NCBI RefSeq assembly: GCF_018982965.1
Contig: NZ_JACBYP010000029.1
Coordinates: 1-64,000, forward strand
Source of the DNA: Streptomyces mayonensis
GTDB lineage: Bacteria > Actinomycetota > Actinomycetes > Streptomycetales > Streptomycetaceae
Reading direction: 5' to 3'
DNA length: 64,000 bases
In this document: piece by piece, positions 1 to 64,000 of the stretch
Layout of the letters: each line of letters begins with the position of its first letter
Numbering within the stretch: position 1 is the stretch's first letter
Program-made: the position numbers and the translations under genes
The notes under the pieces: model-generated
Told to the model about the DNA's origin: nothing
Database searches by the model: none
The model's input: the letters and a program-made list of their open reading frames with translations, nothing else

Positions 1-2
1 CC

Positions 3-530
3 CCCCCCGCCCCCGCCCTCCTCCAGGCGGCGGTCGACGTCCTCACCGGCCTGCGCCGCCGCGACCCCCGGCTCCTCCTCTCCGCCACCGACGCCGAACA
101 CCTCGCCCCGGGCGTCGCCGCCTGGCTGGAGCGCGAGGTCGCTCCCACCGCCGTACGCCACGCCCTGACCGAGAACCTGCCCAACGAGCCCCTGGTCCGG
201 CCGGCCGCCTTCCTCGCCCACCGTCTGACCGCCCAGCTCCCGGCCCCACCGCCACTCCGGCCACCGGCCCCGTCGGCCGTCCCCGCAGCCCGGCACCCCT
301 TCCAGACCTGCGACGGGTGCGACCGCCCCTTCCGGGCCCCTCAGCCGGGAAGGTGCCGTGAGTGCAGATCAGTGGACGGCCGAGTGCCCGGAACCCCTGA
401 CGTCGGTGAGTCCTGCACGGCAGGAGGACCCGTGCCGTCGGCCTGTTCCCCGTCACACGAAAGTGCCGCCCCGGCCTCGGCGACAACATCCACTTCCGGG
501 TCCGCTTCCGTCAGTGCCCGGACTCGGTAG
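3..530 (+). CDS. C-terminal part of a helix-turn-helix/zinc-ribbon protein (5' partial)
   Basis: About 175 codons are open in frame 3 from the window edge to a TAG at 528-530; the start lies to the left. The visible part has helical Ala/Leu/Arg-rich sequence (WLEREVAPTAVRHALT) followed by a Pro-rich linker and a four-cysteine knuckle, CDGC then CREC about 14 residues later, which looks like a zinc ribbon. From memory, Streptomyces proteins annotated as helix-turn-helix or MarR-like regulators have C-termini of this kind. The last ~50 residues are low-complexity Ser/Ala/Thr. The DNA-binding part is outside the window, so the role is inferred. It runs toward aspS, and the two genes are convergent. 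Confidence 0.6.
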   Translation, partial: PPAPALLQAAVDVLTGLRRRDPRLLLSATDAEHLAPGVAAWLEREVAPTAVRHALTENLPNEPLVRPAAFLAHRLTAQLPAPPPLRPPAPSAVPAARHPFQTCDGCDRPFRAPQPGRCRECRSVDGRVPGTPDVGESCTAGGPVPSACSPSHESAAPASATTSTSGSASVSARTR

Positions 531-721
531 GCATCGCCCGGACGACGGAGTACACGTACCTGGGCCCTCACTGCCGCTTGAGCCCTGACCAGGACCTCAG
601 CCCTGTTCCGTCCACACCACGAGCTTCGTCGAGCCACCCACGCCGCCAGCCAGGCTGTCCTCGAATGCACTCGTGGTCGCAGCACCGCATGGAGAGCCCC
701 CTTCACCAAGTGTGGTGAAAG

Positions 722-762
722 GCGAGGGGCTCGAAACCGTCGCACGGTTTCGAGCCCCTCGC
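722..762 (-). terminator. Strong intrinsic terminator of aspS
   Basis: A perfect 19-bp inverted repeat (arms 722-740 and 744-762, loop CGC) lies 22 bp past the aspS stop. A second, shorter hairpin with arms TTCACCA (702-708) and TGGTGAA (713-719) follows. The long stem is symmetric and could also stop transcription from the convergent gene on the plus strand. Confidence 0.85.
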
Positions 763-783
763 CGCGGTACTGACCGCCGCAGA

Positions 784-2547
784 CTACTTCGGCTGCGGCT
801 TGCGCACCGTCAGGTGGAGTTCCCTCAGGCGGGTCTCGTCCAGTTCGGTCGGTGCGCCCATCATCAGGTCCTGGGCGTTGCCGTTGAGCGGGAAGGCGAT
901 GGTCTCGCGGATGTTGGGCTCGTCGGCCAGCAGCATCACGATGCGGTCGACGCCGGGGGCGATACCGCCGTGCGGCGGGGCGCCGAAGCGGAAGGCGCGC
1001 AGCATGCCGGCGAACTCGCGCTCGACGGTCTCCGCGTCGTAGCCCGCGATCTCGAAGGCCTTGAGCATGATCTCCGGCTCGTGGTTCCGGATCGCGCCGG
1101 AGGACAGCTCGACGCCGTTGCAGACGATGTCGTACTGCCAGGCGAGGATGTCCAGCGGGTCCTGGTTCTCCAGGGCGTCCATGCCGCCCTGCGGCATCGA
1201 GAAGGGGTTGTGCGAGAAGTCGATCTTCCCCGTGTCCTCGTCCTTCTCGTACATCGGGAAGTCGACGATCCAGCAGAACCGGAAGACGTCCTCCTCGAAG
1301 TGCCCGGCGCGCTTGGCGGCCTCGACCCGCACCGCGCCCATGATCTTCGAGACCTCGTCGAACTCGCCCGCGCCGAAGAACACCGCGTGACCGGCGGCCA
1401 GCGCGAGCCGCTTGGTCAGCTCCGCGACGTTCTCCTCGGTGAGGAACTTCGCGATCGGACCGGTCAGCGAACCGTCCTCGCCGACCCGGACCCAGGCCAG
1501 ACCCTTCGCACCCTGCTCCACGGCGTAGTCGCCGAGCTGGTCGAAGAACTTGCGGGGCTGGCCCGCGACGTCCGGGACGGGCAGCGCACGGACATGCTTG
1601 CCGGCGAAGGCCTTGAACTCCGAGCCCGCGAAGATGTCACTGATGTCGACGAGCTCCAGCCGGGCCCGCAGGTCCGGCTTGTCGGAGCCGTACTTCAGCA
1701 TCGCCTCGCGGAACGGGATGCGGGGGAACGGCGACGTGACGTGCCGGCCGTTGCCGAACTCCTCGAACAGCTCGGTCATCAGCTTCTCGACCGGCTGGAA
1801 GACGTCCTCCTGCTCGACGAAGCTCATCTCCACGTCGAGCTGGTAGAACTCGCCCGGCGAGCGGTCGGCGCGGGCGTCCTCGTCGCGGAAGCAGGGCGCG
1901 ATCTGGAAGTACCGGTCGAAGCCGGAGATCATCAGCAGCTGCTTGAACTGCTGCGGCGCCTGCGGCAGGGCGTAGAAGCGGCCCGCGTGCAGACGGGAGG
2001 GCACGACGAAGTCGCGGGCGCCCTCGGGGGAGGTGGCGGTGAGGATGGGCGTCGCCATCTCGTTGAAGCCGAGGGCCACCATCTTGCTGCGGATCGAGGC
2101 GATGACCTGGGTGCGCAGCATGATGTTGCGGTGCATGCGCTCGCGGCGCAGGTCCAGGAAGCGGTACTCGAGGCGCCGCTCCTCGTTGACCCCGTCCTCG
2201 GTGTTGATGGTGAACGGCAGCGGCTGGGCGGCGCCGAGCAGCTCGACCTCGCCCACCTCGACCTCGACCTCGCCGGTGGGCAGGTCGGGGTTGACGTTGT
2301 CGGTGCCGCGCGAGACGACCCGGCCGTCGACCCGTACGGTCGACTCCTTCGTCAGCTTGTCCAGCGCCTCGTAGGCCTCGGTGCCCGGACGGGCGACGAG
2401 CTGCGTGATGCCGTAGTGGTCGCGCAGATCGATGAAGAGGATGCCGCCCAGGTCGCGCCGATTGTGCAGCCAGCCACTCAGCCGGACGTCGGTGCCGACG
2501 TCAGAGGAGCGGAGCTCGCCGCAGGTGTGGGACCTGTACCGATGCAT
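784..2547 (-). CDS. aspS: Aspartate--tRNA ligase
   Basis: Class II aminoacyl-tRNA synthetase that charges tRNA with aspartate in the cytoplasm. The 587 residues match the usual bacterial length. An N-terminal OB-fold anticodon-binding domain (about 1-110, starting [13 protein letters not shown]) is followed by the catalytic core. Motif 2 is in [19 protein letters not shown], and motif 3 is [14 protein letters not shown] near the C-terminus. The bacterial GAD-type insertion lies between them. The chosen ATG (2545-2547) gives the canonical N-terminus. A perfect parS site lies 43 bp upstream of the start, and a long hairpin follows the stop. It is transcribed alone, divergent from the phosphatase gene at 2732. 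Confidence 0.97.
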
Positions 2548-2589
2548 CGTCGTTCATCCAGCCTTCGCGGATCGGGGATGGCGTTTCGC

Positions 2590-2603
2590 GTTTCACGTGA
2601 AAC
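2590..2603. promoter_or_regulatory. parS: parS centromere site (ParB binding)
   Basis: The exact 14-bp palindrome GTTTCACGTGAAAC, the consensus ParB-binding site of Streptomyces and Bacillus, lies between aspS and the divergent phosphatase gene. ParB loads here for chromosome segregation and condensation. In Streptomyces these sites cluster around oriC, which helps place the window. A second perfect copy is at 44450-44463. Confidence 0.92.
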
Positions 2604-2731
2604 AACCCCAGCGTACCGGGCACCGGTGGCCGACTTCTTCCCCATTGACCGGCCCCGGGACAGCACCTGACCGGCTCCGGGGCGGCGGCGACCGGTGGCA
2701 GCGCTCGATCGTATCTCCCTAAAGTGGGGCA

Positions 2732-4888
2732 ATGCGTACTGGTGCTGGTGACCCTCTGGCCGACGTGGAAGACGTCCTTGTCGCCCTCGGGACCGGCCTG
2801 TGGCACTGGGACACCGACGCGGGTGAGGTCAGGGTGGACGCGCAGGCCGCCCACCTGCTCGGGCTCCCCGCCGAGCCGGCCTGCCTCACCGAGGCGCAGG
2901 TACGGGCCCGGCTGCATCCGGTCGACTGGAACGAGATCACCGGAGTGGTCCAGCTCGCCGTCGCCGAGGGCACCCTCGCCGAGGTCCGCATCCGCATCAT
3001 GGACGAGAGGGGCCACATCGTCCGCGTGGTCCGCAGCCGCTCGCGCCCCTCCTTCGACCCCGACCGCAAGGCGTACGAGCTGACCGGCGCCCTCCAGGAG
3101 GTCACCGAACCGGCACCCGGCACACCCGCCGGGCGCAGCGCGGTCACCGGCGACTGGCGCCGCTCGCGGGAGGCCTTCCTGCTGGACGCCGGCCGGGCAC
3201 TGGCCGAGGCGCGCTCCACGGAGGAGGTGCTCCGGGTCGCGGCCGGGCTGTCGATGCCGGGCTTCTCTCCCGACGGTCTCGCGGTGTTCGGGGTGTCGGG
3301 CGACCGCCTCAGCGTCATCGGCCACCACGGGCAGCCGGACGCCGAGGCGGACCCGTTCATGGACATGTCGCTGAGCACCGACTACCCGGCCACCGAGGTG
3401 GTCCGCACCGGCCGCGCGGTCTATCTCTCCTCCCCCCAGCAGTACCGGTCCCGGTACCCCATGACCTGGCCGCTCGCCGAGCGCTTCGGCCGTCAGTCCT
3501 GGGCCTATCTGCCGCTGACCGTGGCGGGCCGCACCATGGGTGCCTGGATGGCGGCCTTCACCTATCCGGTCGCCTTCACGCCGGACGAACGCTCCGTCCT
3601 GACCACCGTGGCCCGGATGCTCGCCCAGGCCCTGTCCCGGGCCGGCGCGGCCGAGACCCAGCGGCAGCTGACCGACGGACTGCAGCGCACCATGCTGCCC
3701 GCGCTCGGTCCGCAGATCCCCGGTATGGACATCGCCGCCCGCTACGTCCCCACCGGCGGCGGCCTCCAGGTCGGCGGCGACTGGTACGACATGATCGCGC
3801 TGCCCGGCGGCCGCTTCGCCCTGGTCATCGGCGACGTCCAGGGACACGACGTGCGGGCCGCCGCACTGATGGGCCAGCTGCGCATCGCCCTGCGCGCCTA
3901 CGCCTCCGAGGGCCACCGCCCGGACGCGGTGCTCTCCCGCGCCTCCCACTTCTTCCACGGCCTCTCCGAGTCCTACGGCGACCCGGCGGACCTGCGCTTC
4001 GCGACCTGCTACTACGCCGAGGTCGACCCCGCGAACGGCACACTGGAGAGCGCCCGCGCCGGCCATCTGGACCCGGTGGTGCGGATGACGGACGGCACGG
4101 CACTGATCCTCGCCACGGCCGGCGGCCTGCCGCTGGGCATCGACCCGGACTCCGACTACCCGACCACCCGGTTCGCCCTGGAACCGGGGGACACGCTGAT
4201 GCTGTGCACGGACGGCCTGGTCGAAACGGGCGGCCACGACCTGCGGACCGGCTGGGAACGCCTGCGGGTGGTCCTGGAGGAGCACGAGGACGGCCTGGAG
4301 GAGCTGGCCGACGCGCTGATCCAGACCGTGCACGGACCCTCCTCCCACCACACGGTCGGACCGCTCGTCGACCGGCGGGAGGACGACATCGCCCTGGTCC
4401 TGCTGCACCGGCAGGGCGAATGCGACGCCGGTGTGCCTCTCCCGTCGCCGGTGCGCCGCACGATGATGACGGTCTCCCAGGCGGAGCCCGCGCGGATCGC
4501 CACCGCCCGGCAGCACCTGCGGGACCTCCTCCACGACTGGCCCGACGAGGAGCAGCGCGACGCTGCGGTGCTGCTCCTCTCCGAGCTGCTGACGAACGTC
4601 CTCGTCCACACCGACGCCGACGCCCTGCTGGCCGCAGAGGTCGGCGGGGAGCCGGGCGAGCGGCGGATCCGGGTGGAGGTCACCGACAACGGCGACGACC
4701 TGCCGCACAAACGCCGGCCCGGAGAGATGGCGTCCTCGGGACGCGGCCTGGTGCTCATCGAACTGCTCGCGGACACCTGGGGCGTCGCCCCGCGCGGCAC
4801 GGGCAAGAGCATCTGGTACGAGCTCTACGAGTCCACGCCCCCGCCGGACGCCCCGGGCGCGGCCGCCGTCCCCGCGGACGCCGCGTAA
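2732..4888 (+). CDS. PAS-GAF-SpoIIE phosphatase with C-terminal HATPase
   Basis: Multi-domain regulatory protein of 718 residues. A PAS-like domain (~10-125) is followed by a GAF domain (~145-300), a PP2C/SpoIIE Ser/Thr phosphatase domain (~310-560, with GGDWYDM, GDVQGH, CTDGLVE and DDIALVLL as metal-binding motifs) and a GHKL ATPase of the anti-sigma-factor kinase type (~583-700, N-box ELLTNVLVH, G-box GRGLVLIE). Proteins with phosphatase and kinase-like modules in one chain usually act in partner-switching control of sigma factors by dephosphorylating anti-anti-sigma proteins. No sigma factor or antagonist gene is adjacent, so its partner is unknown. Its 3' end overlaps the convergent transporter gene by 64 bp. 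Confidence 0.92.
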   Translation: MRTGAGDPLADVEDVLVALGTGLWHWDTDAGEVRVDAQAAHLLGLPAEPACLTEAQVRARLHPVDWNEITGVVQLAVAEGTLAEVRIRIMDERGHIVRVVRSRSRPSFDPDRKAYELTGALQEVTEPAPGTPAGRSAVTGDWRRSREAFLLDAGRALAEARSTEEVLRVAAGLSMPGFSPDGLAVFGVSGDRLSVIGHHGQPDAEADPFMDMSLSTDYPATEVVRTGRAVYLSSPQQYRSRYPMTWPLAERFGRQSWAYLPLTVAGRTMGAWMAAFTYPVAFTPDERSVLTTVARMLAQALSRAGAAETQRQLTDGLQRTMLPALGPQIPGMDIAARYVPTGGGLQVGGDWYDMIALPGGRFALVIGDVQGHDVRAAALMGQLRIALRAYASEGHRPDAVLSRASHFFHGLSESYGDPADLRFATCYYAEVDPANGTLESARAGHLDPVVRMTDGTALILATAGGLPLGIDPDSDYPTTRFALEPGDTLMLCTDGLVETGGHDLRTGWERLRVVLEEHEDGLEELADALIQTVHGPSSHHTVGPLVDRREDDIALVLLHRQGECDAGVPLPSPVRRTMMTVSQAEPARIATARQHLRDLLHDWPDEEQRDAAVLLLSELLTNVLVHTDADALLAAEVGGEPGERRIRVEVTDNGDDLPHKRRPGEMASSGRGLVLIELLADTWGVAPRGTGKSIWYELYESTPPPDAPGAAAVPADAA

Positions 4889-5904
4889 CGCCCCTGGATC
4901 TCGTGGACGATCCCGAAGGCCGCCGCGGTCAGCGGAACGGCCAGCAGCATCCCCAGGATCCCCGCCACCGACGCCCCCGCGGTGAGCGCCAGCAGCACGA
5001 CCGCCGGATGCATCTGCACCGTCCGGCTCTGCACCATCGGCTGGAGCACGTGCCCCTCCAGCACCTGCACGGCGAGCACCACCCCGAGCGCCCACAGCGC
5101 GATGACGAACCCGCGGTCGGCCAGCGCGACCAGCACCGCCACGGCCCCGGAGACGAACGCGCCGAGATAGGGGATGTAGGCACCGACGAAGACCAGCGCC
5201 CCGAGCCCGACCGCGCCGGGCACGCGCAGGACCAGCAGTCCCACGGTGATGCAGACCGCGTCGATCAGCGCGATGAGCGTGGTGCCCCGCATGAATCCCT
5301 CGACCGCCCGGAACGCCCGCCGGGCCATCGCCTCGACCAGGTCGGCGCCGCCGGGCGGGGACACGGCACGCACGGTGGCCGCGGCCCGGTCGGAGTCGCG
5401 CAGGAAGAAGAAGACGAGCAGCAGCGCGAGCACGGCCATCGCCATCATCTCGCCCGCGACACTGATCCCGGTGACCACCCCGGAGGCGGCCGTACCGCCG
5501 AACTTGCCCAGCAGTTCGCGCGCGTTGGAGGCCAGGTCGTCCAGCGAGGTCCCGGCCGCCCCGAAGTGGTCGGCGACCCCCTGCGCCGCGTCCCGCACCG
5601 AGGCGACGATCTGGTCCCCCGTCCGGACCAGCGCGGACACGACGATGTAGACGGCCCCGCCGACCACCGCCACCACGGCGACACAGGTCAGCCCGGCGGC
5701 CAGCGACCGCTGCACGTGCGCCCGCACCAGCCGCGCGTGCAACGGCCTGAGCAGGGCGGTGCCGAGCAGCGCGAGCAGCGCCGGCGTCACCGCCGTACGC
5801 AGCTCCACGCACAGCCGGACGGCGACGTAGACGACCCCGGCGGCCAGCAGGACGACGACACACCACGCGGCGAACCGCCGCACAGGACCGGGAAGCAACC
5901 GCAC
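4825..5904 (-). CDS. AI-2E family transporter
   Basis: Integral membrane protein of 359 residues with about seven to eight hydrophobic helices, beginning WCVVVLLAAGVVYVAVRL, and the conserved C-terminal AI-2E core (GALVFVGAYIPYLGAF, PLTAAAFGIVHEI). Members of PF01594 export small molecules or act as Na+/H+ antiporters; the substrate here cannot be read from sequence. Its last 64 bp, encoding the low-complexity C-terminal tail, are antisense to the end of the phosphatase gene. It is divergent from the small secreted protein at 6191. Confidence 0.88.
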   Translation of the reverse strand: MRLLPGPVRRFAAWCVVVLLAAGVVYVAVRLCVELRTAVTPALLALLGTALLRPLHARLVRAHVQRSLAAGLTCVAVVAVVGGAVYIVVSALVRTGDQIVASVRDAAQGVADHFGAAGTSLDDLASNARELLGKFGGTAASGVVTGISVAGEMMAMAVLALLLVFFFLRDSDRAAATVRAVSPPGGADLVEAMARRAFRAVEGFMRGTTLIALIDAVCITVGLLVLRVPGAVGLGALVFVGAYIPYLGAFVSGAVAVLVALADRGFVIALWALGVVLAVQVLEGHVLQPMVQSRTVQMHPAVVLLALTAGASVAGILGMLLAVPLTAAAFGIVHEIQGRYAASAGTAAAPGASGGGVDS

Positions 5905-5991
5905 ACCGCCAGCCGATCACGCCCCGCCCGGCCTGTCCTGAGCACACCACCCGCCCGGGTGACACACCGCCGGCGGCGCCCCGGTCCCGCA

Positions 5992-6046
5992 CGTGTGCCG
6001 GGGAGATCGCGTGTGCCGGGGAGATAAGGAAAACGAGGCGATCTCC
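5992..6046. repeat. Phased 16-bp direct repeats plus hairpin arm in the divergent promoter region
   Basis: The 16-bp unit CGTGTGCCGGGGAGAT occurs at 5992-6007 and 6010-6025, an 18-bp period. The GGAGAT end of the second copy is complementary to ATCTCC at 6041-6046, so a hairpin is also possible. It lies between the AI-2E transporter and the secreted-protein gene, where an operator would be expected. No regulator is known. Confidence 0.5.
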
Positions 6047-6190
6047 TTCGCACGCTTACCGCGCTGAACACCCCGGCGGGATGGAATGAGGACACCGAGC
6101 ACGGAGGGAGACCGTGCCGGCCCTCTCCCCGGACGACGAACCTCTCGTCCGACCTCTCGTCCCACCACTCATTTCCCTCAGGAGGATTCC

Positions 6191-6496
6191 ATGCGCAAGT
6201 CCCGGGTCATCGGCTTCGTGGCAGCGGCGATCGTGACTGTCGGCCTGACGTCGGGCGTGGCCAGCGCGACAGGCACGCCCTGGAGCGGCGACGCGAAGCC
6301 CGCCAAGCCGTCCGGCAGCACCTCCGCCGAGAACAAGGGCGGCACCCTGCACGGCGGCATGGCCATCCAGCGCACCAAGGACGGCTTCGAGGTCCGCAAG
6401 CTCACCGAGGAGGAACTGGGCGACATGGACGGCGCCAAGCCGACCAAGCCCCTCCCCGAGAACGGCACCACCACCGAGGACAAGCCGGGCAAGTAG
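6191..6496 (+). CDS. Small secreted protein
   Basis: A protein of 101 residues with a clear Sec signal peptide: MRKSR, a hydrophobic core VIGFVAAAIVTVGLTSGV and a likely cleavage after ASA (about residue 26). The mature part is small, charged and rich in Lys, Pro, Gly and Thr, ending TTTEDKPGK, with no cysteines or known domain. The start was chosen at 6191 because an AGGAGG ribosome site (6180-6185) sits 5 bp upstream; the longer frame from 6086 would have no signal peptide. Function unknown; an extracellular role is inferred from the signal peptide only. Confidence 0.8.
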   Translation: MRKSRVIGFVAAAIVTVGLTSGVASATGTPWSGDAKPAKPSGSTSAENKGGTLHGGMAIQRTKDGFEVRKLTEEELGDMDGAKPTKPLPENGTTTEDKPGK

Positions 6497-6604
6497 CCGC
6501 CCGTACGGTGTCCGGTCCCCGGTGAGTCCGTAGGTGCTCACCGCTCCCGGAACCGCCAGAAGCAGCGGACCGGGACAGGGGCCCCGCGGGTACCGGCTGG
6601 CGCG

Positions 6605-7161
6605 GTGGCGGTGGTCGTGGCGGAACTGCAGGCCTCGGCCGCCGCCGACCGGCTGCTGGGGGAAGGGCCGGCCGAGCGCGGCCGGACATTCCTGCCGTCC
6701 GTGCTCGCCCTCATCGGTGGCGCCGGACGCGCCCGGGTTTCTGGCGGCCCCGCCCTGCAGAGAGGGCTCACGGACCTCGGGCGCGCGACCGAACCGCTGA
6801 GCCGGAAGCGGGTGGCGGGTGGCGGGTGGCAGAACACGGCCGCCGTGCACGAGCCGCTCGCTCGGGCCGCCACCGCCACCCCGCTCATGCGCTGCTCCGA
6901 CCCGTCCGTCGTCACCACCACCGAGCAGCTGCTGAACGCCCTGCCCAACGTGGAGGACACTGTGCGCATAGAGGCGTTCGGCAGGGTCGTCAACGCTCCG
7001 ACCGCACCGCGGCTGTCCTCGCCACCGTCGTGCCACGCGCACGCCCCGGCCCCTGCCAGGAATACGGAGGACGTCTTCGAGCGGATCTGGCACGATTCCC
7101 GTCATCAGGCCTGAGGCGACCGACGGCCTCGCGGAAAGCGGATAAGCACCTTGCTCTCTGA
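6605..7161 (+). pseudogene. Degraded coding remnant (possible frameshifted gene)
   Basis: This 650-bp stretch between two genes has a plus-strand reading frame from GTG 6605 to 7114 with Streptomyces-like codon bias up to about 6990 (HEPLARAATATPLMRC, NALPNVEDTVRIEAFGRVVNA). The bias then moves to the +1 frame (RTAAVLATVVPRARPG, ending 7161). That pattern suggests an old gene with a frameshift near 6995-7005. I recognise no family. The stretch could also be non-coding. The rest of 6497-7150 holds nothing else I can name. Confidence 0.25.
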
Positions 7162-7762
7162 CTACCAGCAGCGACTGCACGAGCAGTTCCTGTCCGTCCC
7201 CGTCATTTCGCCGCCCGCCCCCTGGAGGCCAGTCCCGGACCGGTACATCCCCATCAGCGGACTGCTCGGGATCGGCTTCGCTCCCGATCTCGACGACGGC
7301 AGCGACCTGGTCATGGTGGTCTCCACCGGCGGCCACGGGCTGTTCGACGCCGGCACCGGGGAAAAGATCGCCCGGGACCGTAATCCTGACCCCGACGGCA
7401 GCACCCCGGACGCAGTGCCGGACCTCTCCTGCCCCGGACTCGGTCCCCTCTCCGCGACCCGAGTACACATCGCGGGACTCTTCGGAGGCGGGCTGCACAG
7501 CACTACCCAGGACGGCTGGACCCTGGCGGTCGTCAGCCCCGAGTGGCCGCACGACCGGGTCCTTCTGTCCACGGACGGAGGGATGCACAACGGGCCGCAC
7601 GGCGAAAGCTGGTGGCATATCTTGGACTCCGACTGCTCGGAGCTGCGGGCCGCCGGCTTCTCGCCGTCCGGATGCACTCTCGCCGTCGCCACCAGCAGCG
7701 ACCTCACGCTCTGGACCCGACCGCCCCACGACACAGCGACCCCGGGCGAGGCCGGCGCATGA
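7151..7762 (+). CDS. Hypothetical protein with a beta-propeller-like C-terminal blade
   Basis: A protein of 203 residues from a TTG start. There is no signal peptide or membrane segment. The C-terminal segment RAAGFSPSGCTLAVATSSDLTLWTR resembles one WD40/beta-propeller blade, and the rest is rich in Gly, Asp and Pro (GIGFAPDLDDGSDLVMVVSTGGHGLFD). I do not recognise a family. The stop overlaps the next start as ATGA (7759-7762), so the two are probably translationally coupled. It is the first gene of a set of small unknown genes whose codon bias is weaker than that of flanking genes, which suggests acquired DNA. Confidence 0.6.
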   Translation: MLSDYQQRLHEQFLSVPVISPPAPWRPVPDRYIPISGLLGIGFAPDLDDGSDLVMVVSTGGHGLFDAGTGEKIARDRNPDPDGSTPDAVPDLSCPGLGPLSATRVHIAGLFGGGLHSTTQDGWTLAVVSPEWPHDRVLLSTDGGMHNGPHGESWWHILDSDCSELRAAGFSPSGCTLAVATSSDLTLWTRPPHDTATPGEAGA

Positions 7763-8112
7763 CAGGCGACGACCTCACCGCGATGCTCGCCGAACAGACC
7801 CCGGCATGCGGCCCCGCACGCCATGCCTTGCTCACCGGAGGCACCTTCGCCGTCTGGGCGGGCCTCGTCTCCGCCGACCAGCTCTTCCGCACCTACCGGG
7901 CCCGGCTCCGACTCACCCAGAAGCGCGGGCAGCCGACACTCGCCCTCGCCGAGACCGTCGAGATCCTCAAAGCAACAGAAGACGAGCTCCTCCGCATCGG
8001 TCGGATCGACACGGCAGATCGAGTATGGACGTTCATGCTCTTCCTCAACGCCACGGCCTCCATGGTGTTGGCCTGCACTGGTGTCGCCACCACCCGAGAC
8101 AAAACGTACTGA
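7759..8112 (+). CDS. Hypothetical small protein coupled to the preceding gene
   Basis: A protein of 117 residues starting MTGDDLTAMLAEQTPACGPARHALL. The ATG overlaps the upstream stop by 4 bp. It has predicted amphipathic helices (LRLTQKRGQPTLALAETVEILKATEDELLRIGRID) and a moderately hydrophobic C-terminal segment (WTFMLFLNATASMVLACTGVA) that might be a membrane helix. No family recognised. With the upstream gene it forms a two-gene unit placed just before the DUF4231 gene. Confidence 0.6.
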   Translation: MTGDDLTAMLAEQTPACGPARHALLTGGTFAVWAGLVSADQLFRTYRARLRLTQKRGQPTLALAETVEILKATEDELLRIGRIDTADRVWTFMLFLNATASMVLACTGVATTRDKTY

Positions 8113-8353
8113 CAGCCAGCCGAGCGCCCAACTGGCCAAGTCCTGCGCGCGGCTGTTGTCGGCACCGAAGTAGCTCCGGGCGAAGCCCGTCTGCGGCGTT
8201 CTGCCGGAGCTGCTGCTCGGAATTGTGGTAACCCGTGAGTCTCACAAGCAGCCTGGAACAGCCCAGGTCTCATAAGGATCTTTCTGCCCCCAACGCGCCG
8301 TTGCGGTTCCTCCAATGCACCCTCTACCTTGAGAAATCATACCTGGGGGGGCT

Positions 8354-9145
8354 ATGGCGACGGATCCGCATGGGCTGTACCGGGAAAGTTTCGCCCAATT
8401 CAGTTTGGCGGAAGCTGACCTCAGGGCGGCAAAGACACTCCAGAGGATCGGCTGGCTGATCCTGCTGGGCTCTTTGACTTTGACGGGAATCCTTGGATAT
8501 ACCGTCGCCCTCGGGTTCTGGAGAGCGAACGACGGGATCACTCGATGGCTCTCCCTGATCATCGTCAACCTTCTGTGGATCGCGTGCGCAAGCTGGCTGT
8601 ACAAGAACCACAAAACCTTGGCCACGAAGACAAGCGCGTTCCGGGAAGCACTGCAGGACCGCCAGTCCGCAGCCGCGCAGCTCCCCCTCGACACTACCTC
8701 GGGCCTGCGCATCTACCGAGAAGCATCTCTCGATGTCATCACTTCCTACCGGGTGCAGGCGAGCCGCAACAGGCGCGTGCACAATGCGTTCCAACTGGTC
8801 ATCATCACCGGGTCGATCATCGTGTCCACCCTCACGGCGATGAACGAGGGATCCAACGCGGCCCTGTCGATCGTCACGTCGTCCCTGAGCGCATTGGTCG
8901 GCATCTCCGCCGGTGTCACCGGATATTTCAAGTTCCGCGAGCGCGGCACCACGTCTCAGGCCACAGCAGACGACATCGAGAAGAATTACAACGCCAGCGG
9001 GTTCCAGCTTGGTGACTACAAGGGAATTGACGAGAACGGTCGGCTCATCCTCTATGCCGGCAAGGTCGAGAGCATCAAAGAAGAACAGCGTAAACGCGAA
9101 ATCCAGCTGGAGCAGAGCACGTCACGCGACGAACGCTCAGCGTGA
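8354..9145 (+). CDS. DUF4231/SLATT-like four-helix membrane protein
   Basis: A protein of 263 residues with two pairs of membrane helices: about 32-55 and 64-83, then about 146-163 and 168-192. They are separated by a charged cytoplasmic stretch and followed by a hydrophilic tail of about 70 residues. This layout, with a Gln/Arg-rich loop and a GxxAGVTGYFKFRER exit, matches DUF4231 proteins, which are related to the SLATT superfamily. SLATT proteins are membrane effectors often linked to nucleotide-signalled defence systems. A G-run (8345-8351) upstream of the ATG serves as ribosome site. The gene is less G+C-biased than its neighbours. The stop overlaps the next start as TGATG. The family match is from recalled patterns; the defence role is inference. 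Confidence 0.7.
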   Translation: MATDPHGLYRESFAQFSLAEADLRAAKTLQRIGWLILLGSLTLTGILGYTVALGFWRANDGITRWLSLIIVNLLWIACASWLYKNHKTLATKTSAFREALQDRQSAAAQLPLDTTSGLRIYREASLDVITSYRVQASRNRRVHNAFQLVIITGSIIVSTLTAMNEGSNAALSIVTSSLSALVGISAGVTGYFKFRERGTTSQATADDIEKNYNASGFQLGDYKGIDENGRLILYAGKVESIKEEQRKREIQLEQSTSRDERSA

Positions 9146-9588
9146 TGAGCGGCCGCAGAGGACACGGCCGCAATCGAAAGCTGTCGTTGGTGGCGGTCCG
9201 CTGGCTGCTTGCACCGCGCTGGCAATGGCACATCCGCCGGCTGCAGGCCGCCCACGGGCCCACCCTGTCCTACGAGGTCGCCTGGTGCCTGGTCGCACTC
9301 GCCACCGACGTCGACAACCTGCGCTACGTACGAGGGCGCGCCCGCCCCGTACCCGGCGCGCCCCCAGGAGTGGTGGTCGATGTGTGGGCGCAGCTCGCCC
9401 CGCAGGAGCAGCAGCGGCGGCGGGCCTGGCTGGCCCGCCACCGCCGGACCCCCCTGCACCTGCTAGGAGTACCGGAGGAACTGATCGAGCTTGCAGGCCT
9501 GCACGTCATCGAGTGGGCGTTGCCACCGGACGAGCCGTCGATCTCACTGGTGGTCCAGCAACGATCCCGGCCACGGGACACCGACTGA
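9145..9588 (+). CDS. Hypothetical protein coupled to the DUF4231 gene
   Basis: A protein of 147 residues, MSGRRGHGRNRKLSLVAVRWLLAP..., rich in Arg and Trp, without signal peptide. ATG 9145 follows the DUF4231 stop in a TGATG overlap (GTG 9142 is an alternative start), so the two genes are a coupled pair. The protein has short helical segments and a C-terminal half with GVPEELIELAGLHVIEWALP. No family recognised. Its link to the membrane protein suggests a partner role. Confidence 0.6.
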   Translation: MSGRRGHGRNRKLSLVAVRWLLAPRWQWHIRRLQAAHGPTLSYEVAWCLVALATDVDNLRYVRGRARPVPGAPPGVVVDVWAQLAPQEQQRRRAWLARHRRTPLHLLGVPEELIELAGLHVIEWALPPDEPSISLVVQQRSRPRDTD

Positions 9589-9601
9589 CCAAGCGGCCGT
9601 T

Positions 9602-10036
9602 GTGCCTCTCGCAGTGGAGGACAAACGGTGGCTGGACGCCTTGGAGTGGCTGACCTTTCACCAGAACAACGACTGAGGCGACGCTTTGGGCGAGAAGGCG
9701 GCCCAGCGGCTCGTCGACGATCTGTGGATGGCCTGCCTGCTTGATGCGGACGAACTGATGAGCGCGATGGCGACACGAGGCGCTTCGGTGCGCGCTCTCA
9801 AGGGTCTGAGGCGCATCGGAGCCGCTGAACTCGAAGGCATTCACCGAGTCAGCTCGCGCCGGGTGGCGGTGATCGCGTTGGCGCCCCGCGTCACCGTGAA
9901 CAGGCCCCGGCCCCTCGGTCTTCTTGACGGCGCCGTTCTCCGGGACCGCGGCAACGACAAGGCCGGCTCTCAGCGACGGCAGACAAGAATGGCGCCCCGG
10001 CACGTGACCTCGAAGGTCCCGTGCCGGGTGATGTGA
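9602..10036 (+). pseudogene. Small reading frame split by an in-frame TGA
   Basis: Frame 2 reads MPLAVEDKRWLDALEWLTFHQNND from GTG 9602, meets TGA at 9674-9676, and continues in the same frame as GDALGEKAAQRLVDDLWMACLLDADELMSAM to a stop at 10036. The parts on both sides look protein-like up to about 9860. After that the composition decays and the frame overlaps the end of the methyltransferase gene. Either one gene was broken by a nonsense mutation, or there are two tiny genes (9602-9676 and TTG 9686 onward). No family recognised. Confidence 0.3.
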
Positions 10037-10788
10037 CGGGCGAGGATCGCGCGGGCCCGCTCGATCGTGGCCTCGAAGGGCACGCCGTGCTGGTCGGCCC
10101 ACGCCCGGTACGAGGCCATGTGCGCGACGACCGGCTCGGGCTCGCGCACCGTGATGGTGCCGGGCAGCTCCAGCGTCCGTACACGGCTGAACTCCTCGCC
10201 CAGGAAAGCCGGGGCCTTCTCCAGCGAGAAACGGGCGCTGAGCGAGATGCGGGCCGGGCCGCGTCCGGTGCCGAGGACGTCACCTGCGGCCCGTTGCCAG
10301 AGATCGTCGAGTTCAGATTTGTCGTGGTCGCTGTTGGTGGAGACGATTACGGCCCCGCCACGGGTCAGGACGCGGGACAGCTCCTTCACCGCCTGCGGGA
10401 TGTCCGGGACGTGGTACAGCATGTGGAGGGCAAGGGCGGCGTCGACGCTCGCCGTGGCGAGCGGCAGTCGGGTCGCGTCCGCCACGGCGACGGCTCCGGG
10501 CACGCCGGTAAGGATGCCCGGAGCGATGTCCAGGCCAAGCAGGTCCAGGTCGGACCGGTCCTCACGGAGCCGCCGGATGAACTTGCCGTTGCCGCAGCCG
10601 ACATCGACCACGTGGCCGCGTACATCGCTCAGCTGCTCGGCGACGATACCGGGGAGGTCGTACCGGGGCGACTGCCACTGGTAGAGCGACTGGCGGGCAG
10701 CCAGGTCCCGGTCACTGCTGTAGGCGCTCCTGGCGAGACGGCGGCGGTCGGTGACGGCGGCGTCGCGTGCGGCGGACGATTCGGTCAC
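9970..10788 (-). CDS. Class I SAM-dependent methyltransferase
   Basis: A protein of 272 residues with a Rossmann-type methyltransferase core: motif I VVDVGCGNGKF (~60-70), the acidic strand-2 end LLGLDIAP, motif II/III VAVADATRLPL, and the ALHMLYHVPD motif seen in UbiE/Methyltransf_11 proteins. The methyl acceptor cannot be read from sequence. Its start overlaps the stop of the XRE regulator by 4 bp, so both are made from one transcript. Together with the ATPase and synthetase-like genes across the divergent promoter it forms a compact group. Confidence 0.85.
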   Translation of the reverse strand: MTESSAARDAAVTDRRRLARSAYSSDRDLAARQSLYQWQSPRYDLPGIVAEQLSDVRGHVVDVGCGNGKFIRRLREDRSDLDLLGLDIAPGILTGVPGAVAVADATRLPLATASVDAALALHMLYHVPDIPQAVKELSRVLTRGGAVIVSTNSDHDKSELDDLWQRAAGDVLGTGRGPARISLSARFSLEKAPAFLGEEFSRVRTLELPGTITVREPEPVVAHMASYRAWADQHGVPFEATIERARAILARHITRHGTFEVTCRGAILVCRR

Positions 10789-12125
10789 GTCGGCGGCTCC
10801 GGTGGCTCGGTGGCAGGCGGGGCGGCGAGGACAGCCGTGTGCTGGAGCCGGTCACGTAGGTACGCGGCCTGCACGGCACCACCGTACTGCCGCTCTCCCA
10901 GTTCCCTGCCCAGAGCGGTGAGTCGGCGCACGATGCTGGCCGACATGCGTCCAGGCGGGGATGCGAGGACGAATTCGAGCATCGCCTCGGTACCGTCCAG
11001 ATCGCCCAGGAGCAGGTGGCAGCGGGCCAGATCGACATGGGCGGCGAACAGGTCGCCGACCGACTGGTCGTCGTCCTCCGCGCTGCGGTAGAGCCGGATC
11101 GCGGCGTCCGCGCTGACGATGGCCTGCTGGACGTGGTCCCGCCCGCCCACGGCCAAGTGGCTCGTCCCGGCGTACGCGAACTGCTTGGCCGATGGAAAGG
11201 TGAAGACGCCCGGCACCTCGTCGTGGCCGGACATCGCCTCTCGGGCGCGCTCCGCGTCCGCCAGGGCGGCCACCGCGCCCACCCGGTCTCCGGCTACGGC
11301 AAGTGCCCGCGACTCCAGGCTCGCCAGCCGAGCTCCGACACTGCCACGAGCTCGGTGACGACGGCCGGCCCTGGCCAGGCGCGCCGCATGCTCGTAGCGC
11401 CCCGTCCAGTAGGCGATCAAGGATTCCACCGCCCTCACCCAGGCCAGGAGCCCTTCGTGCCCGGCCGCCTCGGCACACGCCCGGGCGGCACGGGCGTGCG
11501 TGGCCGCAGAGTCGTAGTCACCCAGGTCCAGGCAGACGTGCGCCGACAGTCCGCACAAACGGGAGGCCGCGACATACAGGTCAGTGGTCTGCCGAGGACG
11601 TTGACGCCCTCGCAGCAACTGGAACACCCCGTCCCGCAACCGTTTGATCTCGACATACAGCTCCAGCAAGGGATGGCTGACGTAGGCCCGGGAGAGCCGG
11701 GCGACATCGGCCTCCAACTGCTCGACAACGAACTCGTCCGCATTGCGCTGCGCGATGAACCGGGGGAAGTCGGCCGACGCCACTGCGTCCGCCGATACGG
11801 TGCCCAGGCCGGAGCACAGAGGCACGACGGGCCACGCCGACCCCTCCTCGAAAGACCTTGGGGCGCTGCCGCCCTCGCTCCGGAGGCTCTTGCTGGCCGC
11901 CGCAGCCTGATCGAGTACCGCGACATCAACACCGAAGACGTGCGCCAAGTACTTCCGGGTGTACGGGACCGGAATACGCGCTTCGCGCTCGTAACGCCCG
12001 ATCTCTTTGCCGGTCTTGGCGGCACGTCCCTCCAGGGCGTTGTACTCGTCGGCCACCCTTTGCTGGGTCCAACCACGCCCGGCGCGCAGCCGGACGAGCA
12101 GCGCGCCGATCCCCGTATCGCTCAT
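10785..12125 (-). CDS. XRE-family helix-turn-helix regulator with TPR-like C-terminus
   Basis: A protein of 446 residues. The N-terminal ~65 residues form an XRE HTH (MSDTGIGALLVRLRAGRGWTQQ, then RYEREARIPVPYTRKYLAHVFGV). The remaining ~380 residues are Ala/Leu/Arg helices in repeated pairs (SAAFHARAARACAEAAG-like units), as in the Streptomyces regulators with TPR-type sensor regions. I chose the start at 12125 because a GAGGGG-type ribosome site precedes it; an upstream in-frame ATG at 12176 would add 17 residues. It ends in an ATGA overlap with the methyltransferase and is divergent from the HATPase gene, so it may control both directions. Confidence 0.85.
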   Translation of the reverse strand: MSDTGIGALLVRLRAGRGWTQQRVADEYNALEGRAAKTGKEIGRYEREARIPVPYTRKYLAHVFGVDVAVLDQAAAASKSLRSEGGSAPRSFEEGSAWPVVPLCSGLGTVSADAVASADFPRFIAQRNADEFVVEQLEADVARLSRAYVSHPLLELYVEIKRLRDGVFQLLRGRQRPRQTTDLYVAASRLCGLSAHVCLDLGDYDSAATHARAARACAEAAGHEGLLAWVRAVESLIAYWTGRYEHAARLARAGRRHRARGSVGARLASLESRALAVAGDRVGAVAALADAERAREAMSGHDEVPGVFTFPSAKQFAYAGTSHLAVGGRDHVQQAIVSADAAIRLYRSAEDDDQSVGDLFAAHVDLARCHLLLGDLDGTEAMLEFVLASPPGRMSASIVRRLTALGRELGERQYGGAVQAAYLRDRLQHTAVLAAPPATEPPEPPT

Positions 12126-12229
12126 CCCCTCACCCCGGAGTATGCGAACTCTGGCCCCCATGGTGGCCCCCTGCATGGCCCCCGCGCCGGCTCCCGACCC
12201 GAACGAGCTACAGCGGTTGGCTGTTGCTC

Positions 12230-12691
12230 ATGCCCAGCACACTGCCCAACGAGCCGGACGCCGTCGCACCGGACCAAGCCCTCGACCACACCGTCGAGCT
12301 CGACACGATGATGTTCGACCGGTGCCGGAGCACCCCAGGCGCTGCCCGTTCCTTCGTCGCCGGGATTCTTGCCCGATGGGGTCGGACCGAACGCCTTGAC
12401 GACATCCAGCTGTGCGTCTCCGAGCTCGCCACCAACGCCCTCCTTCACGGCGCGCCTGCGGGCGGCCAGATCCTCGTACGCGTCGAGCTGCGGGCCACCG
12501 TCCTGCGTATCGAGGTCCACGACGGCGGAAGCGGCACGCCCTTCAGGCGGGAGCCACGGGTCTTCGCCGACGGCGGCCGCGGTCTGCATCTGGTGTCCGC
12601 AGTCTCCGATCACTGGGGCGTGACGGGCCGCCAGGGCCCTGGCAAGTGCGTCTGGGCCGCCTTTCACCACAACGCGGTTCCCGCACGCTGA
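12230..12691 (+). CDS. Anti-sigma-factor-type ATP-binding protein
   Basis: A protein of 153 residues with a stand-alone GHKL ATPase fold: N-box CVSELATNALLHG, followed by VHDGGSGTP (D-box) and GGRGLHLVSAVSDHWG (G-box). Such small HATPase_c_2 proteins of Streptomyces are related to SpoIIAB/RsbW and are often encoded beside XRE-family regulators, as here. The start is set at ATG 12230; TTG 12224 is possible. Divergent from the XRE gene and 92 bp before the synthetase-like gene, so likely co-transcribed with it. Confidence 0.8.
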   Translation: MPSTLPNEPDAVAPDQALDHTVELDTMMFDRCRSTPGAARSFVAGILARWGRTERLDDIQLCVSELATNALLHGAPAGGQILVRVELRATVLRIEVHDGGSGTPFRREPRVFADGGRGLHLVSAVSDHWGVTGRQGPGKCVWAAFHHNAVPAR

Positions 12692-12783
12692 CGCTGCCCC
12701 CACAGGCTCCCCGTCCTCATCGACCGCGCCCGAACGAACGCCTCTCACCCGTGCATCCCTGATCACCCCAGGGGGGACATCCC

Positions 12784-14253
12784 GTGACAGTCTGCCCCGT
12801 CTCGCCGAACACCGTGCTGGCCAACGCCCTCCACCACGCCGAGGACATCCTGACCCCCCGCATCCTGGCCGCCTCACCCGAGCGGGTCGTGCTGGTCGTA
12901 GGCGCCCAGATCAACGGCGTCCCACACGTCGGCACATCCCTCGTGCAATCCCTGGCCTTCGCCATGGCTGCCCGCCTGCGCGACCGCTTCGCCATCCCCA
13001 CCGAAGTCCTGTTCAGCGCCCTCGACAACGCCCCCTACGAGTTGACCACCGACCCGGCGAGCGGCCACCGCTATCAGCGCGCTTACGCCCAAGCCCTCGG
13101 CCACGAGGCCCTGGCCGATCTCGTCACCGGCCTCTACCAACCTCTGTTCACCGCACTTTCCCGGCATCTGAAGATCCCCCACCGGGTCGAGACCTACAGC
13201 CGTCAGCAGGCCGACGAGCACTTTCGCCGCACCTGGCTGCGTCTCCAGTCCCGCCTGGACGCCGCCCGCTGGTGGCTCGCCCCCTCCACTGGCATCCCGC
13301 ATCTACGCGTCCCCTGCCCGGCCCCCGGCTGCGGCTGGGCCGAGAAGGACGCCGAACGCACCCAGGTCCATCTCATCGACCGCGAGACCGCACGCATCAC
13401 TGCCGTTTGTCTCCACCACGGCTCGTATGAAGCCACCCTCACGCCAGCCGGAGATGCCTATCTCGATCTGGCCACCCTCTACCGCAACGCAGTCAAAGAA
13501 CTGGCCCTGTCGGATCCTCACGGCACACTCCACGTCATGGTCAAGGGCGGGGACTGGGTCTTCGGCTCCCACCTGGTCGACGAAGCACTCCAGTCCGTCG
13601 GCCTCACACGGTCCCAACTCCCCGCCCGCCTGTTCTGCCCGCAAGTCGTTACCGACACAGGAGCCAAGCTGTCCAAGTCACTCATCCGCGAGGGCCGCGC
13701 CCTCTTGCCCGAAGGAGCCACCAACTGGATGCTCGACACTCGGCAGTGGCCCGGCACCACGACGGAGTACGCCGAGCAGCTGTTGTGCCTGACGGACACC
13801 CTGTTGTCCGACCCCCGGCACTTCTTCCGCTCGTACTCGGCCTCCGAGATCGGCCGCATGATGACCGCACCAGCCCGCCAGGAGCGTTCCCAGTCCATGA
13901 ACGACACCACCGACCGCGTCCATGAGCTCCACCTCTATCGCGAGTACTTCGACCTGGTGGCGGCGGGCGCCAAGACCATCGAGGTGCGGGTGAAGCACCC
14001 GCACCTCGCCGACCTCGCCGCAGGCGACACCATTCGTTTCCGCGTCAAGGGCACGGACGAGACCTGTGAAGTCAAGGTCGAGCGGGTCACCGAGTATCCC
14101 GACTTCGAAGCACTGCTCGACAGCGAAGGGCCTGCCAACGTCAATCCGACCACCACTCGCGACCGGCAACTGGCCAACATTCGCGCCATCTACCCGCCCG
14201 AGAAGGAGGCCCTCGGGGCCCTCGCCATCCAGATGCAACGCGGTCCTGCGTGA
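12784..14253 (+). CDS. Class I aminoacyl-tRNA-synthetase-like protein fused to an ASCH domain
   Basis: A protein of 489 residues from a GTG start behind a strong GGGGGG ribosome site. Residues ~30-340 look like a class I synthetase catalytic domain of the LysRS-I kind. A HIGH-like motif is in GAQINGVPHVGTSLV (40-54), a cysteine pair plus CLHHG (C178, C183, C209) suggests a metal knuckle, and KLSKS (295-299) stands in the KMSKS position. No helical anticodon-binding domain follows. Instead residues ~380-485 form an ASCH domain: YFDLVAAGAKTIEVRV, and a C-terminal LANIRAIYPPEKEALG that resembles the E. coli YqfB C-terminus as I recall it. An internal ATG (codon 372) precedes the ASCH domain. I infer an activity on amino acids, nucleosides or RNA rather than ordinary tRNA charging. 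Substrate unknown. Confidence 0.75.
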   Translation: MTVCPVSPNTVLANALHHAEDILTPRILAASPERVVLVVGAQINGVPHVGTSLVQSLAFAMAARLRDRFAIPTEVLFSALDNAPYELTTDPASGHRYQRAYAQALGHEALADLVTGLYQPLFTALSRHLKIPHRVETYSRQQADEHFRRTWLRLQSRLDAARWWLAPSTGIPHLRVPCPAPGCGWAEKDAERTQVHLIDRETARITAVCLHHGSYEATLTPAGDAYLDLATLYRNAVKELALSDPHGTLHVMVKGGDWVFGSHLVDEALQSVGLTRSQLPARLFCPQVVTDTGAKLSKSLIREGRALLPEGATNWMLDTRQWPGTTTEYAEQLLCLTDTLLSDPRHFFRSYSASEIGRMMTAPARQERSQSMNDTTDRVHELHLYREYFDLVAAGAKTIEVRVKHPHLADLAAGDTIRFRVKGTDETCEVKVERVTEYPDFEALLDSEGPANVNPTTTRDRQLANIRAIYPPEKEALGALAIQMQRGPA

Positions 14254-14319
14254 TGCGACCGTCGCAATGGGCCGAATTCGAGATGCCTGGGCGAGGACCG
14301 ATCGAGTAGCGTGCCCGCC

Positions 14320-14385
14320 ATGTCGAGTCCTGAGTCGGACAGGGTGGGGGCTTCCGGTCACGCCGTCGGCCCCCTCAACCGCTGA
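14320..14385 (+). CDS. Possible leader peptide of the chloramphenicol exporter gene
   Basis: A 21-codon frame, MSSPESDRVGASGHAVGPLNR, begins 177 bp upstream of the exporter ATG. It lies where cmlA/cmx-type genes carry leader peptides whose stalled translation opens the downstream ribosome site. No good ribosome site is visible for it, so it may be a chance frame. Confidence 0.35.
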   Translation: MSSPESDRVGASGHAVGPLNR

Positions 14386-14496
14386 GCCCGTAGTCCTGTC
14401 GTCGCGCCGCTTTCCGCGGCGGGACGGGCGTGCGCCCGGGGCCGGCCGCGGTGACGAGATGACTTCACGTGCCTCTCCTCATCTCGGAGCCACTCG
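14386..14496 (+). promoter_or_regulatory. Candidate attenuator hairpins before the exporter gene
   Basis: The leader region contains a G+C-rich hairpin around CGCCGC/GCGGCG (14405-14423). It also has an inverted repeat with arms CGAGATGA (14455-14462) and TCATCTCG (14479-14486), the second ending on the first base of the GGAG ribosome site (14486-14489) of the ATG at 14497. A structure that occludes the ribosome site fits drug-dependent translational attenuation known for this exporter family. The fold itself is inferred. Confidence 0.45.
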
Positions 14497-15675
14497 ATGC
14501 CTCTCCCGCTGTACCTGCTTGCCATGGCCTCCTTCGCCATGGGCACCTCGGAGTTCATGCTCGCCGGCCTCCTGCCGGACATCGCCTCGGATCTTGACGT
14601 CACCGTCGGGACAACAGGCATCCTCACCTCGGCCTTCGCGCTCGGCATGGTTGTCGGTGCTCCCTTGGTGGCCGCGTTCGCCCGTAACTGGTCGAGGCGC
14701 CCGAGCCTTCTCGGATCCGTCCTCGTGTTCGCGGCAGCCCATGCCGTGGGGGCCGTCACCACGAGCTTCCCCGTCCTGCTCGCCGCCCGGATCGTCGCCG
14801 CGCTCGCGAACGCGGGGTTCCTCGCCGTTGCACTGACGGCTGCGGCCGCGCTGGTCCCGACCGACAAGAAGGGACGCGCCCTGGGCGTGCTGCTGTCAGG
14901 CACGACGTTGGCCATGATCGCCGGCGTACCGGGCGGGTCGGTTCTCGGCACCGTGTTCGGCTGGCGGGCCACTTTCTGGGCTGTCGCCGCTCTCTGCCTG
15001 CCTGTGGCTCTCGGCATCCTGGAGGGGATCCCAGCAGGACACGGCGAGGAGGGAGCAACTGACAGGCCGGCGCTGCGAGCGGAGCTCGCCCAGCTCGCCG
15101 GGGTGCGCTTGATCCTCATGATGCTGCTCGGAGCACTGGTGAACGCGGCAACCCTGGGAAGCCTCACTTTCCTGGCTCCCGTGGTGACAGACGGTGCCGG
15201 GCTGGGAGAGTTGTGGATCTCCGTCGTCCTGGTGCTCTTCGGGGCCGGTTCCTTCGTAGGCGTCACCGTCGCCGGACGGCTGTCCGACCGGCATCCCGGC
15301 CCGGTCGTCGCGGTCGGCGGTCCGTTGCTGCTCATCGGCTGGCCGGCCACGGCCCTGCTGGCCACTGAACCGGTGGCCCTGTTCGTGCTCGTGTTCGTGC
15401 AGGGCGCGCTCTCGTTCGCCCTGGGCAGCACGCTGATCGCGCGGGTCCTCTACGAGGCCGCGGGAGCCCCCGGCATGGCCGGCTCGTATGCGACCGCGGC
15501 GCTCAACGCGGGCGCCGCCGTCGGCCCCGTCATCGCCGCGGCCACGCTCGGTACGAGGGCCGGGGTCCTCGGGCCGCTGTGGGCGAGTGGACTCCTCGTG
15601 GCGGTCGCACTGCTCATCGCGTTGTCCCTCCTCACCAGCGTCACGGAAGGCCGGAGAACCGAAGCCCTTCGGTGA
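14497..15675 (+). CDS. cmlR: CmlR/Cmx-type chloramphenicol efflux MFS transporter
   Basis: A protein of 392 residues with 12 hydrophobic helices. Strong similarity, as I recall them, to Streptomyces CmlR and corynebacterial Cmx: the start MPLPLYLLAMASFAMGTSEF, the ALANAGFLAVALTAAAALVP stretch, LLSGTT, VPGGS and the C-terminal LYEAAGAPGMAGSYATAALN block. It acts as a drug:H+ antiporter of the DHA1 type that pumps chloramphenicol out. It stands alone after the synthetase-like gene; the leader region upstream suggests inducibility. In S. coelicolor I recall cmlR in a chromosome arm, so a core location suggests transfer into this island. Confidence 0.88.
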   Translation: MPLPLYLLAMASFAMGTSEFMLAGLLPDIASDLDVTVGTTGILTSAFALGMVVGAPLVAAFARNWSRRPSLLGSVLVFAAAHAVGAVTTSFPVLLAARIVAALANAGFLAVALTAAAALVPTDKKGRALGVLLSGTTLAMIAGVPGGSVLGTVFGWRATFWAVAALCLPVALGILEGIPAGHGEEGATDRPALRAELAQLAGVRLILMMLLGALVNAATLGSLTFLAPVVTDGAGLGELWISVVLVLFGAGSFVGVTVAGRLSDRHPGPVVAVGGPLLLIGWPATALLATEPVALFVLVFVQGALSFALGSTLIARVLYEAAGAPGMAGSYATAALNAGAAVGPVIAAATLGTRAGVLGPLWASGLLVAVALLIALSLLTSVTEGRRTEALR

Positions 15676-15810
15676 CTCGTGGGGAACGCGTTGTTCGGCG
15701 CACGGATCTCTTGCCCTCGGGTGATGCGAGCCCATGCGTCGTCGTAGGAGTCGAGCCGTCGCCCTGGCCTCGGGGACCGTCGCACGGCGGCCTCGGGCGA
15801 CCAGGCCCGG

Positions 15811-16788
15811 TCAGTTCTCCGGGCCCTCGGCCGACATGCCGTGCACCGCCGGGACCGTGCCCAGGCGGCCCTTCTGGAAGTCCTCGAAGGCCTGCTGGAG
15901 TTCGTCGCGGGTGTTCATGACGAACGGGCCGTAGTGGGCCATGGGCTCGCGGATGGGCCGGCCGCCGAGGAGCACGACCTCCAGGTCCGGGGTGTTCGAG
16001 TCCTGCTGCTCGTCCGCGCGGACGGTCAGCGAACCGCCGGCGCCGAAGACCGCCGTCTGCCCGAGGTGGACCGGCCGCCGCTCGGCGCCCACGGAGCCGC
16101 GCCCGGCCATGACGTACGCCAGGCCGTTGAAGTCCTCCCGCCACGGCAGCGTGACCTCGGCGCCCGGCGCCAGCGTCGCGTGGACCATCGTGATCGGGGT
16201 GTGCGTGGCGCCGGGGCCCTCGTGCCCGTCCAGCCCGCCGGCGATGACGCGGAGCAGCGCGCCGCCGTCGGGGGAGGTGAGCAGCTGGACGGAGCCACTG
16301 CGGATGTCCTGGTACCTCGGGGCCATCATCTTGTCCTTGGCCGGCAGGTTCACCCACAGCTGGAGGCCGTGGAAGAGGCCGCCGGACATCACCAGCTGCT
16401 CCGGCGGCGCCTCGATGTGCAGCAGTCCGGAGCCCGCCGTCATCCACTGGGTGTCGCCGTTGGTGATGGTGCCGCCACCGCCGTGGCTGTCCTGGTGGTC
16501 GAAGATCCCGTCGATGATGTAGGTGACGGTCTCGAAGCCGCGGTGCGGGTGCCAGGGCGTGCCCTTGGGCTCCCCGGGCGCGTACTCCACCTCACCCATC
16601 TGGTCCATCATGATGAACGGGTCGAGATGGCGGTAGTTGATCCCGGCGAACGCGCGGCGCACCGGGAAGCCCTCGCCCTCGAAACCGCTGGGAGCGGTCG
16701 TGACGGTGAGCACGGGACGTGCGACGGCGTCGGCGGGTGCGGATACGCGGGGCAGCGTCAACGGGTTCTCGACGGTCACGGCAGGCAT
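15811..16788 (-). CDS. Pirin family protein
   Basis: Cupin-fold protein of 325 residues. The N-terminal pirin domain carries the metal ligands in HPHRGFETVTYIIDG and the second pair within GSGLLHIEAPPE (H and E). A C-terminal pirin_C domain follows (~190-300). Bacterial pirins act as quercetin dioxygenases or redox-responsive metabolic regulators; which applies here is unknown. ATG 16786-16788 is preceded by GAGGAGG. A palindromic box lies 34-49 bp upstream. Monocistronic by its spacing. Confidence 0.92.
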   Translation of the reverse strand: MPAVTVENPLTLPRVSAPADAVARPVLTVTTAPSGFEGEGFPVRRAFAGINYRHLDPFIMMDQMGEVEYAPGEPKGTPWHPHRGFETVTYIIDGIFDHQDSHGGGGTITNGDTQWMTAGSGLLHIEAPPEQLVMSGGLFHGLQLWVNLPAKDKMMAPRYQDIRSGSVQLLTSPDGGALLRVIAGGLDGHEGPGATHTPITMVHATLAPGAEVTLPWREDFNGLAYVMAGRGSVGAERRPVHLGQTAVFGAGGSLTVRADEQQDSNTPDLEVVLLGGRPIREPMAHYGPFVMNTRDELQQAFEDFQKGRLGTVPAVHGMSAEGPEN

Positions 16789-16821
16789 GTCGACCTCCTC
16801 GGGCGGCGTGCGCCCCACTTT

Positions 16822-16837
16822 AGTTGAGCATTGAACT
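16822..16837. promoter_or_regulatory. Candidate operator before the pirin gene
   Basis: The sequence AGTTGAGCATTGAACT is an imperfect palindrome (AGTT-N8-AACT with two further matched positions) located 34-49 bp before the pirin ATG, where it would overlap a promoter. It looks like a MarR/HxlR-type site, but no regulator is adjacent. Confidence 0.35.
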
Positions 16838-16860
16838 TCTTGCCACCTCAAACCGAGAAA

Positions 16861-16884
16861 GCCCGGAGGGCATTCCCTCCGGGC
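16861..16884 (-). terminator. Intrinsic terminator of the SseB-like gene
   Basis: Perfect 10-bp arms GCCCGGAGGG (16861-16870) and CCCTCCGGGC (16875-16884) with a 4-nt loop lie about 70 bp past the stop of the SseB-like gene. On the minus strand a short T-run follows. Confidence 0.75.
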
Positions 16885-16952
16885 CTGTCGGACACTCGCA
16901 CGCCGGCCGCACGCCGCACGCCTGCCGCATGCCGCCTGCCGAGCAGGGGCGT

Positions 16953-17444
16953 CTAGCCGTACATGCGGCGCATGGCGAAATCGACCATCTGTTCGACGGC
17001 CTTCGCGTCGAACACCATCCGGTGCTCCCCCTCCATGTCCAGGACGAAGCCGTAGCCGGTCGGCAGCAGGTCGATCACCTCCGCGCCCGTGATCACGAAG
17101 TACTTGGACTCCTTGCCCGCGTACCTGCGCAGTTCCTTGAGGCCGGTGAACATGGGGATCACCGGCTGCTGGGTGTTGTGGAGCGCCAGGAAACCGGGAT
17201 TGTCGCCGCGCGGGCAGTAGACCTTCGAGGTCGCGAAGGCCTGCTGGAAGTCCTCGGCGGACATCTGGCCCGTAGTGAAGGCGCGCACCGCGTCCGCGAG
17301 CGAGGGCGGGGACGGCTCGGGGTACAGCGGCGGCTGCTGTCCGTACCCGCCGCCCATCGGCTGCTGCGGCGGCGGGGCGTACTGCTGCTGAGAACCCGCG
17401 TGCGGACCGGCGTGAGGACCGGCGGTCTGGTCGTAGCCGTACAT
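16953..17444 (-). CDS. SseB family protein
   Basis: Cytoplasmic protein of 163 residues. The first ~50 residues are Gln/Pro/Gly/Tyr-rich low complexity (QQQYAPPPQQPMGGGYGQQ). Residues ~50-160 match the SseB N-terminal domain fold (FTTGQMSAEDFQQAFATSKVYCPRG ... YFVITGAEVIDLLPTGYGFVLD). In actinomycetes these proteins are conserved but of unknown role. It is divergent from the acyl-CoA dehydrogenase gene and ends before a hairpin terminator. Confidence 0.82.
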   Translation of the reverse strand: MYGYDQTAGPHAGPHAGSQQQYAPPPQQPMGGGYGQQPPLYPEPSPPSLADAVRAFTTGQMSAEDFQQAFATSKVYCPRGDNPGFLALHNTQQPVIPMFTGLKELRRYAGKESKYFVITGAEVIDLLPTGYGFVLDMEGEHRMVFDAKAVEQMVDFAMRRMYG

Positions 17445-17501
17445 GCCGCAAAGAGTAGCGAGTGACGGGTCACAGATGTCCGGCTCGGGGTTGCTTCTTA
17501 T

Positions 17502-17513
17502 TACCGACGGGTA
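17502..17513. promoter_or_regulatory. Candidate operator before the acyl-CoA dehydrogenase gene
   Basis: TACCGACGGGTA, a TACC-N4-GGTA palindrome in a locally A/T-richer patch, lies 114-125 bp upstream of the acyl-CoA dehydrogenase start. TetR-type fatty-acid regulators of actinobacteria use boxes of this general shape. The assignment is inference. Confidence 0.4.
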
Positions 17514-17626
17514 GCATCATCGGAGCTACTGCTTGGTACGTACGTGGATGCGTGCGGCCGAAGCGGGCGGAACGTGTACGGATGCGAGGAGCCAGTGCCT
17601 CGCCGATCTCTCAAGGGAGCGTCGCC

Positions 17627-19453
17627 ATGGGGCACTACAAGCCGAATCTCCGGGACATCGAGTTCAACCTCTTCGAGGTGCTCGGCCGCGACAAGGTGTA
17701 CGGCACCGGCCCGTTCGCGGAGATGGACGCGGACACCGCCAAGAGCGTGCTGGAGGAGATGACCCGGCTCTCCGAGAACGAGATCGCCGAGTCCTTCGCC
17801 GACGCCGACCGCAACCCGCCGGTCTTCGACCCGGAGACCGGCACCGCGCCGGTCCCGGCGTCCTTCCGCAAGAGCTACCAGGCCTACATGGACTCCGAGT
17901 ACTGGCGTCTCGGCCTGCCCGAGGAGATCGGCGGCACCACCTCGCCGCGCTCCCTGATCTGGGCGTACGCGGAGCTGATCCTCGGCGCGAACCCGGCCGT
18001 GTGGATGTACTCCTCGGGCCCGGCGTTCGCGGGCATCCTCTTCGAGGAGGGCAACGAGGTGCAGAAGCACATCGCCTCGATCGCCGTCGAGAAGCAGTGG
18101 GGCTCCACCATGGTCCTCACCGAGCCGGACGCGGGCTCCGACGTCGGCGCCGGCCGCACCAAGGCGGTCGAGCAGGCCGACGGCTCCTGGCACATCGAGG
18201 GCGTGAAGCGCTTCATCACGTCCGGCGAGCACGACATGTCGGAGAACATCCTCCACTACGTCCTCGCCCGCCCCGAGGGCGCCGGACCCGGCACCAAGGG
18301 CCTGTCCCTCTTCCTGGTCCCGAAGTACGAGTTCGACTTCGAGACCGGCGAGCTGGGCGAGCGCAACGGCGTCTACGCCACCAACGTCGAGCACAAGATG
18401 GGCCTGAAGGCCTCCAACACCTGCGAGATGACCTTCGGCGACCGCCACCCCGCCAAGGGCTGGCTGATCGGCGACAAGCACGACGGCATCCGCCAGATGT
18501 TCCGGATCATCGAGTTCGCCCGGATGATGGTCGGCACGAAGGCCATCTCGACCCTGTCGACCGGTTACCTCAACGCCCTGGAGTACGCCAGGGAGCGCGT
18601 CCAGGGCCCCGACCTGGCCAACTTCATGGACAAGACGGCCCCCAAGGTCACCATCACCCACCACCCGGACGTCCGCCGCTCCCTCATGACGCAGAAGGCG
18701 TACGCGGAGGGCATGCGCGCGCTGGTGATGTACACCGCCTCGGTCCAGGACGAGATCCAGGTCAAGGAGGCGAACGGCGAGGACGCCGCCACCGAGCACG
18801 CCCTCAACGACCTGCTCCTGCCGATCGTCAAGGGCTACGGCTCGGAGAAGGCCTACGAGCAGCTCGCCCAGTCCCTGCAGACCTTCGGCGGCTCCGGGTT
18901 CCTCCAGGAGTACCCGATCGAGCAGTACATCCGCGACGCCAAGATCGACACGCTGTACGAGGGCACCACGGCGATCCAGGGCCAGGACTTCTTCTTCCGG
19001 AAGATCGTCCGCAACCAGGGCGCCGCGCTGAACTCGCTGGCCGAGGACATCAAGAAGTTCCTGGCGCTGGCCACCGGCGGGGAGGAGCTGTCCGGGGCCC
19101 GGGAGCACCTGGCCAAGGCCGCCGTCGAACTGGAGGCCGTCGTCGGCCTGATGCTCACCGACCTCGCGTCCACCGAGCAGGACGTCAAGAACATCTACAA
19201 GGTGGGCCTCAACACCACCCGCCTGCTCCAGGCCTCCGGCGACGTGGTCGTCGGCTACCTGCTGCTCAAGGGCGCCGCCGTCGCCGCCGAGAAGCTGCCG
19301 ACCGCGTCCGCGAAGGACAAGGCGTTCTACGCCGGCAAGATCGCCGCGGCGAAGTTCTTCGCGGCCAACGTCCTGCCCGGTGTGACCCTGGCCCGCAAGA
19401 TCGCCCAGGGCGTCGAGCTCGACCTGATGGAGCTGGACGAGGCCGCCTTCTAG
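17627..19453 (+). CDS. Acyl-CoA dehydrogenase (long FadE form)
   Basis: FAD enzyme of 608 residues that oxidises acyl-CoA to enoyl-CoA in beta-oxidation. The length fits the FadE5-like family with an extra C-terminal helical domain. The N-terminal helical part carries [19 protein letters not shown]. The FAD/substrate core contains [17 protein letters not shown] and RFITSGEHD. The catalytic base lies in [16 protein letters not shown], the usual Glu of the YEGT motif. The ATG at 17627 follows a GGGAG ribosome site. Transcribed alone; a perfect 18-bp-stem terminator follows. Confidence 0.94.
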
Positions 19454-19474
19454 GGCCGGCCCGCCCCGCCCGGT

Positions 19475-19514
19475 ACGGGGGCCCGCTTCCCGCCGACGGG
19501 AAGCGGGCCCCCGT
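19475..19514 (+). terminator. Strong terminator after the acyl-CoA dehydrogenase gene
   Basis: Perfect 18-bp inverted repeat (19475-19492 and 19497-19514, loop CCGA), starting 22 bp past the stop codon and ending 31 bp before the aminopeptidase ATG. Confidence 0.85.
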
Positions 19515-19545
19515 CCGTCGTTCGTACGTCGTTAAGGTGAACCCC

Positions 19546-20844
19546 ATGAGCGCACCAGCCCGCTTCGACCGCGGCCACACCGACGACCTGATGTCCTTCC
19601 TCGCGGCGAGCCCCACGCCGTACCACGCAGTGGCGAACGCCGCCGCGCGGCTGGAGAAGGCCGGCTTCCGCCAGGTCGCCGAGACGGACGCCTGGGACGG
19701 GACGAGCGGCGGCAGGTACGTGCTGCGCGGCGGAGCGATCGTGGCGTGGTACGTCCCCGAGGGCGCCGCGGCCCACACCCCCTTCCGCGTCGTCGGCGCG
19801 CACACCGACTCCCCCAACCTGCGGGTCAAGCCCCGTCCGGACACCGGGGCGCACGGCTGGCGCCAGATCGCCGTGGAGATCTACGGCGGCCCGCTGATGA
19901 ACTCCTGGCTCGACCGCGACCTGGGCCTGGCCGGCCGGCTCTCGCTGCGCGACGGCACCACCCGCCTGGTCGACGTCGACCGGCCGCTGCTCCGCGTCCC
20001 GCAGCTCGCCATCCACATGGACCGGGCCGTCTCCACGGACGGCCTCAAGCTCGACAAGCAGCGCCACCTCCAGCCCGTCTGGGGCCTCGGCGACACCGTG
20101 CGCGACGGCGACCTGATCGCCTTCCTGGAGGACGAGGCGGGGCTGGCCCGCGGCGAGGTCACCGGCTGGGACCTGATGACGCACTCCGTGGAGCCGCCGG
20201 CCTACCTCGGCCGCGACAAGGAGCTGGTGGCGGGCCCGCGCATGGACAACCTGCTGTCCGTGCACGCCGGTACGGCCGCGCTGGCCGCGGTCGCGACGTC
20301 CGGCGCGGACCTGCCGTACGTGCCCGTCCTCGCCGCCTTCGACCACGAGGAGACCGGCTCCCAGTCGGACACCGGCGCCGACGGGCCGCTGCTCGGCAGC
20401 GTCCTCGAGCGCTCGGTGTTCGCGCGCGGCGGCTCCTACGAGGACCGGGCGCGCGCCTTCGCCGGCACGGTCTGCCTGTCCTCCGACACGGGTCACGCCG
20501 TCCACCCCAACTACGCGGAACGGCACGACCCGACGCACCACCCGCGGATCAACGGCGGCCCGATCCTGAAGGTCAACGTCAACAACCGGTACGCGACGGA
20601 CGGTTCGGGCCGCGCGGTCTTCGCCGCCGCCTGCGACAAGGCGGGGGTCCCCTTCCAGACCTTCGTCTCCAACAACTCCATGCCCTGCGGCACCACCATC
20701 GGCCCGATCACCGCGGCCCGGCACGGCATCAGCACCGTCGACATCGGTGTGGCCATCCTGTCGATGCACAGCGCACGGGAGTTGTGCGGCGCCGAGGACC
20801 CGCACCTGCTGGCGAACGCCCTGGGGGCGTTCCTCCAGCCGTAG
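19546..20844 (+). CDS. M18 family aminopeptidase
   Basis: Cytoplasmic metallo-aminopeptidase of 432 residues, the usual length of bacterial M18 (aspartyl/leucyl aminopeptidase I) proteins. Dinuclear metal ligands are visible as GAHTDSPNLRVKP (His, Asp), the catalytic/ligand Glu pair in FDHEETGSQS, GPRMDNLLS, and the C-terminal His in SMHSARELCG. It removes N-terminal residues from peptides, probably for peptide turnover. ATG at 19546 lies in AACCCCATGAG; a GGTGA stretch upstream may be its ribosome site. Confidence 0.94.
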   Translation: MSAPARFDRGHTDDLMSFLAASPTPYHAVANAAARLEKAGFRQVAETDAWDGTSGGRYVLRGGAIVAWYVPEGAAAHTPFRVVGAHTDSPNLRVKPRPDTGAHGWRQIAVEIYGGPLMNSWLDRDLGLAGRLSLRDGTTRLVDVDRPLLRVPQLAIHMDRAVSTDGLKLDKQRHLQPVWGLGDTVRDGDLIAFLEDEAGLARGEVTGWDLMTHSVEPPAYLGRDKELVAGPRMDNLLSVHAGTAALAAVATSGADLPYVPVLAAFDHEETGSQSDTGADGPLLGSVLERSVFARGGSYEDRARAFAGTVCLSSDTGHAVHPNYAERHDPTHHPRINGGPILKVNVNNRYATDGSGRAVFAAACDKAGVPFQTFVSNNSMPCGTTIGPITAARHGISTVDIGVAILSMHSARELCGAEDPHLLANALGAFLQP

Positions 20845-21014
20845 GGGCCGGTACGGACGCCGATGCCCTCGCCCGGCCCCGGAACGGCCGCCCGCGGAAC
20901 GACCACTCCCGGAACGGCCGCCCACGGCATGCCGGTTGAGGCCCGGGGTACCCGAACGGAACCGGATCGACCGGAAACCCGGAACCGACCGGATCTGACA
21001 GGGAGGCAACACTC

Positions 21015-21266
21015 ATGGGCCTCGGCGGGTGCATCATCCTCATCGCCGTGGGAGCCATCCTCACGTTCGCGACCGACTGGGACATGCAGGGCGTCAACGT
21101 CGACCTGGTCGGCGTGATCTTCATGGTCGTCGGCCTGATCGGCATCGCGACGTTCAGCAGCATCGCCCGGCGCCGGCGCGTGGTGATGCCGCCGACGACC
21201 CCGGTCGTCGAGGACCGGCCCCACCACCACACCCAGGACGGCTACCACAACGGCTACGGCTCCTGA
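21015..21266 (+). CDS. Small two-helix membrane protein (DUF6458-like)
   Basis: A protein of 83 residues: two hydrophobic helices (GLGGCIILIAVGAILTFAT and LVGVIFMVVGLIGIATF) joined by a short DWDMQGVNVD loop, then an Arg cluster and a His/Tyr/Gly-rich tail ending GYHNGYGS. Length and pattern match the DUF6458 family of actinobacteria; function unknown. An AGGGAGG ribosome site precedes the ATG. Confidence 0.8.
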   Translation: MGLGGCIILIAVGAILTFATDWDMQGVNVDLVGVIFMVVGLIGIATFSSIARRRRVVMPPTTPVVEDRPHHHTQDGYHNGYGS

Positions 21267-21382
21267 CCCGTGCGGACGCCGGCCGTACGGATCCCGGGCG
21301 CGCGGACGCCGCGCCGGGCCCGGAGTCAGTCCGTCGGCCTACCGGCGGAGTCGCCGGGCGCCGGGCGGGGAAGCGGTCAGAC

Positions 21383-21877
21383 ATGAGATTCCTCGTGTAC
21401 GACCGGCTCCTCGGCATCGGCGACGACTACTGGATCGAGGACGACAGCGGCAACAAGGTCTTCCTCGTCGACGGCAAGGCGATGCGCCTGCGCGACACCT
21501 GGGAGCTGAAGGACGCCCAGGGACGCGTACTGATCGACATCCACCAGAAGATGTTCGCCCTGCGCGACACGATGGTGATCGAGCGGGACGGCGAACCCCT
21601 GGCGCGCCTCAAGCGGAAACGTCTCTCCCTGCTGCGCAACCACTACCGGGTCTCCCTGGCCGACGGCACCGAACTGGACGTCAGCGGCAAGATCCTGGAC
21701 CGCGAGTTCGCGATCGAGTACGACGGTGAGCTGCTGGCCGTCGTCTCGCGCCGCTGGCTCACCCTCCGGGACACCTACGGCGTCGACGTCGTACGGGACG
21801 ACGCCGACCCGGCGCTGCTGATCGCGCTGACGGTGTGCGTGATCCACCTGGCGGAGAAGGAGCGGGAGGACGACTGA
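21383..21877 (+). CDS. LURP-one-related (LOR/DUF567) family protein
   Basis: A protein of 164 residues with the tubby-like beta-barrel pattern of LOR proteins: MRFLVYDRLLGIGDDYWIEDDSGNKVFLVDGKA, and repeated strands of the form L.D..G..L..I.QK....RDTM.I. There is no signal peptide. The molecular role of bacterial LOR proteins is unknown; they are thought to associate with membranes or lipids. Located 116 bp after the DUF6458 gene, probably its own unit. Confidence 0.82.
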   Translation: MRFLVYDRLLGIGDDYWIEDDSGNKVFLVDGKAMRLRDTWELKDAQGRVLIDIHQKMFALRDTMVIERDGEPLARLKRKRLSLLRNHYRVSLADGTELDVSGKILDREFAIEYDGELLAVVSRRWLTLRDTYGVDVVRDDADPALLIALTVCVIHLAEKEREDD

Positions 21878-22016
21878 CGGGAGGACGACTGACGCGGTCC
21901 CGTCGCCCGGCCGGGTCACCCGCCGGGGACGGCCCCCGGTACGCGGTGCCGGTCACTCCTGCGGACAGCCGCGGTACGTGGCACCGGTCACCGCCGGGGA
22001 CCGCCCCCGGTACCGG

Positions 22017-22811
22017 TCACCGCCGGGGCGTCTCCAGTCCCAGCACCCGGTCCTTCAGGGCCGGGAACTGCTCCCGGGTCCTGGCCACCTTCGCCGGGTC
22101 GAACTCCACCGTGAGGACCTCCTCCTCCGCGCCGGCCTCCGCGAGTACCTCGCCCCAGGGGTCGACGACGAGCGAGTGACCGGCCTGCGGGACCCCGGCG
22201 TGCGTACCGGCCGTTCCGCAGGCGAGGACGAAGGCCTGGTTCTCCACCGCCCGCGCCCGGGCCAGGAGCGTCCAGTGCGACCGGCGGCGCTCCGGCCAGC
22301 CCGCCGGGACCACCAGCGTCTCGGCCCCGGCGTCCACGAGGGTGCGGAAGAGCTCGGGGAAGCGCAGGTCGTAGCAGGTCGCTACGCCCACGGTGGTCTC
22401 CGGCAGCCGGACCGTCACCGGCTCGTGCCCCGCGCCCATCAGCACGGCCTCGCCCTTGTCGAAGCCGAAGCGGTGGATCTTGCGGTAGGAGGCGGCCAGG
22501 TCGCCGGAGGGGGAGTAGAGGAGCGAGGTGTTGTAGAGCCGTCCGTCGGGGCCGCGTTCGGGGACCGAACCCGCGTGCAGCCACACGCCCGTGTCGGCCG
22601 CGGCCCCCGCCATCGCCTCGTGCGTCGGTCCGCGCAGTGGTTCGGCCGCCGCGTCGAACTCCTCGAAGGCGAACGCGCCGGTGGTCCACAGCTCCGGCAG
22701 CACCACGAGGTCGGCGCCCGTCTGCTCCCTCACCAGAGACGCCGCTCGCGCGCGACGCACTTCGACCTTTTCGTCCTCGTTCACGGCGATTTGGATCAGA
22801 GAGGCGCGCAC
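22017..22811 (-). CDS. Carbon-nitrogen hydrolase (nitrilase superfamily)
   Basis: Amidase-type hydrolase of 264 residues. The Glu-Lys-Cys triad is visible as LVVLPELWTTG (Glu), SYRKIHRFGFDKGE (Lys) and GVATCYDLRFPELFR (Cys). It cleaves C-N bonds of a small amide; the omega-amidase/YafV group is the nearest by motif. Start set at GTG 22809-22811 (VRASLIQIAV), the usual N-terminus; a longer frame from GTG 22842-22844 is possible. It is convergent with the LOR gene, and divergent from the gene at 23032. Confidence 0.88.
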   Translation of the reverse strand: MRASLIQIAVNEDEKVEVRRARAASLVREQTGADLVVLPELWTTGAFAFEEFDAAAEPLRGPTHEAMAGAAADTGVWLHAGSVPERGPDGRLYNTSLLYSPSGDLAASYRKIHRFGFDKGEAVLMGAGHEPVTVRLPETTVGVATCYDLRFPELFRTLVDAGAETLVVPAGWPERRRSHWTLLARARAVENQAFVLACGTAGTHAGVPQAGHSLVVDPWGEVLAEAGAEEEVLTVEFDPAKVARTREQFPALKDRVLGLETPRR

Positions 22812-22898
22812 ACTACCACCGTCCTGGCATTCGAGCCGTTCCACACGGGCCTACGATCGTCACACGAAAGCACTGCCGGGGTGCCGCACAGCAGCGTA

Positions 22899-22951
22899 AC
22901 TTGGGGGTCCCTCCCGGCTCGAGCGCAGCCGAGAGTTGGGGGAGTCCCAAG
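22899..22951. repeat. Dispersed Streptomyces hairpin element, copy 1
   Basis: Imperfect palindrome with outer arms CTTGGG/CCCAAG and an inner GGGGG...CCCCC-type stem around GGCTCGAGCGCAGCC. This resembles a short interspersed hairpin element I recall as common between Streptomyces genes. It sits between the divergent nitrilase and maleylpyruvate-isomerase-like genes. A related copy is at 23884-24006. Confidence 0.55.
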
Positions 22952-23031
22952 ACCCGCCGACCGCAGCCACCGCCCACTGGCACCGCCGCCACCGAACGTC
23001 CGTGTACCGACCGCCGAGGGGTCCCGTTTCC

Positions 23032-23856
23032 GTGAGTCTGCATCCCACCCTCCAGCCCTACGCCGACGCCTGGACTCACTCCATCGAGGCGATATCCGAG
23101 CTGGTCCAGCCGCTTGTGGAAGCAGAATGGAACCGCCGCACCCCCTGCCCGGGCTGGTCGGTGCGCGACATCGTCTCGCACGTGCTGGGCCTGGACTCCG
23201 AGATGCTCGGCGACCCCCGCCCCATCCACACGCTCCCGCGCGACCTGTACCACGTCACCAACGACCACCAGCGCTACATGGAGATGCAGGTCGACGTCCG
23301 CCGCCACCACACGGCGCCGGAGATGACGTCCGAGCTGGAGTACATGATCATCCGGCGCAACCGCCAGCTGCGCAACGAGTCCCGGGACCCCGGCACGAAG
23401 GTCCGCGGACCGCTCGGCACCGAGCTGACGCTGGAGGAGGCCGTGCGCCGGCACGCCTTCGACGTGTGGGGGCACGAGCAGGACCTGCGCACGGCCCTCG
23501 GCCGCCCGGGCAACCTGGACTCCCCCGGCGCCCACGTCGCCCGTGACGTGCTGCTCTCCGAGCTGCCCGCCGTCGTCGCCGAGCGTGCGGACGCGCCGCG
23601 CAGTTCGGCCGTCGTCTTCGACGTGCACGGCCCGGTCGAGTTCCTGCGCACCATCCGCGTCGACATCCAGGGCCGCGGCACCCTCGAGACGTCCCCGGCC
23701 CTCGGTCCCGCCGCCACCCTCACCCTCGACTGGGAGACCTACTTCCGCCTGGCCTGCGGCCGCGTGACGCTGGAGGCGTCGAGGGACCGCATCAAGACGG
23801 AGGGCGACCAGGACCTGGCGGAGGCGATCCTGCGCCACTTCACCGTGACGCCGTAA
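23032..23856 (+). CDS. Maleylpyruvate isomerase family (DinB-like) protein
   Basis: A protein of 274 residues with an N-terminal DinB/MDMPI four-helix bundle (WTHSIEAISELVQPLVEAEWNRRTPCPGWSVRDIVSHVLG). The metal-binding histidines are likely H in IVSHVLG and in AFDVWGHEQDLR. A C-terminal SCP2-like fold covers ~175-270. The TIGR03083 group is expected to use mycothiol as thiol cofactor. Substrate unknown. GTG 23032 gives the normal N-terminus. Confidence 0.85.
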   Translation: MSLHPTLQPYADAWTHSIEAISELVQPLVEAEWNRRTPCPGWSVRDIVSHVLGLDSEMLGDPRPIHTLPRDLYHVTNDHQRYMEMQVDVRRHHTAPEMTSELEYMIIRRNRQLRNESRDPGTKVRGPLGTELTLEEAVRRHAFDVWGHEQDLRTALGRPGNLDSPGAHVARDVLLSELPAVVAERADAPRSSAVVFDVHGPVEFLRTIRVDIQGRGTLETSPALGPAATLTLDWETYFRLACGRVTLEASRDRIKTEGDQDLAEAILRHFTVTP

Positions 23857-23883
23857 CAGTTTGCCGCGCCGCTGCGGGCAATC

Positions 23884-24006
23884 GTGCCTCCCCCCAGTGC
23901 TAAAGGCCTGGGAGGTGCCCCCAGGGCGATGGGGCCCCCGCTCATGGGGGTCCCCCCGCGCGAGCGCAGTCGGGCGTGGGGGAGAAGCCGAGAGTGGGGG
24001 GCACCC
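23884..24006. repeat. Dispersed Streptomyces hairpin element, copy 2 (compound)
   Basis: Two nested hairpins between convergent genes. The first pairs GTGCCTCCC with GGGAGGTGCC around CAGTGCTAAAGGCC. The second is a G/C-run palindrome around GCGCGAGCGCAGTCGGGC, whose GAGCGCAG core and flanking G-runs match copy 1 at 22899. The location suggests use as a bidirectional terminator. Confidence 0.55.
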
Positions 24007-24056
24007 GTCGGCGCCGGGCAGCGCCACCCCCGCACCGCACCGACGACGGATCACCG

Positions 24057-25367
24057 TCACACAGGAACGTGCACCGTCTCCACCCGGCTCGCCACCAGCC
24101 GCTCCCGCTCCCGCAGCGCCGCCCGCCCGCGCAGCCGCAGGATCTGCGTCACGCCCACCGCCTGCAGCACGAACACGGACGAGAAGGCGACCCGGTAGTC
24201 GTCCCCCGTCGCGTCCAGCAGGACGCCCACCGCGAACAGCGTGGTCATCGACGCGACGAAGCCGCCCATGTTCGTGATCCCGGAGGCCGTGCCCTGCCGC
24301 TCCGGCGGATTCGCCGGGCGGGCGAAGTCGAAGCCGATCATCGAGGCGGGTCCGCACGCACCGAGCACCGTGCACAGGACGACCAGCAGCCACATCGGCG
24401 CGTGCTCGGCCGGGTAGGCCAGCGTCGCCGCCCACAGGGCCGCCGTCGTACCCACCGTGCCCAGCGCCAGCGGCAGCCGGGCCGCGTGGTGCCGGGCGAT
24501 GACCTGGCCGTACACGAGGCCGACCGTCATGTTGGACAGCACGACCAGGGTGAGCAGGGTGCCGGCGGTGGCCCGGGACAGCCCCTGTGCCTCGACCAGG
24601 AACGGCATCCCCCACAGCAGCAGGAACACCATCGCGGGGAACTGGGTGGTGAAGTGCACCCACAGCCCGAGCCGCGTCCCCGGCTCCCGCCAGGACGTGG
24701 CGATCTGCCGCCGTACGTACGCGGCGCCCTGATGCGGCATCGGGTCGGGCTCGTGCCCCTCGGGGTGGTCCTTGAGGAACAGCAGCAACAGCACGAGGAC
24801 GACCACACCCGCCAGCGCGCTGCCCGCGAACGCCGCCGTCCAGCCGATGCCGTGCAGCAGCCGGGCCAGGACGAGGGTGGAGACCAGGTTGCCCGCCATG
24901 CCGACCAGGCCGGCGAGCTGGGCGACCATCGGCCCGCGCCGGGCCGGGAACCAGCGGGTGCCCAGCCGCAGCACGCTGATGAAGGTCATCGCGTCCCCGC
25001 AGCCCAGCAGCGCCCGCGAGGCCAGTGCCATGCCGTACGACGGGGAGAAGGCGAAGCCCAGCTGTCCGGCCGTGAAGAGGACGACGCCGATCCCCAGCAC
25101 CTTCTTCGTGCCGAGCCGGTCGACCAGCAGGCCGACGGGTATCTGCATGCCGGCGTAGACCAGCAGCTGGAGGATCGAGAAGGTGGACAGGGCGGAGGCG
25201 TTGACGTGGAAGCGGTCGGCGGCGTCGAGACCGGCGACCCCCAGGGACGTACGGAAGACGACGGCGACGAAGTAGACGGCGACGCCGACGCTCCACACGG
25301 CGATCGCGCGGCGTCCGCCCGGCGGGTCGCCGGGCAGCACGCGGCCGGCCGAGCCGACCGAACTCAT
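24057..25367 (-). CDS. MFS transporter (D-galactonate/nitrate-type major facilitator)
   Basis: A protein of 436 residues with about 12 membrane helices. The MFS signature after helix 2 is visible as GLLVDRLGTKKVLG, with CGDAMTFISVLRLGTRWFPARRG in the helix 4-5 region. Substrate unknown. Its ATG overlaps the stop of the GntR gene by 4 bp, so regulator and transporter are co-translated, which suggests the GntR ligand is the transported compound or a derivative. Confidence 0.88.
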   Translation of the reverse strand: MSSVGSAGRVLPGDPPGGRRAIAVWSVGVAVYFVAVVFRTSLGVAGLDAADRFHVNASALSTFSILQLLVYAGMQIPVGLLVDRLGTKKVLGIGVVLFTAGQLGFAFSPSYGMALASRALLGCGDAMTFISVLRLGTRWFPARRGPMVAQLAGLVGMAGNLVSTLVLARLLHGIGWTAAFAGSALAGVVVLVLLLLFLKDHPEGHEPDPMPHQGAAYVRRQIATSWREPGTRLGLWVHFTTQFPAMVFLLLWGMPFLVEAQGLSRATAGTLLTLVVLSNMTVGLVYGQVIARHHAARLPLALGTVGTTAALWAATLAYPAEHAPMWLLVVLCTVLGACGPASMIGFDFARPANPPERQGTASGITNMGGFVASMTTLFAVGVLLDATGDDYRVAFSSVFVLQAVGVTQILRLRGRAALRERERLVASRVETVHVPV

Positions 25368-26014
25368 CGGACCTCCCCCCTGGCCAGGTGCGAGAACCAG
25401 CCCACGTGCCGGCCCACGACGCCGACGGCCGCCTCCGCGTCCCCGGAGCGCAGTGCGTCGAGGAGTTCCTCGTGCTCGGCGAGGGTGTGGGCGATCCGGT
25501 CGGGGTGGGAGTGCATGACGGCGACGCCCATGCGCAGCTGGCGGTCGCGGAGCTGGTCGTAGAGGCGGGAGAGGATCTCGTTGCCGCCGCTGCGGACGAT
25601 CTCGGCGTGGAAGCAGCGGTCGGTGACGGAGGCGGCGGTGAAGTCGCCCGCGGCGGCCTGCTCCTTCTGCCGGGCGAGGAGTTCCTCCAGGCGTTCGACG
25701 AGGCCGGGCGGGGCGGGTACGGCCTTCCTGGCCGCGTGCTCCTCGACCAGCAGCCGGGTCTCCACCACGTCCGCGATCTCCTGCGCGGAGACGGGCAGGA
25801 CCAGGGCGCCCTTCTTCGGATAGAGCCGGATCAGCCCCTCGACCTCCAGCCGGAGCAGCGCCTCGCGCACCGGGGTGCGGGAGACGCCCACGGCCTCGGC
25901 CAGCTCGCCCTCGGTGAGCAGCGTCCCGCCCTCGTAACGACGCTCCAGGACGCCCTGCTTGACGTGGGTGTAGACGCGGTCCGCCGCTGGGGGCTGCTTC
26001 ACTGCCGTGGTCAT
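25364..26014 (-). CDS. GntR/FadR-family transcriptional regulator
   Basis: A protein of 216 residues. The N-terminal winged helix is visible as RVYTHVKQGVLERRYEGGTLLTEGELAEAVGVSRTPVREALLRLEVEG. The C-terminal FCD ligand-binding domain carries the metal-ligand pattern DRCFHAEIVRSGG ... HEELLDALRSGD. Start at ATG 26012-26014 (MTTAVKQPP); an upstream in-frame codon would add 10 unlikely residues. It probably represses its own operon with the MFS gene; A/T-rich GATAGATACAACAGGG just upstream of the start is a plausible operator. Confidence 0.9.
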   Translation of the reverse strand: MTTAVKQPPAADRVYTHVKQGVLERRYEGGTLLTEGELAEAVGVSRTPVREALLRLEVEGLIRLYPKKGALVLPVSAQEIADVVETRLLVEEHAARKAVPAPPGLVERLEELLARQKEQAAAGDFTAASVTDRCFHAEIVRSGGNEILSRLYDQLRDRQLRMGVAVMHSHPDRIAHTLAEHEELLDALRSGDAEAAVGVVGRHVGWFSHLARGEVR

Positions 26015-26356
26015 GCGGACAGGATAGATACAACAGGGACACAACGCGTGAGTGTCCCATCATGTGGACACTGGGTGACGACGCGTCACCCTCCGGGACG
26101 GCACCTCACCCGTCGGAGGGACTACGCCGCCCCAACCCGTCTCCGCGGCACAACCATCCGGGCCCGCCGCCGGTCGCACTGACGCGGCCGGCACACCACC
26201 GCGCACCGCGCACCGCGCACCGAGCGACAAGCGACGAGCAACGAGCAACGAGCGACGAGCGACGAGCACCGTGCACCGTGCACCGTGCGACGAGCAATCG
26301 ACCAGCAACGCGGCCGCGCCACCGGGGACTTCACCACAATCGGGGTATTCAACTCA
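26015..26356. other. Intergenic region with divergent promoters and a 7-bp repeat array
   Basis: This 342-bp stretch separates the GntR gene from the carboxypeptidase gene. It holds the A/T-richer GntR promoter at the left edge, then the heptanucleotide array at 26201-26298, then 58 bp to the carboxypeptidase ATG. No coding frame with proper bias was seen in it. Confidence 0.7.
26201..26298. repeat. Heptanucleotide tandem array, 14 units
   Basis: Fourteen head-to-tail 7-bp units without a slip: GCGCACC x3, GAGCGAC, AAGCGAC, GAGCAAC x2, GAGCGAC x2, GAGCACC, GTGCACC x2, GTGCGAC, GAGCAAT. The consensus is G-N-G-C-R-M-C, and blocks of identical units sit next to each other, as expected from slippage. 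It lies in the promoter/leader of the carboxypeptidase gene. Confidence 0.9.
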
Positions 26357-27304
26357 ATGACCAGCATCACGGGCACTCCACGCACCCGTCTCCACAAAGC
26401 CGTCGCCGTCGCCCTGACCGGCGGCGCCGTACTGGCGACCGGCGCCCTTTCCACCGCACCCGCCCAGGCGGCCGCCCCCGGCCGGGCCGGTGCCGCTCCC
26501 GTGCGGGCCGCCGCCGCGCCCTCGATCGCCGCCAAGGGCGGCTTCGTGATGAACAACGCAGGCGGCAGGGCGCTCTACACCAAGGCCGCGGACACCCGGC
26601 GCTCCACCGGCTCCACGACCAAGATCATGACCGCCAGGGTCGTGCTGGCCCAGCCGAAGCTGAACCTGGACGCCAAGGTCACCGTCCAGATGGCGTACAG
26701 CGACTACATCGTGTCCAAGAACGCCTCGTCCGCCCGCCTGATCGTCGGCGACAAGGTGACGGTGCGGCAGCTGCTGTACGGGCTGATGCTCCCGTCGGGC
26801 TGCGACGCGGCGTACGCGCTGGCCGACAAGTTCGGCTCGGGCAGGACGCGGGCGGCGCGGGTGAAGTCGTTCATCGGCAAGATGAACGCGAGCGCCAAGA
26901 GCCTCGGCCTGAAGAACACGCACTTCGATTCCTTCGACGGCATCGGCAACGGCAAGAACTACTCGACGCCGCGCGACCTGACGAAACTGGCGAGCAGCGC
27001 GATGAAGAACTCCACCTTCCGCACGATCGTCAAGACGAAGAAGTACACGGCGAAGACGAGGACCAAGAAGGGCGGCACCCGCACGATGGCGCCCTGGACC
27101 AACACCAACACGCTGCTCGGCAGTTACAGCGGCGCGATCGGCGTGAAGACCGGGTCGGGCCAGGAGGCCAAGTACTGCCTGGTCTTCGCCGCGACCCGCA
27201 AGGGCAGGACCGTCATCGGCACGGTGCTGGCCTCCACGTCGTCGGCGCAGCGCGCCAAGGACGCCACGAAGCTCATGAATTACGGCTTCGGCAAGCTGGG
27301 CTGA
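26357..27304 (+). CDS. D-alanyl-D-alanine carboxypeptidase (S11 family)
   Basis: Secreted penicillin-binding protein of 315 residues. Signal peptide MTSITGTPRTRLHKAVAVAL ... APAQAAA with likely cleavage near residue 39. The active-site SxxK is STTK in GSTTKIMTA, the second motif is SGC in LPSGCDAAYA (SGN in many relatives), and the third is KTGSG in IGVKTGSGQE. It trims the peptide stems of peptidoglycan outside the membrane. No C-terminal anchor helix is visible, so it is probably released or loosely bound. A 14-unit heptamer array lies just upstream. Confidence 0.9.
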   Translation: MTSITGTPRTRLHKAVAVALTGGAVLATGALSTAPAQAAAPGRAGAAPVRAAAAPSIAAKGGFVMNNAGGRALYTKAADTRRSTGSTTKIMTARVVLAQPKLNLDAKVTVQMAYSDYIVSKNASSARLIVGDKVTVRQLLYGLMLPSGCDAAYALADKFGSGRTRAARVKSFIGKMNASAKSLGLKNTHFDSFDGIGNGKNYSTPRDLTKLASSAMKNSTFRTIVKTKKYTAKTRTKKGGTRTMAPWTNTNTLLGSYSGAIGVKTGSGQEAKYCLVFAATRKGRTVIGTVLASTSSAQRAKDATKLMNYGFGKLG

Positions 27305-27334
27305 CGCCCCCCGCCACCTCGGCCGCCTCGCTCG

Positions 27335-27364
27335 AAGGGCCCGTCGCACCGGCAACGGGCCCTT
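27335..27364 (+). terminator. Terminator of the carboxypeptidase gene
   Basis: Perfect 10-bp arms AAGGGCCCGT (27335-27344) and ACGGGCCCTT (27355-27364), 10-nt loop, starting 31 bp past the stop. Confidence 0.75.
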
Positions 27365-27385
27365 TCCGCTGTACCGGCTCCCCCC

Positions 27386-27431
27386 GTACCGGGCACCTCC
27401 TGTACCGGGCACCTCCTGCACCGGACACCCT
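27386..27431. repeat. Tandem 16-bp repeat, nearly three copies
   Basis: GTACCGGGCACCTCCT occurs twice head to tail (27386-27401, 27402-27417) and is followed by a degenerate third copy GCACCGGACACCCT. It lies immediately upstream of the YtrA-type regulator promoter. Confidence 0.75.
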
Positions 27432-27448
27432 GTACCGATGAAGATGAT

Positions 27449-27469
27449 GGTGATAGTTTCATTAGCACC
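27449..27469 (+). promoter_or_regulatory. Operator overlapping a leaderless promoter of the YtrA-type regulator
   Basis: A near-perfect inverted repeat GGTGATA (27449-27455) - N7 - TAGCACC (27463-27469) ends exactly at the ATG (27470). TAGTTT (27454-27459) fits a -10 element (TANNNT) 10 bp before the A of the ATG. No Shine-Dalgarno sequence is possible, so the mRNA should be leaderless. YtrA-type GntR proteins typically repress their own operon through such a palindrome. Confidence 0.65.
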
Positions 27470-27817
27470 ATGCTGCTGAGTCTGGACAAGACCGACACCC
27501 GGCCCCTGCACGAACAGGTGGCCGGCGCCGTCCGCCGCGCCATCGCCGAGGGCGAGTGCGCGCCCGGGGACCGCCTGCCCTCCGCACGCGATCTCTCCGA
27601 GGCCCTGGACATCAACGTCAACACCGTGCTGCGCGCCCTGCGCGAGCTGCGGGACGAGGGACTGCTGGAGTTCCGCCGGGGCCGGGGGGTGACCGTGGCC
27701 GAGGGCGCCCGGCCCCACTCCGAGCTGCAGATCCGCGTGCAGGGCCTGGTCGCGGAGGCCGCTCGGCTGGGCTACAGCAGGACCGATCTCATCGACATCA
27801 TCAGGGGGTTGCCATGA
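27470..27817 (+). CDS. YtrA-subfamily GntR regulator
   Basis: A protein of 115 residues, the short form without a large effector domain. Winged helix LHEQVAGAVRRAIAEGECAPGDRLPSARDLSEALDINVNTVLRALRELRDEG, followed by two helices for dimerisation. YtrA regulators usually control an adjacent membrane-protein operon and respond to envelope stress. Its stop overlaps the next start (ATGA, 27814-27817). A palindrome abuts the start codon, so the transcript is probably leaderless and self-repressed. Confidence 0.92.
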   Translation: MLLSLDKTDTRPLHEQVAGAVRRAIAEGECAPGDRLPSARDLSEALDINVNTVLRALRELRDEGLLEFRRGRGVTVAEGARPHSELQIRVQGLVAEAARLGYSRTDLIDIIRGLP

Positions 27818-28806
27818 AGGACACGACGGTGGCAAGACGTACGACGGCCGCGGTCTGGACGCTCGGGGTCACGGCCGTGCTCACCGGGCTGCCGCTCGTG
27901 GTGCGGGACCGGCTGCCCGACCGGCTGGCGACCCACTGGGGCCTGGACGGCGACGTCCCCAACGGCTCGATGCCCCTGTGGGCCGCCTCCCTCGTTCCCG
28001 CGCTGATCTGGCTGGTGACGTCGGCGGTCGTCACCGCCCCGCTGATGCGGGCGGGCCCCACGGCCGGCCCTTCGTGGAGCACGGTGACCCTGCTCCCCAC
28101 GGGCATCGTCCTGGCCGGAGCGCAGGCCGCCGTCGTCCGCGCCAACCTGGACCGCGCGGACTGGCACGAGGCCCGGCAGCCCGCCTCCTGGGTCGTGGCG
28201 ATCCTCACCGCGGCCGTCCTCGCGGGAGCGGTCGGCTGGCTGCTGGTCACCAGGCGGCGCGGTGCCTCCGGCGGCGGCACGACGTCCGCCGGTGACGCCG
28301 CCGCGCTGGACATCCCGGAGGGCCGGCGACTGGTCTGGTTCTCCCGCACCGTCAACCCCTGGCTGCAGCTGCTGGCGGCCGTGACCGGCCTGGCGGCGGT
28401 GGCCGCGCTCGTCGCCCGGGTCGGGGGCCTGGCGGAGTCGGGCAGCCTGTGGGCACTGTTCGCGGGGTGCGCCGCCGCCTCCCTCCTCTCCGTCCTCTTC
28501 TCCTCCGTGCAGGCCCGCGTCTCCGAGCGGGGGCTCGAAGTCTCCTTCGGACCGTTCGGCTGGCCCGGACGCCGCTGGGCGCCGGGCGACATCGACACGG
28601 CGCGGGCGGAGTACCGCAGACCCGCCGAGGTCGGCGGCTGGGGCTACCGCATCAGCGGCCTGGGCACCACGGTGATGCTGCGCGCCGGTGAGTGCCTGGT
28701 CGTACGGCCCCGGGGCCGCCGTACCGACTTCGCCGTGAGCGTCGACGACGCCGAACGGGGCGCGGCCCTGCTCAACTCGCTGCGCGGGGGCCGGCCCCGG
28801 CGCTGA
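27814..28806 (+). CDS. DUF1648 domain membrane protein
   Basis: A protein of 330 residues with about six to seven hydrophobic helices. The N-terminal DUF1648 motif covers LPDRLATHWGLDGDVPNGSMP between helices 1 and 2. The C-terminal ~90 residues are soluble and PH-like (RVSERGLEVSFGPFGWPGRRW ... GLGTTVMLRAGECLVVRPRGR). It is translationally coupled to the YtrA regulator, which fits regulator plus target membrane protein. Function unknown. Confidence 0.85.
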   Translation: MKDTTVARRTTAAVWTLGVTAVLTGLPLVVRDRLPDRLATHWGLDGDVPNGSMPLWAASLVPALIWLVTSAVVTAPLMRAGPTAGPSWSTVTLLPTGIVLAGAQAAVVRANLDRADWHEARQPASWVVAILTAAVLAGAVGWLLVTRRRGASGGGTTSAGDAAALDIPEGRRLVWFSRTVNPWLQLLAAVTGLAAVAALVARVGGLAESGSLWALFAGCAAASLLSVLFSSVQARVSERGLEVSFGPFGWPGRRWAPGDIDTARAEYRRPAEVGGWGYRISGLGTTVMLRAGECLVVRPRGRRTDFAVSVDDAERGAALLNSLRGGRPRR

Positions 28807-28841
28807 CCGCACGCGCGGCGGGTTCAGCAGGACGAAACAGC

Positions 28842-28878
28842 GCGGAGCCGCGTGCCCCCGGGGGACACGCGGCTCCGC
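28842..28878. terminator. Bidirectional terminator between convergent genes
   Basis: Arms GCGGAGCCGCGTG (28842-28854) and CACGCGGCTCCGC (28866-28878) pair perfectly, with a further C-run/G-run inner stem. It ends 20 bp from the stop of the E2 gene. Confidence 0.75.
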
Positions 28879-28897
28879 CGCCGGTACTTCCCGTGCG

Positions 28898-30415
28898 TCA
28901 CGCCCAGGTGATCAGCCGCTTGGGCTGCTCCAGGACCGCCGCCACGTCGGCGAGGACCTTGGAGCCCAGTTCGCCGTCGACCAGACGGTGGTCGAAGCTC
29001 AGGGCGAGCGTGGTCACCTGACGCGGTTTCACCTTGCCCTTGTGGACCCACGGCTGGAGCTTGATCGCGCCGACCGCGAGGATCGCGGACTCGCCCGGGT
29101 TGAGGATCGGCGTGCCGGTGTCGACGCCGAAGACCCCGACGTTGGTGATGGTCACCGTGCCGCCCTGCATGGCGCCGGGGCTGGTCCTGCCCTCCCGGGC
29201 CGTGGAGACCAGCTCGCCCAGGGAACCGGCCAGCTGCGGCAGCGTCTGGGCCTGGGCGTCCTTGATGTTGGGGACGATCAGGCCGCGCGGGGTGGCCGCG
29301 GCGATGCCCAGGTTGACGTAGTGCTTGACCACGATCTCCTGGGCGGCCTCGTCCCAGGAGGCGTTGATCTCCGGGTGGCGCCTGATCGCGACCAGCAGGG
29401 CCTTGGCGATCAGGAGGAGCGGATTCACGCGCAGGCCCGCGAACTCCTTGTCCTGCTTCAGCTCCTCGACCAGCTTCATCGTGCGCGTCACGTCGACCGT
29501 GACGAACTCCGTGACGTGCGGCGCCGTGAACGCCGAGCCGACCATCGCCGCAGCGGTCGCCTTGCGGACCCCCTTGACCGGCACACGGGTCTCACGCGCC
29601 GTGTCGTACGACGCCGGTGCCGCCGCCGGGGACGGGGCGGGCGCGACGGCCGCGGAGGCCGCTTGCTGAGCCGGCTCCGGTGCCGGTTCCGGCGTACCGG
29701 GCCGGGCGGACACCGCCGCGTGCACGTCCTCGCGGGTGACGATGCCGTCCGGCCCGGAGGGCACCACCGTCGCCAGGTCGACGCCGAGGTCCTTGGCCAG
29801 CTTGCGCACCGGCGGCTTCGCCAGCGGCCGCCCGGCGCCGGACGGAATGGCGGGTGCCGCCGGGGCTGTCGGGGCCGCGGGTGCCGCCGGGGCTGCGGGT
29901 GCCGGGGACGTCGCGGGTGCCGCGGGGGCCGCCGGTCCGTGGCCGTTCAGCTCGGCCTGGATCGCCGCCGACGCCTCCTGCGCGGCGGCCGGGGTCTGCG
30001 CGCCCTTGCGGGGGCGTCGCCTGGTCGCGGAGGTGGAGACCCCGTACCCGACCAGGACCGGCTGGCGGCCCTGGGGCTCCGGTTCCTCCGCCCCGGAGGC
30101 GGCAGGCGTCCCGGCCGCGGTCTCCGGTGCCGGATCCGCGGCGTCCGCCGCACCGTCCCCCACGGCCACCGCGATGATCGGCGTGCCCACGTCGACGGTG
30201 GTGCCCTCGGCGAAGTGCAGCTCGCGGACCACGCCGTCGTAGGGGATGGGCAGCTCGACGGCGGCCTTGGCCGTCTCGACCTCGCACACCACCTGCCCGT
30301 CGGTGACCGTGTCACCGGCCTTGACGTACCACTTGAGGATCTCGGCCTCGGTGAGTCCCTCGCCCACGTCGGGCATCCTGAACTCGCGCAGGGCGCTGTC
30401 CGTCATCGTCGTCAC
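28898..30415 (-). CDS. bkdC: Branched-chain 2-oxoacid dehydrogenase E2 (dihydrolipoyl acyltransferase), operon 1
   Basis: A protein of 505 residues. N-terminal lipoyl domain with the lipoyl Lys at ~50 in CEVETAKAAVELP, an Ala/Pro/Gly linker, the E1/E3-binding domain (RPLAKPPVRKLAKDLGVDLATV), and the catalytic CAT domain ending with SFDHRLVDGELG, the acyltransferase His/Asp motif. It transfers branched acyl groups from E1 to CoA, giving isobutyryl-, isovaleryl- and 2-methylbutyryl-CoA for fatty-acid and polyketide priming. Last gene of the E1a-E1b-E2 operon; no E3 gene is nearby. Confidence 0.94.
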   Translation of the reverse strand: MTTMTDSALREFRMPDVGEGLTEAEILKWYVKAGDTVTDGQVVCEVETAKAAVELPIPYDGVVRELHFAEGTTVDVGTPIIAVAVGDGAADAADPAPETAAGTPAASGAEEPEPQGRQPVLVGYGVSTSATRRRPRKGAQTPAAAQEASAAIQAELNGHGPAAPAAPATSPAPAAPAAPAAPTAPAAPAIPSGAGRPLAKPPVRKLAKDLGVDLATVVPSGPDGIVTREDVHAAVSARPGTPEPAPEPAQQAASAAVAPAPSPAAAPASYDTARETRVPVKGVRKATAAAMVGSAFTAPHVTEFVTVDVTRTMKLVEELKQDKEFAGLRVNPLLLIAKALLVAIRRHPEINASWDEAAQEIVVKHYVNLGIAAATPRGLIVPNIKDAQAQTLPQLAGSLGELVSTAREGRTSPGAMQGGTVTITNVGVFGVDTGTPILNPGESAILAVGAIKLQPWVHKGKVKPRQVTTLALSFDHRLVDGELGSKVLADVAAVLEQPKRLITWA

Positions 30416-30425
30416 GCTCCCCTCC

Positions 30426-31406
<981 letters not shown>

Positions 31407-31407
31407 G

Positions 31408-32721
31408 TCAGACCCCCTCGGCCTCTGCGAACGACGCCTGGTAGGCGGCGAACTGCGCCCGCTCCTCGTCGACGAGCGCGTGCCCGTCCGCGTACACGTT
31501 CTCGAAGAGGGCGAGACGGTCCGGGTCCGGCATGGCACGGACCACCTCGCGCACTCGTTTGCCCAACGTCTCGCTCTCCGCCTCCAGTTCCGCGAAGAAT
31601 CCCTCGTCCGCGTGGTGTGCGGACTCCAGGTGGCGGCGCAGGCGCAGGATCGGGTCCTTCGCCTCCCAGGCGGCGCGCTCGTCGTCGTGCCGGTAGCGGG
31701 AGGGGTCGTCCGAGGTGGTGTGGGCGCCCATGCGGTACGTGTACGCCTCGATCAGCGCGGGTCCCTCGCCGCGCCGGGCGCGGTCCAGGGCCCAGCGGGT
31801 GACCGCGAGGGAGGCCAGCACGTCGTTGCCGTCGACGCGGACGCCGGGGAAGCCGAAGCCCTGGGCGCGCTGGTAGAGCGGCACGCGGGTCTGCTTCTCG
31901 TTGCCCTCGGAGATCGCCCACTGGTTGTTCTGGCAGAAGAACACCACGGGCGCGTTGTAGACGGCGGCGAAGTTGAAGGCCTCGCTGACGTCGCCCTGGC
32001 TGGAGGCGCCGTCGCCGAAGTACGCGATCACGCCCGAGTCCGCGCCGTCCTTGGCGACGCCCATGGCGTAGCCGGTGGCGTGCAGGGCCTGCGAGCCGAT
32101 GACGATCGTGTACAGGTGGAAGTTGTTGCTGTTCGGGTCCCAGCCGCCGTGGTTGACGCCGCGGAACATGCCGAGGAGGTTGGTGGGGTCGACCCCGCGG
32201 CACCAGGCGACGCCGTGCTCGCGGTAGGTCGGGAAGACGTAGTCGTCCTCGCGGGTGGCGCGGCCGGAGCCGATCTGGGCGGCCTCCTGGCCGAGCAGCG
32301 AGGCCCACAGGCCCAGCTCGCCCTGGCGTTGCAGCGCGGTGGCCTCGGCGTCGAAGCGCCGGGTGAGGACCATGTCGCGGTACAGGCCGCGCAGCTCGTC
32401 GGGGGTGATGCCGGCGACGTACTCGGCGTACTCCGCGTAGGCCGCCTTCCCGGTCGGCTCGACGCGCTCGCCCTCGGGCGTCAGCAGCTGCACCAGCTCC
32501 GTCTCGGAGCCCTTCTTCGCAGCGGCGCGCGTGGTGCGGGTGGGACGAGTGGTGCGGGTGCCGGTGGTGCGGGTGGTGCGCTTGGTGCCGGTCCCGGCCT
32601 TGCCGCCGGTGTTCCCGGCCGCCTTGCCGCCGGTGTTCCCGGACGCCTCGGTGCCGGTGGTTCCGGCCGCCTTGCTTCCGGCGCTGCGTCGCGGTTTGCG
32701 CGCGGCAGTGCTCTCGGTCAC
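31408..32721 (-). CDS. bkdA: Branched-chain 2-oxoacid dehydrogenase E1 alpha subunit, operon 1
   Basis: A protein of 437 residues from GTG 32719-32721 behind GGAGGAG. The thiamine-diphosphate motif is GDGASSQGDVSEAFNFAAVYNAP, ending near FFCQNNQWAIS, with YRMGAHTTSDDPSRYR downstream. The first ~65 residues are an unusual Thr/Gly/Arg/Lys-rich low-complexity tail (GSKAAGTTGTEASGNTGGKA, TTRTTGTRTTRPTRTTR) not needed for catalysis, which makes the protein longer than most E1 alpha chains. First gene of the operon; a TTTACT-N10-AGTAAA inverted repeat lies 192-213 bp upstream. Confidence 0.94.
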   Translation of the reverse strand: MTESTAARKPRRSAGSKAAGTTGTEASGNTGGKAAGNTGGKAGTGTKRTTRTTGTRTTRPTRTTRAAAKKGSETELVQLLTPEGERVEPTGKAAYAEYAEYVAGITPDELRGLYRDMVLTRRFDAEATALQRQGELGLWASLLGQEAAQIGSGRATREDDYVFPTYREHGVAWCRGVDPTNLLGMFRGVNHGGWDPNSNNFHLYTIVIGSQALHATGYAMGVAKDGADSGVIAYFGDGASSQGDVSEAFNFAAVYNAPVVFFCQNNQWAISEGNEKQTRVPLYQRAQGFGFPGVRVDGNDVLASLAVTRWALDRARRGEGPALIEAYTYRMGAHTTSDDPSRYRHDDERAAWEAKDPILRLRRHLESAHHADEGFFAELEAESETLGKRVREVVRAMPDPDRLALFENVYADGHALVDEERAQFAAYQASFAEAEGV

Positions 32722-33027
32722 GTGTGCTCCTCCGTCGGTCCGGCCCCCGGGTTCGCCGGAAGCCAGTGCGGCTCACCTGCGGCCCGGCGGACGCACAAGG
32801 GTGGGGTGCGGCCCGGTCGGGAACAGGCGTGACAGGTGTCCCGGCGAGCGCCCTGCGAATAGCACGTTACCCAGTGCTCCACATTTCTGTGAAACCCCTC
32901 CTGACCTGCATTTTTACTCGGATTTCCAAGTAAATCGGCGAAGTGCGGAAGTTGCCCTGGTCACAGCCTTGCAGGGGGCCGGAACAACGGCACGTTATCC
33001 CGGCCACCCCGGGCACGGGAAGAGCCC
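32722..33027. promoter_or_regulatory. Divergent intergenic region with an A/T-rich inverted repeat
   Basis: This 306-bp region serves both the bkd operon 1 and the response-regulator gene. It has an A/T-rich patch, rare in this genome, at 32881-32936 containing the inverted repeat TTTACT (32913-32918) - N10 - AGTAAA (32929-32934). The patch is a good place for the promoters and an operator. Nothing else recognised. Confidence 0.5.
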
Positions 33028-33702
33028 GTGTGTGACACTGAGCGCGTGCGCGAAGACCGAAAAATCCGGGTATTCCTCCTCGACGACCACGAGGTGGTCC
33101 GCCGGGGGGTGCACGACCTGCTCTCCGGCGAGGCCGACATCGAGGTGGTGGGCGAGGCCGGCACGGCGGCCGACGCCCAGGCCCGGATCCCGGCCACCCG
33201 TCCGGACGTGGCGGTACTGGACGTCCGGCTTCCGGACGGCAGCGGCGTGGAGGTGTGCCGCGACATCCGCTCCCTTGACGACTCCGTCCGGTGCCTCATG
33301 CTGACCTCGTTCGCCGACGACGAGGCCCTCTTCGACGCGATCATGGCGGGCGCCTCCGGGTACGTCCTCAAGGACATCCGCGGCGCCGAGCTGCTGGGCG
33401 CCGTACGGGAGGTGGCGGCGGGGAAGTCGCTGCTCGACCCGTCGGCCACCGCGCGGGTGCTGGAGCGGCTGCGGGACGGCGGGGCGAAGGCCGACGACCG
33501 GCTGGCCCACCTCACCGACCAGGAGCGCCGGATCCTCGATCTGATCGGCGAGGGGCTGACCAACCGCGCGATCGGCGAACGGCTGCACCTGGCGGAGAAG
33601 ACGATCAAGAACTACGTCTCGAGCCTGCTGGCCAAGCTGGGCATGCAGCGGCGTTCCCAGGCGGCCGCCTTCGTGGCCCGTCTGGAGGCCGGCAACCGCT
33701 GA
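33028..33702 (+). CDS. NarL/DevR-family response regulator
   Basis: A protein of 224 residues. Receiver domain with [12 protein letters not shown] (acidic pocket), phospho-acceptor Asp in [13 protein letters not shown], the Thr/Ser in [10 protein letters not shown] and Lys in [10 protein letters not shown]. The LuxR-type HTH is [45 protein letters not shown]. No sensor kinase gene is adjacent. From memory, the S. coelicolor counterpart at this locus (SCO3818) is an orphan regulator affecting antibiotic production and cross-talking with a distant two-component pair. GTG 33028 has the better ribosome site; GTG 33046 is an alternative start. Confidence 0.92.
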
Positions 33703-33909
33703 CGGCACCTGGGGGGGGCGGGGCGGGCCGGGGGTGCCGGCAGAGGGCTCCGGTCCCGTGTGCCTGTACGGCGGGTTCCCGGCCCCCGCTGCGGATCCCT
33801 CCCTGTGTGCCTGTGCCGCGGGTTCCCGGGCCTACTCGGGACTTACGTCCCCTTCTGCCGGGGCGGGCGACTCTGTCACCGGTGTCCCCCGCCGCCGCAC
33901 AGTGAGTCC

Positions 33910-34320
33910 ATGCCCTCCGACGAACAGCTCGCCGTCGGCCTGCTCGGCCGCACCGCCTACGGCCGGGCGGCCACGACCATGCGTGCGCTGCCCTTCCTCG
34001 CGCTCGCGCGGCACATCGTGGCCGACGGCCGGGTCCTGCTGCGCATGCCCAGGAGCTGGGGGTACCACCAGGTGTGCGCCGGCAGCGTCGTCGCCTACGG
34101 GGCGGACAACCTCACCACCGCCCGGCTCGGCGAGGGGCTGTGGACCGTGCAGGTCGTGGGCCGGTGCGAGGCCCACGAGCCGACGGCGGCCGAGCTGGAG
34201 CGGTTCGGTCCGGCGCCGAGCCGGGTGGACGGCGAGCCGTACGAACCCGCCTACCTGCGCGTCGACCCGCAGTTCGGCACGGTGCACTTCACGGACGACG
34301 ACGCGACCGGCCCCGCGTAA
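33910..34320 (+). CDS. Pyridoxamine 5'-phosphate oxidase-like flavin-binding protein
   Basis: A protein of 136 residues with the split-barrel pattern of PNPOx-like proteins: MRALPFLALARHIVADGRVLLRMP, GSVVAYGADN and LGEGLWTVQVVGRCEAHEP. Such proteins bind FMN or F420/heme and act as small reductases; the cofactor cannot be told here. Start at ATG 33910. Two imperfect 24-bp direct repeats (about 33758-33782 and 33803-33827) lie upstream. Confidence 0.75.
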   Translation: MPSDEQLAVGLLGRTAYGRAATTMRALPFLALARHIVADGRVLLRMPRSWGYHQVCAGSVVAYGADNLTTARLGEGLWTVQVVGRCEAHEPTAAELERFGPAPSRVDGEPYEPAYLRVDPQFGTVHFTDDDATGPA

Positions 34321-34431
34321 CCCCGTCCCGGTCCCGCATACCCCGTCCCGGTCCCGGTCCCGGCCCGCACGCCCCCGTCCCGGTCCCGGTCCCGGTCCCG
34401 CGTAACCCCGTCCCGGTCCCGGTGCGCGAAC
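34321..34431. repeat. GTCCCG hexanucleotide-rich microsatellite
   Basis: About ten GTCCCG/GGTCCC units in runs of two to four, broken by GCATACC, GCCCGCACGC and GCGTAACC spacers, directly after the PNPOx-like stop and before the kinase terminator. Non-coding. Confidence 0.7.
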
Positions 34432-34458
34432 GCGACCCGGTCGCGCTGAGCAAACGCA

Positions 34459-34498
34459 ACGCGCGCGTGGAGCCCGTTTCCGGGCCGCACGCGCGCGT
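34459..34498 (-). terminator. Terminator of the Ser/Thr kinase gene at 34518
   Basis: Outer arms ACGCGCGCGTG (34459-34469) and CACGCGCGCGT (34488-34498) plus inner GCCCG/CGGGC around a TTTC loop, 19 bp past the kinase stop. Confidence 0.75.
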
Positions 34499-34517
34499 AA
34501 GAGTCGAGGGGTTTCGG

Positions 34518-36128
<1,611 letters not shown>

Positions 36129-36475
36129 CAGTCCTCGCCGTCGTTTCTGCCCGCGGTACGCGCGGTGTTGTTACGGTCTCCGTCGGCCACGCTACAGCCT
36201 CAGCGGGGGCCTCCGGTCCGGGATGGGCGCCGGGACCGGACATCAGACGGACCGGTCATGAAACCCTGGTTCCGTACTGTCGTGCAAATTCTGTGCACCG
36301 GCGCTGCAGCGGCTGTAACGCTTCCGCGACGCTTCCTTCGCGTACGGTCACGGAACGGGCACCACGCTTGACGTGTCAGTGCCCTGGGGCAGACTTGGCC
36401 GGGAATAGCACTATCGATCACGAGCGCGCGCACCGCCGCAACCGGCGTCGCGGCGCCTACGGGGGACGCAGAAAC
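36129..36475. other. Intergenic region between divergent kinases
   Basis: 347 bp containing the promoters of both kinase genes. TTGACG (36368-36373) on the plus strand could be a -35 element for the right-hand kinase. I saw no long repeat, hairpin or small gene. Confidence 0.5.
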
Positions 36476-38128
36476 ATGAGCCAGGACGCCGGACAAAGCC
36501 GGTACGCGGGGCGCGCGCTCGCCGGCGGCCGCTACCAGCTGCGCGACTTGCTCGGCGAGGGCGGCATGGCCTCGGTGCACCTGGCGTACGACTCGGTGCT
36601 CGACCGACAGGTCGCGATCAAGACACTCCACACCGAGCTGGGCCGGGAGCAGGCCTTCCGCGAACGCTTCCGCCGCGAGGCCCAGGCCGTGGCCAAGCTC
36701 ACGCACACCAACATCGTCTCGGTCTTCGACACCGGCGAGGACGAGCTGGACGCCATGACGACGCCGTACATCGTCATGGAGTACGTGGAGGGCCGGCCGC
36801 TGGGCTCGGTGCTCGACGAGGACGTGCGGCAGCAGGGCGCGATGCCCGCCGACAAGGCCCTGAAGATCACCGCGGACGTGCTGGCGGCGCTGGAGATCAG
36901 CCACGAGATGGGCCTGGTCCACCGCGACATCAAGCCCGGCAACGTGATGATGACCAAGCGCGGTGTGGTCAAGGTCATGGACTTCGGCATCGCCCGGGCC
37001 ATGCAGTCCGGCGTGACCTCGATGACGCAGACCGGCATGGTCGTCGGCACCCCGCAGTACCTCTCGCCCGAACAGGCCCTCGGCCGCGGCGTGGACGCCC
37101 GCTCCGACCTGTACTCGGTCGGCATCATGCTGTTCCAACTGGTCACGGGGCGCCTGCCGTTCGACGCGGACTCGCCGCTGGCGATCGCCTACGCGCACGT
37201 GCAGGAGGAGCCGGTCGCCCCCTCCACGGTGAACAGCGCCCTGCCTGCGGCCGTGGACGCGCTGGTGGCCCGCGCGCTGAAGAAGAACCCCAACGAACGC
37301 TTCCCCAGTGCCGAGGCCATGCGGGACGAGTGCCTGCGCGTGGCCGCCTCCTTCCAGGCCGCCCCGCCGAGCATCGTGCCGGGCGCGAGCACGTCGAGCG
37401 GCGCCGGCGTCGGCTCCGCGGTGTTCCCGCCGGTCGGCCAGGGCACCCCGGCACCCACGGGCCCCGTCCAGACGCCCTACCAGCCGACGCCGGCCCCGAC
37501 CGCGAACCCGTACGGCACCCCGCCGCCCGCCACGCACCCGCCGGCGTACGGCTATCCGCAGCAGGGCGGCGGCTACCAGACGCCCGCCCCCGCGCAGTAC
37601 GGCCACCAGCAGGGCGCCGCCACGCCGCCGCCGTACAACCTGGCGCCGTCGGCCCCGGCGTCCGGCTCCGGTGGCGGCGGCAGGAGCAACAAGCCGGTGA
37701 TCATCGGCTCGGCCGTGGTCGCCGTCCTGGCCGTCGGCGGACTGATCGCCGCGCTGCTGATGAACGGGAGCGGCGACGAGGACCCCGAGGCCGGCGGCTC
37801 CGCGTCCCCGTCCGCGTCGAAGGCGGCGGGCTACCGCGGTCCCGACACGACGAGGACGATCGACGAGGACGAGTGCACCGAGCCGAAGGAGTCGTACAAC
37901 GACCCCGACAAGATCCAGGTGCCGAACTTCACGTTCAAGTACATCGGCTCCGTCAAGGAGTGCTTCAACGCCGCGGGCTGGCAGATGAAGGTCGTCGACG
38001 TCGACGAGAACACCTACGGCGAGGGCTCGATCCGGGACCAGTTCCCCACGGCCGGCACCGACGTCGACCCCGACGACATGCCGGAGATCCAGCTCAAGGT
38101 GTCGACGGGCAACCCGGCCTCCGACTGA
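36476..38128 (+). CDS. Membrane Ser/Thr protein kinase with a single PASTA-like domain
   Basis: A protein of 550 residues. Kinase domain (~18-290): LGEGGMASVHLAYD, VAIKTL, HRDIKPGNVMMTK, MDFGIAR, GTPQYLSPEQA. A Pro/Gln/Tyr/Ala-rich linker (~310-400) leads to one membrane helix (VIIGSAVVAVLAVGGLIAALLM). The external C-terminus holds one PASTA-like unit (VPNFTFKYIGSVKECFNAAGWQMKVVD ... IQLKVSTG), which may sense cell-wall fragments. Two cysteines outside could form a disulphide. ATG 36476 follows GGGGGA. Divergent from the kinase at 34518. Confidence 0.93.
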   Translation: MSQDAGQSRYAGRALAGGRYQLRDLLGEGGMASVHLAYDSVLDRQVAIKTLHTELGREQAFRERFRREAQAVAKLTHTNIVSVFDTGEDELDAMTTPYIVMEYVEGRPLGSVLDEDVRQQGAMPADKALKITADVLAALEISHEMGLVHRDIKPGNVMMTKRGVVKVMDFGIARAMQSGVTSMTQTGMVVGTPQYLSPEQALGRGVDARSDLYSVGIMLFQLVTGRLPFDADSPLAIAYAHVQEEPVAPSTVNSALPAAVDALVARALKKNPNERFPSAEAMRDECLRVAASFQAAPPSIVPGASTSSGAGVGSAVFPPVGQGTPAPTGPVQTPYQPTPAPTANPYGTPPPATHPPAYGYPQQGGGYQTPAPAQYGHQQGAATPPPYNLAPSAPASGSGGGGRSNKPVIIGSAVVAVLAVGGLIAALLMNGSGDEDPEAGGSASPSASKAAGYRGPDTTRTIDEDECTEPKESYNDPDKIQVPNFTFKYIGSVKECFNAAGWQMKVVDVDENTYGEGSIRDQFPTAGTDVDPDDMPEIQLKVSTGNPASD

Positions 38129-38180
38129 GGCGCCGGAAGACGGCCCGGAAGACTCCCGGGAAGACGCCCCGAAGGACACG

Positions 38181-38218
38181 GCGAAGGGCCCGGCAGCAGG
38201 TGCTGCCGGGCCCTTCGC
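38181..38218. terminator. Terminator between kinase and proteasome-activator genes
   Basis: 17-bp perfect arms (38181-38197 and 38202-38218) around a 4-nt loop, 52 bp past the kinase stop. It can serve both convergent genes. Confidence 0.85.
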
Positions 38219-38360
38219 GATGTCGGAGCGTGGCCGGCCTGTTTCCCGGTCCGTCCCGGGTCCTCCCGTCCGAGCGGTGGACCCGGACCGTCCGAGCGGT
38301 GGACCCGGAGGGGGGCGGCCCTGGGGTACGGCCGGCGGTACGCCTACAGGTGCGGTACGC

Positions 38361-38900
38361 CTACAGGTAGGGGCCGCCGGAGCGGCCGCCGGGGTGCGGG
38401 GGCTCCTCGCCCTCACCGCCGGCGCCCGGCGGGAGCGCACGGCGCATCGACTCCAGCTGGGCCCGCGCGGCCATCTGCTGGGCGAACAGCGTGGTCTGGA
38501 TGCCGTGGAACAGGCCTTCCAGCCAGCCCACCAGCTGGGCCTGCGCGATGCGCAGTTCGGCGTCGGTCGGGGTGGCGTCGTCCGTGAACGGCAGCGAGAG
38601 CCGCTCCAGTTCCTCGACCAGCTCGGGGGCCAGGCCGTCCTCCAGCTCCTTGACCGAGCTGGCGTGGATCTCCTTCAGCCGGGCCCGGCTCGCCTCGTCC
38701 AGCGGCGCGACGCGCACCTCTTCCAGCAACTGCTTGATCATGCTGCCGATCCGCATGACCTTGGCGGGCTGCTCCACCTGGTCCGTCACGGGGATCTCAC
38801 GGGAGTCGTCGTCACCGCCGCCGCTGAGCGCCATTCCGTCCTGGCCGACGACCAGGATCTGAGGGTTCTCCGGCGACCTGTCGTTCCTCGGCATCTCCAT
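38361..38900 (-). CDS. bpa: Bacterial proteasome activator Bpa (PafE)
   Basis: A protein of 179 residues matching the Bpa/PafE family (DUF2587): central four-helix part IGSMIKQLLEEVRVAPLDEASRARLKEIHASSVKELEDGLAPELVEELERLSLPF and QAQLVGWLEGLFHGIQTTLFAQQMAAR. The C-terminus GGPYL is the docking tail for the 20S proteasome (GQYL in M. tuberculosis). It forms an ATP-independent ring that opens the gate for unfolded substrates. Start set at 38900 (MEMPRND); 38894 is possible. Separately transcribed, next to two protein kinases. Confidence 0.9.
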   Translation of the reverse strand: MEMPRNDRSPENPQILVVGQDGMALSGGGDDDSREIPVTDQVEQPAKVMRIGSMIKQLLEEVRVAPLDEASRARLKEIHASSVKELEDGLAPELVEELERLSLPFTDDATPTDAELRIAQAQLVGWLEGLFHGIQTTLFAQQMAARAQLESMRRALPPGAGGEGEEPPHPGGRSGGPYL

Positions 38901-39298
38901 GCCGCCATTGTCGCGCACCGGCATGCAGCGACCGGGCGGTGCCCCCGTGCAAACGGCGTTCTTCGCGCTCGGCGGAGTCCGGAATGCCGGGATGGCCGAG
39001 GAGTGTGACGCTTGTTCCGTCGGCCCCCACGACCGGCGGACACCAGCTGTGACCGAACGCCTCTGGTCGTAACCAGCCGTAACCATTCCTAACCGGTTGC
39101 GGTCGGTCGGGGCCGGGCGTCACGGGCGTCCGGGCGTCACGGGGCGTCCGGGTGGCCGGGCGTCCGGGTGGCCGAGGGGCTTCACGGGATGTACGAGCGT
39201 TGTCCGGCGTCGGGTGCGTCGTGGGGCGTCCGGTATCTCGTGAGGCGTTCGGGGCGTCACCGTTCATCGCTGGCTCTTACCGGGAGGGGGTCACGGGC
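38901..39298. other. Intergenic region with phased TAACC motifs and G/C repeats
   Basis: 398 bp between divergent genes. TAACC occurs at 39070-39074, 39080-39084 and 39090-39094, an exact 10-bp period, about 170 bp upstream of bpa. From 39116 to 39175 there are repeated GGGCGTC(CGG/ACG) units. No coding frame with convincing bias was found. Confidence 0.5.
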
Positions 39299-40111
39299 GT
39301 GACTCCATGGCTGCGCACACTGCGAACGACGGGGCTGGTGGGAGCCCTGGGCGTCGGCGCGCTGATGTCGCCGTACGGGGCGGGCACGGCGCACGGCGTC
39401 GGGACCGCGGTGGCGGGGGCGGTGGTGGCGGGAACGGTGGGGACAGCGGGAACGGTGGGGACGGGGACGGTGCGTGGTGCGGCGGGCGCGCCGGTCGCGG
39501 CCGTGCCGTCGCCGGAGGCCTCGGGGCCGGGGCGGGAGCAGGCGCCGACGGCGGGCGACGACGAGGAGCATGCCGACGGGCAGGACGGGCGGAGCGAGCA
39601 GCAGCGTCCGGAGCGTCCCGGGCGCCCCGGCGGCCACGACCGCCCGGCACCCGCGGACACCCCCCACCGTCCGGACGGCCCGGACGGCACCGGAACCGCC
39701 TCGCCGTCCGCGCCCGGCGCCGGGCGGGGTTCCGCGACGCCCTCGCCGTCCGGCACCTCCGCCGGGCCCTCGCGGCCGGAAGGCCGACCGGACGAGGACA
39801 AGGGGCGGCCGCGCCGCGACGGGGGACGGGAGACCGAGGAGCACGGCACGGACGCGCACGCCGGGCGGGGGACCGACGGTGACGGCAACGGCGACGTCGC
39901 GGCCCCGGCCGAGGACCCGGCCGCCGCCGTGCCGCCCGAGACCACCGGAGTGCCCTCGCCGTCCCCGTCGCGGGCCCGGCCGCAGGAGGGCGCGTACACG
40001 CAGGGGGCCGCCGAGCCGGTACTGCGGGTCCTCCCCCTCGGCAGCGGGCTGGTCCTCGTCGGACTCGGTCTCGCCCTGGCCTTCGTGGGCCTGCGGCTGC
40101 GCAGGGCGTAG
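39299..40111 (+). CDS. Low-complexity exported protein with C-terminal membrane anchor
   Basis: A protein of 270 residues from GTG 39299 after GGGAGGGGG. N-terminal signal-like segment (LRTLRTTGLVGALGVGALMSP), a long Pro/Gly/Asp/Arg/Ser-rich unstructured middle, and a C-terminal hydrophobic helix followed by positive charges (PLGSGLVLVGLGLALAFVGLRLRRA). This is the layout of a cell-surface protein held by its tail; no LPxTG motif is present. No family recognised. A 19-bp perfect inverted repeat includes the end of its coding sequence. Confidence 0.7.
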   Translation: MTPWLRTLRTTGLVGALGVGALMSPYGAGTAHGVGTAVAGAVVAGTVGTAGTVGTGTVRGAAGAPVAAVPSPEASGPGREQAPTAGDDEEHADGQDGRSEQQRPERPGRPGGHDRPAPADTPHRPDGPDGTGTASPSAPGAGRGSATPSPSGTSAGPSRPEGRPDEDKGRPRRDGGRETEEHGTDAHAGRGTDGDGNGDVAAPAEDPAAAVPPETTGVPSPSPSRARPQEGAYTQGAAEPVLRVLPLGSGLVLVGLGLALAFVGLRLRRA

Positions 40112-40132
40112 CGGCAGGCCCACGAAGGCCAG
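40076..40132 (+). terminator. Terminator whose left arm is inside the coding sequence
   Basis: Perfect 19-bp arms at 40076-40094 and 40114-40132 with a 19-nt loop that contains the stop codon (40109-40111). The left arm encodes part of the C-terminal membrane helix. Confidence 0.7.
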
Positions 40133-40161
40133 GACGTCTGCCCGGCCGCTGCGCGCGGCGG

Positions 40162-40213
40162 CTGCTGCTACTACTACTGCTGCTGCCGCTGCTGCCGCTG
40201 CTGCCGCTGCTAC
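40162..40213. repeat. Trinucleotide CTG/CTA/CCG repeat
   Basis: About 17 triplets of CTG, CTA and CCG at the 3' end of the oxidoreductase gene, including its stop codon (read as TAG on the minus strand) and the 3' flank. Confidence 0.75.
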
Positions 40214-41193
40214 GAGGCGGTGACCAGCAGCACCTTGCCGATGTGCCCGCTCTCCTCCACCACCCGGTGGCCCTCCGTGGCCCGGCTCATCGGCAGTTCG
40301 CGGTCGACGACCGGGCGGAGGTGACCGCCGGCGAACAGCGGCCAGACGTGCTCGCGCACGGCGGCGACGATGGCCGCCTTCTCCTCCAGCGGGCGGGCGC
40401 GCAGCGAGGTCGCGCTGACGGCGGCGCGCTTGGCGAGGAGCGTGCCGATGTTCAGCTCGCCCTTGCGGCCGCCCTGCATGCCGATGATCGCGAGCCGGCC
40501 GTTCACCGCGAGGGCCTCGACGTTGCGGTCCAGGTACTTGGCGCCCATGTTGTCGAGGATCACGTCCGCGCCCGTCCCGCCCGTCGCGTCCTTCACCTCG
40601 GCGACGAAGTCCTGCTCGCGGTAGTTGATCAGGACGTCGGCGCCCAGTTCGGCGCAGCGCTCCAGCTTCTCCTCGGTGCCCGCCGTGACGGCGACCTTCG
40701 CGCCGACCGCCTTGGCGAGCTGGATCGCCATCGTGCCGATGCCGCTGGAGCCGCCGTGCACGAGCAGCGTCTCGCCGGGGCGCAGGTGGGCGACCATGAA
40801 GACGTTCGACCAGACCGTGCAGACCACCTCGGGCAGGGCCGCCGCCTCCTTGAGGCCGATGCCCTCCGGCACCGGCAGCAGCTGCCCGGACGGGACGACG
40901 ACCTTCTCGGCGTAGCCGCCGCCCGCGAGCAGGGCACACACCTCGTCGCCCACGGACCAGCCCGACACGCCGGGGCCGAGGGCGGCGACCCGGCCGGAGC
41001 ACTCCAGGCCGGGGTACACGGACGCGCCGGGCGGCGGGTCGTAGAAGCCCTGTCGCTGCATGATGTCGGCGCGGTTGACGGCGCTGGCCACCACCTCGAC
41101 GAGGACCTCGCCCTCGCCGGGCTGCGGGTCGGGGACCTCGGCCCACACCAGCGCCTCGGGGCCTCCGGGTTCGGGAATCGTGATCGCATGCAT
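40210..41193 (-). CDS. NAD(P)H:quinone oxidoreductase (zinc-free MDR family)
   Basis: A protein of 327 residues of the medium-chain dehydrogenase/reductase superfamily, quinone oxidoreductase/PIG3 type: MHAITIPEPGGPEALVWAEV, NRADIMQRQGFYDPPPG, and the Rossmann motif HGGSSGIGTMAIQLAKAVGAKV. Structural zinc cysteines are absent, as expected for quinone oxidoreductases. It reduces quinones or enones with NADPH. Start ATG 41191-41193. Its 3' end runs into a triplet repeat. Confidence 0.92.
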   Translation of the reverse strand: MHAITIPEPGGPEALVWAEVPDPQPGEGEVLVEVVASAVNRADIMQRQGFYDPPPGASVYPGLECSGRVAALGPGVSGWSVGDEVCALLAGGGYAEKVVVPSGQLLPVPEGIGLKEAAALPEVVCTVWSNVFMVAHLRPGETLLVHGGSSGIGTMAIQLAKAVGAKVAVTAGTEEKLERCAELGADVLINYREQDFVAEVKDATGGTGADVILDNMGAKYLDRNVEALAVNGRLAIIGMQGGRKGELNIGTLLAKRAAVSATSLRARPLEEKAAIVAAVREHVWPLFAGGHLRPVVDRELPMSRATEGHRVVEESGHIGKVLLVTAS

Positions 41194-41227
41194 GGGAGCG
41201 ACGCTACTCCTGCGTCCCTGGTCCGGC

Positions 41228-41291
41228 CCGCGCACCGCCGCCACGGGCCCGCGCCGCCGCCATGGGTCCGCGCACCGCCGCCACGGGCCCG
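41228..41291. repeat. Pair of 24-bp direct repeats upstream of the ABC operon
   Basis: The same 24-bp G/C-rich unit (beginning CCGCGCACCGCCG) occurs at 41228-41251 and 41268-41291 in the region between the oxidoreductase and ABC genes. Confidence 0.7.
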
Positions 41292-41449
41292 GCCGCCGCC
41301 GACGCGAGCCCGGAGGGCGTAGGTCCGCGGACCGAGTGCGCCACGACTTCGGGACCGTCCGCCGGAAATCCCTTCGCGCCACCGATGAGTTTGCGCGACG
41401 GTAAAGGTCTCCCCATGCGTATCCCAAGAACGCGGAAGGACCACCAGCC

Positions 41450-42505
41450 ATGAGCACGCACACGTCCGGACTCGCGATCGAGACCGCGGGACTGGTGAAG
41501 ACGTTCGGTGAGACCCGGGCCGTGGACGGGGTGGACCTGGCGGTGCCCGCCGGCACGGTCTACGGCGTCCTCGGTCCGAACGGCGCGGGCAAGACCACCA
41601 CGGTCAAGATGCTCGCCACCCTCCTGCGCCCGGACGACGGCCATGCCCGGGTCTTCGGTCACGACGTCGTGCGCGAGGCGGACGAGGTCCGCGGCCGGGT
41701 GAGCCTCACCGGCCAGTACGCGTCCGTGGACGAGGACCTCACCGGCACCGAGAACCTGGTCCTGCTGGGCCGGCTCCTCGGGCACGGCAAGGCGGCGGCG
41801 CGCGAGCGGGGCGAGCAGCTGCTGGCCGCCTTCGGTCTGACCGGGGCGGCGGCGAAGCAGGTCAAGCACTACTCCGGCGGCATGCGCCGGCGCATCGACA
41901 TCGCCGCCTCCATCCTCAACACCCCCGACCTGCTCTTCCTCGACGAGCCGACCACCGGTCTCGACCCGCGCAGCCGCAACCAGGTCTGGGACATCGTGCG
42001 GGCGGTCGTCGCCCAGGGCACGACGGTGCTGCTGACCACGCAGTACCTCGACGAGGCCGACCAACTGGCCTCGCGGATCGCGGTCATCGACAAGGGCCGG
42101 GTGATCGCGGAGGGCACCAAGGGCGAGCTGAAGGCCTCCGTCGGCGCCGGTTCCGTCCATCTGCGGCTGCGGGACGCCCAGGAGCGGCCGGAGGCCGAGC
42201 GGGTGCTGCGGGACCTGCTGATCGCCGAGGTGCAGCTGGAGCCCGACCCGGTGGCCCTGTCCGCGCGCCTCGGGGCGGCGGCCAGTGACACCGCCGCCGA
42301 CCAGGCCGCCAAGGCGCTCAGTGAGCTGGCCCGGGCCGGGATCACCGTCGACAGCTTCTCCCTGGGGCAGCCCAGCCTCGACGAGGTCTTCCTGGCGCTG
42401 ACCGGACACGACACCGGAACCGGCACCGCCACCGACGCCGGAACCGGCCGGAGCACCACCGAGGGCGGCTCCGGCACCGACACGAAGGACGAGGTCACGG
42501 CATGA
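41450..42505 (+). CDS. ABC transporter ATP-binding protein, DrrA-like
   Basis: A protein of 351 residues. Walker [11 protein letters not shown], signature YSGGMRRR, Walker [13 protein letters not shown], followed by a ~100-residue C-terminal extension ([13 protein letters not shown]) typical of the daunorubicin-resistance DrrA group, then a Thr/Gly-rich tail. It powers export of a hydrophobic compound or lipid with the permease encoded next to it. The stop overlaps the permease ATG by 4 bp. Confidence 0.92.
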
Positions 42506-43350
42506 GCACGGCCACGAGCACCGCCGGCGGGGAACTCTCCTCGGTCAGCACCGAATCGCTGGCGGCCCTGCTGATCGCCAAGCAGCGGCCGCCGCGGCCC
42601 AGCGCCCTGTCCGCGTCCCTGACCTTCGGCTGGCGCGCGATCCTCAAGATCAAGCACGTGCCGGAGCAGTTGTTCGACGTCACCGCCTTCCCGATCATGA
42701 ACCTGTTGATGTTCACCTACCTCTTCGGCGGTGCGCTCGCGGGTTCGCCCGGCGACTACATCCAGTTCGTCCTGCCGGGCATCCTGGTGATGTCGGTCGT
42801 GATGATCACGATGTACACCGGGGTCTCGGTCAACATCGACATCGAGAAGGGCGTCTTCGACCGCATCCGCTCGCTGCCGATCTGGCGGCCCTCGGCGATG
42901 GTCGGCTACCTCCTCGGCGACGCCCTGCGGTACACCATCGCGTCCGTCGTGATGCTCTCGGTCGGGCTGCTGCTCGGCTACCGGCCCGACGGCGGGTTCG
43001 TCGGCGTGGTCGCCGGGATCGCGCTGCTGCTGCTCTTCTCGTTCGCCTTCTCGTGGATCTGGACGATGTTCGGGCTGATGCTGCGCACCGAGAAGTCGGT
43101 GATGAGCGTCAGCATGATGGTGATCTTCCCGCTCACCTTCCTGTCCAACGTCTTCGTCGACCCGAGGACCATGCCGGGCTGGCTCCAGGCCTTCGTCAAC
43201 AACAGCCCGATCACCCACCTGGCGTCCGCGGTGCGCGGCCTGATGGCGGGTGACTGGCCGGGCGTCGAGATCGCCTGGACGCTGGGCTGGGCGGGCGCGC
43301 TCCTGCTGGTCTTCGGCCCGGTCACGATGCGGCTGTACAACCGCAAGTAG
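42502..43350 (+). CDS. ABC-2 type permease, DrrB-like
   Basis: A protein of 282 residues with six hydrophobic helices and the ABC-2 signature region ([63 protein letters not shown]). It forms the membrane channel for the DrrA-like ATPase. Substrate unknown; no TetR or other regulator gene adjoins the pair. Confidence 0.9.
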
Positions 43351-43358
43351 CGGCGGTG

Positions 43359-44465
43359 TCAGTCGCGGGGGAGCGGGCGGGCGTCGGGCGCCACATGGGT
43401 GGCCGGCGTCGCCCGCACGATCGTGATCAGACGGTCCGTCAACTCCAGCTCGCCCACGGCCGGATCGTCGTACCCCAGCACCCGGTGCCCGCGCAGCACG
43501 CTCACCACCAGGTCGTTCGTCTCGCGGGGCTTCTTGCCCACCTCGGCCTTTATGACGGGCCGCTCGACCAGGTCGAGTCCGCTGCCCTGGCTGATGAGGT
43601 CCTCCATGACCATGCCGGCGGCGGGGCTGAGCACCGAGAGCCCGAGCAGCCGGCCCGCGGCGCTGGCGCTGGTGATCACGGCGTCGGCGCCGGACTGCTT
43701 CAGCAGCGGCGCGTTCTCCTCCTCGCGGACCGCGACCACGATCTTCGCGCCGCGGTTGAGCTGCCGGGCCGTCAGGGTCACCAGCACGGCCGTGTCGTCG
43801 CGCTGGGTGGCGATGATGATCTGCTTCGCCCGGAACACCTCCGCGCGGTTCAGCACGTCACTGCGGGTGGCGTCGCCTATGACGCCCGCGTAGCCGTGGG
43901 CGGTCGCGGCCTCGATGGCCTTGCCGCTGGGGTCGACCACGACCACCTGCTCCTTGCGCAGCCCCGTCGCGCAGACGGTCTGGATCGCCGACCGCCCCTT
44001 GGTGCCGAAGCCGACGACGACGGTGTGATCGCGCAAGGCGGACCTCCAGCGGTTGAGGCGCCACTCCTCCCGAGTGCGCTCGGTGAGGGCTTCCAGGGTG
44101 GTGCCGACCAGGATGATCAGGAACAGCACGCGCAGGGGCGTGATGACGAAGATGTTGGTCAGCCGGGCGGCGTCGCCGACCGGGGTGATGTCGCCGTATC
44201 CGGTGGTGGAGAGGGTGACGGTGGCGTAGTAGAAGGCGTCGAGGAGGTCGACCGTGCCGTCGGAGTTGTCGTTGTAGCCGTCGGCGTCGGCGTAGACGAT
44301 GAACGCGGTCGCCACCAGCACCACCAGGGCCAGGGACAGCCGTTTGGCGACCTGGCGGATCGGGTGCTCCACCAGTTTCCTGGGGAGTTTCACCCGGTGG
44401 GTCACGAGGTGCTCGTCCGCCTGGCGGGCGATCGCGTCCTGGCCCGGAAGTTTCACGTGAAACAC
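43359..44465 (-). CDS. Potassium channel with RCK/TrkA domain
   Basis: A protein of 368 residues. One short helix (~43-59), pore region with selectivity filter TLSTTGYGD (84-92), second helix (~103-121), then an RCK domain (VVVGFGTKGRSAIQT, NAD-binding Rossmann pattern) and a TrkA-C part. This is a two-helix MthK-like K+ channel, tetrameric in the membrane. The first codons encode FHVK because a parS palindrome lies over the start. It overlaps the end of moeA by 13 bp on the same strand. GTG 44463-44465 is used; GTG 44454-44456 inside parS is an alternative. Confidence 0.9.
   Translation of the reverse strand: MFHVKLPGQDAIARQADEHLVTHRVKLPRKLVEHPIRQVAKRLSLALVVLVATAFIVYADADGYNDNSDGTVDLLDAFYYATVTLSTTGYGDITPVGDAARLTNIFVITPLRVLFLIILVGTTLEALTERTREEWRLNRWRSALRDHTVVVGFGTKGRSAIQTVCATGLRKEQVVVVDPSGKAIEAATAHGYAGVIGDATRSDVLNRAEVFRAKQIIIATQRDDTAVLVTLTARQLNRGAKIVVAVREEENAPLLKQSGADAVITSASAAGRLLGLSVLSPAAGMVMEDLISQGSGLDLVERPVIKAEVGKKPRETNDLVVSVLRGHRVLGYDDPAVGELELTDRLITIVRATPATHVAPDARPLPRD
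44450..44463. promoter_or_regulatory. parS: parS centromere site inside coding sequence
   Basis: Exact GTTTCACGTGAAAC, second copy in the window. It spans the 3' end of moeA (which ends in GVCFT and a TGA supplied by the palindrome) and the first codons of the K+ channel gene. Thus it is read in two frames while serving ParB. Confidence 0.92.
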
Positions 44466-45871
44466 ACTCCGATCCCGCCGGTGGCCCAGGGCAGATCGAG
44501 CAGTTCGGCCTCCTGCCCCGGCCCCGCGCCACCAGGGGGTACGACGGCCAGCGCGTCGGCGGCGGCGATGCCGCGCAGCATGGCCGGACCGTTGTAGTGC
44601 AGCGGTGCGGCAGCGTCACCGCGCAGCACCACGGGGACGAGACGGGTGTCGTACGGGTGCCCCTGCACCGCGTCCCTCAGCGGCAGCGTGTACGGCTCGG
44701 GCGCCGGACGGGCGGCGAGGGTGCGCAGCAGCGGCTCGGCGAGGGTGAGCAGTCCGGAGACGGCGGCCAGGGGGTTGCCGGGCAGTCCCACGAGGTGCTG
44801 GCCGTCCTTCAGACGGGCCAGCAGCATGGGGTGTCCGGGGCGCACCCGCACACCGTCCACGAGGAGTTCGGCGCCGGCCCGGCGCAGGGTCGGGTGGACG
44901 TGGTCGACGGGTCCCGCGGCGGTGCCGCCGGTCGTGACGACCAGGTCGGCGTCGGAGGTCGTGACGGCACGGTGCAGCGCCTCGGCGTCGTCGCCGATCC
45001 GGCGGACGGAACAGACCTCGGCGCCCAGGGCTCGCAGCCACGGCGGCAGCATCGGGCCGAGCGCGTCCCGGATGAGGCCGTCGTGCGGCAGACCCGCGGT
45101 GAGCAGTTCGTCCCCGAGCACGAGGACGTCGACCCGCGGGAGCGGAACCGCCGTGACGGTGTCGTACCCGGCGGCCGCGGCGAGGCCCAGCACCGCCGGG
45201 GTCGTGAGCGTGCCGACGGCCAGCAACTGGTCGCCGCTGCGGCATTCCTGGCCCCGGGGGCGGATGTCCTGTCCGTGGACGACCTCGCGGGTGGGGTGCA
45301 GGCGTCCCCGGTCGTCGGTGCGGCCGTGTTCGGTACGCAGCACCGCGGTGGTGTCCGGGGGGACACGGGCGCCGGTGGCGACACCGGCGGCCTCGCCGTC
45401 GGTGAGGGGCGCCGCCTCGGCGTGCCCGGCCAGGACGCCCTCGCCGCGCACCGTCCAGGGGCCCGGTCCGGCGACGGCCCAGCCGTCCATCGCGGACGTG
45501 TCGAAGGACGGCAGGTCGGTGAGGGCGGTCAGCGGTGCGGCCAGAGTGAGACCGAGGGCGGCGTCGAGCGGCACGGAGACCGGTGTGCGGCGGGCGGCAC
45601 GGGCGGCGGCACGGGCGGCCCGCTCGGCCGTCGCGCGGGCCTCGGGCCAGGGGGTCGCGCGGTGGCGCTCCGCCGCCCGGCCGTGCCGGGAGGTGTCCCC
45701 GTGCCGGGGGCCGTCCTGGTGCCGGGGGCCGTCCTGGTGCTGCGCCGCGTGCGTGCCCCGTGCGCCGTGGCCGCGGGGGGCGGGGCCCGGGTTCTCCTTC
45801 ACGAGGGCGAGCGCCTCCTCGACGTCGAGGTCGTCGGCCTCCGCGCCGGCCCGCGTACCGGGGGAGGTCAT
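44453..45871 (-). CDS. moeA: Molybdopterin molybdenumtransferase-like protein (MoeA family)
   Basis: A protein of 472 residues. MoeA core: PSFDTSAMDGWAV, VATGARVPPDTTAVLRTE, the MPT-binding domain LGDELLTAGLPHDG(L/I)RD, TTGGTAAGPVDHVHP, and GLPGNPLAAVSGLL. It inserts molybdate into adenylated molybdopterin. Two oddities: an ~85-residue His/Arg-rich N-terminal extension, and TTGGTAAGPVDHV where many MoeA proteins have an S/T-GG-VS-x-G-x-x-D motif. Coupled to the upstream mobA-like gene by a TGATG overlap, so both serve molybdenum-cofactor synthesis. Confidence 0.88.
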   Translation of the reverse strand: MTSPGTRAGAEADDLDVEEALALVKENPGPAPRGHGARGTHAAQHQDGPRHQDGPRHGDTSRHGRAAERHRATPWPEARATAERAARAAARAARRTPVSVPLDAALGLTLAAPLTALTDLPSFDTSAMDGWAVAGPGPWTVRGEGVLAGHAEAAPLTDGEAAGVATGARVPPDTTAVLRTEHGRTDDRGRLHPTREVVHGQDIRPRGQECRSGDQLLAVGTLTTPAVLGLAAAAGYDTVTAVPLPRVDVLVLGDELLTAGLPHDGLIRDALGPMLPPWLRALGAEVCSVRRIGDDAEALHRAVTTSDADLVVTTGGTAAGPVDHVHPTLRRAGAELLVDGVRVRPGHPMLLARLKDGQHLVGLPGNPLAAVSGLLTLAEPLLRTLAARPAPEPYTLPLRDAVQGHPYDTRLVPVVLRGDAAAPLHYNGPAMLRGIAAADALAVVPPGGAGPGQEAELLDLPWATGGIGVCFT

Positions 45872-46890
45872 CAGGCGTCCGGGCGGGGGTCGGGGGTGGT
45901 GCCGGGCGCCGTGCCGGACCTGCTCTCCGGCGCGGCGGACGGGACGTCGGGCGACGGGGCGTCGGCGGAGCCGGCTCCCGCGGGCCGGGCCTCGGCCTCC
46001 TGGGCCCAGCGCTCGGCGAGGGCCGCGGCCTTGCGGGCGGCCTCCGCGACCGCCTCGGGACCTCCTCGGGCCCGCCCGGCGGCATAGCCGACGAGGAAGG
46101 TGGTCAGCGGGGCCGCGGGCCGGGCCACGCCGTGGGCGGCGTCACGCGCGAGGTCGAGCAGGACGCCGGTGTCGACGTCGAGATCGATGCCCAGCTCGTC
46201 CTTGGCTGCGGAAATCCATTCATCCAACACGTGACCATGCTCCCTGATGCGTGCCCTTGCGGTGGCGATGTCGTCCCAGGTGTCGCAGTCGAAGGAGGCG
46301 ACGGCGTCGGGGACGCGGGTGAGACGGAGGGCGCCGGTCAGCCTGCGCAGGGGCAGCCCCGCGAGACCGCCGCGGTCCCGGGTGAGCGCCGGCAGCTCGC
46401 GGCGCAGGGCCGAGGCGCGGTACGCGGCGACGAGGGGCTGGTCGCGGCCGTCGGCGTCGGTCAGCAAGACACCGTCGGCGTCACCGTCCGCGAGCGCCGA
46501 CAGCAGCCGCGCGACGGCGTCTTCGGCGAGGAACGGCAGGTCGGCGGAGAGCACCAGGACGTACTCGGCCGTGGTGTACCGCAGTCCCGCGGCGAGGGCG
46601 GCGAGCGGTCCGCCGCCGGGCGGGTCCTCGCGCGCCCAGATCACCGGGCGCACGGTGGGCCGGGGGCCGGCGACGACGACGGTGGCGCGCGCTCCGGCGC
46701 AGGCGGCGAGCACCCGGTCGAGGAGCGCGCGGCCGCCCACCCGCAGCCCGGGTTTGTCGGCACCGCCGAGCCGCCGGGCGGCCCCGCCCGCGAGCACGAC
46801 GGCGTCGTACCCGCCGGGTCCGGGACGCGGCCCGGGGCGGGCGCGGTCGCCGGTGTCGCCGGTGTCGCCGGAGGACTCGTACGCGGTCAC
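45871..46890 (-). CDS. mobA: Molybdenum cofactor guanylyltransferase-like protein with C-terminal DUF6457-like domain
   Basis: A protein of 339 residues from GTG 46888-46890. Residues ~25-225 are a nucleotidyltransferase: VVLAGGAARRLGGADKP (GTP loop), VLSADLPFLAED (metal Asp), and FDCDTWDDIATAR. The C-terminal ~95 residues (VLDEWISAAKDELGIDLDVDTGVLLDLARDAAHGVARPAAPLTTFLVGYAAGRA) match the small DUF6457 domain found alone or fused to MobA in actinobacteria. It should add GMP to molybdopterin. One-base TGATG overlap with moeA. Confidence 0.85.
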   Translation of the reverse strand: MTAYESSGDTGDTGDRARPGPRPGPGGYDAVVLAGGAARRLGGADKPGLRVGGRALLDRVLAACAGARATVVVAGPRPTVRPVIWAREDPPGGGPLAALAAGLRYTTAEYVLVLSADLPFLAEDAVARLLSALADGDADGVLLTDADGRDQPLVAAYRASALRRELPALTRDRGGLAGLPLRRLTGALRLTRVPDAVASFDCDTWDDIATARARIREHGHVLDEWISAAKDELGIDLDVDTGVLLDLARDAAHGVARPAAPLTTFLVGYAAGRARGGPEAVAEAARKAAALAERWAQEAEARPAGAGSADAPSPDVPSAAPESRSGTAPGTTPDPRPDA

Positions 46891-46958
46891 CCCCCGAGTA
46901 TGGGGCCCTGCGTGATCGCAAGGAACGCGGGGGAGGACACGCGGTCCGGGCGCCGCGG

Positions 46959-48641
46959 TCAGAGGGTGCGCAGCAGCACCGCCGGCTGTTCGACGCAGTC
47001 CGCCACGTACCGCAGGAAGCCGCCCGCGGTGCCGCCGTCGCACACCCGGTGGTCGAAGGTGAGGGACAGCTGGACGACCTGACGCACGGCCAGCTCGCCC
47101 TCGTGCACCCAGGGTTTGGCGACGATGCGGCCGACGCCGAGCATGGCCGCCTCGGGGTGGTTGATGATCGGCGTGGAGCCGTCGACGCCGAACACTCCGT
47201 AGTTGTTCAAGGTGAAGGTGCCGCCGGTCAGTTCGCCGGGCGTCGGGCGCCCCGCACGCGCCGCCTCGGTCAGCCGGGCGAACTCGGCGGTGAGGCCCTC
47301 GGCGTCCCGCGCGTGCGCGTCCCGTACGACCGGCACGACGAGACCGCGGTCCGTCTGGGCGGCGAAGCCGAGGTGGACGTGGTCGTGCTGGACGACCTCG
47401 CGGGCCTCCGTGTCGACCGAGGCGTTGAGCTCCGGGTACCGGGCCAGGGCCGCGGTGCAGATCCGGGCCAGCAGGGCGACCAGGGAGACCTTCGGCCCGC
47501 CGGAGGCGTTCATCGCGGTGCGCGCCCCCATCAGCCCGGTCGCATCGGCGTCCACCCAGCAGGTCGCGTCGGGGATCTCGCGCCGGCTGCGGGAGAGCTT
47601 GTCGGCGACGGCGCCGCGGACGCCCTTGAGGGGCGTACGGACACCGCCGGGGCGTGAGGCGGGGGAGAGGACGGCGGACTCGGACTCCTGCGCGGCGGCG
47701 GGCGCCGGGGCGGCGGCGGTGGCCCGTGCCCGGCTCGCCGCGGTCTCCGGCTCCGCCGTCCGGCCGCGCCGCGCGGCGGAGGCCCGCAGCGCGTCCTCCA
47801 CGTCCGCCCGCAGGATCAGTCCGTCCGGTCCCGAACCGGTCAGCTCGCGCAGATCCAGCTCGTTCTGCCGGGCCAGCCTGCGCACCAGCGGGGAGATCAC
47901 CGGAACCGGTCCGTCCAACGGTCCGTCCAACGGTCCGTCCAGCGAGCCGTCCGCCCGTCCGTCCATCAGGCCGTCCGCCCGTACCTCCACCGGTCCATCC
48001 ACCGGTCCATCCACCGGCTCCGCGATGCGGATCCGGCCGTTCGTCCGCCCGGCCGTGCCGGTGGCCGTCGGCCGGTCGGGACGCACCCTCCGCCGCCGCG
48101 CGGGCGCCTCGGACGTGCCGTAACCGACCAGGACGTTGCCGGATCCCCCGCCCTTCACCTGCGCACTCCCCGTCCCCCCGGCCGACGGCTCCGCGCCCCG
48201 GGAAGCCCTCACGGGAGCGTCCCCGGCCGGGGCGTCCCCGCGCAGAGTCCGCCCGGCGGCGTCACCGGTTCCCGGGGCCGGCACCGGGCCGTCCGCGGCC
48301 GGCGCACCCCCGCCCCCGGCAACCGCCCCGACTCCGACTCCGCCGTCGCCCATGCCGTCGTGCGCGCTTCCGCCTTCGCCCTCGCCCACCGCCACGGTGA
48401 CCAGCGGCGCCCCGACCGGCAGCTCCGTGCCCTCCTCGCCGAAGCGGGCAGTGACCACGCCGCCGTAGGGACAGGGCACCTCGACCATCGCCTTGGCCGT
48501 CTCGACCTCGACGACCGGCTGGTCGACGGCGACCACGTCACCGACCTCGACGAGCCAGCGCACGATCTCCGCCTCGGTGAGCCCCTCACCGAGGTCGGGG
48601 AGCCTGAACTCCCGGCCGTTCCCTCCAGAAGCGTGTGCCAT
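46959..48641 (-). CDS. bkdC: Branched-chain 2-oxoacid dehydrogenase E2, operon 2
   Basis: A protein of 560 residues. Lipoyl domain with Lys ~50 in VEVETAKAMVEVP, a long variable linker, E1/E3-binding domain (SPLVRRLARQNELDLRELTGSGPDGLILRADVE), and CAT domain with LTFDHRVCDGGTAGGF, the acyltransferase motif. The linker carries DG-P/L repeats (DGPLDGPLDGPVP, PVDGPVDGPVE) encoded by 12-bp tandem repeats near 47910-48015. It does the same reaction as the E2 at 28898; the two may differ in substrate or timing. One-base overlap with the E1 beta gene. Confidence 0.93.
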   Translation of the reverse strand: MAHASGGNGREFRLPDLGEGLTEAEIVRWLVEVGDVVAVDQPVVEVETAKAMVEVPCPYGGVVTARFGEEGTELPVGAPLVTVAVGEGEGGSAHDGMGDGGVGVGAVAGGGGAPAADGPVPAPGTGDAAGRTLRGDAPAGDAPVRASRGAEPSAGGTGSAQVKGGGSGNVLVGYGTSEAPARRRRVRPDRPTATGTAGRTNGRIRIAEPVDGPVDGPVEVRADGLMDGRADGSLDGPLDGPLDGPVPVISPLVRRLARQNELDLRELTGSGPDGLILRADVEDALRASAARRGRTAEPETAASRARATAAAPAPAAAQESESAVLSPASRPGGVRTPLKGVRGAVADKLSRSRREIPDATCWVDADATGLMGARTAMNASGGPKVSLVALLARICTAALARYPELNASVDTEAREVVQHDHVHLGFAAQTDRGLVVPVVRDAHARDAEGLTAEFARLTEAARAGRPTPGELTGGTFTLNNYGVFGVDGSTPIINHPEAAMLGVGRIVAKPWVHEGELAVRQVVQLSLTFDHRVCDGGTAGGFLRYVADCVEQPAVLLRTL

Positions 48642-49645
48642 CAGCTTTCAACCTCCCACTGCAGGCGCCCCACGGCGTCCAGGATCCGGTCCACACCGGG
48701 CAGGTGGTGACGCTCCAGCATCGGCGGCGGGTACGGGATGTCGAACCCGGCCACACGCAGCACCGGTGCCTCCAGGTGGTGGAAGCACCGCTCCGTGACC
48801 CGGGCCGCGATCTCCCCGCCCGGTCCCCCGAAGGAGCCCGACTCGTGGACGACGACCGCGCGTCCCGTCCGCCGCACTGAAGCGCACACCGTCTCGTCGT
48901 CGAACGGCACCAGGGAGCGCAGATCGACGACTTCGAGGTCCCAGCCCTCGGCCCGGGCCGCCTCGGCCGCCTCCATGCAGACGGCCAGCGACGGCCCGTA
49001 CGTGATGAGTGTGGCGCTCCGGCCGGAACGCCGCACCACCGCGCGGCCCGTCGGTTCAACGGGTGCCGGTTGCTCGGGGTTCCAGACCTCCTTGGACCAG
49101 TACAGACGCTTGGGTTCGAGGAAGACCACCGGGTCGTCGGAGGCGATGGACTCGCGCAGCAGCCCGTAGGCGTCGGCGACGGTCGCGGGCGTGACGACAT
49201 GGAGCCCCGGAGTCGCCATGTAGTACGCCTCGGACGAGTCGCTGTGGTGCTCGACGCCGCCGATGCCGCCGCCGTAGGGGACGCGGATGGTCAGCGGCAG
49301 GGGAAGCGCGCCGCGCGTGCGGTTGCGCATCTTGGTGACGTGGCTGACGACCTGCTCGAACGCCGGATAGGCGAAGGCGTCGAACTGCATCTCCACCACC
49401 GGACGGAGCCCGTACATCGCCATGCCGACGGCCGCGCCGAGGATGCCGGCCTCGGCGAGCGGGGTGTCCGTGCAGCGTTCCTCGCCGAACTCCTTCGCGA
49501 GCCCGTCGGTGACCCGGAAGACACCGCCGAGGGTGCCCACGTCCTCGCCCAGGACGTGCACGGCCGGGTCGGCGGTCATGGCGTCGCGCAGGGCGCGCGT
49601 GAGGGCCTGCGCCATGGTGGCCGGCCGGACGGCGGCGGTCGTCAT
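48641..49645 (-). CDS. bkdB: Branched-chain 2-oxoacid dehydrogenase E1 beta, operon 2
   Basis: A protein of 334 residues, clearly paralogous to the E1 beta at 30426 (VHVLGEDVGTLGGVFRVTDGL, RVPYGGGIGGVEHHSDS, VVDLRSLVPFDDETV). It forms the thiamine-diphosphate E1 with the alpha subunit encoded just upstream; start overlaps that gene by 4 bp and the stop overlaps E2 by 1 bp. Confidence 0.93.
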   Translation of the reverse strand: MTTAAVRPATMAQALTRALRDAMTADPAVHVLGEDVGTLGGVFRVTDGLAKEFGEERCTDTPLAEAGILGAAVGMAMYGLRPVVEMQFDAFAYPAFEQVVSHVTKMRNRTRGALPLPLTIRVPYGGGIGGVEHHSDSSEAYYMATPGLHVVTPATVADAYGLLRESIASDDPVVFLEPKRLYWSKEVWNPEQPAPVEPTGRAVVRRSGRSATLITYGPSLAVCMEAAEAARAEGWDLEVVDLRSLVPFDDETVCASVRRTGRAVVVHESGSFGGPGGEIAARVTERCFHHLEAPVLRVAGFDIPYPPPMLERHHLPGVDRILDAVGRLQWEVES

Positions 49646-50793
49646 CGGGGTCCCCCTCCGGACGCCTCGGCCTCGGCCTCCGCCGCCAGCTCGGCGAGCA
49701 GCAGGTCCCGCTGCTCGCGCAGCTGCGGGGTCGGCTCGGCGTAGACGTGGGCGAACAGGTCCGTCGGGTCGAGCTCCGGGTCCTCGTTCATCCGGGCGCG
49801 CAGGTCGGCGGCCATGGCCTCGGCGTCCTCGCGGGCCGCGCGGACGCCGTCCCCGTCGAGCAGCCCGCGCCCGGTCAGCTCCCGCTCCAGCAGGTCGACC
49901 GGGTCGTGCCGGCGCCAGGCCGCCACCTCGGTCTCGCCTCGGTAGCGCGTCGCGTCGTCGGCGTTGGTGTGCGCGTCGACGCGGTACGTCACCGCCTCCA
50001 CCAGCGTGGGGCCGCCACCCGCGCGCGCGTGCCGTACGGCGTCGGAGAGGACCTCGTGCACCGCGGCGGCGTCGTTGCCGTCGACCAGGCGGCCGGGCAT
50101 CCCGTAGCCGACGGCCTTGTGGGCCAGCGACGGGGCGGCGGTCTGCTTGGCCAGCGGGACGGAGATCGCGAAGCCGTTGTTCTGCACCAGGAAGACGACC
50201 GGTGCCCGCCAGACCGCGGCGAAGTTCAGCGCCTCGTGGAAGTCGCCCTCACTGGTGCCGCCGTCGCCGACCATGGCCAGCGCGACCACGTCGTCGCCCT
50301 TGAGGCGGGCGGCGTGGGCGAGGCCGACGGCGTGCGGCAGCTGGGTGGCGAGCGGTGTCGACAGCGGGGCGACCCGGTGCGCGCCGGGGTCGTAACCGGT
50401 GTGCCAGTCGCCGCGCAGCAGGGTGAGGGCCTCGACGGGGTCGACGCCGCGGGTGACGACGGCGAGGGTGTCGCGGTAGCTGGGGAAGAGCCAGTCGCGC
50501 TCCTGGAGGGCCAGCGCGGCGGCGATCTCGCACGCCTCCTGGCCGGTGCTGGACGGGTAGACGGCCAGCCGTCCCTGCTTGGTCAGCGCGGTGGCCTGCG
50601 TGTTGTAGCGCCGGCCGCGGACCAGGCGGGCGTAGAGCGTGCGCAGCAGCGCGGGGTCGACGCGCTCGGCGGCCTCCGTGCCGAGGACGCGGTACGGCTC
50701 CGCGTCGGGCAGCAGCGGCGCGGGCTCGGTACGGGGCTGCCAGGCGGGCGGCGGCGCGGGCCGGTACGCGCCCCGCTGCTCCATGACCGTCAT
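49642..50793 (-). CDS. bkdA: Branched-chain 2-oxoacid dehydrogenase E1 alpha, operon 2
   Basis: A protein of 383 residues. Thiamine-diphosphate motif GDGGTSEGDFHEALNFAAVWRAP then FLVQNNGFAIS; YRVDAHTNADDATRYR near the C-terminal part. ATG 50791-50793 (MTVMEQRGAY) follows GAGGAGGAGG; no low-complexity tail, unlike the operon 1 paralogue. First gene of operon 2. Two palindromes in the 156-bp gap to the divergent bkdR-like gene are the likely control sites. Confidence 0.93.
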   Translation of the reverse strand: MTVMEQRGAYRPAPPPAWQPRTEPAPLLPDAEPYRVLGTEAAERVDPALLRTLYARLVRGRRYNTQATALTKQGRLAVYPSSTGQEACEIAAALALQERDWLFPSYRDTLAVVTRGVDPVEALTLLRGDWHTGYDPGAHRVAPLSTPLATQLPHAVGLAHAARLKGDDVVALAMVGDGGTSEGDFHEALNFAAVWRAPVVFLVQNNGFAISVPLAKQTAAPSLAHKAVGYGMPGRLVDGNDAAAVHEVLSDAVRHARAGGGPTLVEAVTYRVDAHTNADDATRYRGETEVAAWRRHDPVDLLERELTGRGLLDGDGVRAAREDAEAMAADLRARMNEDPELDPTDLFAHVYAEPTPQLREQRDLLLAELAAEAEAEASGGGPR

Positions 50794-50855
50794 GACGGCA
50801 CCTCCTCCTCGTGGGAGCGGCTGTGGGCTCGCCACGGGTGTGACGGGCCTCACCT

Positions 50856-50869
50856 ACCGATTGTTCGGT
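50856..50869. promoter_or_regulatory. TetR-type operator upstream of bkd operon 2
   Basis: ACCGATTGTTCGGT: perfect ACCGA-N4-TCGGT palindrome 63-76 bp before the E1 alpha start. The same half-sites and spacing recur at 53886-53899 in the divergent promoter of the HCDH/PaaN genes, which flank a TetR gene. The two copies differ at one base in the spacer. Confidence 0.6.
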
Positions 50870-50898
50870 CGCCGGCACATTTTGGCTACAGGCGGCCC

Positions 50899-50930
50899 CA
50901 GGCTGTGGACAAACGGTTCTCCACAGCCTG
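50899..50930. promoter_or_regulatory. Inverted repeat with DnaA-box-like arms before bkdR
   Basis: Perfect 11-bp arms CAGGCTGTGGA (50899-50909) and TCCACAGCCTG (50920-50930) with a 10-bp spacer. The left half includes TTGTCCACA read on the minus strand, the Streptomyces DnaA-box consensus, and the right half TTCTCCACA. It ends 19 bp before the bkdR ATG. A Lrp/AsnC dimer site or a DnaA-controlled promoter are both possible. Confidence 0.55.
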
Positions 50931-50949
50931 AGATGGATGCAGTACGTCC

Positions 50950-51489
50950 ATGGCGGGAAGGCGGGGGCACGTGGCAGCTGAACAAATGGCCGAGCACCCG
51001 GAGGACGGCGGCCGCGCCGAGGAGGCCGCACCCCCGCCGCCCCCGCGCCCGCTGGACGCGATCGACCAGGACATCCTGCGCATGCTCCAGGCGGACGGCC
51101 GCGCCTCGATACGGTCGGTCGCCGAGCGGGTGCACGTCTCGCGCGCGAACGCCTACGCCCGCATCAACCGGCTCGTCGAGGACGGCGTCATCCGCGGCTT
51201 CGGCGCCCGCGTCGACCACGAACGCGCGGGGCACGGCACCTCCGCCTACATCACCCTGAAGATCGTGCAGAACACCTGGCGCACGGTCCGCGCGGAGCTG
51301 CGCCGACTGCCCGGCGCCTCCCACATCGCCCTGGTCGGCGGCGACTTCGACGTCCTGCTGCTGGTCCACACCCCCGACAACCGGGCCCTGCGCGAGCTGG
51401 TGCTCAGCCGCCTCCAGGCCATCCCGGAGGTGCTCAGCACCCGCACCCTGCTGGTCTTCGAGACCGAGGACCTCGAACCGCAGAGCTGA
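50950..51489 (+). CDS. bkdR: Lrp/AsnC-family regulator of the bkd operon
   Basis: A protein of 179 residues. HTH: LDAIDQDILRMLQADGRASIRSVAERVHVSRANAYARINRLVEDGVIRGF; the C-terminal RAM/ligand domain has GTSAYITLKI, HIALVGGDFDVLLLV and the TRTLLVFE strand. Divergent position beside the bkd genes is the classical arrangement of BkdR, which responds to branched-chain amino acids. GTG 50971 (VAAEQMAEH) is an alternative start behind GGCGGGGG. Confidence 0.9.
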   Translation: MAGRRGHVAAEQMAEHPEDGGRAEEAAPPPPPRPLDAIDQDILRMLQADGRASIRSVAERVHVSRANAYARINRLVEDGVIRGFGARVDHERAGHGTSAYITLKIVQNTWRTVRAELRRLPGASHIALVGGDFDVLLLVHTPDNRALRELVLSRLQAIPEVLSTRTLLVFETEDLEPQS

Positions 51490-51562
51490 CCGCCCGGAGC
51501 AGCGCGCCGACCGGCGGGACCGCCGGACCGGACACGCGAACACGGACCACGCCCCACCGCCG

Positions 51563-51666
51563 CAGCCACAGCCACAGCCACAGCCACCAGGAACGGCGGC
51601 TACGGCTACGGCTACGGCTACGGCTACGGCTACGGCTACGGCTACGGCTACGGCTACGGCTACGGC
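51563..51666. repeat. Two hexanucleotide arrays, (CAGCCA)4 and (GGCTAC)11
   Basis: CAGCCA repeats four times at 51563-51586. After 11 bp, GGCTAC repeats eleven times without error at 51598-51663 followed by GGC. The array ends 7 bp before the TetR stop codon. The plus strand reads Gly-Tyr and the minus strand Val-Ala repeats, but no gene covers it. It sits between the convergent bkdR and TetR genes. Confidence 0.9.
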
Positions 51667-51673
51667 ATCAGGA

Positions 51674-52285
51674 CTACCCCTTGCGCAGCCCGCCGAAGAC
51701 CAGCCGCGCCACCGCGTCGACCACCTCGCGCTCCCCCTCGCGCTCCCCCGCCCCGGCCCGGCCGTCGGCAGCGTCCGGCCGGTACCACTCGACGATCGAG
51801 TTGATCATGCCGAAGACCAGGCGCGTCGCGAGCCGCACCTCCACGTCCGCGCGCACGTCCCCCTTGGCCGCCGCGTCCTTGAGCAGGGCGGCGACCCGGT
51901 GGTCGAACTCGCGCCGCCGCTCCAGCGCCCACCGCTCGGTGTCGGTGTTGCCGCGCACCCGCAGCAGCAGCGTCACGTAGGGCAGCTCGGCCATGAGCAC
52001 CTCGACCATGCGCCGTACGACGTACTCCAGCCGTCCGGCCGCGGAGCCCACGCGCGCGTGCTCCTCGTCGAGGATCCCGAAGAGCTCGTCCAGGGCCCGG
52101 CTCACGGCCCGGCGCAGCAGCTCCTCCTTGCCGGCCACGTGGTGGTAGATCGACGACTTGGAGATCCCCGCCGCCTTGGACAGGTGCTCCATGGAGGTGC
52201 CGTCGTAGCCGCGCTCGATGAAGACCTGCACGGCGACGGACAGCAGCGTCTCGGGCGTGTACGTGTCGCGCCTGGCGGTGGTCAT
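51674..52285 (-). CDS. TetR-family regulator (PaaR-like by context)
   Basis: A protein of 203 residues. HTH: YTPETLLSVAVQVFIERGYDGTSMEHLSKAAGISKSSIYHHVAGKEELL; C-terminal helical ligand pocket. It overlaps the end of the hydroxyacyl-CoA dehydrogenase gene by 4 bp, so it is made with an acyl-CoA enzyme. By this context it probably senses an acyl- or aryl-CoA. The palindrome ACCGA-N4-TCGGT at 53886 in the promoter of its own operon, repeated before bkd operon 2, is the proposed site. Confidence 0.88.
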   Translation of the reverse strand: MTTARRDTYTPETLLSVAVQVFIERGYDGTSMEHLSKAAGISKSSIYHHVAGKEELLRRAVSRALDELFGILDEEHARVGSAAGRLEYVVRRMVEVLMAELPYVTLLLRVRGNTDTERWALERRREFDHRVAALLKDAAAKGDVRADVEVRLATRLVFGMINSIVEWYRPDAADGRAGAGEREGEREVVDAVARLVFGGLRKG

Positions 52286-53829
52286 GGGCGACTGCCTTCG
52301 GCTGCGTCGGCTGCGTGCGCGTGGCGGTACAGCGCGAGGGACGGCGCGCAGCGGCCCGTGGCATCACGCCGGTGCAGCTCGGCGAGGAGCGCGTACGCCC
52401 AGGTACGGCCGAGCGTGCGGCCCCACTCGAGGGGTCCGAGCGGGTAGTTGACGCCCAGCCGCATCGCGGTGTCGACGTCCGCCCCGGTGGCGACGCCCTT
52501 GGCGACGGCGTCGTGCGCCAGGTCGACGATGCGCGCCACGGTGCGGGCGACGATCATGCCGGGTACGTCACCGATGACGCTGACCTGTTTGCCGAGCGCC
52601 TGGAAGAGGCCCGTGGCCCCGTCGAGCGTCCCGCGCGGTGTGCCGGGACCGGCGGACAGGGCGATGCGGGTGGCGCGGCGGTAGTCGAGGGCGAGGTCGA
52701 AGTGGACGGTGTCGCCGAGTTCGCCGGTGGTGCGGCCGTCGGCGAGCAGCAGCTGTCCGCCGCCGGGCAGGACGAGCCGCCCGCAGGTGCCGCCGCCCTT
52801 CTCCCCGCCCTCGGCCTCCCGGACCTCGGCCTCCCGGACCTCGACGCCCGCCTCGCGGACCAGCCCGACCAGTCCGGCGGCCGGACCCAGGTCCCCCTCG
52901 ACGACGACGTACGCGGGCGGGTCGGCAGGCCCGGCGGTCTGCGGCTCGGGGCGCCCGGCGCCCTCCCCGTACGCGTACCAGCCGTGTCCGCTCTTGCGGC
53001 CGAGCCGCCCCGACTCGACCAGCCGGCGCTGGGCCGGCGACGGCGTGAAGCGCACGTCCTGGAAGAAGGCCTGCCACACGGAGTGCGTGACGGACTCGTT
53101 CACGTCCTGCCCGATGAGGTCGGTCAGCTCGAACGCGCCCATCCTGAAGCCGCCCGACTCGCGCAGCACCGCGTCGATCGTGGCCGGGTCGGCGCCCCGG
53201 TCCTCGTACACGGCGAAGGCCTCGGCGTAGAAGGGCCGGGCGATGCGGTTGACGACGAAGCCCGGGGCGTCGGCGCAGGCGACCGGCGTCTTGCCCCAGG
53301 CGCGGGCCGTGTCGTACGCGCGCGTGGCCGACGCGGGGTCGGTGGCGGACCCGGAGACGACCTCCACCAGCGGGAGCAGCGGCGCGGGGTTGAAGAAGTG
53401 CAGGCCGACGAAGCGGCCGGGGCCGCGCAGCACGCCGCCGATCGCGGTGACGGACAGGGAGGAGGTGTTGGTGGCGAGCAGGCAGACGTCGCCGACGACG
53501 TCCTCCAGGGCGCGCAGCAGCTCCTGCTTGGCGTCCAGCCGCTCCACGACCGCCTCGACGACGAGCCCGCAGCCGGCGAGGCCGTCGAGACTCTCGGCGG
53601 CCGTGAGCCGGGCGCGGGCCGCGTCCCGTTCGGTGCCGGTGAGGCGTTCCTTCTCGACGAGCCGGTCGAGCCGGGCGCCGATCGCGGCGGCCGCTTCCCG
53701 GGCCCGCCCGGGCAGGGTGTCGTACAGCCGCACGGGATGGCCCGCGACCAGCGCCACCTGGGCGATGCCCTGGCCCATGGTGCCGGTGCCGACGACGGCC
53801 ACCGGGCTGCTGAGGTCGAGTGCTGTCAT
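52282..53829 (-). CDS. 3-hydroxyacyl-CoA dehydrogenase (PaaH-like)
   Basis: A protein of 515 residues. N-terminal NAD-binding fold VAVVGTGTMGQGIAQVALVAGHPVRLYD, catalytic His region FVGLHFFNPAPLLPLVEVVSG, and two C-terminal helical domains as in the long PaaH/HbdA type. A Glu/Val/Arg-rich insertion (VEVREAEVREAEGGEKGGG) lies between them. It oxidises 3-hydroxyacyl-CoA to 3-oxoacyl-CoA in fatty-acid or phenylacetate catabolism. First gene of an operon with the TetR gene; divergent from the PaaN-like gene. Confidence 0.92.
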   Translation of the reverse strand: MTALDLSSPVAVVGTGTMGQGIAQVALVAGHPVRLYDTLPGRAREAAAAIGARLDRLVEKERLTGTERDAARARLTAAESLDGLAGCGLVVEAVVERLDAKQELLRALEDVVGDVCLLATNTSSLSVTAIGGVLRGPGRFVGLHFFNPAPLLPLVEVVSGSATDPASATRAYDTARAWGKTPVACADAPGFVVNRIARPFYAEAFAVYEDRGADPATIDAVLRESGGFRMGAFELTDLIGQDVNESVTHSVWQAFFQDVRFTPSPAQRRLVESGRLGRKSGHGWYAYGEGAGRPEPQTAGPADPPAYVVVEGDLGPAAGLVGLVREAGVEVREAEVREAEGGEKGGGTCGRLVLPGGGQLLLADGRTTGELGDTVHFDLALDYRRATRIALSAGPGTPRGTLDGATGLFQALGKQVSVIGDVPGMIVARTVARIVDLAHDAVAKGVATGADVDTAMRLGVNYPLGPLEWGRTLGRTWAYALLAELHRRDATGRCAPSLALYRHAHAADAAEGSRP

Positions 53830-53885
53830 GTGCGCGATCCTCCCGCACGGGGTTTTCCACAGATACGGCGGTCCCCCTTGTCCCG

Positions 53886-53899
53886 ACCGATCGTTCGGT
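53886..53899. promoter_or_regulatory. TetR-type operator in the HCDH/PaaN divergent promoter
   Basis: ACCGATCGTTCGGT, an uninterrupted 14-bp palindrome, 57-70 bp upstream of the hydroxyacyl-CoA dehydrogenase start. The same ACCGA-N4-TCGGT pattern occurs before bkd operon 2 at 50856. Confidence 0.65.
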
Positions 53900-54100
53900 T
53901 ACTCTAGCCGTGTCCACCTGTTCCCGCCCAGGTTTCCCCCAGGTCCACGGACGCGACGGAGAGCCGAAGGAGCGCCGACGGAGGACCGGAGACCGAGGAG
54001 GACCGGCCGAGCGTCGCCGGCGATCCGGCGGTCTCCCGGTCCGGCCCGGTCGGCGCGGCCGGCGATCCCGCGGGCCCGTGGAGACGAGGAGTTGGTCCGC

Positions 54101-55792
54101 ATGGCCGCCGAACCCACCGCACACCAGCTGATCGCCCGGCACCGGCCGACCCTGGACCTGGCGCTGGAGACGATCCGCACGCGCGCGTACTGGTCCCCGC
54201 ACCCCGAGCACCCCAAGGCCTACGGGGAGAACGGCAGCCTGGACACGGCCGCGGGCAAGGCCGCCTTCGACGCCCTGCTCGGCACCCGCCTCGACCTCGG
54301 CCAGCCCGGCACCGACGGCTGGGTCGGCGGCGAGGTCTCCCCGTACGGCGTGGAGCTGGGCGTGGAGTACCCGCACGCGGACCTCGACGTGCTGCTGCCC
54401 GCGATGGAGGCGGGCCGGAAGGCGTGGCGGGACGCGGGCGCGGAGCTGCGCGCGGCGGTCTGCCTGGAGATCCTCAAGCGGATCGCCGACCGGACCATGG
54501 AGTTCGCCCAGGCGGTCATGCACACGTCCGGCCAGGCCTTCATGATGGCCTTCCAGGCGGGCGGCCCGCACGCCCAGGACCGCGGCATGGAGGCCGTGGC
54601 CTACGCGTACGCGGAGCAGTCCCGCACGCCGGACACCGCGGAGTGGACCAAGCCGCAGGGCAAGCGCGACCCGCTCACGCTCACCAAGCGGTTCACGCCG
54701 GTCCCGCGCGGCATCGGCCTGGTCGTCGGCTGCAACACCTTCCCCACGTGGAACGGCTACCCGGGCCTGTTCGCCTCCCTCGCCACCGGCAACGCGGTCC
54801 TGGTCAAGCCCCACCCCCGCGCGGTGCTGCCGCTCGCGCTCACCGTCCGGGTCGCCCGCGACGTCCTCACGGAGGCGGGCTTCGACCCGAACCTGGTCGC
54901 GCTGGCCGCCGAACGCCCCGGCGAGGGCATCGCCAAGACCCTCGCGACCCGGCCCGAGATCCGGATCATCGACTACACCGGCTCCACCGCCTTCGGCGAC
55001 TGGCTGGAGGCCAACGCCCGCCAGGCCCAGGTGTACACGGAGAAGGCGGGCGTCAACACGGTGCTCGTGGAGTCGACCGACGACTACCGGGGCATGCTCG
55101 CCAACCTGGCCTTCTCGCTCTCCCTCTACAGCGGCCAGATGTGCACCACCCCGCAGAACCTGCTGATCCCCCGCGACGGCATCCGCACCGACCAGGGCGA
55201 CAAGACCTACGACGAGGTGAGTGCCGACCTCGCGCGAGCCGTCGACGGCCTCCTCGGCGACGACGCCCGCGCGAACGCCGTGCTCGGCGCGATCGTCAAC
55301 CCGGACGTCAAGGCCCGCCTGGAGGCCGCCGCCGGGCTCGGCGAGGTCGCCCTGGCCTCCCGCGAAGTGACCCACCCGGAGTTCCCGGACGCGGTCGTGC
55401 GCACCCCCGTGATCGTCAAGCTGGACGGCGCCAAGCCCGAGGACGAGGCCGCGTACACCAGCGAGTGCTTCGGCCCGGTCTCCTTCGCCGTCGCCGTCGA
55501 CTCCACCACCCACGCCCTGGAGCTGCTGCGGCACAGCGTCCGCGAGAAGGGCGCGATGACGGTCGGCGCGTACACGACGGACCCGGAGGTCGAGGAGGCC
55601 GTGCAGGAGGTCTGCCTGGACGAGGCGGCCCAGCTCTCCCTGAACCTCACCGGCGGTGTGTACGTCAACCAGACGGCCGCCTTCTCCGACTTCCACGGCT
55701 CGGGCGGCAACCCGGCGGCCAACGCGGCCCTGTGCGACGGCGCGTTCGTCGCGGGCCGCTTCCGCGTGGTGGAGGTCCGCCGGCCTGCCTAG
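54101..55792 (+). CDS. paaN: PaaN-like aldehyde dehydrogenase (phenylacetate-degradation type)
   Basis: A protein of 563 residues matching the single-domain PaaN family (no fused enoyl-CoA hydratase domain). ALDH features: GCNTFPTWNGYPGLFASLATGNAVLVKPHP (cofactor region), YTEKAGVNTVLVES (Glu), nucleophile Cys 348 in SGQMCTTPQN, and C-terminal NQTAAFSDFHGSGGNPAAN. It should oxidise an aldehyde intermediate of aromatic-ring or branched-chain degradation. No paaABCDE oxygenase genes are present, so the pathway may be different from classical phenylacetate breakdown. ATG 54101 follows AGGAG. Confidence 0.88.
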   Translation: MAAEPTAHQLIARHRPTLDLALETIRTRAYWSPHPEHPKAYGENGSLDTAAGKAAFDALLGTRLDLGQPGTDGWVGGEVSPYGVELGVEYPHADLDVLLPAMEAGRKAWRDAGAELRAAVCLEILKRIADRTMEFAQAVMHTSGQAFMMAFQAGGPHAQDRGMEAVAYAYAEQSRTPDTAEWTKPQGKRDPLTLTKRFTPVPRGIGLVVGCNTFPTWNGYPGLFASLATGNAVLVKPHPRAVLPLALTVRVARDVLTEAGFDPNLVALAAERPGEGIAKTLATRPEIRIIDYTGSTAFGDWLEANARQAQVYTEKAGVNTVLVESTDDYRGMLANLAFSLSLYSGQMCTTPQNLLIPRDGIRTDQGDKTYDEVSADLARAVDGLLGDDARANAVLGAIVNPDVKARLEAAAGLGEVALASREVTHPEFPDAVVRTPVIVKLDGAKPEDEAAYTSECFGPVSFAVAVDSTTHALELLRHSVREKGAMTVGAYTTDPEVEEAVQEVCLDEAAQLSLNLTGGVYVNQTAAFSDFHGSGGNPAANAALCDGAFVAGRFRVVEVRRPA

Positions 55793-55811
55793 CGGGAGGT
55801 CCGGCAGGGGC

Positions 55812-56597
55812 CTATGGCTGCTGCTGGACCGCCCCGCCGGTGGCGCTCCAGTGGTACAGCGTCATGGCGACGCTGGTCGCGAGGTTGTAGCTGGACACCT
55901 GGGGGCGCATCGGCAGCGCCACCAGGTGGTCGGCCCGTGCGCGCAGCTCGTGCGAGAGCCCGCTGCGCTCGGAGCCGAACGCGAGCAGCGCGTCGTCCGG
56001 CAGCTTCAGCCCCCGGATGTCCTCGCCCTCCGGATCGAGCGCGAACACCGGCCCCGGCGGCAGCTCCGCCACCTCCAGCCGCTCGACGGCGGTCGCGAAG
56101 TGCAGCCCCGCGCCGCCGCGCACCACCGTGGGGTGCCAGGGGTCGAGCGTCCCGGTGGTGACCACGCCGGTCGCGCCGAAGCCCGCCGCCAGCCGGATCA
56201 CCGCACCCGCGTTGCCGAGGTTGCGCGGCTGGTCGAGGACGACCACGGGCGTGCGCCGGGGCGTGTGCGCCAGCGCCGCCAGGTTGGCCGCGCGCGGCGG
56301 CCGTACGGCCAGGGCGGCCACCGCGGTGGGGTGCGGCCGCGCGACGAGCGACGCGTACGCCTCGTACGGCACCCCGGTCAGCAGGCCGTCCAGCCTCTCG
56401 CGGACGTCGGGGGCCAGTTCGGCGGCGAGGGCCAGGGCGCCGGCGCGGTCACCGGCGACGGCCACCGGGACCTCGGCGCCGAACCGCAGCGCGTGCTTGA
56501 GCGCGTGGAAGCCGTCGAGCAGGACGCACGCCTCCGCGTGCCGGCGCCAGACGGACAGCGCGTGCGGCACGGCCTGCGGCGGTCCGGACCCGGTCAT
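55812..56597 (-). CDS. TrmH/SpoU-family RNA 2'-O-methyltransferase
   Basis: A protein of 261 residues. Motif 1 VVVLDQPRNLGNAGAVIRLAAGFGATGVV, motif 2 LLAFGSERSGLS, motif 3 LPMRPQVSSYNLATSVAMTLYHW: the knotted SPOUT fold. N-terminal substrate-binding domain ~1-110. It methylates a ribose in rRNA or tRNA; the target is unknown. Overlaps the HTTM gene by 4 bp. Confidence 0.92.
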   Translation of the reverse strand: MTGSGPPQAVPHALSVWRRHAEACVLLDGFHALKHALRFGAEVPVAVAGDRAGALALAAELAPDVRERLDGLLTGVPYEAYASLVARPHPTAVAALAVRPPRAANLAALAHTPRRTPVVVLDQPRNLGNAGAVIRLAAGFGATGVVTTGTLDPWHPTVVRGGAGLHFATAVERLEVAELPPGPVFALDPEGEDIRGLKLPDDALLAFGSERSGLSHELRARADHLVALPMRPQVSSYNLATSVAMTLYHWSATGGAVQQQP

Positions 56598-57964
56598 GCC
56601 CGGAAGCCTACGTGTGTGCCCTGGGAGTCCGTGCCCGAGTCCCCGCCCGAGGTTCCCGGCGGCGTCCCGCCCGAGTCCGCGGCCGCTCCCGGCTCCGCGG
56701 TGGAGTCCTCGCCGGCGCCCCTGCCGCTCCCCGGCCCCGGTGCGGCAGCGGGCTTCGTGCGCGGCCCCGGCAGCGCCGCCCCCGTACCGCCGTCGCCGGG
56801 CCGGCCGCCTGCCGCTCCCGCGGGCAGCCGGCCCAGCAGCCGCGCACGCGCGCGTGCCGCCAGGTCGCCGAGGCGGCGCAGGAACGGCGTCGGCAGGAAG
56901 ACCGCGTCGGCGGCGATCATGGCCAGCGAGAAGAACGGCAGGCCGAGCGTCACGGCGATCACCGCGTGCTCGGTCATCATCACGGCCAGCAGCACGTTCT
57001 TGACCCGCCGGTTGAACAGCGTGAACGGGAAGGCCACCTGCACGGCGACCGTGCCGTAGGTGATCAGCATGACCATCGTGCCGCTGGCGGCGAGCGCGTC
57101 GGAGAGGGCGGGCCAGGGCGAGAAGTAGTCCAGGTGCAGCGGGTAGTACACGGCCGTGCCGTCCTGCCAGCGCGATCCCTGGATCTTGTACCAGCCGGCG
57201 GTGGCGTAGATCAGACAGGCCTCGGCCATGATCACGACCAGCGCGCCGTTGTGCACGATGTTGGCGACGACGTCCAGCAGGATCCGCGGCTGGCTCCCCT
57301 CCGCCGAGCGCCCCACGGCCCACCAGAGGCCGAGCGCCGCCCACACCGCCCACAGCAGCGCCGGCACGAACCAGTCGCTGTCCAGGCCGCCCGCCAGCGT
57401 CACGGTGAGCAGCAGGAAGCCGGACCCGCACCACAGCACCGGGCCGACCCGGTCCACGACCCGCTCCCCGCGCGCGCGTGCCGCGTCCGCGCGCCGGGCC
57501 CGGCGCGCGTCCAGCGACCACACCTGGGCGCAGCGGGTGAGGACGAGGTAGATGCTCATCAGGTGCAGGACGTTGTCGCCGCCGTCCCCCATGAAGACGC
57601 TGCGGTTCTGCAGCGAGAGCACACCGACCATGAACAGCACGGAGGCGGTACGGGTGCGCCAGCCCAGCAGGAGCAGCACGCTGCTCAGGACGGCCAGCGC
57701 GTAGACGAGCTCGAACCAGGCCCGCCCGTCGGACCACAGCAGCACCGTGAAGGCCCCGTTGTCCGCGATCATCTGCTCGGCCAGGTCGTGGCCCCAGGGT
57801 CCGCCCGGACCGTACAGCTCGTCGCGGTGCGGCAGTTCACGCAGCAGGAAGAGCAGCCAGGTCGCGGCGAAGCCGATGCGGATCACGGCGGTCTGGTACG
57901 GGCCGAGCGCGGCGCCGGTGACGCGGGCGATGCCGCGGGAGACGGAGCGGGCGATGCCGTTCAC
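56594..57964 (-). CDS. HTTM domain membrane protein
   Basis: A protein of 456 residues from GTG 57962-57964. It has about eight membrane helices with the HTTM (horizontally transferred transmembrane, gamma-carboxylase-like) pattern: RIGFAATWLLFLLRELPHRDELYGPGGPWG, GWRTRTASVLFMVGVLSLQNRSVFMGDGGDN, ATAGWYKIQGSRWQDGTAVYYPLHLDYFSPW. A Gly/Pro/Ala-rich cytoplasmic tail (~385-456) follows. Function of bacterial HTTM proteins is unknown. GTGA overlap with DUF5819 upstream and ATGA overlap with trmH-like downstream: one tight operon. Confidence 0.88.
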   Translation of the reverse strand: MNGIARSVSRGIARVTGAALGPYQTAVIRIGFAATWLLFLLRELPHRDELYGPGGPWGHDLAEQMIADNGAFTVLLWSDGRAWFELVYALAVLSSVLLLLGWRTRTASVLFMVGVLSLQNRSVFMGDGGDNVLHLMSIYLVLTRCAQVWSLDARRARRADAARARGERVVDRVGPVLWCGSGFLLLTVTLAGGLDSDWFVPALLWAVWAALGLWWAVGRSAEGSQPRILLDVVANIVHNGALVVIMAEACLIYATAGWYKIQGSRWQDGTAVYYPLHLDYFSPWPALSDALAASGTMVMLITYGTVAVQVAFPFTLFNRRVKNVLLAVMMTEHAVIAVTLGLPFFSLAMIAADAVFLPTPFLRRLGDLAARARARLLGRLPAGAAGGRPGDGGTGAALPGPRTKPAAAPGPGSGRGAGEDSTAEPGAAADSGGTPPGTSGGDSGTDSQGTHVGFRA

Positions 57965-59019
57965 GCGGCTCCCCCTTCCTTGGTGTCCCGTTCCTTGGTG
58001 TCCCGCTCCGGGGTGACGGACCACCAGGGCAGCTCGCGGTAGGTCGGCCGGTCGGAGACCTTCTCGCCGCTCCACGGTGGCGGCTCCACGTTGGTCGTCC
58101 GCGAACGGTACTGGACCCGCTCCACGACGCCGCCCGGCCCGGCGGCCTCGTTCCGGTCCAGGCGCAGGAGCGCGATCCGTCGGAGGTAGGTCCCGGAGAG
58201 GGAGCCGCGCAGGCCCACCGGGCGGTTCTCGGAGTCGTGGCTGGAGACGAAGAAGTCCCAGGCCCGGCGGAGTTCGTTCTGCTGCGTGTGGCTCGGCAGC
58301 GGGTTGCCGTCGATGGCACGGCCGTCCTCGGCGGACAGGTCGTACCAACCGGTGGTGCGTATCGCGCCGTCGGCCGTACTGACCTCGGCACGGACCTGCA
58401 CGGAGACGTTCTGCTGGAGCGGGTTGGGCGCGAACAGCTTCCAGTTCTGCTCGAACTCGGGGAACACCCACTCGTCCACGGCCGAACCGTGCTGCTTGGT
58501 GAGGGTGTTGGACGGGGCCACGTGCAGGAACACCAGACCTATGTGGGCGCAGACGGCGACCGCGACGACCGCGAGGGCGACCACGGCACCGACCTGGTAC
58601 CGCGGGGAGAGCGCGGCGACACCGGTGCGGGGCGTGGGGGGTGTGGAGGGCGCGGGGGACGCGGATGCGACGGCCGCAGCAGGAGGGGCGGCGTGGCCGT
58701 CCCCGGAACCCCGGCCGGAGCCGGTACCAGTGGTGCCGGTGCCGGTACTGGTCCCGGTACCCGGCCCGGCCTCCGCACCCGCCTCTACCGCCTCGCCCGC
58801 CCGGGATGTGTCTGCCGCCTCGGGCACCTCGGCCTCGGCTGCTTCAGGTACCTCGACAGTCCCGGCAGTCCCCGTAGTCCCGGCAGTCCCGGCAGCCCCG
58901 TCTGCCCCGTCTGCCCCACCGGTCTGTTCCGGTGCGCCGTCCGGCCCGGGCGGCGGCCCCTCCCGCCCGTCACGGCCCGGCCCCTGCCGGGCGTCCGAGC
59001 CCTTGTCGTACGCGTCCAT
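57961..59019 (-). CDS. DUF5819 family membrane protein
   Basis: A protein of 352 residues. The first ~130 residues are Gly/Thr/Ala/Glu-rich low complexity (GTAGTTGTAGTVEVPEAAEA), then one membrane helix (YQVGAVVALAVVAVAVCAHIGLVFLHVAP) and an external domain (DEWVFPEFEQNWKLFAPNPLQQNVSVQVRAEV) typical of DUF5819. It is encoded with an HTTM protein, a pairing I recall as common in actinobacteria, so they probably form a complex. ATG 59017-59019 was preferred to an earlier codon at 59091 because GGGGCGGA precedes it. Confidence 0.82.
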   Translation of the reverse strand: MDAYDKGSDARQGPGRDGREGPPPGPDGAPEQTGGADGADGAAGTAGTTGTAGTVEVPEAAEAEVPEAADTSRAGEAVEAGAEAGPGTGTSTGTGTTGTGSGRGSGDGHAAPPAAAVASASPAPSTPPTPRTGVAALSPRYQVGAVVALAVVAVAVCAHIGLVFLHVAPSNTLTKQHGSAVDEWVFPEFEQNWKLFAPNPLQQNVSVQVRAEVSTADGAIRTTGWYDLSAEDGRAIDGNPLPSHTQQNELRRAWDFFVSSHDSENRPVGLRGSLSGTYLRRIALLRLDRNEAAGPGGVVERVQYRSRTTNVEPPPWSGEKVSDRPTYRELPWWSVTPERDTKERDTKEGGAA

Positions 59020-59204
59020 TCCGCCCCGTTCGGTCCCGATCCGTCCATCCGCGCGCCCCGTCACGGGACGCACACGCGCCACCCGTGCCACTGCGCGGCG
59101 GCGTTCGAACGGGAACGGTACTCAGGACCGGCCGCCCGCACAGCCCCCGGTGTACCGACCGCACCGTGGCCGTCACCACATCCGGGGATGCCTTCCGGGG
59201 AACG

Positions 59205-59552
59205 CTAGAGGACGTGTCCCGGTTCGCCCTTGTCGTCCACCACGGGACGACCGGCCGCGGCCCACTCCTGCATGCCGCCGTCGACGTTCACGGCGTCGAC
59301 GCCCTGCTGGACCAGGTACATGGTGGCCTGCGCCGACCGGCCCCCGACGCGGCACAGCACGTGCACCCGGCCGTCCTGCGGCGCCGCCTCGGCCAGCTCA
59401 CCGTACCGGGCCACGAACTCGCTGAGGGGAATGTGCAGCGCCCCGGCGGCATGGCCCGCCTGCCACTCGTCGTCCTCGCGGACGTCCAGCAGGAAGTCGC
59501 CGTCCTTGAGGTCCCTGACCCCGACCGTGGGCACACCAGCTCCGAAACTCAT
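59205..59552 (-). CDS. Single-domain rhodanese
   Basis: A protein of 115 residues with one rhodanese domain: FLLDVREDDEWQAGHAAGALHIPLSEF and the active loop VLCRVGGRSAQA with the catalytic Cys (CRVGGR). It moves sulfane sulfur to a thiophilic acceptor. The ATG follows no strong ribosome site. Single gene between the DUF5819 operon and the J-domain-like gene. Confidence 0.9.
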   Translation of the reverse strand: MSFGAGVPTVGVRDLKDGDFLLDVREDDEWQAGHAAGALHIPLSEFVARYGELAEAAPQDGRVHVLCRVGGRSAQATMYLVQQGVDAVNVDGGMQEWAAAGRPVVDDKGEPGHVL

Positions 59553-59584
59553 GCCCCAGACGCTACCCGAGCCGCCGTCGGGGC

Positions 59585-60418
59585 TCAGTCCTGCCCGCGC
59601 GCCGCCGCCAGTTCCGCCTCGCGCTCGCGCACCTGCGTCGCCAGCTGTTCGGCGATCTCCTCCAGCAGACGGTCGGGGTCGTCCGGGGCCAGCCGGAGCA
59701 TGGCGCCGATCGCGCTCTCCTCCAGCTCCTTGGCGAGCAGCGTGAGCATCTCCTTGCGCCGGTCCAGCCATTCCAGGCGGGCGTACAGCTCCTCGCCCCG
59801 GCTCGGGCGCCGCTCGGGCGCCGGCCCGGCGGCCCACTCCTCGGCCAGCTCGCGCAGCTCCGCCTCGTCGCCGCGGGCGTAGGCGGCGTTGACGCGGGTG
59901 ATGAACTCCTCGCGCCGCACCCGCTCGTCCTCCTCCTGCGCCAGGTCGGGATGGGCCTTGCGGGCCAGCTCGCGGTAGAGCTTGCGGGCCTCCTCGCTCG
60001 GCCGGACCCGCTGCGGCGGCCGGACCGCCTGGTCCGTGAGCATGGCGGTGGCCTCCGGGAACAGCCCGTCCCCGTCCATCCAGCCGTGCAGCAGCTCCTC
60101 GACCCCCGGGATCGGCGTCAGCGCGGCCCGCGCCTCGTCGGCCCGGCGCCGGTCCTCGGCGTCGCCGGTGCGGGCCGCCCTGGCCTCCAGGATCTGCGCC
60201 TCCAGCTCCTCGAGCCGGGCGTACACCGGGCCGAGACGCTGCTCGTGCAGCCGGGAGAAGTTCTCGACCTCCACGCGGAAGGTCTCCAGCGCTATCTCGT
60301 ACTCGATGAGTGCCTGCTCGGCAGCCCGTACGGCCTGCTCCAGCCGTTCCTCGGGACGCGGCGCGGCACCCTCGGCACCGGCGCCGTCCTCACCCTGCTC
60401 AGCTTCCGGCGTCGTCAC
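59585..60418 (-). CDS. Coiled-coil protein with a J-domain-like segment
   Basis: A protein of 277 residues from GTG, highly charged and helical. N-terminal coiled coil (~25-105, AEQALIEYEIALETFRVEVENFSRLHEQRL). Residues ~145-195 resemble helices II-III of a J domain with the HPD motif: EARKLYRELARKAHPDLAQEEDERVRREEFITRVNAAYARGD. A second helical region (~205-275) is Glu/Leu-rich. It might help a DnaK chaperone on specific clients. No zinc centre. Family not known to me beyond that. Confidence 0.75.
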   Translation of the reverse strand: MTTPEAEQGEDGAGAEGAAPRPEERLEQAVRAAEQALIEYEIALETFRVEVENFSRLHEQRLGPVYARLEELEAQILEARAARTGDAEDRRRADEARAALTPIPGVEELLHGWMDGDGLFPEATAMLTDQAVRPPQRVRPSEEARKLYRELARKAHPDLAQEEDERVRREEFITRVNAAYARGDEAELRELAEEWAAGPAPERRPSRGEELYARLEWLDRRKEMLTLLAKELEESAIGAMLRLAPDDPDRLLEEIAEQLATQVREREAELAAARGQD

Positions 60419-60499
60419 CCGACCAGCCTAGGCCACGCTCGCGGGGGCGCCGCCCCGCAGGGAGCCGCACCGCACCGGCGTCCGGCTCGGGCCACCGGC

Positions 60500-62062
60500 T
60501 CAGACCCCCGGCTCGGCCGCCACCCGGCCCGTCCGCACCGCGGCCACCAGCCGGGCGTGGTCCGCCTCCGTGCGGTCGGCGTAGGCGACGGCGAAGGCGG
60601 CGACCGCCTCGTCCAGTTCGCCGTTCTTGCCGCAGTAGCCCGCGACGGTCCGCGGGTCGGCGGTGTGCGCGTGGGCGCGGGCCAGCAGCGCGCCGGTCAT
60701 GCGGCCGTAGTCGTCCAGCTGGTCGGCGGCCAGCGCCGCCGGGTCCACGCTGCCCTTGCGGTTGCGGAACTGCCGCACCTGGAAGGGCCGCCCGTCGACC
60801 GACGTCCAGCCCAGCAGGATGTCGCTGACCACCTGCATCCGCTTCTGGCCCATGACGACCCGGCGCCCCTCGTGCACGGCCCCGGGCGCCTCGAACCCGG
60901 CGGCCGCCAGGTGGGGCAGGAGGACGGAGGGCCGGGCCTCCTTGACCTGGAGGACGAGCGGTCCGCCCCGGTGGTCCAGGAGCAGCACGACGTAGGACCG
61001 CGTGCCCACGCTGCCGGTGCCGACGACCCGGAAGGCGACGTCGTGCACCGCGTACCGGGCCAGCAGCGGCAGCCGGTCCTCGGAGAGCGTCGTCAGGTAC
61101 TCCTCCAGGGCGCCCGCGACCGCCGACGCCTCCGCGTCCGTGGCCCGGCGCAGCACCGGCGGGGCGTCCACGAAGCGCCGCCCGCCGTCCTCGGTCGGCT
61201 CGGTCGACCTGGCGGCGAAGCGCCCGCTGGTGTTGGCCCGCGCCTTCTCGGACACCCGCTCCAGCGTGCCGAGCAGGTCGTGGGCGTCGGTGTGGGAGAC
61301 GAGCTCCTCGTCCGCGATGGCGTTCCAGGCGTCCTGCGCGGAGAGCCTGGCCAGCAGCCGCATGGTGCGCCGGTAGGCGCCCGCCGCGTCGTGGGCGGCC
61401 TCGCGGCAGGTGTCCTCGTCGGCGCCGGCCTCCCGGCCCGCGAGGACGAGCGAGGCGGCGAGCCGCTTGAGGTCCCACTCCCAGGGGCCGTGCACGGTCT
61501 CGTCGAAGTCGTTCAGGTCGATGACGAGGCCGCCGCGGGCATCGCCGTAGAGGCCGAAGTTCGCGGCGTGCGCGTCGCCGCAGAGCTGGGCGCCGATCCC
61601 GGTCACCGGCGTGCGCGCCAGGTCGTACGCCATCAGGCCCGCCGAACCGCGCAGGAACGCGAACGGCGTGGCCGCCATCCGCCCGGTTCGTATCGGAGTG
61701 AGCGCGGGTATCCGGCCGCGGTGGGACTCCTCGACGGCGGCCACGGCGTCCGGCCGGGCGGCGTCCAGGCCGAGCGCGGCGTGCGCGGACCGCGGCACGC
61801 GCATGCGCAGGGCCTTGCCCTCGGCCTTCGCCGAACCGGCCGCGGGCCACCGCGCGAACCCCGGCACGACCGGCACCCGCACGCCCCCTCCGACGCTCCC
61901 CGCGCTCCCCGCGTCCGACCCGGCCACACTCCCCACGCTCCCCGCGCCCGACCCGGCCGCGTCCCGCGCGGCATCCGGGCCCGTACGCGCCCCCGGCACC
62001 GCCCCGACCGCCGTCACCGGCGCACCCGCACCCGTGCCCGTCCCCGCTGTCGCCCCGGTCAT
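60500..62062 (-). CDS. DUF2252 family protein
   Basis: A protein of 520 residues. DUF2252 (kinase-like fold) motifs: GDAHAANFGLYGD, VIDLNDFDETVHGPWEWDLKRLAASL and VLQVKEARPSVL, similar to aminoglycoside-phosphotransferase-like catalytic loops. The first ~65 residues are a Gly/Ala/Ser/Val/Asp repeat tail (GSVGSVAGSDAGSAGSVGGG). Substrate unknown. Confidence 0.88.
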   Translation of the reverse strand: MTGATAGTGTGAGAPVTAVGAVPGARTGPDAARDAAGSGAGSVGSVAGSDAGSAGSVGGGVRVPVVPGFARWPAAGSAKAEGKALRMRVPRSAHAALGLDAARPDAVAAVEESHRGRIPALTPIRTGRMAATPFAFLRGSAGLMAYDLARTPVTGIGAQLCGDAHAANFGLYGDARGGLVIDLNDFDETVHGPWEWDLKRLAASLVLAGREAGADEDTCREAAHDAAGAYRRTMRLLARLSAQDAWNAIADEELVSHTDAHDLLGTLERVSEKARANTSGRFAARSTEPTEDGGRRFVDAPPVLRRATDAEASAVAGALEEYLTTLSEDRLPLLARYAVHDVAFRVVGTGSVGTRSYVVLLLDHRGGPLVLQVKEARPSVLLPHLAAAGFEAPGAVHEGRRVVMGQKRMQVVSDILLGWTSVDGRPFQVRQFRNRKGSVDPAALAADQLDDYGRMTGALLARAHAHTADPRTVAGYCGKNGELDEAVAAFAVAYADRTEADHARLVAAVRTGRVAAEPGV

Positions 62063-62448
62063 CCCGGCCGCCCTCCCCGCCCTCGTTCCTCATCACCCGT
62101 GCCCGCCCGGACCGGGCTCCAGCGCCGCCGGCCGCCTGCGCGCCGCAGACGTCGTGGAGACGACCATGCCGGGCCGCAGACATCGTGCGCACCGCCTCCG
62201 TCGTACGCCGCACGGTCCCGCCCGCACCGCACCGACCAGCCGTCCCCGACCCGTCCCGAGCCCGTCCGGGCTCGTCCACGGGCCCCGCGCCGACGCGCCA
62301 CGACCGTACCCCCGCCCGCACCGCCGCACACCGGAGTCCGCCCCGCCCCCGGGTCCACGGACGCCTGAGACCTTCCTCACAGCGCACCACCCGAACACCA
62401 CCCCGAACACCACCCCGCGCACCCGGCGTTCCCCTGTGTCCGGACATG
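62063..62448. other. Intergenic region without a recognisable gene
   Basis: About 390 bp upstream of the DUF2252 gene and downstream of the tRNA. It contains short direct repeats (CCGCAGACGTCGTG / CCGCAGACATCGTG near 62145-62195, and CCGAACACCACC twice near 62391-62413). No biased reading frame seen. Confidence 0.5.
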
Positions 62449-62483
62449 CGAAAGCCCCCAGGTCCGAGACCTGGGGGCTTTCG
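62449..62483 (-). terminator. Terminator of tRNA-Leu
   Basis: Perfect 16-bp arms (62449-62464 and 62468-62483), loop CGA, starting 2 bp after the tRNA CCA end on the minus strand. Confidence 0.88.
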
Positions 62484-62485
62484 AC

Positions 62486-62572
62486 TGGTGCGCGAGGGGG
62501 GAGTTGAACCCCCACGCCCTTGCGGGCACTGGAACCTGAATCCAGCGCGTCTGCCTATTCCGCCACCCGCGC
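62486..62572 (-). tRNA. tRNA-Leu (anticodon CAG)
   Basis: 87 nt including the encoded 3' CCA. The acceptor stem GCGCGGG pairs with CTCGCGC next to the ACCA end, with one mismatch allowed. Anticodon stem CTGGA/TCCAG holds loop TTCAGGT with CAG at 62536-62538. A long variable arm (TGCCCGCAAGGGCGT) marks a class II tRNA, and the T arm is GGGGG-TTCAACT-CCCCC. It reads CUG, the main Leu codon of this genome. A hairpin terminator follows at once. Confidence 0.95.
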
Positions 62573-63122
62573 ATTGGGTGTGTCTTCCGGGCCTTTCCTT
62601 GCGGTGCGGCGCCTTCCGACACGAGAACATTAGCACGCTGCAAGGGGTGCGTTCACATCCCTTTACGGGCCGGGAGCAGGGCGCCCGCCCTCCTTCGGGC
62701 ACTCGTCGCGGTCCGTGCCCGTTCACGTATCAACCTCGTACCGGTACCGCCCGTCTACCCAGGAGCCGGTAGGGGTCCGCCGCGGGGTGCGGGACACTGG
62801 TCCGCGGCCGCCTCTACGATCCAGGGCATGAGGACCTGTGGAGGACCGTCCCGACGGTCCCCCGGGAGTTCGAAGGAGAGCTCCAGCGGGAACTCCGAGA
62901 GGCGTCGACACCCGTCGACCGGGCCGACAGGGGGAACCAGCCGATCGAGCGGCGCGTGGATACGATCAGTAAGCAGTACCAGGTGGGCAGTGCGCGAAAG
63001 AGCGCCCCGCACACCGGCAGTGCGCACGTCAGCACGGCGCACAGCGGCAGTACGCAGTGCAGTACGCAGTACGGCAACACGCAAGGCAGTGGACAGGACG
63101 GCAGCGACGGAGGAGGTGCCCC
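62573..63122. other. Upstream region of tRNA-Leu and fhaA
   Basis: 550 bp with the tRNA promoter on the minus strand and the fhaA promoter on the plus strand. The direct repeat GCAGTACGCAGT occurs in tandem at 63047-63058 and 63059-63070, inside a region full of CAGTRCGC-like words (63010-63090). No gene recognised. Confidence 0.5.
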
Positions 63123-64000
63123 ATGGGAGTCCTGAAGAAGTTCGAGCAGCGTCTCGAAGGTCTGGTCAACGGCACCTTCGCGAAGGTCTTCAAGTCCGAG
63201 GTGCAGCCCGTGGAGATCGCGGGAGCGCTTCAGCGTGAATGCGACAACAACGCGACCATCTGGAACCGCGACCGCACCGTCGTGCCCAACGACTTCATCG
63301 TGGAGCTGAGCACACCCGACTTCGAGCGGCTCAGCCCCTACTCCGGCCAGCTCGGCGACGAGCTGGCCGGCATGGTCCGCGACTACGCCAAGCAGCAGCG
63401 CTACACCTTCATGGGACCGATCAAGGTCAACCTGGAGAAGGCGGACGACCTCGACACCGGCCTGTACCGGGTGCGCAGCCGTACGCTCGCCTCCTCCAGC
63501 AGCCACCAGGGCGGCCCGGGGCCCGCGGGCCCCGCCGCTCCCCCCGCCCCCACCGGGCGGCCCGGCGCCCCGGGCGGCGGCTACGGCTACCCGCCGGCCG
63601 CCGCGCCCGCGGGCGCCCCGCCCATGCCGGCCGCGCCGCCGCCCGGCGGCCGCCCCGGCGGCTACGGCTACCCGCAGCCCGCGGGCGGCCAGCAACCCCC
63701 GGCCGCGCCCGCCCCCGGCGGACGCACGCGCCACTGGATCGAGATCAACGGCAACCGCCATCAGATCTCCCGCGCGACCCTCGTGCTCGGACGCAGCACC
63801 GAGGCCGACGTGCGGATCGACGACCCCGGCGTCTCCCGCCGGCACTGCGAGATCCGGACCGGAACGCCCTCGACGATCCAGGATCTCGGGTCCACCAACG
63901 GCATCGTGGTGGACGGGCAGCACACCACCCGCGCTACGCTCCGCGACGGCTCGCGAATCGTCGTGGGCAGCACCACCGTTATCTACAGGCAAGCCGAAGG
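63123..64000 (+). CDS. fhaA: FhaA: FHA-domain protein with DUF3662 (3' cut by window)
   Basis: 292 codons are visible. N-terminal DUF3662 (MGVLKKFEQRLEGLVNGTFAKVFKSEVQPVEIAGALQREC, ~1-120), a Gly/Pro/Ala/Tyr-rich linker with GYGYP repeats (~130-200), and a C-terminal FHA domain (ATLVLGRSTEADVRIDDPGVSRRHCEI, DLGSTNGIVVDG). FhaA binds phosphothreonine on PknB-type kinases and MurJ and controls peptidoglycan synthesis. The visible end IYRQAEG is the usual C-terminus, so probably only the stop codon is missing. In actinobacteria fhaB, pstP, rodA, pbpA and pknB normally follow. Confidence 0.93.
   Translation, partial: MGVLKKFEQRLEGLVNGTFAKVFKSEVQPVEIAGALQRECDNNATIWNRDRTVVPNDFIVELSTPDFERLSPYSGQLGDELAGMVRDYAKQQRYTFMGPIKVNLEKADDLDTGLYRVRSRTLASSSSHQGGPGPAGPAAPPAPTGRPGAPGGGYGYPPAAAPAGAPPMPAAPPPGGRPGGYGYPQPAGGQQPPAAPAPGGRTRHWIEINGNRHQISRATLVLGRSTEADVRIDDPGVSRRHCEIRTGTPSTIQDLGSTNGIVVDGQHTTRATLRDGSRIVVGSTTVIYRQAE

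Follow-up and report, generated by a model that had tools for sequence, protein, structure and literature searches.

A repressor of phenylacetate breakdown in Streptomyces seems to govern branched-chain amino acid breakdown genes as well

Branched starter units for fatty acids, and for polyketides including avermectin, come from Bkd complexes. In Streptomyces coelicolor, bkdR is SCO3832, and deletion of bkdR in S. albus altered both growth and the product spectrum (PMC8176718). The phenylacetate (paa) genes are controlled by PaaR, for which a putative site, AACGA-N4-TCGGT, is given in a review table for S. pristinaespiralis (SSDG_03033; Zhao et al. 2015) (PMC10933834). In Burkholderia cenocepacia, PaaR (BCAL0210) has the operator ACCGACCGGTCGGT, which lies between -35 and -10 (PMC2770484). 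Release by phenylacetyl-CoA has been reported for PaaR of other bacteria (PMC9493321). The locus described here lies within a 64,000-nt stretch of S. mayonensis DNA (the window). Here the phenylacetate repressor of Streptomyces appears to act on branched-chain amino acid breakdown genes too, since the same type of site, nearly unchanged across the genus, precedes both gene sets. The features are as follows.

46959-48641, minus strand: bkdC2, E2 acyltransferase (2-oxoacid_dh, Biotin_lipoyl, E3_binding)
48641-49645, minus strand: bkdB2, E1 beta (Transket_pyr, Transketolase_C)
49642-50793, minus strand: bkdA2, E1 alpha of a 2-oxoacid dehydrogenase, which opens bkd operon 2 (E1_dh)
50856-50869, minus strand: site 1, predicted operator of PaaR type between the divergent genes bkdA2 and bkdR, reading ACCGAACAATCGGT on the bkdA2 strand (exact 14-mer conserved)
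50950-51489, plus strand: bkdR, Lrp/AsnC-family regulator in the SCO3832 position (AsnC-type HTH and ligand-binding domains)
51674-52285, minus strand: TetR-family regulator, SCO3833 orthologue, read as PaaR (PDB 2iai, TetR_N, TetR_C_24)
52282-53829, minus strand: 3-hydroxyacyl-CoA dehydrogenase (HCDH), PaaH-like, overlapping the TetR gene by 4 nt (PRK08268)
53886-53899, minus strand: site 2, predicted PaaR-type operator in the HCDH-TetR/paaN divergon, ACCGAACGATCGGT on the HCDH strand (site type conserved before PaaN)
54101-55792, plus strand: paaN, aldehyde dehydrogenase of phenylacetate degradation (TIGR02288 PaaN_2)

The preliminary description of this DNA had assigned the divergon to hydroxyacyl/aldehyde oxidation in general, and this can be narrowed to phenylacetate (phenylacetyl-CoA) catabolism, given the PaaR reading, the operators at paaA and paaK described below, and PaaN, which passes the NCBIfam equivalog TIGR02288 PaaN_2 with 1025.2 bits (cut-off 578.75). 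The HCDH scores 603.9 bits against PRK08268 (cut-off 508) and 551.7 bits against the PaaH equivalog model TIGR02279, below its cut-off of 669.4; it is named PaaH-like from context alone. Thus, with PaaN a phenylacetate enzyme and the HCDH PaaH-like, the divergon is read as a phenylacetate catabolic unit. On the other side of bkdR, the closest solved structures to BkdA2 are the E1 alpha chains of PDH and BCKDH. The window also holds bkd operon 1, with an E1 alpha (31417-32409) that is 42% identical, and the E1 alpha proteins of both operons match similar sets of solved chains, so that these matches do not tell which substrate Bkd2 prefers. Nothing near operon 1 agrees with the site at 9 or more of its 10 positions, which indicates that the palindrome is not general to bkd genes.

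Both palindromes of the form ACCGA-N4-TCGGT that the preliminary description had noted are present: ACCGATTGTTCGGT at 50856-50869 and ACCGATCGTTCGGT at 53886-53899. Site 1 lies 63-76 nt upstream of the bkdA2 ATG (50793, minus strand); in the other direction, it precedes the bkdR ATG (50950, plus strand) by 81-94 nt. This bkdA2 start is preferred for the preceding GGAGGAGGTG; the mechanical ORF list places the start at a GTG at 50853, which site 1 would then directly precede. Site 2 lies 57-70 nt upstream of the HCDH ATG (53829, minus strand) and, because the HCDH and TetR genes overlap, it precedes the operon that encodes the TetR protein, again as described previously. A scan of 50780-54110 for sigma-70-type promoters gave no match, and the promoter-like blocks were picked by eye.

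It could be argued that these are two unrelated palindromes of a type common in GC-rich DNA. Three exact matches occur in the window against a shuffle mean of 0.07 (none of 100 shuffles reached three), and both palindromes exceed chance, but one of the three copies (43087-43100) lies within an open frame of 282 aa and was dropped as an operator for that reason. With up to one mismatch the count is unremarkable (six matches against 3.1 expected, with 8 of 100 shuffles as high). In the whole genome (8.65 Mb), the search proposed in the preliminary description finds the loose pattern at 26 places against five for its reverse, which by itself is weak evidence. The strict form, ACCGAWYRDTCGGT, retains three of these 26, leaving 23 outside it: site 1, site 2 and one between paaA and paaI. 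Counts of the strict motif are partly post hoc, as it was derived from the sites themselves. The strongest argument that the sites are real is their conservation. Of 80 Streptomyces genomes, 79 have a single exact copy of the bkd 14-mer, against 1 of 80 for the reversed control, and among the 46 fetched Streptomycetaceae loci that hold TetR and bkdA2 homologues, 45 have it in the bkdA2/bkdR region. In our view this conservation already refutes coincidence, and after shuffles, reversed patterns and control palindromes we set it aside as scarcely credible.

The preliminary description had also raised the absence of the site upstream of orthologous genes; the site is in fact kept across Streptomyces and in most of the family (exact 14-mer in 73 of 80 family genomes), which speaks for its reading. 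In G037, the lone Streptomyces exception, TetR matches are no stronger than 1.5e-11. Of 573 loci found with the TetR protein, the best 80, all named, were retained, and every one of them carries the 14-mer. The columns flanking the bkd site average 0.62 bits; the 14 invariant columns of the alignment are so by construction, as rows were chosen by exact match, and the meaningful figure is the 45 of 46 loci, including one (L080) in which the bkdA2 start could not be mapped. Second copies of the 14-mer occur in G208 and G053, with paa and bkd genes absent nearby.

The TetR protein is read as PaaR, by homology, neighbourhood and motif. Among solved structures, it matches SCO3833 (PDB 2iai) with 383.7 bits, and the next, 3vpr, with 67.4 bits; its domains are TetR_N (56.9 bits, cut-off 24) and TetR_C_24 (62 bits, cut-off 26.4). 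The 3vpr entry, labelled in the table just 'transcriptional regulator, TetR family', is presumably PfmR. The TetR gene is linked to paa genes, with HCDH and paaN adjacent in the window and paaA at 4.9-6.9 kb in many fetched relatives. For TetR homologues that are more distant (48-65% identity), 34 loci were compared, namely G041 and 33 from the 42 class-level matches outside the genus, and at 30 of them a paa gene adjoins. At these 34 loci the exact motif was found in nine, within 350 nt upstream of TetR, paaA, paaI, paaK, paaN, paaC or a close HCDH, against zero for each of six control palindromes. With up to one mismatch, within 350 nt upstream of TetR, paaA, paaI, paaK or paaN, it was found in 31, against 0, 0, 0, 0, 0 and 6 for the controls, the six belonging to the control closest to the motif. 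In five aligned TetR homologues, the stretch around LPYVTLLLRVRGNT is strongly conserved, which is consistent with one common ligand and is no proof of it.

The same motif recurs at the phenylacetate genes themselves. Eight Streptomyces genomes that have the TetR gene hold the strict motif at 31 places in total, and 29 of these are paa or bkd targets: the bkd site (8), the divergon (8), paaK (6), the paaA/paaK region (1) and paaA (6, one of them presumptive, as the stretch ends there). All 44 PaaN-holding loci among the 46 loci L046-L091 have a PaaR-type site within 600 nt upstream of PaaN, although rows for the PaaN-upstream alignment were chosen by the loose pattern. At all eight fetched places with ACCGAATGATCGGT, the site precedes paaK. 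The motif precedes paaA in several genomes; in S. mayonensis, where the paaA and paaK targets lie outside the window, the site is in the paaA/paaI region. Of 19 additional fetched stretches, 12 are at paa genes and seven are not (L148, L149, L158, L159, L162, L163, L166); six of these seven sites fall inside long open frames, a frequent feature of DNA of this kind.

From the sites, their positions and conservation, the identity of PaaR and the motif shared with the paa genes, we infer binding, repression and a ligand, phenylacetyl-CoA, in the following scheme. PaaR, encoded in the HCDH-TetR operon, would recognize both palindromes. A dimer at the paaN/HCDH-paaR divergon would repress both directions, including its own gene, and a dimer would also bind the bkdA2/bkdR divergent region. 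Build-up of phenylacetyl-CoA would release PaaR and thereby allow joint expression of paaABCDE, paaK, paaN-HCDH and bkd operon 2. With PaaR in the bkdA2/bkdR region, bkd operon 2 would be under two local controls, the Lrp-type BkdR and PaaR. We hold with considerable confidence that both palindromes are PaaR operators and that the paa genes and bkd operon 2 are co-controlled. The earlier idea of one regulator for both units is strengthened by the shared site type, the adjacent TetR gene as natural candidate binder and the conserved bkd link, and PaaR very probably ties the divergon to bkd operon 2, judging from sequence.

An improbable alternative is that BkdR, or another TetR protein such as an acyl-CoA sensor of the PccD/AccR type, binds the bkd palindrome, whose likeness to a PaaR operator would then be convergent. 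The bkdR gene diverges from bkdA2, BkdR reportedly regulates the branched-chain dehydrogenase complex, and PccD is said to control the Saccharopolyspora bkd operon (PMC8176718). The distance from the site to bkdR is fixed, and the bkd copy keeps the centre AACAAT wherever it occurs (45 loci); the divergon copy varies. Convergence, however, has to reckon with motifs of the same kind before paaA, paaK and paaN, and the motifs that the review gives for PccD and AccR differ from the palindrome (PMC10933834).

Co-loss of the TetR gene and the site bears on the same question and is weakly informative. A TetR match at 1e-40 is present in 33 of 41 family genomes, and 31 of these 33 carry the 14-mer, the misses being G041 and G059; G059 has TetR, BkdR and BkdA2 homologues together, yet lacks the site before bkdA2, which counts against the PaaR reading. 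Six of the eight genomes without TetR at this threshold lack the 14-mer, and two (G044 and G070) have it elsewhere, one copy within open frames and one between unrelated genes. At 1e-25, bkdR is missing in G044, G057, G068, G070 and G073, and in G001 of the genus sample, which takes these genomes out of the comparison; in G037 and G054, the ~3.5 kb fetched around bkdR hold no bkdA2. G077 has bkdR and bkdA2 homologues and neither TetR nor the site, but proves little because its relative G059 (same genus number) has TetR and no site. In G073 and G001 the TetR gene was not found and strict sites are kept at paa genes; since bkdR is also missing in both, this may reflect an assembly gap. The sole clean case is G049, in which bkdR and bkdA2 homologues adjoin, no TetR matches at 1e-40 and the site is gone, which speaks against BkdR or another TetR protein as the binder, albeit in a single genome that is 93% complete.

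If PaaR binds here, its target may be bkdA2 directly, the divergent bkdR, or both. The site centre lies 87.5 nt (21 loci) or 88.5 nt (12 loci) from the bkdR start in all 33 mapped loci, whereas its distance to the bkdA2 start ranges from 39.5 to 123.5 nt (27 mapped loci); bkdR may therefore be the direct target. This spacing, together with a TTGTTC within the site on the bkdR strand, could mean that PaaR acts mainly via bkdR, or as an activator, with an indirect effect on bkdA2, which we consider rather unlikely. The same spacing would also arise if the promoter block were fixed and the bkdA2 leader variable, and published expression data are in line with shared repression of the operon: in Table 2 for S. 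rimosus HP126, the dehydrogenase genes are up together with paa genes (PMC10612213). The values there are 5.0 for branched-chain dehydrogenase E1 alpha, 4.7 for E2 and 4.6 for E1 beta, 4.1 for paaE, 3.5 for paaD and 3.3 for paaC, and 3.1 for a phenylacetate-CoA ligase whose locus tag is distant; these seven entries head the table, and the strain carries many mutations (PMC10612213). By locus-tag order, the dehydrogenase genes are equated with bkdA2B2C2. The paper discusses both pathways as extra acetyl-CoA sources, and in a word count of its text the word PaaR is absent (PMC10612213). Control by PaaR of both gene sets would offer one cause for the co-induction printed there.

What such control would serve is a more tentative matter. 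It is possible, if somewhat doubtful, that Bkd2 is in part an entry enzyme of the phenylacetate pathway, converting phenylpyruvate (from phenylalanine) to phenylacetyl-CoA by oxidative decarboxylation; phenylacetyl-CoA is the PaaABCDE substrate and the expected PaaR ligand. A pyruvate-dehydrogenase-like pair, PglB/C, has been proposed for the same conversion in phenylglycine biosynthesis (PMC7089894). Otherwise, phenylacetyl-CoA may serve as a signal of amino-acid catabolism. If Bkd2 does use phenylpyruvate, PaaR would be part of a feed-forward loop opening up phenylalanine breakdown, and the branched-chain acyl-CoA starters available to membranes and polyketides would change as a side effect. 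Should PaaR control hold, phenylalanine or phenylacetate feeding and paaR deletion would be levers on the branched acyl-CoA supply, paaR phenotypes in producer strains would need to be reinterpreted, and Bkd2 activity on phenylpyruvate would become a clear, testable question of enzymology.

Among the closest described systems, PaaR of S. pristinaespiralis is a TetR-type repressor of paa genes in Streptomyces; the comparison is by description and listed site, and the bkd operon is unmentioned in its review description (PMC10933834). PaaR of B. cenocepacia is likewise a TetR-type repressor, with paaA, paaH and paaZ as targets, but its sites were judged by the authors to be specific to the phenylacetate clusters, and no bkd target is mentioned in the excerpted text (PMC2770484). 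PfmR (TTHB023) of Thermus thermophilus has a reported site, TACCGACCGNTNGGTN, that is close to ACCGATCGTTCGGT, yet overall similarity is low, at the bit score given above for 3vpr, and the targets named are fatty acid biosynthesis genes rather than a bkd operon (PMC7022988). BkdR (SCO3832) controls the bkd operon from the same divergent region (PMC8176718), but is of the Lrp/AsnC family by domain and represents a second, separate control. No link between PaaR and bkd was found in the published literature searched, a search outside which most subscription papers fall and which is thus no proof of novelty. Taken together, PaaR and a motif of this kind have already been reported, while bkd operon 2 as a core target of PaaR seems to be new.

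Both palindromes reported in the preliminary description are present as written, one in the divergent region between bkdA2 and bkdR and the other between paaN and the operon that pairs an HCDH gene with a TetR-type regulator gene.

Palindromes and genes around the TetR gene
50856-50869: site 1, palindrome between bkdA2 and bkdR
51674-52285, minus strand: TetR protein
52282-53829, minus strand: HCDH, operon partner of the TetR gene
53886-53899: site 2, palindrome of the HCDH-TetR/paaN divergon
54101-55792, plus strand: paaN

The loose pattern ACCGA-N4-TCGGT has three matches in the window, well above the chance mean of 0.07 obtained from shuffles. Across the organism's own genome it occurs at 26 places, as compared with five for the reversed pattern, and is therefore not specific enough to settle the matter, so that conservation had to decide.

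To that end, 80 stretches around TetR homologues, a subset of those found, were fetched (20 of 38 further Streptomyces matches, 27 of 28 from the family's other genera, and 33 of the 42 found at class level outside the genus). Forty-six of these are Streptomycetaceae loci that each hold a TetR homologue and a bkdA2 homologue, and the 14-mer of the bkd site, ACCGAACAATCGGT, is found in 45 of them (locus L091 is the miss; in L080, among the 45, the start of bkdA2 could not be placed), with flanking columns averaging 0.62 bits. Of these 46 loci, 44 hold paaN, and in every one of the 44 a site is located no more than 600 nt upstream of that gene. Among named Streptomyces, both sites occur in 80 of 80 loci, these being the best 80 of the 573 matched by the TetR protein. 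The exact bkd 14-mer has a single copy in each of 79 out of 80 Streptomyces genomes. In a family-wide sample of 80 genomes, which overlaps the first, 73 have one copy or more (two copies in G053 and G208), and the reversed control of the 14-mer appears in 1/80 and 0/80, respectively. In all 17 further genomes where both positions are known, 1.2-2.0 kb separate the 14-mer from the TetR start. The presence of the sites and their conservation are direct observations. In G037, the sole Streptomyces genome of the 80 without the 14-mer, there is no TetR match better than 1.5e-11, and bkdA2 was not found in the 3.5 kb around bkdR. This genome retains bkdR and paaA, along with what may be a decayed site, TTCGAACAATCTGT (11 of 14).

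Among solved structures, the TetR protein comes closest to SCO3833 of S. coelicolor (2iai, 383.7 bits), followed by the TetR-family structure 3vpr (67.4 bits). The TetR gene shares its operon with a gene for a 3-hydroxyacyl-CoA dehydrogenase whose score falls below the PaaH cut-off, and profile searches identify the divergent gene as a clear paaN. In many fetched relatives, paaA lies 4.9-6.9 kb from the TetR gene on the paaN side, and of 34 loci with less similar homologues (48-65% identity), 30 contain a paa gene. This neighborhood is that of PaaR, the TetR-type phenylacetate repressor described for C. glutamicum, B. cenocepacia and S. pristinaespiralis in reviews and one primary paper (PMC10933834, PMC9493321, PMC2770484). 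The TetR protein is accordingly read as a predicted PaaR, an identity established at the level of homology and gene neighborhood.

A search of 20 genomes for the strict motif, ACCGAWYRDTCGGT, gave 31 places in the eight Streptomyces genomes among them that have the TetR gene.

Strict-motif places in the eight Streptomyces genomes with the TetR gene
bkd site: 8
divergon: 8
paaK: 6
paaA/paaK region: 1
paaA: 6 (one presumptive, as the stretch ends there)

The two remaining places both lie inside long open frames. From these counts, bkd operon 2 is the only recurrent target whose product is neither an established phenylacetate enzyme nor its regulator. Bkd operon 1, which also lies in the window, lacks such a site. 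The other 12 genomes, chosen mostly for absence of the TetR gene, carry additional strict sites; part of these stand at paa genes (in G051, G043, G073 and G001), and the rest are unassigned. The organism's own paaABCDE and paaI-paaK are on another contig than the window, where a single strict site separates paaA from paaI and an overlapping variant lies by paaA. This variant, ACCGACCATTCGTTCGGT (L013 1375-1392, contig G000:C198), consists of two overlapping imperfect palindromes four bases apart, and locus L049 has a comparable form, ACCGACCGATCGTTCGGT, next to its paaA; such overlap may reflect two dimers on the paaA promoter. In L049 (340-3650), three genes separate paaA from paaN, by eye two membrane-associated proteins and an RNA methyltransferase, and similar genes adjoin paaN in the window, although paaA is on another contig there.

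In all 33 loci with a mappable bkdR start, the center of site 1 is 87.5 or 88.5 nt away from that start, while its distance to the bkdA2 start ranges from 39.5 to 123.5 nt across 27 mapped loci. The constant spacing may indicate that bkdR is a direct target; alternatively, a fixed promoter block may precede a bkdA2 leader whose length varies. Wherever the bkd copy was found by position, its center is the asymmetric AACAAT, while that of the divergon copy varies (ACGA, ATGG, ATGA, ATGT), and this difference may reflect a second constraint on the bkd copy, such as a bkdR promoter element or a BkdR contact. Two more conserved blocks, CCGTTTGTCCAC and TGTRGCCAAAATG (bkdA2 strand, 50877-50917), lie between site 1 and bkdR and are candidate promoter elements or BkdR sites. 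Elsewhere in the window, six-base runs (agccac, then ggctac about 12 times, by eye) separate the 3' ends of bkdR and the TetR gene (51565-51668), and the linker of bkdC2 (E2) between the lipoyl and E3-binding domains is repetitive, with units like ggtccgtccaac and ggtccatccacc (47905-48020). In the 44 loci with paaN, the operator upstream of that gene sits in the spacer between conserved blocks TTGNCC and TANNCT (paaN strand, by eye), resembling the operator position published for B. cenocepacia (PMC2770484). A consensus scan for sigma-70-type promoters across 50780-54110 found none.

Expression in S. rimosus HP126 is consistent with a shared regulator. In PMC10612213, three branched-chain dehydrogenase genes head the CoA-thioester gene table; paaE, paaD, paaC and a phenylacetate-CoA ligase follow directly and complete its top seven rows, with values of 5.0 to 3.1 (presumably log2, the scale used in the paper's text). 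In the column for the derivative HP126 delta-v3, paaC stands at 0 and the other six genes have negative values, from -2.9 to -1.0. Locus tags 19935-19945 and 19995-20005 agree with the order of genes observed here, and the ligase carries a remote one, 35410; PaaR is not mentioned in the text. Because the strain has many mutations, this co-expression is support rather than proof.

Taken together, conservation and homology indicate that one regulator probably ties bkd operon 2 to the divergon. This core of the preliminary description holds, while the pathway it named, hydroxyacyl/aldehyde oxidation, gives way to phenylacetate catabolism. PaaR would keep the paa genes and bkd operon 2 shut, and phenylacetyl-CoA, the reported inducer of PaaR in other bacteria (PMC9493321), would release them, with BkdR, encoded next to bkd operon 2, supplying a second input. 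One possible purpose is that Bkd2 may turn phenylpyruvate into phenylacetyl-CoA, by analogy with what has been proposed for PglB/C (PMC7089894), in which case the product would induce its own operon. Another is that phenylacetyl-CoA may signal amino-acid catabolism in general, so that branched-chain and aromatic routes would open together.

In the literature searched, which did not extend to key subscription papers, no description was found of bkd operon 2 as a target that PaaR has in nearly all Streptomyces. PaaR itself is already known, as is its motif, and the sites described here have a core in common with the putative PaaR site of S. pristinaespiralis, AACGA-N4-TCGGT (PMC10933834), and with the published sites of B. 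cenocepacia PaaR, ACCGACCGGTCGGT (PMC2770484), and Thermus PfmR, TACCGACCGNTNGGTN (PMC7022988).
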